DNA from: a virus
Strand: one strand, 5' to 3'
DNA length: 27,704 nt
Virus record (IMG/VR): IMGVR_UViG_3300030419_000980
Span: 1 to 27,704 of that record
The position numbers and the translations under genes are program-made. Below are positions 1-27,704 of the stretch, in pieces (position 1 is the stretch's first letter; the number at the start of each line of letters is the position of its first letter). The notes under the pieces were generated by a model that had not been told where the DNA came from, searched no databases, and saw only the letters and a program-made list of their open reading frames with translations.

Positions 1-128
1 AACTTAGCCCCTTCAACTTGAAAAGTGAAGTGGTCTCTTAATTCATACTGAATGTGTGGCTCAGCGTTTATCTGTAGAAAAACTTCATTTGCTTTTCCGA
101 TGACAACATTCGCCGATGTGTCGATCAC
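1..128 (-). CDS. uvsW: UvsW-like DNA/RNA helicase, N-terminal fragment (cut by window edge)
   Basis: The first 42 codons are visible, running off the left edge without a stop. The translation begins VIDTSANVVIGKANEV and continues with EPHIQYELRDHFTFQVEGAKF-like residues. The pattern 'acidic/His-I-x-YELR-x-xFxF-x-VxGAKF' matches the N-terminal domain of T4-family UvsW, a superfamily 2 helicase that unwinds branched recombination and R-loop intermediates in late replication. The helicase motifs lie outside the window. The start is inferred to be GTG at 128-126, because an in-frame TAA lies directly upstream (131-129) and no ATG is in frame. There is no clear Shine-Dalgarno. It lies 23 bases after the preceding gene's stop, with a late-promoter motif at 149-155 just upstream. 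Placement near uvsY agrees with T4-like gene order. Recognition rests on a short stretch but the context is strong. Confidence 0.75.
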   Translation of the reverse strand, partial: MIDTSANVVIGKANEVFLQINAEPHIQYELRDHFTFQVEGAK

Positions 129-148
129 TTAATCCATGCATCTAGGAT

Positions 149-155
149 TATTTAT
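149..155 (-). promoter_or_regulatory. T4-type late promoter motif ATAAATA upstream of uvsW
   Basis: The minus strand reads ATAAATA, the core of the T4 late promoter (TATAAATA), about 20 bases before the inferred uvsW start. The stop codon TAA of the upstream gene (154-152) is part of the motif. Confidence 0.55.
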
Positions 156-796
156 TTCCCTCTGTCAATCTCTTTTCTAGGAACCAACCATACGTTTCCT
201 GCTACAGAAATACGTTGTTTATCACATTCATAAAATGGATATACCGTGTGTCTTAATGCTGCAGGAAAAAATAACATTGTTCCTTCAAGAGACTTATCTA
301 AACGATATCCAAAGTTTCTAATCCCTCCTAGAATATCAGTATATTCAAATTCAAAAATACCTGCTTTCTTATCCTCCTCTTTCATTCCATCTAAAAATTC
401 TAATTTATTTTGTTGTTTCCAATCATATGGAATGTCTAACCATATAGTAAATGAATAAATTCCTCCATGATGATGGTATGGATTAAATTCTCCCTGACGT
501 TGATAATTAACCCAGAATCCATTAAGAGCTAACTCTAGATCTCCCATAGCATGTTCTCGTACAGGATGCTTCTTTGCCATGTCAACATACATTTCTACAT
601 GTTGTGACAAAACATTTTTTAGAAAATAATTATCCTTATCAGTAATCTCATAACTACCAGATATATTACCTGCTAATATATGTTTATAAGTTTCCTTTCT
701 ACGATTCTTAATTCTATCCCAGAGGAATTTTATATGTTCCTCATTTAATTTAGTTTCAATCCACCCTATATTGGGTGCAGCCATTGGTTTCATCAT
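152..796 (-). CDS. 2OG-Fe(II) oxygenase-like protein (NPxHxH type), 214 aa
   Basis: This is probably a 2-oxoglutarate/Fe(II)-dependent oxygenase of the type often carried by marine T4-like phages. The segment NPYHHHGGIYSFTIWLDIP (residues 106-123) resembles the first metal-binding strand of that phage family, with His108-110 as candidate ligands. The later stretch FFPAALRHTVYPF (about 177-188), then Arg195 in QRISVAGNVW, looks like the distal His (183) and the 2OG-binding Arg. The substrate is unknown; proposals for phage relatives (protein hydroxylation, nucleobase modification, 2OG metabolism) cannot be chosen from sequence. The start at 796 overlaps the upstream TGA as ATGA, implying translational coupling; a second ATG follows immediately at 793. 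It sits third in the uvsY-oxygenase-oxygenase string. Family membership is fairly sure, function is not. Confidence 0.72.
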   Translation of the reverse strand: MMKPMAAPNIGWIETKLNEEHIKFLWDRIKNRRKETYKHILAGNISGSYEITDKDNYFLKNVLSQHVEMYVDMAKKHPVREHAMGDLELALNGFWVNYQRQGEFNPYHHHGGIYSFTIWLDIPYDWKQQNKLEFLDGMKEEDKKAGIFEFEYTDILGGIRNFGYRLDKSLEGTMLFFPAALRHTVYPFYECDKQRISVAGNVWLVPRKEIDRGK

Positions 797-1311
797 CTTG
801 GTTCAAATACGAAATTGATTACATACCTTCCTTGGTATTTAACAGGGATATTACCACTATGTAATTGATTAGATGATAACTTTATTGCCCTTCCCTGAGC
901 TGGATTAATCTTTTGAGTATTCCATTTACTATGATATATTCTAGTAGGTCCATCTGAATCATTAATAAAATAAATGTAACTGACTGCTCCTTCAGTATCA
1001 GAATCTATATGTGGGGTTTGAATATCTTTCTTTCTATGAGGAAGATTAAAATTAATTTTACATCTATCCAATCTATGAGTTTTAAATTCTGGTATAGATT
1101 GAGTGAAAAATTGAAGTATTCTAGGACATAACCACTCATCTTTTATAACCCCATTATTAATAAGAGTATGAGTGAACTGAGGATGATTTTCTATGAGAAG
1201 GGAATATACTGTTTTGTCATTATAAAACCAAGGAAAGTTACTGTGAAATATATAATTTTTAATTTCCTTTTGATATTCTATTGGTATTATATTATTAATA
1301 ACTTCAACCAC
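793..1311 (-). CDS. 2OG-Fe(II) oxygenase-like protein (HxD type), 172 aa
   Basis: This has the shape of a small Fe(II)/2-oxoglutarate oxygenase of the prolyl-4-hydroxylase-like class. The classic facial triad is visible: TPHIDSD supplies His101 and Asp103, LHSGN supplies His151, and GRYVINFVF supplies the 2OG-binding Arg162, in the expected order and spacing on the jelly-roll strands. The start is GTG at 1311-1309, overlapping the uvsY stop by one base (TAGTG); no in-frame ATG is better placed. It is followed with a 4-base overlap by a second, dissimilar oxygenase. The target is unknown. The triad differs from that of its neighbour, so the pair does not look like a recent tandem duplication. 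Confidence 0.78.
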   Translation of the reverse strand: MVEVINNIIPIEYQKEIKNYIFHSNFPWFYNDKTVYSLLIENHPQFTHTLINNGVIKDEWLCPRILQFFTQSIPEFKTHRLDRCKINFNLPHRKKDIQTPHIDSDTEGAVSYIYFINDSDGPTRIYHSKWNTQKINPAQGRAIKLSSNQLHSGNIPVKYQGRYVINFVFEPR

Positions 1312-1745
1312 TATCCCAACCCACTTTGAAATCTCATATATTCAATTGCGTTTTTAATTTGATATGTCCTGTTCTGTACTACTTTAAGTATACTCTCAAG
1401 ATATACTAACATTGTATCATAGTAATCTATCTTTAGGGAAGTATTAGAAAGTTTAGTATCAGCATCCAAATACTTCTGCATAGTATCCTTATCCCTTATC
1501 TTCTTTGGAAAAGGATTCTCTACATATACTTCTGGGTCTGCTTTCCCACTAAAATACTCATACCGTTCATGACGGATATTCTTCCTCTGCTGTTCTGCCT
1601 TCTTTCTTAGGAGGAATATTTTATTATAAATGTCAAAGTATTTCGCATGAAGAGAAGGGATCTTCAAGGATTCTTCATGTAGATTATCTCTATCAATTTC
1701 TGAATCTTTTTCCCACATCTTCTGGAGATCATCCAGATCAATCAT
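1311..1745 (-). CDS. uvsY: UvsY recombination mediator
   Basis: This is the T4-type recombination mediator that loads UvsX recombinase onto gp32-coated single-stranded DNA. At 144 residues it is close to T4 UvsY (137). The start MIDLDDLQKMWEKDSEID, the KIPSLHAKYF segment (about residues 28-37), and the charged helical region QQRKNIRHERYEYFSGKAD (about 52-70) are typical of the family. The protein is mostly helical with many Lys and Arg residues, fitting DNA binding and hexamer formation. The ATG overlaps the previous gene's TGA as ATGA. Its place between the gp23 region and uvsW matches other marine T4-like phages. A recombination gene embedded in late structural genes suggests it is expressed by read-through or from the promoter at 2320-2326. 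Confidence 0.93.
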   Translation of the reverse strand: MIDLDDLQKMWEKDSEIDRDNLHEESLKIPSLHAKYFDIYNKIFLLRKKAEQQRKNIRHERYEYFSGKADPEVYVENPFPKKIRDKDTMQKYLDADTKLSNTSLKIDYYDTMLVYLESILKVVQNRTYQIKNAIEYMRFQSGLG

Positions 1746-2296
1746 AAAGGTTTGTTGGCTAAATCAGTAAGGTTATAGGTAGTATACTTGAAACTTACGT
1801 CTGCTGTAAAGTATTCTATATCTGTATCTGTAGCATCAAAACTCAAAGTTGTCAAGGAGTAAGGCCACAAATCTTTAAAATTAACGTTGAACTTAGCAAT
1901 AAAATTACTGCTTAAAATCTGAAGAGTACCATCAGAGTAAATATCATATCCTGATTGTGCATAAGGTTGTTTAGATTGTTGTCCACCTGCATCTAAATCC
2001 CTAAACTCTTGCACTTCTTCTGGATAACCTAATCCCCTAATCCAATTCTGAATTTCCATATAGTTCTTGAGATTCTCATCTACAAGGAATCTTAAATTTA
2101 AATCACCAAAATCTATCTTATCACCAGGAGTTGGTATATCTCTGAGATAAGTAGGTTGAGTTGCTACACCAAAATTTAAGTCTGGAATATTAGCACTATT
2201 ACAAAAGAATGCAACACCTGGACTTCTTTTCAGGTTAAATTTAAAACCAGTAGGTGATAAAAAATTTCTATTTTCAATCTGTGATGGACGGGCCAT
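1742..2296 (-). CDS. Tail-tube-fold structural protein (gp3/gp54-like candidate)
   Basis: This 184-residue protein is a virion component of unsettled role. Residues 13-60 (LSPTGFKFNLKR ... FFCNSANIPDLNFG ... LRDIPTPGDKI) followed by LNLRFLVDENLKNYMEIQNWI (about 67-87) follow the strand pattern of tail-tube-like proteins: a beta hairpin, a 'sensible to peptide' loop, then an extended hairpin and helix. gp19 at 8739-9329 has a comparable arrangement. In related cyanophages the gene at this position, between gp23 and uvsY, is usually labelled gp3 (tail completion); by fold it could equally be a tube initiator such as gp54. I therefore give no symbol. ATG at 2296 is preceded by AAGGAG about 16 bases away and by a CTAAATA motif. 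It couples to uvsY by an ATGA overlap. Confidence 0.7.
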   Translation of the reverse strand: MARPSQIENRNFLSPTGFKFNLKRSPGVAFFCNSANIPDLNFGVATQPTYLRDIPTPGDKIDFGDLNLRFLVDENLKNYMEIQNWIRGLGYPEEVQEFRDLDAGGQQSKQPYAQSGYDIYSDGTLQILSSNFIAKFNVNFKDLWPYSLTTLSFDATDTDIEYFTADVSFKYTTYNLTDLANKPL

Positions 2297-2319
2297 TAGT
2301 TCATGCAGGTCTCCTTATG

Positions 2320-2326
2320 TATTTAG
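2320..2326 (-). promoter_or_regulatory. Late promoter motif CTAAATA upstream of the tube-fold gene/uvsY group
   Basis: The minus strand reads CTAAATA 24 bases before the ATG at 2296. The upstream small gene's stop codon TAA (2325-2323) lies inside the motif. It would drive the tube-fold protein, uvsY and the oxygenases. Confidence 0.5.
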
Positions 2327-2487
2327 ACCTCCTTGGACATCTGTTCTTCTAATTTTGCTTTAGCAGCTTTAACTCCTGCTAGTCTTTCCTCTAGAGACTC
2401 TTCAAAGAAATTATACATTTTTAATTTCTTCTCACGACGTTCCTCTAGAGTCATTTTAGAGAATTTGCAAAACATGGTGCGTAACAT
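2323..2487 (-). CDS. Small basic/acidic helical protein, 54 aa, unknown function
   Basis: This short gene reads MLRTMFCKFSKMTLEERREK and continues to KLEEQMSKEV before TAA at 2325-2323. I do not recognise a function. It is entirely charged and helix-forming (LEERREKKLKMYNFFEESLEERL), with heptad-like spacing of Leu/Phe, so a small coiled coil or helical hairpin is likely. ATG at 2487 is the outermost start; an in-frame ATG at 2475 would give 50 residues. It fits exactly between two late-promoter motifs (2501-2507 upstream, 2320-2326 at its stop) and fills what would otherwise be a 200-base gap in a tightly packed region. That fit is the main reason to call it real. No Shine-Dalgarno is evident. 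Confidence 0.68.
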   Translation of the reverse strand: MLRTMFCKFSKMTLEERREKKLKMYNFFEESLEERLAGVKAAKAKLEEQMSKEV

Positions 2488-2500
2488 AAGTTTACAGATT

Positions 2501-2507
2501 TATTTAG
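2501..2507 (-). promoter_or_regulatory. Late promoter motif CTAAATA upstream of the 54-aa gene
   Basis: CTAAATAAATC on the minus strand lies directly after the stop of the 66-aa gene and 13 bases before the ATG at 2487. Confidence 0.5.
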
Positions 2508-2508
2508 T

Positions 2509-2709
2509 TTATAGGTTTATGCCCAATTCCTCATCAACATATTCTTCTATTAATTTCTCAGCCTGTTCTCTTAAAGGTATCATATTCATTCTATGAAAAA
2601 CAAAATGTGCAACCTCTTGTATCTGTTGCTTATTAAATTCTGGATGTAATTCTGAAATAACTCCCTCAATCTTTAGGGATACTGTAGCATCGGTAATTAA
2701 TTGCGCCAT
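2509..2709 (-). CDS. Small hypothetical protein, 66 aa
   Basis: This is a complete small frame beginning MAQLITDATVSLKIEGVI and ending EELGINL. No family is recognised. It is predicted mostly helical, with a negatively charged C-terminus (EKLIEEYVDEEL). It is the first gene after the gp23 terminator and is served by its own late-promoter motif at 2718-2724. That motif places the likely transcript start only a few bases before the ATG, and there is no Shine-Dalgarno, so it may be translated from a nearly leaderless mRNA. Its place right after the major capsid gene, where T4 has gene 24, makes a head-related or late role possible, but the sequence does not resemble the vertex protein gp24. Confidence 0.75.
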   Translation of the reverse strand: MAQLITDATVSLKIEGVISELHPEFNKQQIQEVAHFVFHRMNMIPLREQAEKLIEEYVDEELGINL

Positions 2710-2717
2710 TTAGATTT

Positions 2718-2724
2718 TATTTAT
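2718..2724 (-). promoter_or_regulatory. Late promoter motif ATAAATA just after the gp23 terminator
   Basis: ATAAATAAAATC on the minus strand sits between the terminator U-run and the ATG at 2709. By T4 late-promoter geometry transcription would start near 2712, giving about 3 untranslated bases. Confidence 0.55.
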
Positions 2725-2728
2725 GCAT

Positions 2729-2758
2729 AAAAAAAAGACCCACCCGAAGGTGAGTCTT
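2729..2758 (-). terminator. Rho-independent terminator after gp23
   Basis: Read on the minus strand, AAGACTCACC is followed by a TTCG tetraloop and GGTGGGTCTT, then a run of T. The 10-base-pair stem (one T-G wobble) lies at 2749-2758 and 2735-2744, with the U-tract at 2729-2736. It lies 33 bases beyond the gp23 stop codon and is the only textbook terminator in the window, closing the capsid transcription unit. Confidence 0.93.
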
Positions 2759-2790
2759 TGCAGTAAGAATGGAATATATCCATCTTCTTC

Positions 2791-4245
2791 TTACATGAGG
2801 TTCTTAACAGCAACGCGACGATAGTAGCGGTTAGAGTTAAGGTTAAGAGCACCAAGACCTTGTGTAGTTCCTTGTGAGAAGGGGTTAGCAACAAGACCAT
2901 AGCGAGTCTTAAATCCAATTTTTGGTTGGAAGGAATTCTCACCGACGGCACGTACCATCTGTAGTGGAACGTAAGGACAGTAGAACAGTCCAGCGTCATA
3001 AGGTGAGGAACCTTTATAACCGACAACGTAGTACTGGTTACCACCTGTTGGTGCAGCGTTAGCACTTGTAAGGTTGGCAGAGTATGGGTCAATGTAGACG
3101 CGATACTTACCTTGGAGCACACCAGCGAAGGTGTTACCAGTGTCGTCAACGTTAAGGTTGGCGTTAAGGGCAGGAGTGTAGTCAAGAACACCAGCCATGG
3201 TTAGTGCAGATGCTACGTCTGCAGAACACATGATGATGTTGCCCTTTCCGCGACGAGTTCTTTGTGCGATTGCGTTAGCGTCGCGCTCGATCTGGAATAG
3301 AAGTCCTTTGAACTTCTCAACTGACCATCTACCGTTGGAGTCAACGTCGAGGTCAAATATACCAGCAGTTGCGGTGTTTTGTACAGCACCTTGCTCAGCA
3401 ACCTTGTAGATAGTTCTGATAACTTCGCGGTTAATTTCAGCGAGGATCTCAGTACTTAGGATGTTAGCAAGTTCTGCTTCTGCATTCAGACCGTGGATTG
3501 CCTTAAGGTCCTGAGCAAGTTCGAGTGAATACTCGGCTTTTAGTGCTCTGGAACGTGCAGTAACCGTGACTTTCTCGATGGAGAATGCCATCTGGTTGAA
3601 TGCCTGGGTACCTGTACCCTGGAGTGCTTCAGCATCACCAGTATACATACCCTGACCAACTCTATATCCTACAGAGGATGCAGTAGCGGTTGGGTTAAGT
3701 ACAGCAGGGTTAGTGCCACCACGACCATCAACACCACCAGTTGTGGTAGTACCGAAACCAGCGTTAGGATCAGTCCACCCAGAGGTGTTACCAAATCCAG
3801 CGTTGGATCCTGAATAACCAGTATCTGCTTCGTCGAAGAGTGCTTCGTTACTGGTCTGGTTGATGTAGCGTGAACGCATTGCGAAGATGAGTCCAGTAGG
3901 TCCACTCATTGGTTGTACACCAGCAAGGTCATAAGCGACCAAGTTTGGCATAGAGCGACGTATTAGACTAATCAATACAGGGTCGAAACCTGCGACAGGA
4001 CCAGCAGCAGTAGCATCAGCACCGAAACCACCTTGGGCTCCAGCAGCGTTTGCTCTGTTAGTAGGTCCGTCTGCTTCCATCAGGTTGATGCCTGATCCGA
4101 AAGCTGCCTCCTCACGGAGGAATTTCTCTTGGTTTTCTAGCAGGACGGCGGTAACCGCTTTACGATGAGGATCTTTGATTTCATCTAGACCTTCATACTC
4201 AAGAAGGGGCTTCCACTTTTCCTGCAACTGTTCTGATTGGAACAT
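2791..4245 (-). CDS. gp23: Major capsid protein gp23
   Basis: This is the subunit of the T4-type icosahedral shell with an HK97 fold. Its 484 residues compare with 521 in T4. The N-terminus MFQSEQLQEKWKPLLEYEGL and later segments FDPVLISLIRRSMPNLVAYD and MSGPTGLIFAMRSRY are hallmarks of marine T4-like gp23. A prohead protease site of consensus L-x-E|A occurs at L55-M-E57|A58, so the mature protein would start ADGPTN. There is no late-promoter motif and only a weak ribosome site (TTAAG) in the 39-base leader, so it appears to be transcribed with gp22 from 5391-5401. A strong terminator follows. Base and codon use differ visibly from neighbours (more GC, C-ending codons such as AAC, CGC, CTC), as expected for the most highly translated gene of the phage. 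No gp24 paralogue is present. Confidence 0.98.
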   Translation of the reverse strand: MFQSEQLQEKWKPLLEYEGLDEIKDPHRKAVTAVLLENQEKFLREEAAFGSGINLMEADGPTNRANAAGAQGGFGADATAAGPVAGFDPVLISLIRRSMPNLVAYDLAGVQPMSGPTGLIFAMRSRYINQTSNEALFDEADTGYSGSNAGFGNTSGWTDPNAGFGTTTTGGVDGRGGTNPAVLNPTATASSVGYRVGQGMYTGDAEALQGTGTQAFNQMAFSIEKVTVTARSRALKAEYSLELAQDLKAIHGLNAEAELANILSTEILAEINREVIRTIYKVAEQGAVQNTATAGIFDLDVDSNGRWSVEKFKGLLFQIERDANAIAQRTRRGKGNIIMCSADVASALTMAGVLDYTPALNANLNVDDTGNTFAGVLQGKYRVYIDPYSANLTSANAAPTGGNQYYVVGYKGSSPYDAGLFYCPYVPLQMVRAVGENSFQPKIGFKTRYGLVANPFSQGTTQGLGALNLNSNRYYRRVAVKNLM

Positions 4246-4284
4246 TTGCTTAAAATAATAGGTTTACGTTAATGTTTAATTCAT

Positions 4285-5358
4285 TTACTTAAATGCTGAA
4301 AGTGTCTTCAGATAACCAGCCATACTTCCCTGAGCAACCTCAGGTGATACGTCTACGCCTTCTGAGAGAGTTTCAGATTTAGCACTTGGAGATGCGCCTT
4401 TGGCAGGGAAATAAGATTCCTTTAATGTCTCCAACTTTTCACGATATTCGTCTTCACTTGCAAACTCTACACTTTCGGAAAGTGAGGCGAGCTTCTCTTT
4501 CTGAGTGGCCGCAAGACCTTCAGAAACTTCATCGAGGATACCATCAGCAACCGACTCTGCGAGACGCTTGTTTAAACCGATGTTCTTCTCAATTTGCTCA
4601 TTGAGTTTTGTCTCCATGTCATCAAGTTTTTCTACCATACTCTCAAGGACATCATATTTGTCTTCAGGGATTGTTACATAATGTTCTTCAAAAAGACTCT
4701 TCATTCCACCAAGGAATGATTCGGTAAGTTCTTCCTTAAGTCCGTTCTCTACTGCCAACTGGTTCTCAGTGAACCACTCATCGGCAACGTACTCTAAGTA
4801 AGAATCAACTCTTTCGGCAAGGGCTGCTTTTGCTTCTGCAACTCCTTCCTCAAGTTTTTCAGCATACTCTTCATCTAATGCTACCTTAATTTCGGAAACT
4901 TTAGAATTAAGTGCTGCTTCGAAGATTGTTTTTGCTTTCGCTTTAAACTCTTCGGAAAGATCTTCGCCACCTAGAAGTGCATTAACATCATCTTCGATGT
5001 TATAAGGACTTTCTGTTACTTCCTCTTCAGAAACTACTTCGTCAGTAGTAACTTCGTCTTCAGCAACAATTTCCTGATCTTCTGTGGGTTCCACTTCTTC
5101 TTTGGCAGTTTTACCTTTGCGATTAGTAACTACATCGGAAACTTGCTTTAACGTGCCACCAGGAGTTTTCAGTTTAGCTGAATCATCATCCACCTTGTAG
5201 TTTTCTGGTGTAGGTCCGCCCAAATCCTCCACATTTGGTGGTATGCCGCCAGTGCTAAGCTTCTCCATAGGTTCCCCAGGTTTCGCATTAGCGTTAACAG
5301 CAGTCTTGGATTGCTTCACTTCTTCTTCCATTTTTTGTAATTTTGTGCCACGAGACAT
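4285..5358 (-). CDS. gp22: Prohead scaffold/core protein gp22
   Basis: This is the main scaffold protein of the prohead core, placed between protease gp21 and capsid gp23 as in T4. Its 357 residues exceed T4 gp22 (269). It is highly acidic and almost wholly helical from about residue 120. An Asp/Glu/Val/Thr-rich disordered segment (about 85-120) precedes a long coiled-coil region. Several gp21-type cleavage sites (L/I-x-E before A, G or S) are visible: IFE|A, LTE|S, LAE|S, LSE|S and LSE|G. This agrees with the scaffold being digested to peptides and expelled before DNA packaging. ATG at 5358 has GGAG nine bases upstream and a tandem late-promoter motif at 5391-5401. Confidence 0.93.
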   Translation of the reverse strand: MSRGTKLQKMEEEVKQSKTAVNANAKPGEPMEKLSTGGIPPNVEDLGGPTPENYKVDDDSAKLKTPGGTLKQVSDVVTNRKGKTAKEEVEPTEDQEIVAEDEVTTDEVVSEEEVTESPYNIEDDVNALLGGEDLSEEFKAKAKTIFEAALNSKVSEIKVALDEEYAEKLEEGVAEAKAALAERVDSYLEYVADEWFTENQLAVENGLKEELTESFLGGMKSLFEEHYVTIPEDKYDVLESMVEKLDDMETKLNEQIEKNIGLNKRLAESVADGILDEVSEGLAATQKEKLASLSESVEFASEDEYREKLETLKESYFPAKGASPSAKSETLSEGVDVSPEVAQGSMAGYLKTLSAFK

Positions 5359-5390
5359 TTTTAATACTCCGATTCCGTAGTTAAAATCTA

Positions 5391-5401
5391 TATTTATTTA
5401 G
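5391..5401 (-). promoter_or_regulatory. Overlapping late promoter motifs CTAAATA/ATAAATA upstream of gp22-gp23
   Basis: The minus strand reads CTAAATAAATA, two overlapping copies of the motif, 32 bases before the gp22 ATG. It is the nearest upstream motif for gp23 as well, so it probably drives the capsid gene. Confidence 0.6.
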
Positions 5402-5406
5402 AAGTT

Positions 5407-6057
5407 TTATAAATTTGATAAGAAATCATTAAATAGATTTAATTTATTCTCATCGAGTTTCTTTTGGGTAGTTAAGGTATTAATCTCCTTATAGGTTCTT
5501 TCTACGAACTTCTCACGTAGAACTCCTCCATCCCAAACCCAATCCTTTCCTTCCATGATTCCCTCTACAAAAGCATCGGGAGCTGAAGGATCAGCAACGA
5601 TATCAGCAGCAGTTGCTAATACGAAGTCATCACCAACAACATTAATTCCTTCTTTGGTTGGTCTTAATGAACCAATACCACGAGAAGAAACACCAAGTTT
5701 TACTCCTTCCTCAACAAGAGAAGAAGCAATCTTACCCATTGGGGTATTAAGGATCTTTGCTTTACCTATAAAGTTAGATCCATTTTCTTTTAGGGAAATA
5801 ATTTTATGAGAAACACGATCAAGGTTTACAGTTGGACCTTCAGGGTGACCCAATTCGCCAAGTGCTCTTCCTGATTGAATATGATTCTCGTTGTAACGTC
5901 CAACCTCTTTACGGAGAGTCTCCATAGGATACATTCTACCATTACGGTTTCTAATGTTTCCTTGCAAGAAAACGCCTTCGATATACATTGATTTCCTGCC
6001 GCCCTTATTTTCGACAAGAAATTCTACTGATTCAATTTCTTCTCTAATGAGTTTCAT
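5407..6057 (-). CDS. gp21: Prohead core protease gp21
   Basis: This is the serine protease that matures the prohead by cutting scaffold, capsid and internal proteins after (L/I)-x-E. It has 216 residues from the ATG at 6057. Family motifs in order: MYIEGVFLQGNIRNRNGRMYP (about 24-44), GELGHPEG with candidate catalytic His71, GVSSRGIGSL with Ser124/125, and ADIVADPSAPDAF with Asp152 near the active site. All align with T4 gp21 (GELNHP, GVSSRGLGS, GPSAPDAW). An in-frame ATG at 6129 would add 24 residues but overlap the upstream gene by 68 bases. The start MKLIREEIESV at 6057, four bases after the upstream stop and with AGGGGA nearby, fits better. Neighbours gp22 and gp23 are its substrates. Confidence 0.95.
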   Translation of the reverse strand: MKLIREEIESVEFLVENKGGRKSMYIEGVFLQGNIRNRNGRMYPMETLRKEVGRYNENHIQSGRALGELGHPEGPTVNLDRVSHKIISLKENGSNFIGKAKILNTPMGKIASSLVEEGVKLGVSSRGIGSLRPTKEGINVVGDDFVLATAADIVADPSAPDAFVEGIMEGKDWVWDGGVLREKFVERTYKEINTLTTQKKLDENKLNLFNDFLSNL

Positions 6058-6061
6058 TGCG

Positions 6062-6649
6062 TTAACCGTCCCCTGAGATTTGAACTTGTTGATAATATAA
6101 GGAACCTTTATTAGCGTTCCCTTTTTCATTTACAACACTCACTTTATGTTGTCTGACTATGGACTGTCCCAAATTAGTTGTGTAAGCAGTAGAAATACCA
6201 CTTGTATTAACATTACCAAGAGTTAGTTTAGCCTTAAAGTCACTGTTATATGGTCCAGCATTACCGTTCCATACTGCAGTTACTTCAGCATAACTAATTT
6301 TACTAGTCCAGTTACTATCACATGATCCAGTAGTTAATCCTACACAATCACCTATAACAAATGGCCATTGAGTACCTTCTGGTGCATATACCACACAAGG
6401 ATTAGCAGCAGTGATACTATCGACGATATTCGATCCCTTTGTTTGAGCAAGACTTAATGAAGTATTTGCAGGGATATAAGTATCAGTTTCTCCTACAGTT
6501 TCAGCAACACCAGATTTTACTATTACATGACATCCTGCATCTACTGCAGTAAGTCGTATTACATTTGACTGAACATCAAATGCACTTGAAGTGACTGCTG
6601 TTCCAGATATTGCAAGAGATCCTCCTGCGCCGACGGGTCTAAGTGCCAT
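6062..6649 (-). CDS. Putative virion structural protein, 195 aa, in the gp68 position
   Basis: This beta-rich protein of unknown function begins MALRPVGAGGSLAISGTAV. The sequence is rich in Ser, Thr, Gly, Val and Asn, has four cysteines (40, 85, 102, 110), and lacks the helical acidic character of a core protein. Similar proteins with the MALRPVG start occur at this locus in marine T4-like phages, so it is a lineage gene rather than a newcomer. In T4 the slot between 67 and 21 is held by core protein gp68, to which it shows no visible resemblance. A head-surface or decoration role is a guess. It has a late-promoter motif just upstream (6674-6680) and no clear ribosome site. The gp21 gene begins four bases after its stop. 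Confidence 0.8.
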   Translation of the reverse strand: MALRPVGAGGSLAISGTAVTSSAFDVQSNVIRLTAVDAGCHVIVKSGVAETVGETDTYIPANTSLSLAQTKGSNIVDSITAANPCVVYAPEGTQWPFVIGDCVGLTTGSCDSNWTSKISYAEVTAVWNGNAGPYNSDFKAKLTLGNVNTSGISTAYTTNLGQSIVRQHKVSVVNEKGNANKGSLYYQQVQISGDG

Positions 6650-6673
6650 TATACTTAAGGTCCATTTAATAGT

Positions 6674-6680
6674 TATTTAG
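6674..6680 (-). promoter_or_regulatory. Late promoter motif CTAAATA overlapping the gp67 stop codon
   Basis: The minus strand reads TTTTCTAAATAAC. TAA at 6679-6677 is both the gp67 stop and part of the motif. It lies 25 bases before the ATG at 6649. Confidence 0.5.
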
Positions 6681-6967
6681 AAAACTTTTGCAGTAGATTT
6701 TTCAACTTCATCCGAAGGAACTTCTTCGACTTCTGCTTCTACTTCTGTATCAACTTCAGCTTCAACATCTGTCTCTGCTTCTGCGTCTACTTCTGTATCT
6801 ACTTCACTTTCAACTTCAGGTTCTTCATCACCAAATAAAGATGATGCCACTTCAGGGCGATGTCCATCTACTCTTTCTGCTGATTTTGCAAAAAGAAGAT
6901 CTTTAATTTTATCGCTAATTTGAGATGGCGACTCATCACTCACCATCATATCCATTAATTCATCCAT
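6677..6967 (-). CDS. gp67: Prohead core protein gp67-like, acidic
   Basis: This 96-residue protein sits directly downstream of the portal gene, the place of T4 gene 67 (PIP, 80 aa), a prohead core protein required for correct head shape. The N-terminal half (MDELMDMMVSDESPSQISDK) is helical. Residues 47-90 are almost only Glu, Asp, Val, Ala and Thr in an irregular repeat of the type EVDTEVDAEAETDVEAEVDT, resembling the acidic tail of T4 gp67. The DNA of that tail is a degenerate repeat (6698-6829). The start at ATG 6967 coincides with a CTAAATATGG sequence; ATG at 6955, preceded by GGATGA, is a possible alternative. A perfect TATAAATA late motif lies at 6997-7004. The identification rests on position, size and acidity. 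Confidence 0.82.
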   Translation of the reverse strand: MDELMDMMVSDESPSQISDKIKDLLFAKSAERVDGHRPEVASSLFGDEEPEVESEVDTEVDAEAETDVEAEVDTEVEAEVEEVPSDEVEKSTAKVF

Positions 6968-6990
6968 ATTTAGTAATAAAATAGTTTAAT

Positions 6991-7021
6991 CCCTAGTATT
7001 TATAGTGTCTTAACACTAGGG
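6991..7021 (-). other. Hairpin overlapping the late promoter between gp20 and gp67
   Basis: Two alternative inverted repeats nest here. CCCTAGT (6991-6997) pairs perfectly with ACTAGGG (7015-7021). Inside, TAGTGT (7003-7008) pairs with ACACTA (7013-7018) around a 4-base loop. No T-run follows, so it does not look like an intrinsic terminator. It contains the TATAAATA motif. Confidence 0.5.
6997..7004 (-). promoter_or_regulatory. Perfect T4 late promoter TATAAATA upstream of gp67
   Basis: The minus strand reads TATAAATA, identical to the T4 late consensus, 29 bases before the gp67 ATG. A second CTAAATA at 6967-6973 touches the start codon and is probably not used for this gene. Confidence 0.65.
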
Positions 7022-7023
7022 GT

Positions 7024-8709
7024 CTATATTTCGCCTCCCTTAGGCATTTTCTTTGGTTGGTCTTCTATTACTTCGGATTCTAAATCTGGTTCAGCAACAG
7101 GAGCACCAGCACTATCTACCCCAGCCCCGGCTTGCATTTCTAGTTCTGCACCAAGTGGTAAACCAGTTTCGGGATCAGTTGTCATTGGATCAAAGATCTT
7201 ACCATCAGCAATTTCTTTTTCAATGAGTTTATCCTGTTCTAAGATTTCTTCATCAGTCTGTCTAAGAATCTTACGTCTTACATAGTCCTGTGAATAGTAC
7301 TTACCAATATATGGTTCTGCAGTTGCAGCAACAGCAATTCTTTCGTTAAAGAGTTCTGTTTCCTTCAATTCTGAGAAATGATTATCATATAAGAAGTCAT
7401 ATTGGATGTGCTCACTCATTACTTCCCAGTCTTCTGGAGTGATTACATTCTTCAATAATAACTGAGTTTTCAGCATATCATTGAACATATTTGAGAATCT
7501 CTTCCTCAAACGTCCAACAAATTTAGTGAATTTTAATTCGTCTCTTAATATCTCTGAGGATCTTCCCAGGTTGAATCCTCCTTCTCCGTCCATTCTTGAT
7601 GGGGGTACATTGAGCGACCTATATAATTTCTTTTTGAAGTACTCAATATCCGTGATTTCACCAAGGTTTTGACCTCCAGGAAGAGTAGAAATTTCAGTTC
7701 CACGACCTCCTTCCCTTCTAGGCAGCCAGAAATCTTCAAGCATTGCCATGTACTTCTTGTCATCACGGATCTCTCCTGTATCTGCGTTGTATACAAGTTT
7801 GTTCCGATATCTCATCATCACATCTCTGAGATATTGCTCTGCTTTAATCTTAGGCAAGTTACCTACATCAATATAGAAAATCCTACGCTCTGGAGCACGA
7901 GATAATCTGTAAATAACAAGACTATCCTCAATCATTCTAAGTTGATTGAGTGACTTGATTGCCTTATGGAGATATGAAAGTGTTACACCTTTATTTCTAT
8001 CAACTAGACCAGATGTACAATAAGTGACAGAATCACGAGTCATTTTAATACCCTGACTTGCACCCTTGGCATTAATATTACCAGTTGGATATGCAGGACC
8101 AGGATTATAAATGAAATATTCTTCAATTTTAGGGAACGTATAATCCATTGGATTATCGCTCGTCATTTTAGTTACATTATATTTGTCATCCTTACTCTTC
8201 TTTTCTTGACGGATATAACGCATTTTCATTGCGTCAATATAACGCAACTCTTGAATCCCTTCATGGGGATTTTTAATATCTATTACCTTATGATAATAGA
8301 TTCTTCCGTCAACATACCAATTCCTATAAATCTCATGAGCCTTTTTATCAAAGTCTAGAAGATCTTTAATAAATTTAAACTCTGCTCTAATCTTATCTTT
8401 AATACCATCACTAGCATTAAGATTGGATAATTCAATCTCAACAGGAGTGTCATTTAGATCACTGACAACTGCCTCATTTACAATATCTTCAATAGCACTA
8501 TCCGCTTCAGGATGAAGTGCCATTTCACGATATCTTTTAATAAGATCAAATTCAGTTCTAAAGATTCCTTCAATATCAACATAGGAACCAAAAAAACCAC
8601 TACTCAAATAGTGATCAGACCCATCCTCATTATTTTGAGGAATGGGCGATGCTACAGATGGAGATAGTGGTTCTTGATCCTCAATAGAGAATCCAAAAAG
8701 CCTTGCCAT
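7024..8709 (-). CDS. gp20: Portal vertex protein gp20
   Basis: This is the dodecameric portal through which DNA enters and leaves the head, and the nucleus of prohead assembly. Its 561 residues compare with 524 in T4. Characteristic stretches are YREMALHPEADSAIEDIVNE (about 61-80), a motif used as a marine phage marker, then FKFIKDLLDFDKKAHEIYRN and SLNVPPSRMDGEGGFNLGRS (about 365-385). The C-terminal tail is acidic and Pro/Ala-rich (from about 500), as expected for the crown end. ATG at 8709 is preceded by AAAGGAT and a CTAAATA motif. Gene order gp19-gp20-gp67 is that of T4. Confidence 0.98.
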   Translation of the reverse strand: MARLFGFSIEDQEPLSPSVASPIPQNNEDGSDHYLSSGFFGSYVDIEGIFRTEFDLIKRYREMALHPEADSAIEDIVNEAVVSDLNDTPVEIELSNLNASDGIKDKIRAEFKFIKDLLDFDKKAHEIYRNWYVDGRIYYHKVIDIKNPHEGIQELRYIDAMKMRYIRQEKKSKDDKYNVTKMTSDNPMDYTFPKIEEYFIYNPGPAYPTGNINAKGASQGIKMTRDSVTYCTSGLVDRNKGVTLSYLHKAIKSLNQLRMIEDSLVIYRLSRAPERRIFYIDVGNLPKIKAEQYLRDVMMRYRNKLVYNADTGEIRDDKKYMAMLEDFWLPRREGGRGTEISTLPGGQNLGEITDIEYFKKKLYRSLNVPPSRMDGEGGFNLGRSSEILRDELKFTKFVGRLRKRFSNMFNDMLKTQLLLKNVITPEDWEVMSEHIQYDFLYDNHFSELKETELFNERIAVAATAEPYIGKYYSQDYVRRKILRQTDEEILEQDKLIEKEIADGKIFDPMTTDPETGLPLGAELEMQAGAGVDSAGAPVAEPDLESEVIEDQPKKMPKGGEI

Positions 8710-8731
8710 AATTTATTTTTATCCTTTTGAC

Positions 8732-8738
8732 TATTTAG
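8732..8738 (-). promoter_or_regulatory. Late promoter motif CTAAATA upstream of gp20
   Basis: The minus strand reads AACTAAATAGTC directly after the gp19 stop and 22 bases before the gp20 ATG. Confidence 0.5.
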
Positions 8739-9329
8739 TTAGCCGTTTGGACCGCCAGCCCCAGTTAATGAGAAGGAGTTGACTTGGAAATCTACTGTAA
8801 ATTCTTCGATAGCATCAGAAGAATCATATGATAGATCAATAGAAGATACGGTTGTTGGGAAAATGTCTATAAATTCATATTCCTTTAATACCGCATTTGT
8901 ATCTCCAGCATTTGTTGTGCTATTCGGAGCTGATCCTCTACCAAGTTGGAATACCTTAGCATTTGTCATATATGCAGAAGGATCGGTTGCACCTAAGTTA
9001 TTTTCTAACTTGGCAATTAATTCGACCCATTGCTCAAATGCATTTCTTAATCTGAAATTCTCATCCTGAATAACGGTGATTGACCAAACATCAACTGTTC
9101 TGTCTCCAGCAACTTTGAAAATACGACCTCTAAAGGGAACATCAATTTGTGCAATATTAGATGCTGGCATTGATGCTGCCTTACACATATATCGGAAGCT
9201 GTCTGCATCCCAATCAATTCCTGCTGGCAAAGCAGCTAATTCAACTTCGAATAAATTCGGTCTTGCACCACCCCCAATAAGGGCGGCCTTAAACTGAGAA
9301 ATTGTTTTGTTTTCTCTGGATGTTGCCAT
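8739..9329 (-). CDS. gp19: Tail tube protein gp19
   Basis: This is the subunit of the inner tail tube that conducts DNA into the host. Its 196 residues compare with 163 in T4. The start MATSRENKTISQFKAALIGG leads into ARPNLFEVEL (about 22-31), a SMPASNIAQIDVPFRGRIFK hairpin (about 53-72) and the C-terminal FTVDFQVNSFSLTG strand, the typical tail-tube arrangement. The start at 9329 is well supported by AGGAGG 11 bases upstream and by the CTAAATA motif at 9353-9359. It lies between sheath gp18 and portal gp20 as in T4. A second tube-fold protein is at 1742-2296. Confidence 0.95.
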   Translation of the reverse strand: MATSRENKTISQFKAALIGGGARPNLFEVELAALPAGIDWDADSFRYMCKAASMPASNIAQIDVPFRGRIFKVAGDRTVDVWSITVIQDENFRLRNAFEQWVELIAKLENNLGATDPSAYMTNAKVFQLGRGSAPNSTTNAGDTNAVLKEYEFIDIFPTTVSSIDLSYDSSDAIEEFTVDFQVNSFSLTGAGGPNG

Positions 9330-9340
9330 AATTCTTTAAT

Positions 9341-9346
9341 CCTCCT
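9341..9346 (-). promoter_or_regulatory. gp19: Strong ribosome binding site AGGAGG for gp19
   Basis: AGGAGG lies 11 bases before the ATG at 9329. It is one of only two near-perfect Shine-Dalgarno sequences in the window, fitting the high copy number of tail tube protein. Confidence 0.75.
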
Positions 9347-9352
9347 GTTAGT

Positions 9353-9359
9353 TATTTAG
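9353..9359 (-). promoter_or_regulatory. Late promoter motif CTAAATA upstream of gp19
   Basis: The minus strand reads ATCTAAATAAC, 23 bases before the gp19 ATG and 13 bases beyond the gp18 stop. Confidence 0.55.
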
Positions 9360-9372
9360 ATAATATATCGAA

Positions 9373-11619
9373 TTAAGCGCGACCAGCGACTTCTTCAAAT
9401 GAGACCCCAGTTCTAGTAGCAACAAACGTAAGAGTTACGTAGTTGATAGACTTGGCAGGTTTCAGATAGATGTCTGCTCTAAATTCATTGTTATCGATAA
9501 CATCAGGAGTGTTATTTGTAGTATCGCAAATAACTAGGAATCCGTAAATACCACGTTTTGCCTCAACATCCCTTAGATAAGGTTCAACAATGTTTCTGAA
9601 GTTTGCTCTTGTCAACTCATCATTGAGTTCAAAGAGTTGTGCTTCTGCAGCATTCTCAAGTGCTTGCTCAATAGTAAGGAACAAACGACGAACGTTAATT
9701 CTATCAAACGCCGATGGGTATGATAGACCTGTCTTATCTCCATAAAGAAGAGTTCCAGTTCCAGGTTGAGTAATAATTGAGTTAACTCTCTGAGGATAAA
9801 GTAGATCTCTTTGATCCTTAGTTGGGTTGTATGCTAGTTTAATAACATTATTTAAGATACCTCTTTGCTGTCCAGCAGGAGAGAACCAAGGATAAGCATT
9901 AATATTTGTGCGACACATTAGACCAGCAACGTCTCCGTTACATGGAATGTATCTAAACTCATTATTAAATCTATCATAAGTGTACTTATAACCACTATCA
10001 AATACCGCATAAGATGAGGAATTGATTGGGCTATAGTAGGTAAGTAGATTCGTTGTTTGAGTACCAGTATCAGTAATGTTTACCAAATCTGCTCTATGTG
10101 GTCCAATACAAGCAACACAATCTTTTCTTTCTCCTGCAAGAGAAATTAGATGATTTGCTTTTGCTTGAGATAGATCTCTAGCACCAAGACCAGGACCCAT
10201 AATAAAGTAATCAACTGCTACCTCATCTTTGTTCTCAAACTTATTATAAGAAGTCTTGAGTGAAGCAAGAGTTGCAGTCATTCCACCATTCTCACCAGTA
10301 GCAGGAATTGTGGAAGAGTAGTCAGTACCACCACCTAAAGCGTAGGTAATATTTCCAAGTGAGGAGAAGTTTGCGTCTTGTGCTTTTTGTCCCCATAAAC
10401 CTTGAGCAGTTGTGTAAGTAACACATGTTGATGCGAAACCACTTGCTCTTGGTTCGGTTAACCAGTAAGCATCTCTAGCCTGTGATGGATTATATCCAGC
10501 ATATAGATTTGTTGAGAAATCTGCAAGATACTGTTTGTAGTAAATCTTCTGAGGAGAATTTACTGCAGATACACAGTCTTCTGCTTTAGATATACTCAAA
10601 TGCTTCTCAAGGATGTTACCTTGAATTCCACTAACTGTACCGAAATCATCAACAACAGCAACGTGCATTGCATCGTTCTTACCATTGCGATCACTTACAT
10701 ATACGTTAGTGATTGGTTTTGGTGCAAGAGACTTCCAGTAAACTGTTGAGTTTTCTAATCCTAGAGTCTGCTCATTGTACCAATCTTTTGCCGTGGTTGG
10801 TGTAAATGCTACAGCAGCAATACCACCACCAGTTGTACCAGTGTTAATACCAGAGTTGTTTACAAACCAGATACTATCTGAGGTATCAAACGCAGCATAC
10901 TGAGCATTTTCTGCGTAATCAATCCTTGTTTCTGTACCAGCACTTGAAACTCGTGCGGTAATCTTAACATCAATGGTAGATTCACTGTTTGTTGAATCAG
11001 TAGATACACCCGTAATAATACCCTTGAGGTATCCACTATAAGTTGATGTAGTACCAATACCAGGTAGAACTACACTACTTAAAGCTGCCGTAACAGCATA
11101 TCCAATGATAGCACCTGCTTCATTAAGATCAGTAGTTGTAATACCCAACCTTTGGTCTGCTAAGTCATCAATCTGACAAACTTTTAATCCGTTAGCCCAA
11201 GAACCAGGAGTTTTTGCTCCGTAATAGAAGTCTGTTGCTGAATTCCAATTTGCATTATAGTCATCGTAGCTCTTAATTTTTAAGGAACCACCACCAGTAA
11301 CTGTAGTAGAAGCAATACCGACACCAGCATTTGATGTCCCCATATCAGTATCGTCAGTTCTACAAACTTTTAGAACTCCTCCGTATGACAAGTAAGATGC
11401 TGCACTCATCCAGTACTCATATTGAGCATCTGTGGAAAGAGGCTTACCAAAACTATTGATAAGATCTTCTTCTGTAGTAACATCAATTGGGTCATCTACC
11501 GGACCAATTCTAAAAGGACCAGCAATTGCACCGATGTTATCCAGTACATTATCAGCTCTTCCCTGCGTTAAATCAACCTCTCTGACCAATACTCCAGGAG
11601 ATAATTGAGGAGTCGCCAT
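9373..11619 (-). CDS. gp18: Contractile tail sheath protein gp18
   Basis: This is the subunit of the contractile sheath that drives the tube through the cell envelope. Its 748 residues exceed T4 gp18 (659). The N-terminus LSPGVLVREVDLTQ is the conserved sheath start. The C-terminal conserved part (about 570-745) shows YPWFSPAGQQRGILNNV, LYPQRVNSIITQPGTG, DRINVRRLFLTIEQALENAA and the final YVTLTFVATRTGVSFEEV. The middle (about 160-300) is Thr/Ser/Gly-rich and carries the lineage-specific outer domains. The start at 11619 has GGAG nine bases upstream and ATAAATA at 11656-11662. The order gp17-gp18-gp19 is as in T4. Confidence 0.98.
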   Translation of the reverse strand: MATPQLSPGVLVREVDLTQGRADNVLDNIGAIAGPFRIGPVDDPIDVTTEEDLINSFGKPLSTDAQYEYWMSAASYLSYGGVLKVCRTDDTDMGTSNAGVGIASTTVTGGGSLKIKSYDDYNANWNSATDFYYGAKTPGSWANGLKVCQIDDLADQRLGITTTDLNEAGAIIGYAVTAALSSVVLPGIGTTSTYSGYLKGIITGVSTDSTNSESTIDVKITARVSSAGTETRIDYAENAQYAAFDTSDSIWFVNNSGINTGTTGGGIAAVAFTPTTAKDWYNEQTLGLENSTVYWKSLAPKPITNVYVSDRNGKNDAMHVAVVDDFGTVSGIQGNILEKHLSISKAEDCVSAVNSPQKIYYKQYLADFSTNLYAGYNPSQARDAYWLTEPRASGFASTCVTYTTAQGLWGQKAQDANFSSLGNITYALGGGTDYSSTIPATGENGGMTATLASLKTSYNKFENKDEVAVDYFIMGPGLGARDLSQAKANHLISLAGERKDCVACIGPHRADLVNITDTGTQTTNLLTYYSPINSSSYAVFDSGYKYTYDRFNNEFRYIPCNGDVAGLMCRTNINAYPWFSPAGQQRGILNNVIKLAYNPTKDQRDLLYPQRVNSIITQPGTGTLLYGDKTGLSYPSAFDRINVRRLFLTIEQALENAAEAQLFELNDELTRANFRNIVEPYLRDVEAKRGIYGFLVICDTTNNTPDVIDNNEFRADIYLKPAKSINYVTLTFVATRTGVSFEEVAGRA

Positions 11620-11655
11620 GTTTTTTTTCTCCGATTCTCAGATTAATCTAAAAAT

Positions 11656-11662
11656 TATTTAT
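11656..11662 (-). promoter_or_regulatory. Late promoter motif ATAAATA upstream of gp18
   Basis: The minus strand reads CAATAAATAATTT, 36 bases before the gp18 ATG and 12 bases beyond the gp17 stop. Confidence 0.55.
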
Positions 11663-11674
11663 TGTTTTGGACGT

Positions 11675-13327
11675 TTACATATACTCCCACATATATGATC
11701 GATCCCCATACTCATCTGTATGCCATCGATCTCCTTCTGCATCTACAAAACTAGTATCGTCCATTCCATCAGAAATAAATCCAAATGGTGCCATATCTTG
11801 TTCTATTTGATTCTTCTGCTCTTCATATAATCTTTTTCTTACATCCTGATCAGTAAGTTCTTTAAAGTACTCACATTGTACTAACCATGCATATATGACC
11901 AAGCACATTGCAAGATCATCATTACATCCTTCTTCTGCCTCGAAAGAATTACTTTTTTGAATAAAGGTTGTTAATTCGCTTAGTATTTCATAATCATTGA
12001 ATATTAGTTTATCAGTTTCTATAATCGTCTTTAAGTTAAGAGAACCGACCTTCTTAACAGTTTTTGACATCTTCACTCCAAGTTGTGTTTTCTTACCAGA
12101 GAACCCCTGACCGACAACTTGACCTGCTCTACCTCTCATAGAACACATTAAAAGATTTTCATACTCTAAATCATAGTTTAATATAGATGCTACTTGATCT
12201 CCAATATCATTTACTTCACATAGAACAAAAGCATTATTATAATTTTTAACTACTTCATATATGACACTTGGAAAAAGCATCGGTTTAATTTCATTATTTC
12301 TAAATTTAGCAACTACTCTATGAGGAAACTCGGTAATATCTATGATAACAAAAGCTGAGTAATCATTACCTACTCCACGAGCAACGTCTACTGTACAAAC
12401 ATAATCGTGTTTTGGTTTAGGATCTTCATAGACATCTAATCCAGCATTTCTTGTTTTAGGATTTTCATAAACAAGAGATCTTAATTTACTAGGTGCAATA
12501 AGAGTATCAACAGATCCTAAGAATTCACACTCAAACTCAATCTTAAACTGTTGTTCAGATGTGTTTGCAATGGTCTGTTCTCTCCATACATCATCTCTTC
12601 CTGGAACTTCAGACCAATGAACATCAGTAGGAACATATTCATTCTTTCCTTTTTCTGCATCATGCCAATACCTATAAAAATGATTCATCCCGTGAGGGGT
12701 AGAAACCATTATTACCTTGGTCGATTTACCAGAAGTAATAGTAGGGTAAACACTAGCAAAGAAAGACTCAGCGATGTGATTGGGAACAAAAGCAAATTCA
12801 TCCAAGAATAGGATATTGAAAGACATACCCCTAACAGCACTAGCAGAGGTAGACGCAGCCAAGATTTTCGAACCATTTTCCAACTCCAATGAACCTTTAT
12901 TCCACGATATAATACCTTGTTGCATCCACTTAGGTAAATTCTCATATGCAGTCTGCAATCTACCTAAAAGGTCTCTAGCAGTTGCTGCCTTGTTAGCAAG
13001 AATACCAATATTAACATTATCATTAAACACAGCATAATGTAATAAGTAAGATACCGATGTAGTAGACTTACCAGTCTGTCTAGGCATCTTACAAATATTA
13101 AATCTATTATCGTGAAATCTCTTAATTAAAGTCTCTTGAAAATGATAAGGTTCAAAAGGTACAAGACCTTCATCAAGAGAAACAATTTTTACATGTTGTT
13201 TAGCAAAATAAACTGGATCATGCTTACAAGCCATGAATTCCAGGATTTGCTCCTTTGTAAACTCTTGTTGGACATTCGCCTTCTTCAGAAGGGGATTACC
13301 CAAATATACGTCATCCATTACAGGCAT
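11675..13327 (-). CDS. gp17: Terminase large subunit gp17 (packaging ATPase and nuclease)
   Basis: This is the motor that pumps DNA into the prohead and cuts the concatemer. Its 550 residues compare with 610 in T4. ATPase domain: Walker A RQTGKST at 83-89, Walker B ILFLDE at 172-177, and coupling motif VSTPHGMNHFY starting near 208. RNase-H-fold nuclease domain: Asp314 in CTVDVARG, Glu371 in LCEVNDIG and Asp470/471 in CNDDLAM correspond to the three metal-binding acids of T4 gp17. All key residues are present, so the enzyme looks intact. The start is ATG at 13327, one or two bases after the previous stop; an in-frame ATG at 13318 is possible. Its usual partner gene gp16 lies 4.5 kb upstream, separated by the accessory cassette. 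Confidence 0.98.
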   Translation of the reverse strand: MPVMDDVYLGNPLLKKANVQQEFTKEQILEFMACKHDPVYFAKQHVKIVSLDEGLVPFEPYHFQETLIKRFHDNRFNICKMPRQTGKSTTSVSYLLHYAVFNDNVNIGILANKAATARDLLGRLQTAYENLPKWMQQGIISWNKGSLELENGSKILAASTSASAVRGMSFNILFLDEFAFVPNHIAESFFASVYPTITSGKSTKVIMVSTPHGMNHFYRYWHDAEKGKNEYVPTDVHWSEVPGRDDVWREQTIANTSEQQFKIEFECEFLGSVDTLIAPSKLRSLVYENPKTRNAGLDVYEDPKPKHDYVCTVDVARGVGNDYSAFVIIDITEFPHRVVAKFRNNEIKPMLFPSVIYEVVKNYNNAFVLCEVNDIGDQVASILNYDLEYENLLMCSMRGRAGQVVGQGFSGKKTQLGVKMSKTVKKVGSLNLKTIIETDKLIFNDYEILSELTTFIQKSNSFEAEEGCNDDLAMCLVIYAWLVQCEYFKELTDQDVRKRLYEEQKNQIEQDMAPFGFISDGMDDTSFVDAEGDRWHTDEYGDRSYMWEYM

Positions 13328-13329
13328 AA

Positions 13330-13488
13330 TTACATCATTTCATAGTGTCCAAATCTTCTGTTGTGATCTATAGTTTTTTGTTGTAGTTCTAAAATTTTTT
13401 TGAGGTTTTTTAATTCTTTATCTTTCTTTTCTAGTTCTTCAGTTTTATTTTTGTCCTCCCGCTTGGAGGAGTGGTTCTCCTGGGTCAT
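13330..13488 (-). CDS. Small charged coiled-coil protein, 52 aa
   Basis: This short frame starts MTQENHSSKREDKNKTEELE at ATG 13488 and ends RRFGHYEMM before TAA, two bases ahead of the gp17 start. It overlaps the end of the 130-aa gene by 44 bases. It is Lys/Glu-rich with a Leu heptad pattern (ELEKKDKELKNLKKILELQQ), suggesting a short coiled coil. The frame can be extended upstream only with a TTG start inside the neighbouring gene, which I reject. No Shine-Dalgarno precedes the ATG, so it may depend on coupling to the overlapping gene. Function unknown. It could be a random open frame in AT-rich DNA, but its tight junction with gp17 argues for a real gene. Confidence 0.6.
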   Translation of the reverse strand: MTQENHSSKREDKNKTEELEKKDKELKNLKKILELQQKTIDHNRRFGHYEMM

Positions 13489-13837
13489 AGTTAGAAACTT
13501 GGTAGTTCCAGAGTTTAGCACCAGGATACACTTTTCTCACTTGATCCTGGACTTCTCTGCGTGATGGGACTTTGACGGATGGAAAAAACATTTTTATCAT
13601 GTAGTTAGTTCCTCGCCAAGCCAGATAACAGTCTATTATATTGCCTGTCTTGTTGTAATTTGGAAGACGTGTTGCTTCTTCCAAAGGGTCATCATATTTT
13701 ATATTTGTTGTTGTAGGTTGTAAAGGTTCTGGTTTAATTATATCAAAAGACTCAAAATCGCGGAAGACGACTCCTTCGCCGTAATCTTCCACTTTGATAC
13801 CACAATTCTCTAAAGCAGCAACTTGAGCTGGTCCCAT
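13445..13837 (-). CDS. Hypothetical protein, 130 aa, upstream of gp17
   Basis: I do not recognise a function. The protein starts MGPAQVAALENCGIKVEDYG and ends with a Gly/Gln tail. It has a mixed alpha/beta character, and its second half (YLAWRGTNYMIKMFFPSVKVPSRREVQDQV) is basic and conserved-looking, with no membrane segment. It lies two genes before the large terminase and shares a transcription unit with it, from the late motif at 13866-13872, so a late virion or packaging role is likely by position only. The ATG at 13837 has only weak ribosome-site character. Its final 44 bases are shared with the 52-aa frame. Confidence 0.82.
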   Translation of the reverse strand: MGPAQVAALENCGIKVEDYGEGVVFRDFESFDIIKPEPLQPTTTNIKYDDPLEEATRLPNYNKTGNIIDCYLAWRGTNYMIKMFFPSVKVPSRREVQDQVRKVYPGAKLWNYQVSNYDPGEPLLQAGGQK

Positions 13838-13864
13838 ATTGTAATAAAAAACACAAATACCTAT

Positions 13865-13999
13865 CTATTTATCGTTTTCTTCATCTTCCGCAACAAATTT
13901 ATAGTATTGCAGTCTCCTTCGGAGGACGAGAACCTCTTGTTTGAGGTCAGCATTCTCCTCCTCTAATTGTTCAATGTGTTCTTCGTAGACTACATACAT
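13865..13999 (-). CDS. Small acidic coiled-coil protein, 44 aa
   Basis: This short gene reads MYVVYEEHIEQLEEENADLK followed by QEVLVLRRRLQYYKFVAEDE and ENDK, then TAG. It is a clean heptad coiled coil: I9, L12, L19, V23, L26, L30 recur every three to four residues, flanked by many Glu and Arg. Such small leucine-zipper-like proteins are common beside structural genes in marine T4-like phages, but I know no function. It fills the space between the membrane-type protein and the 130-aa gene. Its ATG at 13999 overlaps no other gene and is preceded by a weak TTAAATA motif (14005-14011). Its stop codon merges with the next late promoter (GATAAATAG). Confidence 0.78.
   Translation of the reverse strand: MYVVYEEHIEQLEEENADLKQEVLVLRRRLQYYKFVAEDEENDK
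13866..13872 (-). promoter_or_regulatory. Late promoter motif ATAAATA upstream of the 130-aa gene and gp17
   Basis: The minus strand reads CGATAAATAG at the end of the 44-aa gene, whose TAG stop overlaps it, 28 bases before the ATG at 13837. It would also serve the downstream 52-aa gene and gp17. Confidence 0.55.
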
Positions 14000-14011
14000 G
14001 TAATTATTTAA

Positions 14012-14584
14012 TCACTTAATCTTTTCTTCCACTTCAAGATCTTCACAACCCTTAAAGTCTTGTGCCATTTGACCACCAATTTCAGCACCTTGATCCATAC
14101 CAATCATTGTCATTGCTCCTGCCAAAACCCATCCAACTACAGGAATTGAAGCAATACTACTATTAGCAACTACAGCAGTACCGAGACCACCACCAATTAA
14201 TCTTCCAGTAGATTCTCCACTACCTTGTGCTTTGATACAAGCAATCTGTTTAGCAGTAAGTGGTTTACCATCCTTCCCTATCATAGGAGTTACATGTAAA
14301 GCACCTTCAGCCATATATTGTCTTTCTATAACTCCTTCTTTCTTACCCAATCCTAAGAATCCAGCAGGACGTTTAACCCTCTCTACAGTTGCCATGACTT
14401 TAGGATCATGTGCTCTATAATTTATAAAATAACCATCTGGACCTGCTTTAACAGTATATGCAGTATATTGTCCAATTGGTAAATTTAACTTAGGATATTT
14501 GGTACTTTGAGATAGCATGTTAATCATGCCAACATGAGATATCCCAAGAATAGTTCCTAAACTAATACCAATCCACTTCTTCAT
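14012..14584 (-). CDS. Membrane-type glycine-rich protein, 190 aa, unknown function
   Basis: The protein begins with a positively charged start and a hydrophobic stretch (MKKWIGISLGTILGISHVGM, residues 1-24), which looks like a signal anchor. A second hydrophobic, glycine-spaced region covers about 129-162 (LIGGGLGTAVVA ... IPVVGWVLAGAMTMIGM), followed by GAEIGGQMAQDF. The small-residue spacing resembles glycine-zipper helices that pack in membranes. The middle is soluble and basic; Cys116 and Cys180 flank the second segment. I recognise no enzyme family. Possible roles are a membrane pore or DNA-ejection factor, a lysis-related protein or a virion component; none is proven. The ATG at 14584 has GGTGA directly before it. 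It lies in the cassette between the putative internal head proteins and gp17. Confidence 0.82.
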   Translation of the reverse strand: MKKWIGISLGTILGISHVGMINMLSQSTKYPKLNLPIGQYTAYTVKAGPDGYFINYRAHDPKVMATVERVKRPAGFLGLGKKEGVIERQYMAEGALHVTPMIGKDGKPLTAKQIACIKAQGSGESTGRLIGGGLGTAVVANSSIASIPVVGWVLAGAMTMIGMDQGAEIGGQMAQDFKGCEDLEVEEKIK

Positions 14585-14618
14585 TCACCAGACCATTACT
14601 CTATCTTATATAGGAGAC

Positions 14619-14888
14619 TTATTCTCCACCACCATTGCCACCACCGCCGTTGCCGTTCCCACCATTACCATTGCCAGAATGGCCATTGCCATTTCCGTTA
14701 CCGTTATTGGACCCATTACCGTTGCCATTTTTCTTTTTCTCCTCATAGTCACGAGCTAGATACCCACTTCGCATAACATGCCAACCTTTGGGAATCTTTT
14801 TACATTTCTTGTCAGTATAGCACCAATACTGTCCTTCTGGACACCTTTTCTTTGCCGCCTCTTCAATAAATTGATTAATGTTTTTCAT
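14619..14888 (-). CDS. Putative internal head protein with capsid-targeting N-terminus and Gly-Asn tail, 89 aa
   Basis: The first eleven residues, MKNINQFIEEA, match the pattern of the T4 internal protein targeting sequence (MKTYQEFIxEA). They contain a gp21-type site I-E-E10|A11, so the mature protein would begin AAKKRCPEG. The body is small and basic with three cysteines (16, 23, 29) in CPEGQYWCYTDKKCKKIPKG, perhaps a disulfide or metal knuckle. Residues 54-89 are almost only Gly and Asn (NGNGNG type). Similar Gly-Asn-tailed proteins are known as unnamed proteins in marine T4-like phages. By analogy with T4 IPI-III it may be packed in the head and injected with DNA; this is inference. The ATG overlaps the upstream TGA (ATGA). 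Confidence 0.82.
   Translation of the reverse strand: MKNINQFIEEAAKKRCPEGQYWCYTDKKCKKIPKGWHVMRSGYLARDYEEKKKNGNGNGSNNGNGNGNGHSGNGNGGNGNGGGGNGGGE
14622..14729 (-). repeat. Gly-Asn coding repeat (GGN-AAY-type codons)
   Basis: This degenerate 6-base repeat encodes alternating Gly and Asn, then runs of Gly, at the end of the 89-aa gene. Codon choice varies (ggt, gga, ggc), so it is kept at protein level and is not a fresh slippage product. Confidence 0.8.
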
Positions 14889-15187
14889 CTAACTCCCATA
14901 AATTGCTGATAAGTCCTCTTCATTTTATTTACCACTTTCTGAGCTTCCAGTTCTACAAATTCTTTTGATGCTGCTACCTGAGCATCAACACCTGCCATCG
15001 ATAATTTCTCAACAGGCCATACATTAGAGAATCTCCATTTTGCTAATCCAGATTGTCCTGGAGTTTGATAATCTTGAGAAAGTAATTCATCATCATAAGG
15101 AAAAAGTAATGGATCATAGTTAGCAATACTCGCACCAGTAGAATTGGTCGGTGTTGCTTCATTTATATAATCTTTGAACTTTTTCAT
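14885..15187 (-). CDS. Putative internal head protein with capsid-targeting N-terminus, 100 aa
   Basis: The start MKKFKDYINEATPTN has the same layout as the neighbouring 89-aa protein and T4 internal proteins: Met-Lys, an aromatic/hydrophobic-charged decapeptide, then I-N-E10|A11, a gp21 consensus site. After the predicted cut, residues 12-45 are Pro/Ser/Asp-rich and probably extended (YDPLLFPYDDELLSQDYQTP). Residues 60-95 are helical and end basic (KKMKRTYQQF-like, VVNKMKRTYQQFMGVR). I recognise no function. It overlaps the upstream fibre gene stop as TAATG and the downstream gene as ATGA, so the three are likely made together. Targeting to the prohead core is inferred from the decapeptide only. 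Confidence 0.82.
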   Translation of the reverse strand: MKKFKDYINEATPTNSTGASIANYDPLLFPYDDELLSQDYQTPGQSGLAKWRFSNVWPVEKLSMAGVDAQVAASKEFVELEAQKVVNKMKRTYQQFMGVR

Positions 15188-17829
15188 TATACAGTTAATG
15201 CCGTTGCTAAGACTGTAACCGTTGCAGATGATGCACTACCCATATTTACATAAACCTTAAGGTTTGCTCCGTCAATACCAGTAGTAAATGTTCCTAACAT
15301 AGATCCAGTTGCAACTGCAGATTCTTCTAAAATACTTGCAGTTGTACCATCATGTATAACCAGATATCGACCTACTTGATATGCAGAACCTTGAGTAATC
15401 TGAATAATAATAGATGCAGAACGATAATCTGCATGAGCAACAGAGTATACTGATGTTGCACTTGTAGATGAAACAGCAGTATCTTCTTCAGATGCTCCTC
15501 CAGGAACATCAGTTAATCCAGAACCATCTCCAACAAAATTCGTTGCAGTTACAATTCCAGCAGTTATATTACCATTAGCATATATGGTAGCAGCAGTTCC
15601 AACTGTAAATCCTCCTGCTGTTACATTTCCTGTAGATGGATTATATGTAAGTCCAGTATCAGATTCTGCTCCTTGAGATCCTGTTGCGCCATCAACAAAT
15701 ATTGGATAGACAGTTTCATCTGTAGAATTATTAGCAGTGACTGTGAAAGTACCAGCATTACCAGATACATCACCTGTTACGTCACCTGTTACATCTCCAG
15801 TTAAATCACCTACAAATCCACCGTTAGAAGTTACAATTCCTGCAGCTGCAATATTACCATTAGTGAATACAGTAGCACCTGTGCTAACAGAGAATTTAGT
15901 ACCATCATAAGTTAATGTTGATTCTCCGTTTAATGTATTTGCACTATCCGATCCTGTTATAATTCTATCATCTGCATTAGTGTTTATTGTTACTCCAGAT
16001 GGAAGACCCGTTAATCCAGAACCATCTCCAATATAACTTGATGCAGTTACTACTCCAGAGAATGATGCATTACCGTTAGAATATATCGTTGCAGCAGAAC
16101 CTACCCGAAGACCATCAGTAAGAGTTGCAATACCAGATGCTATGTTTAAACCAAGAGTGGTAATCTGTATTCCCTTGGTTGCAGTAACAATACCAGTAGA
16201 ATAGATATCAGTTACCGTATCATAATTAAGTGATGATGCTGTAAAGATACCAGTAAAATAACCATTAGTTGCAGTAATGGTTCCAACAGTCATCCCTCCA
16301 GTGGATGTATTGCCATTATCTAATACATCATCTAAAGTTAATATAGGAGATAATGCAGTACTTGCAATACCCACCCAATCAGATCCATCATAAATTAAAA
16401 GTTTATTTTCTCCTGTAGATTCATCAAAGCTGACATCCGCCATATCTTTGAGGAAACCAGCACCACCACCACCGATGGTATATAATTGCTGTTCAACTCT
16501 ATTAACGAATAATCTATAATGCCTTGATAAATCCTCTAATGTAGCATATGTTTGATCAGTTGCCGTAAGAGGATCATTTCCCTGTTTTTGACTAGGATCA
16601 GGAGTTATAGGTCTTCCAGGATCAGTATCACTTGGATACTTTGAAACCTCTTCAGTTAAGGTTTCCTGAGTTCCTTTTAATTCCTCAACAATTCTATAAA
16701 GTTCAGCAATATTAGTTCCTTTATCTTCAACCTTTTCAGTTAACTTAGAGATATCCTCTTTTAAATCATCAATATTCTCATCATAATATTTTACTTCAGG
16801 AAGTTCTGCAATCTCTTTTTGTAATTGCTCAAAATATACTCTAAGAGATGTATTAACAGTCTGCTGTGCTTCTACATTCTTATTATTAAATTCATCAATT
16901 TGCTCTTTAACATTCTTCTTTAATACCTGATATTCACCAAGTATTTGCTTCTTTAATTTACGATCATCATCTTTAAACTCTTTATGATGATCCCAAACCT
17001 TTAAAGCTGATTCTCTTAATTCCTCATAGATCTTATCAGAAGTTTTCTTTATTTGTTCCTTTAATTCATCCTTTGCATCATCTAAATTTTCCTGTACATT
17101 CTTAACATCTACTCCTCTATCAAAATCTTTTGTTTCTAATGATTCTGTGAGTTCTTTTACCTCAAAAGTAATCTTATCCCTAACTGTCTGTATTTGATCT
17201 TTTACCTTAACAAAATCATCATCAATTATACTAAATGTCCTTCCGACCCATGAAAGATCAGGAAGGCTATCTTCATTAACCCATTCTGGTAAATTTGGAA
17301 TCTCAGATCGAACTTTATCAATCTGTTCACAAATTGCTTCTATTTCTAGATCATATAATTTCTGTTCAGGAATCTCAGGAATAGATTCCTTCAGAATCTC
17401 AATCCTATCATCAAGATCAGAAATTTCCTGATCATATACCTTTGCTTCTGGTATATCAGCAATCTCTTGTTTTAAAGATTCAATCCGAGCAGATAATTCT
17501 TCTACTTCATTATCATAGATTCTCTCTTCGGGAATGCTTCTTTTAACTTCCCAAATATGCTCAGATAACTCTTTTAATTCTTTGTCGTAATACTTAATCT
17601 CAGGAATGTTAGGTATATCCTTTCTAACATCACTGATAAGACGTAATATCTCTCCAAGACTTTCTACAGATATTTTGTCATCTATTGCTTCTTCTTCAAT
17701 ATCTATTTCTTCTATAATCTCTTCTACTTCGTCCTTTTCTTTTTCAATGAATTCTTCAACAGAGGGTAACTCTGATTCTACTATAAGATCTTCTATTGAA
17801 GGTAAATTTTCAAGATTGTCTTCAGACAT
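15187..17829 (-). CDS. Coiled-coil plus beta-fibre structural protein, 880 aa (tail fibre/whisker-like)
   Basis: This is a modular fibrous virion protein. Residues 1-60 are very acidic. Residues 75-185 hold four copies of a motif, (I)PE-x-(K/R)-x-YD-x-E-(I/V), with YD at 81-82, 105-106, 132-133 and 159-160; a fifth copy is at 349-350. The rest of 200-400 is continuous coiled coil. After a Pro/Gly hinge (400-420, 453-457), residues 458-880 are Gly/Thr/Ser/Asn-rich beta sequence. A duplicated block (VGxAATIYxNGN ... GDGSGLT) at 577-610 and 743-777 and a short GDVTGDVTGDVSG run (678-690) are typical of marine phage fibre shafts. The last 100 residues look like a globular tip. It probably trimerises. 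It lies between gp16 and gp17 rather than in the T4 fibritin position. Start ATG 17829 with weak ribosome site; CTAAATA at 17878-17884. Confidence 0.85.
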   Translation of the reverse strand: MSEDNLENLPSIEDLIVESELPSVEEFIEKEKDEVEEIIEEIDIEEEAIDDKISVESLGEILRLISDVRKDIPNIPEIKYYDKELKELSEHIWEVKRSIPEERIYDNEVEELSARIESLKQEIADIPEAKVYDQEISDLDDRIEILKESIPEIPEQKLYDLEIEAICEQIDKVRSEIPNLPEWVNEDSLPDLSWVGRTFSIIDDDFVKVKDQIQTVRDKITFEVKELTESLETKDFDRGVDVKNVQENLDDAKDELKEQIKKTSDKIYEELRESALKVWDHHKEFKDDDRKLKKQILGEYQVLKKNVKEQIDEFNNKNVEAQQTVNTSLRVYFEQLQKEIAELPEVKYYDENIDDLKEDISKLTEKVEDKGTNIAELYRIVEELKGTQETLTEEVSKYPSDTDPGRPITPDPSQKQGNDPLTATDQTYATLEDLSRHYRLFVNRVEQQLYTIGGGGAGFLKDMADVSFDESTGENKLLIYDGSDWVGIASTALSPILTLDDVLDNGNTSTGGMTVGTITATNGYFTGIFTASSLNYDTVTDIYSTGIVTATKGIQITTLGLNIASGIATLTDGLRVGSAATIYSNGNASFSGVVTASSYIGDGSGLTGLPSGVTINTNADDRIITGSDSANTLNGESTLTYDGTKFSVSTGATVFTNGNIAAAGIVTSNGGFVGDLTGDVTGDVTGDVSGNAGTFTVTANNSTDETVYPIFVDGATGSQGAESDTGLTYNPSTGNVTAGGFTVGTAATIYANGNITAGIVTATNFVGDGSGLTDVPGGASEEDTAVSSTSATSVYSVAHADYRSASIIIQITQGSAYQVGRYLVIHDGTTASILEESAVATGSMLGTFTTGIDGANLKVYVNMGSASSATVTVLATALTV
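15499..16101 (-). repeat. Duplicated fibre module VGxAATIYxNGN...GDGSGLT (two copies)
   Basis: One copy is encoded at 16000-16101 and the other at 15499-15603. The two protein blocks of about 34 residues align almost end to end (VGSAATIYSNGN and VGTAATIYANGN, then GDGSGLTGLP and GDGSGLTDVP), while the DNA has drifted. Confidence 0.8.
15760..15804 (-). repeat. Short tandem repeat coding GDVTGDVTGDVSG
   Basis: Three to four 12-base units encode (D/L)TGDV in the fibre shaft. The plus strand shows repeated 'cacctgttac' type units with point differences. Confidence 0.75.
17272..17616 (-). repeat. Coiled-coil repeat block (PE-x-x-x-YD-x-E units)
   Basis: This encodes residues 72-186 of the 880-aa protein. 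Four diverged copies of 24-27 residues carry the shared signature I-P-E-x-K-x-Y-D-x-E-I. A lone fifth copy lies about 190 residues further on. Confidence 0.75.
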
Positions 17830-17876
17830 TGTTAAGGACTATTAGTAATTGATACTTCGGGATTTCTCTCCCAATC

Positions 17877-18302
17877 TTATTTAGATTCTTTGGGTAGTCC
17901 AGACTTTAATAGTTTTGCTAACTCTGAAGTTGATCCTACAAACAATGCATTATTAACAGTATTAGGTCCTTTCTGTTGCTGCTCTTCGTTAACATCTTTC
18001 AATTTCTTCTGAAGATCCATTAACTTATCAGTAGCATCAGAAACACTCTTAATTAACTGACCTGCAACCTCATATGCTCTGGGCATTTCACTCTCTTGAG
18101 CAAGTTCAAGAATACCATTAATTGCTTCTTGTCCTTTCTCTATAATACTGTAAAGGTTACCACGAGTATACTCATAATCCTTCTCAATATCATTTTGAGT
18201 AAATCTATCAGGTTTCTGTTCAGGGGTTATCCCAACATTCTCCTCTGCCGGAACAATTGTAGATTCTACATTAAAAGCATCATCTAGATTAGTCATCTTC
18301 AT
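17877..18302 (-). CDS. gp16: Terminase small subunit gp16
   Basis: This is the DNA-recognition/regulatory subunit of the packaging motor. Its 141 residues compare with 164 in T4. The central region DIEKDYEYTRGNLYSIIEKG, then ELAQESEMPRAYEVAGQLIK and LQKKLKDV, lines up with T4 gp16 (LEDDYGVVRRNM, ADSPRHMEVFATLM, LHKEMKDI). The NNALFVGSTSELAKLL end matches T4 NATVFMGSPTELMDEI. The ATG at 18302 overlaps the gp15 stop (ATGA); ATG at 18296 is an alternative. Order 13-14-15-16 is that of T4, but gp17 does not follow directly. Its last codons contain the late-promoter motif of the fibre gene. Confidence 0.93.
   Translation of the reverse strand: MKMTNLDDAFNVESTIVPAEENVGITPEQKPDRFTQNDIEKDYEYTRGNLYSIIEKGQEAINGILELAQESEMPRAYEVAGQLIKSVSDATDKLMDLQKKLKDVNEEQQQKGPNTVNNALFVGSTSELAKLLKSGLPKESK
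17878..17884 (-). promoter_or_regulatory. Late promoter motif CTAAATA upstream of the 880-aa fibre gene
   Basis: The minus strand reads TCTAAATAAG at the end of gp16 (Ser-Lys-stop), 48 bases before the ATG at 17829. It would start the accessory-cassette transcript. Confidence 0.5.
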
Positions 18303-19294
18303 GAGTATTCGCCACTAAATCCAAAGTCATCACCCATTTCAATTAGATCATCATCAGCAGATGTAATAGCCTTGACAGCAGCACCTCTTACATGAGCAGC
18401 AGCAGTGGTACTATCTTGACCTCTCTTAACGCTAATTTTATTACCACTAATTGAATTAATAAACATTTCCTCACCATCTACATCAACATAAGTTTCTGCA
18501 GTGAGACTGGTTCCACTATCTACCTCGAAGGTTGTAGCGGTTTCAGTAATATCCTCTGCCAAGTTAGTAGAAACACTATCATTGTAATCTTTGATAGCTC
18601 TTGGAGTAACAGAGTATGTAACATCTCTTTCTGTACTCTTGGAACCACCAGCAAGATACCTGACAGAAACTGCCTTGACAATATCTGCAGTAGCAGAAGA
18701 AACAGGACCAAATAGATATGTTTTTGCACTAAATCTTAATGTATAATATAAAACTCTACGAGTATTGAAATCACCTTCATAATCATCTTGGAATGTTACA
18801 TTTTCGAGTACAATAGGAATATCTCTCTTTTCCTTCATTGACTCTACAAGTTTAATTGTAAGATTATAAGACGGTTGGAAATACGGTAATATCTGTTCAA
18901 CAATTTGTAATGCATCATCATTTAATTTTGTCATAATGCCTAGTTCAAATTGCATCGTATATGGAACAGGCATAAATGCTTTATTTGTATTCTTTCCTGT
19001 AGTATTATCTTTTACAGTAAATTGCTGCGTAGTCGTAACTTTTCTAGAGGCATCATAAGTCAATCCCACAAATTCAAAGGACATTCTAGGTAATGTAATT
19101 TGAACCCTTTTATTAAGATCTGGAGATTGTTCTAATCTTGCTAAAAACTTTTGAATAGGCCCATATGCCAAAGGAACTTTCTGTACCTGCTCATTTCCAT
19201 CATCATCCGTATGCTTGATGGAGATGTCGTTAAACAACGTACCAAAGCCAATGATAGTCTTTCTAAAGATTTCGTGATAAAAATACTCAAACAT
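18299..19294 (-). CDS. gp15: Tail sheath stabilizer/terminator gp15
   Basis: This protein caps the top of the tail sheath and links it to the neck. Its 331 residues compare with 272 in T4. The conserved core covers about 1-200: MFEYFYHEIFRKTIIGFGTL, LAYGPIQKFLARLEQ, LPRMSFEFVGLTYD and VPYTMQFELGIMTKL. Residues 246-309 form an extra small beta module (TTFEVDSGTSL ... YVDVDGEEMFINSISGNKIS), a type widespread in phage structural proteins. A short acidic tail (EMGDDFGFSGEYS) follows. ATG at 19294 is preceded by ATAAATA at 19314-19320. It overlaps gp16 as ATGA. Confidence 0.95.
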   Translation of the reverse strand: MFEYFYHEIFRKTIIGFGTLFNDISIKHTDDDGNEQVQKVPLAYGPIQKFLARLEQSPDLNKRVQITLPRMSFEFVGLTYDASRKVTTTQQFTVKDNTTGKNTNKAFMPVPYTMQFELGIMTKLNDDALQIVEQILPYFQPSYNLTIKLVESMKEKRDIPIVLENVTFQDDYEGDFNTRRVLYYTLRFSAKTYLFGPVSSATADIVKAVSVRYLAGGSKSTERDVTYSVTPRAIKDYNDSVSTNLAEDITETATTFEVDSGTSLTAETYVDVDGEEMFINSISGNKISVKRGQDSTTAAAHVRGAAVKAITSADDDLIEMGDDFGFSGEYS

Positions 19295-19313
19295 AGTTAC
19301 AGACCTAGTATCT

Positions 19314-19320
19314 TATTTAT
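19314..19320 (-). promoter_or_regulatory. Late promoter motif ATAAATA overlapping the gp14 stop, upstream of gp15
   Basis: The minus strand reads CCATAAATAAG. TAA at 19319-19317 is the gp14 stop. The gp15 ATG is 19 bases downstream. Confidence 0.55.
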
Positions 19321-20756
19321 GGTTGACCGAACGGATTACCTTCAGTGAAGTCGAGAATATCATCTGCAGCAGTTTCAAATCCATCATTATCAGCATATCC
19401 ATCATCAAAATTAGTGAGATCTATTAGTCTTATACTATGGACAGCACCAGATGTTCCACCTGTAATCGACTCTCCTTTACGGAATCCACTTCCCTCTACA
19501 GTAGAAACTTCTAGTTCACTTGTAACTGCATTCCACTTCCTTACTCGTGCAGTAGTACCACTTGTACCACCTGTAATAACTTCATTAAATGCGAAGTTAC
19601 CAGAACCAGTACTTGTAGCAGGAGCAGCAATTGTAACTGTTGGTGCAACGGTATAACCAGAACCAGCATTAGATATATGAATAGCAGAGATTGTTCCCGC
19701 AGTACTTACAACAGCAGTAGCAGCAGCACCAACAGTAGCAGCCGTACCAACAGCAGTAAAGGTAATTGTAGGAGTTGTACTATATCCAGAACCACCAGAT
19801 GTAACAGTAACAATACCAATCGAACCATTACCCATTCCGCATGTAGCAGCAGCACCAGATCCACCACCACCAAAGAACTCAATATCAGGTCCTGTGGTAT
19901 AACCAGCACCTGGATTAGTTAGATATGCACTTTGAACTACACTTGACTTTTGATCAGCAGGATCAGCAGCACCAGAGCATACAACAATTCCACTCTTTAA
20001 GTAAACTGTACCTATACCTTGTACTCCACCAGAAGGTGCAGAAGATATTGCAACTCTAGGTGCATATGTATATCCACTTCCTCTATCAGATAAAGTAATA
20101 AACTGAACAGCACCATTAACAAGCATTGTTTCAGCAGTTGCTTGTGTAGCAGTGCCAACAACTGTTAAGAGTTGAGTACCACCAATAATGAAATCTTCAC
20201 CATCAGCACCTTCAGTTGCCTCTAGAGTATCATCAATTTCGTCAACACCAGTATCAATGACTTCATCCTCATAACGGAAGAGTTCACATCTAAGAGTATA
20301 TACATAATTCTCTCTCAGCATGTAGAAAGGTTTTTCATGCTCTACATACTTAATCTCAAAAAGTCTATCTCCTAATGGGAAATAAACTAAATCTCCTTCT
20401 TTTGGTCTAGTTGCTAATTTTATATTATCCTCATTCTTCATCAATGGTTCAATATAAGTTTCCCATCTATCTCTAGAAATAGTTAAGGTTACTTCATTTG
20501 TGGCTTGAATTCCAAACTTAGATAATAATGTAGGATTCTCATCATATCCCTCATAATTTTCTACATATGCTTCTAATGGATATGCATCGGTAAAAGAAGA
20601 TTCTGTTACCTCATTCAAAATATTATCAGTCTTCAAATATTGACGAGGCATATAATGTATCTCAACACCATACATCTTCAACTGCTCATCAATAAGCGAT
20701 TGAACTAAATTTTGTTCGCTCTTGGAACCTTGTTGAAAATAAGGGTTAAGTACCAT
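19317..20756 (-). CDS. gp14: Neck protein gp14 with large repeat-rich insertion
   Basis: This is a head-completion/neck protein acting with gp13 to seal the packaged head and join the tail. Its 479 residues are nearly twice T4 gp14 (256). The core is residues 1-187, with VEIHYMPRQYLKTDNILNE, LEAYVENYEGY and PKEGDLVYFPLGDRLFEIKY, matching T4 gp14 (YYVPREYVSPD, EGDLIYFPMDNSLFEI). Residues 188-449 are an insertion with four G(S/A)GY(S/T) units (226, 283, 322, 366), then two ITGGTSG units (395-400, 432-437). The final 30 residues (DNDGFETAADDILDFTEGNP) return to an acidic tail such as ends T4 gp14 (SSPFDNDFMD). The gene lies four bases after gp13. Confidence 0.93.
   Translation of the reverse strand: MVLNPYFQQGSKSEQNLVQSLIDEQLKMYGVEIHYMPRQYLKTDNILNEVTESSFTDAYPLEAYVENYEGYDENPTLLSKFGIQATNEVTLTISRDRWETYIEPLMKNEDNIKLATRPKEGDLVYFPLGDRLFEIKYVEHEKPFYMLRENYVYTLRCELFRYEDEVIDTGVDEIDDTLEATEGADGEDFIIGGTQLLTVVGTATQATAETMLVNGAVQFITLSDRGSGYTYAPRVAISSAPSGGVQGIGTVYLKSGIVVCSGAADPADQKSSVVQSAYLTNPGAGYTTGPDIEFFGGGGSGAAATCGMGNGSIGIVTVTSGGSGYSTTPTITFTAVGTAATVGAAATAVVSTAGTISAIHISNAGSGYTVAPTVTIAAPATSTGSGNFAFNEVITGGTSGTTARVRKWNAVTSELEVSTVEGSGFRKGESITGGTSGAVHSIRLIDLTNFDDGYADNDGFETAADDILDFTEGNPFGQP
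19650..20081 (-). repeat. GxGY coding repeats inside gp14
   Basis: Four spaced copies of Gly-(Ser/Ala)-Gly-Tyr-(Thr/Ser) followed by a Pro and a beta strand (for example GSGYTVAPTVTI) span this part of gp14. The DNA is rich in degenerate GCA/GCT/ACT triplets. The same unit type appears in the DUF4815 protein (NAGYGYTDG, GTGYQVGD). Confidence 0.8.
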
Positions 20757-20760
20757 ATTC

Positions 20761-21603
20761 TTAACCTATCATATCTAACGGTGGAAGTTCATAAGTGTTA
20801 GACATTTGCTCTCTGATGACTTCTAGATCTTTTTCTGCATCATCATAGATTTGTCTTCCATTTAATTCTATACCACCAGGTAATTTAACTCCTTGGAATT
20901 TAAGTAAATTCTGTCCCCACTGTCTTTTCATAGTTGCAGTGAGATATCGTTTTAAGAAAGAATCATTCCACACTCTTGCATAATCACTAGGATCAAGAGT
21001 TCTCCAACAATCGATAATAATATAATCATTTGCGGTCATACTAGCCCAATCAATATCAAGATACAATCTATCCATTCTTTGATTAAATCTTATTTGCTTC
21101 TGAGTTGTTAACAAAAACTCAATATCCTCTAGATAAGTTTTTGTCATTGCATAAGTCAGAAGTTCAATAGCACCCCAATAATAAACATCATTTAAAAATA
21201 ACTGGTACTTAACACTAAACATATTATTAGTAACAGTGTTAGTACCATCAAAATGAAATACTTTGTTTACCCCAATAACTGCTGGTGGTACTTGTAAATA
21301 ATTACTATTTTCATACCAATCAAACTGTACGGATGATCCATCAATATCAGAGGTTGCACTGGTTGTTGTTATACCTGGACCAGAGGACGGTTTTGCTCTA
21401 CCCCTATCAATATCGTCCTGAGTTATCTTATATTTTAAATACGTATTCAGAACACCGTCAAAATGACGTTCATTGAAGAGTTGTATAGCATCATCAATTA
21501 AATCTTGACACTGTTCATCTGCAAGGTTTATTTCCAGAACAGGAGCACCTAATTGTCGTAGACAATACTCTTTTAATTCGTTTCTACTTGCTGGTTGTGC
21601 CAT
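20761..21603 (-). CDS. gp13: Neck protein gp13
   Basis: This is a head-completion protein that docks on the portal after packaging. Its 280 residues compare with 309 in T4. The start MAQPASRNELKEYCLRQLGA, then APVLEINLADEQCQDLIDDA (about 20-39), is the conserved marine T4-like gp13 N-terminus. DPSDYARVWNDSFLKRYLTA and LLKFQGVKLPGGIELNGRQI in the C-terminal third are also typical. The start at 21603 is fixed by a strong AAGGAGGT nine bases upstream and a CTAAATA motif. It is the first gene of the 13-14-15-16 run. Confidence 0.95.
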   Translation of the reverse strand: MAQPASRNELKEYCLRQLGAPVLEINLADEQCQDLIDDAIQLFNERHFDGVLNTYLKYKITQDDIDRGRAKPSSGPGITTTSATSDIDGSSVQFDWYENSNYLQVPPAVIGVNKVFHFDGTNTVTNNMFSVKYQLFLNDVYYWGAIELLTYAMTKTYLEDIEFLLTTQKQIRFNQRMDRLYLDIDWASMTANDYIIIDCWRTLDPSDYARVWNDSFLKRYLTATMKRQWGQNLLKFQGVKLPGGIELNGRQIYDDAEKDLEVIREQMSNTYELPPLDMIG

Positions 21604-21612
21604 TTATACAAT

Positions 21613-21620
21613 ACCTCCTT
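21613..21620 (-). promoter_or_regulatory. gp13: Strong ribosome binding site AAGGAGGT for gp13
   Basis: AAGGAGGT lies nine bases before the ATG at 21603, the best Shine-Dalgarno in the window. Confidence 0.8.
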
Positions 21621-21623
21621 CAG

Positions 21624-21630
21624 TATTTAG
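21624..21630 (-). promoter_or_regulatory. Late promoter motif CTAAATA upstream of gp13
   Basis: The minus strand reads CCCTAAATACTG. TAA at 21629-21627 is the stop of the upstream 141-aa gene. It lies 20 bases before the gp13 ATG. Confidence 0.55.
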
Positions 21631-22052
21631 GGTGCAGATGAAACGCCACCCCTTACCATGATATTCCCATCGGCAATTCTGTAAACGGTAGCACCAGAAC
21701 TTACAAGAACATCATAAACATATCTTCCTTCTGATATATTTCTTGTTGCAGTAGATCCCAATGAAATGGTAAATTTACCTGCAGTAGAACTAGTAGTATC
21801 AATACCAACAATAAAAGTTGCGGTAGCAGTAGATCCTGATCCAACAGATACACTTTTCTTCATCTGAGATGAACCTGTCCAACCTGTTGTAGTAGCAATA
21901 CCAACAGCATTAGTGGTAGAAAAATTCCATCCAGTATTTGAAGTATCTACTACCTCAAAAGTTCCAGTAAAATCTGCACCAACATTTAAAGTTAAATCGG
22001 CAGCATATGCTACTCCAGCTTCTGGATCAAAGGTAATTTTCTTAGTTGCCAT
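21627..22052 (-). CDS. Beta-rich virion structural protein, 141 aa
   Basis: The protein begins MATKKITFDPEAGVAYAADL and is almost wholly beta-forming, with Thr, Ser, Gly and Val predominating and no cysteine. Alternating strands such as DFTGTFEVVD, TATATFIVGID and GRYVYDVLVS, ending in a short IMVRGGV strand, suggest an immunoglobulin-like or baseplate-upper-protein-like N-terminal domain. Proteins of this design usually decorate virions or form adaptors for fibres. I cannot name a T4 counterpart. The start at 22052 has CGGAG nine bases upstream and overlaps the preceding small gene by 11 bases. It is placed between the giant DUF4815 protein and gp13. Confidence 0.8.
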   Translation of the reverse strand: MATKKITFDPEAGVAYAADLTLNVGADFTGTFEVVDTSNTGWNFSTTNAVGIATTTGWTGSSQMKKSVSVGSGSTATATFIVGIDTTSSTAGKFTISLGSTATRNISEGRYVYDVLVSSGATVYRIADGNIMVRGGVSSAP

Positions 22053-22245
22053 TTACCAGACTCCGTAGAAGTTGCTTGATTTCATTCATCTCACTTTTTA
22101 GTTCAGCGAGATCTTCTTCCATAGATTCTGCTTTCTTTTGACGAGACTTATACTCATCATATTCAGATCTATTGGTATTAACAACAAAATTAGTTCTAGA
22201 ATTCTTAACTAGATTATCACGACCTTTTACTTTAAGATATGTCAT
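22042..22245 (-). CDS. Small coiled-coil protein, 67 aa
   Basis: Starting at the ATG at 22245, one base after the upstream stop (TAATATG), the protein reads MTYLKVKGRDNLVKNSRTNF and ends LLRSLVNGN. A basic N-terminal half is followed by an amphipathic helix (ESMEEDLAELKSEMNEIKQLLRSL, about 43-63) with regular Leu/Met/Ile heptads. The frame also allows a TTG start three codons earlier, less likely. Similar short coiled-coil proteins occur just upstream of gp13 in marine T4-like phages, with no known function. It may be a small assembly factor or adaptor for its structural neighbours; that is position-based only. Confidence 0.78.
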   Translation of the reverse strand: MTYLKVKGRDNLVKNSRTNFVVNTNRSEYDEYKSRQKKAESMEEDLAELKSEMNEIKQLLRSLVNGN

Positions 22246-22246
22246 A

Positions 22247-25200
22247 TTATGCAAGTGTGATAACTCTTAAATTAGACATTCTTGGTACGAATGCTTGATT
22301 AGTAGAAGTAAAGTCAAGTTTAATCCTAAAAGCCTTGAATGATTGTAAATTATTTACAGTAAAGGTATACTCTCTGTAATTTAATTTATCTGGAGTAAAT
22401 CCAGAAGCATCAGACTTAGGAACTAAAGTGTCAGATCTTCCATCATTATTAGCAGGATCAATAACATTTCCCTTTTCATTCACATTAAGATAACCTGGGA
22501 AAGGAGTAAATACAGGCTCAAAATTCTCTGCATCACTAGTAGCATAGAATGCCCTTACATCATTATAATCATTAAGATGAGCATCAAAGATAATCTTAAT
22601 AGAAGTTGCTGATGTTTCTAAAACATTTTCTTTAGAAATATACTGACAAGCATTTGGATCTGCCGCAATAGTATCAACTCTATCATCAGTTATATAACTA
22701 GAAACCATATTATCAATACGGTTAGAAGTTAAAATTGCACTTATTCTCTGAGAATCAATCCACGGTGATAACCTATTATCCTCTGTAGAAAGATTAAGAG
22801 TTAAATTAAGAGATCTGTCGCCAGGAAGTACTGTAACACTAGAATTATTTGTTTCATTAACTCTAGAAGCAATAACTCTAGGAGAATCTAGATAATTATT
22901 CTTATTCAAAACAACAGATTCATAACCCTTATCTGAAAATGGAGTATCTGAACCTTGTCCCGATCCATTATTCAAACTTGTACCACTAATAGTACGTACT
23001 TCTGCTGAAAGATTAGTTCCAGGAACCGTAACATTAGTAATCATAGGACTAATGACTTCAAACGGCATATTCTGAGTGGCACGAATATTATATCCACCAC
23101 TAGATTTGGTTGAATTTGTATAGAGAACAGGGAAACTTAATCCATCCGTTCTACCAACACCTGTAGAAGAACTTGTATCCAACTTAATAGTATAGGAATC
23201 AAATGTAATTGGAGTACTTGTAGTCTGAATACCAACATCACTTAAGGTGTGAGTGGTATTAATTCTCCTTAAGGATAATCCTCCAAGTTCATACTTATAA
23301 ACAGATTGTCCTGAAATGTAATTCCTTGATTCAGTAGAGTCTACATTTCTTGTAACTCCACCTAAAGTATTACCACTAGCAGTAGAATAAGAGATAATTT
23401 CATCTCCAATCAATGCATAACCTAAATTGGTAGTACCTACACCAACATTCTCAAATGTACTAAAGTCACTACTAGAATCAATCGATATAGAAGCTGTAGA
23501 ATCAGCAGCATAAGGAGAAGATAGTTTGGTTGGTGAAACGTCAGATGCTACCTTAGAAAGAGTAACTCTGTTAGTTTCATGATGCATACCATGATTCTTA
23601 TGATCCACAGTAAAGTGTAAACCATCAGTAACAGGAGTTATGGTTAGAGTATCACCATATATTCTTTCAGCACCCCAATTCATTTGCGTTGTAACACCCG
23701 TTGTAGTTTGAGTGTATAGCATTGTAGTGCCAGCTCCAGTAGAGAAATCTCCTTGAACCTGATCCAGAATAATTTGGTTAGTTGCTCCAAGAGAAACAAC
23801 AGATAATCTTCCATTAATACCAATACTTGTAGTAAATCCAAGTACATCACCTACTTGATAACCAGTTCCTGGAGTTGTTATAGTTCCAGAAGCGACTACC
23901 CCACTAGAAACAACAACTGTTGCTTTCATACCACTACCATTACCAGTAATATTAGTGAGTCCAATACCAGTGAATGATCCATCAGTATATCCATAACCAG
24001 CATTTACCACAGTCATCGCTGCAAGAGCACAACTACCAGCGAAACCAACTAACTTACCAGTACCAGTAGATCCAGTTTGACTGACTTCAGTTCCCAATTC
24101 CATTGCTGTATTACCAGCTAAGGTTGTTCCTAAACCAACTCTGATCTTTCTGGATTGCAAATTAATAGAATCTGGCATCAATACAGGAATTTGAGAGTTT
24201 CCTTCGCCCAAAATAGGACTATAAACTTGTAAAGTACCACTAGTTTCAAATTGTGCTCTATTTAAAGTGAACTTAAGATCTTCCCACTGACTTGGATCCC
24301 ATGTTGAACCGTTCTGGGATTTGAATAGTGATCCAAGGAAAGGTTGCTGAGAGACAAATTCGTCAGTTATTAAATCATTTTCTCCCACTCTTGAAATAAA
24401 GACTCTATATTGATTAGAATTGGACCTTAAGACAAATGCATATTCGGTTCCACCTTCTAGATAAATGGGAGATTTAAAACTAAATCTAGTTGCTACACTA
24501 CCATCTTGAGAAACAGTAATCTCATCTGGATTTTTATAGATTTGTGAGAATGGTAAGACATCAGTTGTTGGAGTACCATTACTCATAGGTCGAAGTTCAC
24601 AAATCACAGGTGTATTATCAGGGTCTATCTTCTGGAAGAATACATCACAACTTGTAACAAAAATACCACCTGGATCTTCAACATTAAAGGATTGTGCAAG
24701 AGGGTCATGCCTCCATCTCCTTTCTCCCGTTATAACTCGTACCTCTCTTGATCCTAGTTGAGCTGTTGTAGTTTGAGTACTAACAAATTCTCTTGCTGCC
24801 CTTTCTTGTCTAGTTTCAATAGTGTCAACACGAGCATTTCTTACCGAAATAATATTTTCTTGAACTGTCTTTATAGTTCCAGTTGCTTCATAATTTTCTT
24901 CACCAAGAGTACTTGCATTATTATCATTACCCTCAGGAGCATCAGTAAATTTAAATGTCTTCACTCCCGTTTCCCAAGTAGGATTCATGGGATTATTTGG
25001 ATTTGGAATAAAGAAACTTGCTAAACAACTGGAAGCATAGTCAGAAACTAATCTTAAATTGGTAATTTTAGCTTGAGCATTAGAAGTTTGACCTTTAAGA
25101 ACCATTCCAGATTCTACCCACCCAAAGAAATCTCCTTGTGGTTGTTCTGCTAACGCCATAATATCAACGTTCAAAATAGTAGAAGTTGATGAATATGATG

Positions 25201-27704
25201 GGGGAATAACTGTAGGATTACCTTCAAGTTGAACCTGACCAGGATTACCTGAATAAGTCTCTAATACAACAGGTCCAGTTTCAGAAGTATAAGGATTACT
25301 TGAATATATTCTTGTAGGAGCATTAAATGGTCCTTCCTTATGATTAGACTGTGCTACTCTAAAGTTAACTACAGAGAAAGTAGCGGATCCATCAGTAGTA
25401 GTTCTTTGAACTTCTCCAACTACAGTTTCTCCAACCTGGAAAGTACCTGTAGTCATCTCAATTTCTAACAACTTAGGAATCATAAACCTATCAACATTCA
25501 CCATATCAAAGAAGGAATATATCCTTGTTAATGGTTTAAATCCTTTACCTTCAACAGCAACATTTCTAGAACGCATAATAGGAGCAGCGTCCTCACTAAT
25601 TGTTCTATCACCAAAGGAGAAATTATCCCAAGATTCTGTTATAAGTTGTCTACTTCCAGATCTCCAATCAAAACCAGTTCTAAAAGTATCAACCATCGTA
25701 TCACGGAAAGTAGTTGTTAAACGATCTTCCCAATTTTGCACTCCTCTCCACCGATGACCACCAATATTAGTAGTTCCACGACGAGTAACTCTCGTTTCTG
25801 TGCGATTTCTTGTTCTAGTTTCAGTTTCAGTTCCTGTCCAAACAGTTTCCCAACCATTCCATAAGATATCAGTTAGTCCAGTTTGTGGATCAAATCCACC
25901 AAAGTCTCTTTCTGCATCCGCAATGGTCTGCATATAATTTCCTTCTACCTGTACCACTTGTGCATCAATTCTTACAGTATCTACCCAGGTATCAGAAGCT
26001 GGAGTTAATTCAATATCACCTTTCCAAACACTCATTATGAAAGGAGTAACAGATTCAGATCTAGTACCAAATGGTTGTTTTACCCATTCCGTTTCAGTAT
26101 AATCTAATGTAATACAATCACCAGTTTTCTTTATATTAGTACCTTCTGGTTCTGTAACGCCATCATATATGTTAGCACTGCCTTCAACAGGACCTATCTG
26201 TAAATCAATCGCATTAGTATAATGAGTAGGTCTAGATTCTTTATTTGTTGGATCTATACTATTCTTAATCTTAACTCGATCTTCTTGTGCTTTAAAATCA
26301 ACAAAATTATCTACAAAGAAACCAGATTTAAACTTATTCAATCCATTAGCATCAGGAATGAATAAATTCTCAGTAGCAGTTTCTAATAAGGTTAAAGAAG
26401 TATAATATTCAAGATTTTGAATCCTCTCTTCGAGTTTTCTAATATCTTGCATCCTATATCCCTTATGCTTCAAGAAAGATATAGATGCCTCTGATGGATT
26501 GAATAGATATGGTGGAAGAGTAACCTTTGCTAATTCCATTGCATCATCAAGAGGTACAGATGCTTCTGGATTCTCTGCAGGGTCTCCCTTGACAACCTTT
26601 ATATCTCCACCTTTAGTAAGGTAAATTCTATCGATTCTTCCAAGATAGAAGGAATAATCCGTAGTAAGTGCTTCATCAGATGCTAGAATGTTACTAGCAG
26701 AATTTCCACTTTGATTAAATGATCTTCCCAAAAATTCTAAAGGAGATCTACTATTAGTGGCCTGAACAGTATAATCAGAAACTCTAGGTCTTATATCAAT
26801 AATGTCAGTATTTCTAATACCATTTACTTCAGAAATATCAGTATCATAATCAAATGCATCATAAGAATTCTTAGTAGTAATATCACCTTCATCTCCTGAA
26901 TCATAATATGCACTGGTGAAATAAACCTTTAGTTGTTTTTTAGGTGCATCAGATTTATTCTTCCGAGTAATGAATCCATAATTATAGAAAGTTCCCTTTT
27001 GTCCATTATTGAAAGTATAATTAGCTCCAATATCGTTACTTGGTTCAGAAATAGTAGTTATAACTCCCCTAACATTAGATTCTTTGAAAGTAACTGTTTC
27101 ACCTTCATTGAAAGCAGTATCATTTCTTAAAGTATATGAAATCTGAGTGGTACTCAATTCTTCAGCATATGATGCAATAGCACCAGAATCTTCTCCAACA
27201 ATTGTCTCACCAATAATCAAATCTTGTGTCTGTCCAGTTACACCGTCCAATGAAGCTAAAGTCATCTTAGGAGCAGATGCAGTAGAAGTATCTCTTGATT
27301 CAAAAATTCCTAAAATTCTAATAACATCAGGAACATTCAAACAAATTTTCTCATCTTGAACTCTAGTTCCATATGAGAATGTACCATAAGTTAATCCATC
27401 ATTTAATGTAGTAGATCCAGTACCTGAAGCAGCTGTAGTGGATTTATCAACAATAACAGAATTAACTCTCTGCAATCTCTTATTTTTTGCCTTTATTGTA
27501 CCTTTACTTAAAGTAGTAACCAATTGAGCAGTCCGATTAACTGCCAAGTCAGTTCCTATATTACTAATAGTAATCTCTGTATTTCCATTACTAAAAGTAA
27601 ACTTATCTTGTGTAAGAACTTCGGTAGCACCATCAGTCCTTATTAAAGAATATCTTTCTTCATCAAAAGGTAAGAATGCTTCATTTGGACCTGCTACAAC
27701 ATTA
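22247..27704 (-). CDS. Giant DUF4815-type virion structural protein, 5' end cut by window edge
   Basis: The frame stays open from its stop at 22247 to the right edge, giving at least 1,818 residues. The first visible residues (NVVAGPNEAFLPFDEERYSL) continue smoothly into the body, so a TTG at 27547 is not the start. LPFDEERYSLIRTDG, YGTRVQDEKICLNVPDV, NTDIIDIRPRVSDY, SASNILASDEALTTDYSFYLGRID-like and YYTSLTLLETATENL-like segments are characteristic of the large DUF4815 proteins of marine T4-like phages. These are thought to be baseplate/tail-fibre-associated by virion proteomics and position. An Arg/Thr-rich patch (RTRNRTETRVTRRG) follows the first third, and later parts hold GxGY and DGDEIISY-like beta modules. 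It lies upstream of gp13, where T4 carries baseplate and fibre genes (9-12, wac). The exact role is not settled. Confidence 0.88.
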   Translation of the reverse strand, partial: NVVAGPNEAFLPFDEERYSLIRTDGATEVLTQDKFTFSNGNTEITISNIGTDLAVNRTAQLVTTLSKGTIKAKNKRLQRVNSVIVDKSTTAASGTGSTTLNDGLTYGTFSYGTRVQDEKICLNVPDVIRILGIFESRDTSTASAPKMTLASLDGVTGQTQDLIIGETIVGEDSGAIASYAEELSTTQISYTLRNDTAFNEGETVTFKESNVRGVITTISEPSNDIGANYTFNNGQKGTFYNYGFITRKNKSDAPKKQLKVYFTSAYYDSGDEGDITTKNSYDAFDYDTDISEVNGIRNTDIIDIRPRVSDYTVQATNSRSPLEFLGRSFNQSGNSASNILASDEALTTDYSFYLGRIDRIYLTKGGDIKVVKGDPAENPEASVPLDDAMELAKVTLPPYLFNPSEASISFLKHKGYRMQDIRKLEERIQNLEYYTSLTLLETATENLFIPDANGLNKFKSGFFVDNFVDFKAQEDRVKIKNSIDPTNKESRPTHYTNAIDLQIGPVEGSANIYDGVTEPEGTNIKKTGDCITLDYTETEWVKQPFGTRSESVTPFIMSVWKGDIELTPASDTWVDTVRIDAQVVQVEGNYMQTIADAERDFGGFDPQTGLTDILWNGWETVWTGTETETRTRNRTETRVTRRGTTNIGGHRWRGVQNWEDRLTTTFRDTMVDTFRTGFDWRSGSRQLITESWDNFSFGDRTISEDAAPIMRSRNVAVEGKGFKPLTRIYSFFDMVNVDRFMIPKLLEIEMTTGTFQVGETVVGEVQRTTTDGSATFSVVNFRVAQSNHKEGPFNAPTRIYSSNPYTSETGPVVLETYSGNPGQVQLEGNPTVIPPSYSSTSTILNVDIMALAEQPQGDFFGWVESGMVLKGQTSNAQAKITNLRLVSDYASSCLASFFIPNPNNPMNPTWETGVKTFKFTDAPEGNDNNASTLGEENYEATGTIKTVQENIISVRNARVDTIETRQERAAREFVSTQTTTAQLGSREVRVITGERRWRHDPLAQSFNVEDPGGIFVTSCDVFFQKIDPDNTPVICELRPMSNGTPTTDVLPFSQIYKNPDEITVSQDGSVATRFSFKSPIYLEGGTEYAFVLRSNSNQYRVFISRVGENDLITDEFVSQQPFLGSLFKSQNGSTWDPSQWEDLKFTLNRAQFETSGTLQVYSPILGEGNSQIPVLMPDSINLQSRKIRVGLGTTLAGNTAMELGTEVSQTGSTGTGKLVGFAGSCALAAMTVVNAGYGYTDGSFTGIGLTNITGNGSGMKATVVVSSGVVASGTITTPGTGYQVGDVLGFTTSIGINGRLSVVSLGATNQIILDQVQGDFSTGAGTTMLYTQTTTGVTTQMNWGAERIYGDTLTITPVTDGLHFTVDHKNHGMHHETNRVTLSKVASDVSPTKLSSPYAADSTASISIDSSSDFSTFENVGVGTTNLGYALIGDEIISYSTASGNTLGGVTRNVDSTESRNYISGQSVYKYELGGLSLRRINTTHTLSDVGIQTTSTPITFDSYTIKLDTSSSTGVGRTDGLSFPVLYTNSTKSSGGYNIRATQNMPFEVISPMITNVTVPGTNLSAEVRTISGTSLNNGSGQGSDTPFSDKGYESVVLNKNNYLDSPRVIASRVNETNNSSVTVLPGDRSLNLTLNLSTEDNRLSPWIDSQRISAILTSNRIDNMVSSYITDDRVDTIAADPNACQYISKENVLETSATSIKIIFDAHLNDYNDVRAFYATSDAENFEPVFTPFPGYLNVNEKGNVIDPANNDGRSDTLVPKSDASGFTPDKLNYREYTFTVNNLQSFKAFRIKLDFTSTNQAFVPRMSNLRVITLA

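What the first reader, a model, noticed from the sequence alone, without database searches (positions are those of the whole stretch)
14619..15187. Two adjacent small proteins carry a T4 internal-protein-like capsid-targeting decapeptide with a gp21 cleavage site
MKKFKDYINE|A and MKNINQFIEE|A share one layout: Met-Lys, eight residues with aromatic/charged alternation, then I-x-E|A exactly after residue 10. T4 IPI and IPIII begin MKTYQEFIxE|A and are cut by gp21 at the same place. The prohead protease gp21 is encoded in this window. The sequences downstream of the cut are unrelated to each other: one is Cys-containing, basic and Gly-Asn-tailed, the other Pro/Asp-rich then helical. This is what is expected of different cargo proteins carrying one address tag. 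If right, these are packaged, injected early effectors, perhaps host-directed or anti-defence like T4 IPI.
Basis: partly seen in the sequence, partly recalled or inferred. Interest (0 to 1): 0.75.

Follow-up and report, generated by a model that had tools for sequence, protein, structure and literature searches.

The report
Capsid-address tags on marine phage proteins
Two neighbouring small genes of a marine T4-like phage begin with the ten-residue "ship me into the head, then cut me off" tag known from phage T4 internal proteins, and the same tag turns out to be attached to dozens of unrelated proteins in environmental phages, at least one of which is known to be in the virus particle.

Summary
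Both overlapping ORFs (minus strand) begin with a T4-type capsid-targeting sequence (CTS) ending I-x-E|A at residue 10; the window has 2 pattern matches against 0.01 expected. Among 24 aligned ORF A relatives, M1, K2, F7 and E10 are invariant and F4, I8, A11 nearly so, including the positions that mutagenesis of T4 IPIII assigned to targeting (4, 7) and processing (8, 10) (PMC9026906). In T4 the pattern finds only ipII and ipIII. In IMG/VR, 121 of 122 strict matches start an ORF, against 5 of 32 for a permuted control, and the mature parts fall into 35 unrelated clusters. One tagged protein, the cyanophage NMNAT/cytidylyltransferase, was found in virions by mass spectrometry. So prohead targeting and gp21 cutting is the best explanation. 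"Injected anti-defence effector" is untested. ORF B looks more structural: after the cut it carries a near copy of the processed N-terminal arm of major capsid protein gp23, and some relatives lack a leader. ORF A is a basic three-Cys module, free-standing here and part of multi-module proteins elsewhere; one such protein is listed as a virion protein. Cleavage is inferred, not shown.

The parts
15158..15187 (-). ORF B leader: capsid-targeting-type decapeptide MKKFKDYINE; predicted gp21 cut after E10
   Evidence: sequence; pattern match; helix 4-10 in a low-confidence model; family leaders all end L/I/V-x-E directly before the conserved arm
14885..15157 (-). ORF B mature part (ATPTNSTG...GVR, 90 aa): gp23-arm-like stretch, conserved extended core QDYQTPGQSG..WRFSNVxPV, C-terminal helix
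14859..14888 (-). ORF A leader: capsid-targeting-type decapeptide MKNINQFIEE; predicted gp21 cut after E10
   Evidence: sequence; pattern match; M1 K2 F7 E10 invariant, F4 I8 A11 nearly invariant in 24 aligned sequences. The window protein has I, not F, at position 4
14619..14858 (-). ORF A mature part: basic three-Cys module (CPEGQYWCYTDKKCKKIPKG) and Gly/Asn-rich tail
5407..6129 (-). gp21-type prohead protease (Peptidase_S77), the presumed cutter
   Evidence: PF03420 E=4.1e-34; phrog_207 head maturation protease
3973..4074 (-). gp23 processed N-terminal arm (after LME|, ADGPTN...GPVAGFDPVL), which ORF B resembles
   Evidence: alignment by motif; HMM of gp23 arms finds ORF B
2791..4245 (-). 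gp23 major capsid protein precursor
   Evidence: PF07068 E=1e-148
4285..5358 (-). gp22-type scaffold protein, the core that the tag is expected to bind (inference from T4)
   Evidence: PF25623 E=9.6e-82
13445..13837 (-). small protein with a likely internal gp21 site (DPLEE|ATRLPNYNKTGN); its C-terminal half is a module found fused in cyanophage multi-module proteins
15187..17829 (-). upstream 880-aa tail-fibre-like gene, joined to ORF B by a TAATG overlap: context showing co-expression with structural genes

Best explanation
Both ORFs encode precursors of proteins of the phage head interior. The first ten residues form a short helix whose F/Y/I4 and F/Y7 are read by the prohead core (T4: gp22-containing core), so the protein is built into the prohead; gp21 then cuts at I8-x-E10|A11 and releases the mature protein into the head before DNA packaging. 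ORF A delivers a small basic three-Cys module with a Gly/Asn tail that probably lies with the DNA and may leave with it. ORF B delivers a protein whose new N-terminus copies the processed gp23 arm; I think it most likely binds the inner face of the gp23 shell (or the portal region) as an extended strap, rather than acting in the host. Shown: presence, conservation and reuse of the tag, a cut-like boundary in every leadered ORF B relative, and the gp23-arm resemblance. Inferred: targeting, cutting, location, injection, function.
For: Conserved positions in ORF A relatives (1, 2, 4, 7, 8, 10, 11) include those with tested roles in T4 IPIII (4, 7 targeting; 8, 10 processing; PMC9026906). The pattern has no reversed-pattern match in 13 whole phage records and gives exactly ipII and ipIII in T4. 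Positions left free by the pattern still lean to T4-like residues (S/T at 3 in 87/121, Q/E at 6 in 74/121). The only match in S-SM1 is the T4-GC190 cytidylyltransferase, detected in its virion (PMC3037559); the tagged S-SCSM1 NMNAT SSCSM1_91 is a mass-spectrometry-detected virion protein (PMC9602691). All 22 leadered ORF B relatives have L/I/V-x-E directly before the arm although the leader is 10, 12 or 15 residues long or internal, and 6 relatives start at the arm itself. S-SCSM1_29, which contains the ORF A module, is labelled a virion protein. The ORF A gene lies near gp23 or a gp3-type gene in 56 of 82 loci.
Against: No direct evidence of packaging or cleavage for these two proteins. Window ORF A has I at position 4 where nearly all relatives have F. 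Leaderless ORF B relatives (6 of 28) show that the tag is not always needed. The ORF A relatives were found with a query that includes the leader, so their leader conservation is partly ascertained. Tagged SSCSM1_30 is not labelled a virion protein. Unselected gp21-bearing IMG/VR fragments held only 2 matches in 36 records, so the link to gp21 is consistent but weak statistically; several tagged contigs are fragments without gp21 or gp23. Structure models are low confidence (pLDDT 61 and 71).
Confidence: 0.78

Rival explanations
1. The leaders are real targeting tags and both mature proteins are injected early effectors that act on the host, for example on restriction, as T4 IP1-3 do.
For: Ip1, Ip2 and Ip3 all inhibit type IV restriction and share only the leader (PMC12373910). 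Tagged proteins elsewhere include a SAM-lyase-family protein, a GNAT acetyltransferase and an AAA/zeta-toxin-like kinase fused to a nucleotidyltransferase, all plausible host-acting proteins. Mature ORF A is small and basic like the T4 IPs.
Against: No defence or effector homology for ORF A or B. ORF A-type modules are widespread and well conserved, unlike the variable T-even IPs. ORF B resembles a capsid arm and is acidic.
Confidence: 0.2
2. ORF B is a capsid or portal structural component; its leader is only a removable propeptide like that of gp23, and the tag is not the main reason it enters the head.
For: Post-cut ATPTNSTGASIANYDPLL matches gp23 arms such as AAPTNSTGASIANFDPVL (L043); an HMM of gp23 arms finds ORF B relatives at E 6e-7 to 0.03 among 23,930 ORFs. 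Six relatives start at the arm with no leader and nine have a different 15-residue leader.
Against: Window ORF B and about a third of its relatives have the full CTS form. No ORF B relative is recorded as a virion protein in the records I saw.
Confidence: 0.4
3. The shared decapeptide is coincidence or a general translation-start bias (MK plus a hydrophobic helix).
For: MK starts are common in AT-rich phage genes (general knowledge).
Against: Window expectation 0.01 for the pattern; a permuted pattern that keeps ATGAAR is rare and mostly not at gene starts; leaders vary in codons but hardly in residues 2, 7, 8, 10, 11.
Confidence: 0.02
4. The leader is an ordinary export or membrane signal, or a domain-interaction helix unrelated to the head.
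For: A short helix is predicted at residues 4-10 or 4-12 in both models.
Against: No long hydrophobic stretch; tagged NMNAT is in virions; T4 ipII/ipIII are the only T4 genes found with the same pattern.
Confidence: 0.03

Closest known systems
T4 internal proteins IPII/IPIII with capsid-targeting sequence MKTYQEFIAE|A
   Same: Leader length 10, K2, aromatic/hydrophobic at 4 and 7, I8-x-E10|A11; gp21 encoded by the phage; unrelated mature parts behind one leader
   Different: Mature ORF A and B have no detected relation to T4 IPs; ORF A is a Cys module with a Gly/Asn tail; ORF B carries a gp23-like arm; host group is marine (Kyanoviridae-type), not enteric
Cyanophage T4-GC190 cytidylyltransferase/NMNAT
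   Same: Same type of leader (MKSFLQFLKE|A in S-SCSM1, MKKFSAFLNE|A in S-SM1); T4-like cyanophage
   Different: A ~400-aa enzyme detected in virions; the packaging tag was not mentioned in the passages of the virion papers I read
gp23 major capsid protein N-terminal arm
   Same: ORF B after the cut has the PTNSTGASIAN(F/Y)DPxL stretch, also directly after a L/I-x-E-type site
   Different: ORF B lacks the capsid fold; the rest of it is an extended conserved core and one helix
Cyanophage multi-module basic proteins (S-SM2 SSM2_109, S-SSM7 SSSM7_236, S-SCSM1_29, P-TIM68 AIR93449)
   Same: Contain the ORF A Cys module; modules are separated by E|(A/G/S) boundaries
   Different: There the module is internal to a 370-990 aa protein (at the start of the S-SCSM1 one); in the window it is a separate gene with its own leader

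Membership tests
T4-type CTS-directed internal head proteins | N-terminal 10-19 residue propeptide with the residues needed for targeting (4, 7) and processing (8, 10) | tested here: met
   ORF A relatives conserve 4, 7, 8, 10; ORF B of the window has F4, Y7, I8, E10. Window ORF A has I4 instead of F/Y, a conservative departure
T4-type CTS-directed internal head proteins | gp21-type protease and gp22-type core in the same phage | tested here: met
   PF03420 4.1e-34 and PF25623 9.6e-82 in the window
T4-type CTS-directed internal head proteins | Same leader on mutually unrelated mature proteins | tested here: met
   No alignment between mature A and B; 35 clusters in IMG/VR
T4-type CTS-directed internal head proteins | Protein present inside the virion | not testable with these tools
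   Not for A or B. Indirect: tagged NMNAT and a protein containing the ORF A module are listed as virion proteins
T4-type CTS-directed internal head proteins | Cleavage by gp21 after E10 | not testable with these tools
   Only sequence agreement with L/I-x-E (PMC9026906)
T4-type CTS-directed internal head proteins | Injection into the host with the DNA | not testable with these tools
   none
Anti-restriction IP effectors (Ip1-3) | Sequence or fold relation to a known GmrSD inhibitor | tested here: inconclusive
   No Pfam match for either protein; Foldseek with the low-confidence ORF A model gave nothing at E<=0.001; no direct comparison with Ip1-3 was run
gp23 capsid protein family | Capsid (HK97-type) fold domain | tested here: not met
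   ORF B has only the arm; no PF07068 match and a model with one long helix

The most novel reading that the evidence does not exclude
Marine T4-like phages use a portable address-and-cut code: the decapeptide directs dozens of unrelated proteins (NAD-related nucleotidyltransferase, SAM-lyase-family, acetyltransferase, kinase, lytic transglycosylase, basic Cys modules) into the head; the same kind of site serves as linker between modules of multi-module head proteins; and a small-protein family, ORF B, pairs it with a copy of the capsid protein's own processed arm to dock on the shell. Reading the tag would list a large uncharted set of virion-delivered proteins of ocean phages.
Probability: 0.5. 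Interest if true: 0.8.

Novelty: new variant of a known kind. Interest (0 to 1): 0.62.

Why it matters
The capsid-targeting sequence was worked out in T4 and used to find internal protein genes in T-even phages. If it works in marine T4-like phages, packaged proteins of some of the commonest viruses in the ocean can be read from their first eleven residues, and published puzzles such as NMNAT in cyanophage virions get a simple explanation. The gp23-arm copy in ORF B suggests a second, testable way for a small protein to bind the capsid.

Tried and rejected
Chance: rejected by shuffles, reversed and permuted patterns. Function from families: Pfam gave nothing for A or B, PHROGs only families of unknown function for A and none for B. 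Foldseek of the ORF A model: no significant match. Link of the tag with gp21 across IMG/VR: all 7 of 26 records with gp21 also carry the tag, but 6 of them were chosen by the tag, and unselected gp21 fragments gave only 2 of 36; consistent, not proof. Same-length arms of ORF B and gp23 within one phage: not so in the window (gp23 long, ORF B short). Virion evidence for ORF B itself: none found. S-CREM2, which has a published virion list with a SAM hydrolase, was only looked up by name (the sampled list did not show it), so its proteins were not checked for tags.

Full report
Observation. ORF B starts inside the stop of an 880-aa tail-fibre-like gene (TAATG), ORF A inside the stop of ORF B (ATGA), so they are probably read together with structural genes. 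The window is a T4-like cyanophage-type structural region with gp21 (PF03420), gp22 (PF25623) and gp23 (PF07068). The degenerate DNA pattern for the leader matches twice in the window, exactly at these two starts, against 0.01 expected from shuffles.

Is it the T4 tag? A review of T4 head assembly states that ten residues of IPIII suffice for packaging, that residues 4 and 7 carry targeting and residues 8 and 10 processing, and that gp21 cuts after L/I-x-E (PMC9026906). In 24 aligned ORF A-type proteins M1, K2, F7, E10 are invariant and F4, I8, A11 nearly so, with synonymous codon variation at several of them. Those relatives were found partly through the leader, so this alone is not proof. 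The independent test is the pattern scan. Over 13 whole phage records it gave 14 matches with no reversed-pattern match, and in T4 only ipII and ipIII. Over IMG/VR it reached the 120-stretch limit, against 26 (reversed) and 32 (permuted order, ATGAAR kept). Of 122 matches, 121 begin an ORF; of 32 permuted matches, 5 do. The mature parts form 35 clusters with no BLASTP link. Positions that the pattern left open still lean to T4-like residues.

Is any tagged protein in a virion? Yes, by published mass spectrometry. The single match in S-SM1 is SSM1_190, T4-GC190, which Sullivan et al. detected in the S-SM1 virion (PMC3037559). The tagged S-SCSM1 NMNAT SSCSM1_91 is a detected virion protein (PMC9602691); [quoted passage not shown] Among the papers that the library returned for "capsid targeting sequence" I found none that ties the tag to cyanophages (titles, abstracts and selected passages only). 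Leader-based discovery of ip genes in T-even phages is known (PMC12373910).

ORF B. Of 28 distinct relatives (window included), 22 have L/I/V-x-E directly before the arm, although the leader is the MK type of 10 residues, a 12-residue variant, a 15-residue type (MDIxxIIxxIRNLxE), or an internal stretch of a longer protein; 6 have no leader and start at the arm. That is what a processing boundary should look like. The arm itself, ATPTNSTGASIANYDPLL in the window, is nearly the processed arm of gp23 in related contigs (AAPTNSTGASIANFDPVL in L043). An HMM of gp23 arms finds ORF B relatives at 6e-7 to 0.03, the window protein at 7e-4; the other non-gp23 hits listed belong to a third small basic family with the same arm. 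The model is a leader helix, a disordered middle with very conserved residues, and a C-terminal helix (pLDDT 61). I read it as a strap that binds the shell; this is inference.

ORF A. It is a basic three-Cys module with four short strands in a pLDDT 71 model. In other loci it follows the ORF B core in one protein, joined by FMGE|A or FMDE|A, which has the tag's own spacing F-x-x-F-[MI]-x-E|A. In S-SM2, S-SSM7, P-TIM68 and S-SCSM1 it is one of several modules in larger basic proteins, and module boundaries keep E|(A/G/S); the S-SCSM1 protein is labelled a virion protein. So the tag-like site appears to double as a linker, and split genes carry their own copy.

Judgement. Targeting and cutting of both proteins is the best reading (0.78), by inference. 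What they do afterwards is open: ORF B more likely structural, ORF A unknown, effector roles possible but without evidence here. I rate it a new variant of a known kind: the tag is T4's, while the marine hosts, the breadth of cargo, the use as inter-module linker and the capsid-arm copy are what I did not find described.

Noticed in passing
window 13445-13837 (-): A further small protein with a likely internal gp21 site (LEE|ATRLPNYNKTGN); its C-terminal half is a module seen in cyanophage multi-module proteins behind E|A or E|S.
   Followed up: partly
L154, L162, L166, L174, L192, L213, L215, L218, L229, L249, L251, L253, L025, L027, L033: A third family of small basic proteins with the gp23-arm-like motif GFxGxAxxxGPxAG(F/Y)D, several behind a leader of the type MDKxxxxRIIxxIREE; many of these contigs also carry the tagged nucleotidyltransferase.
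   Followed up: partly
MH319754.1 position 32221 (L134): A capsid-tag leader (MKTFKEFLEE|S) on a protein matching the S-adenosylmethionine lyase family PF23780 (5.7e-19), a possible packaged anti-restriction protein.
   Followed up: no
L148 11227-12507 (-): Tagged protein with a cytidylyltransferase-like domain fused to an AAA/zeta-toxin-like kinase domain.
   Followed up: no
G008 (record of L185), 27-34 kb and 77-84 kb: Seven tag matches in one 87.6-kb virus record, four of them within 7 kb; gp21, gp23 and T4-type portal were not found in the record, which may be a fragment.
   Followed up: no
L012, L024, L027, L029, L032, L036: ORF B relatives lie about 1-6 kb downstream of a tagged nucleotidyltransferase gene, a possible head-cargo neighbourhood.
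   Followed up: partly
L161 3736-4529 (+): Two tagged ORFs in tandem, the second a GNAT acetyltransferase (PF13508, 1.2e-7).
   Followed up: no
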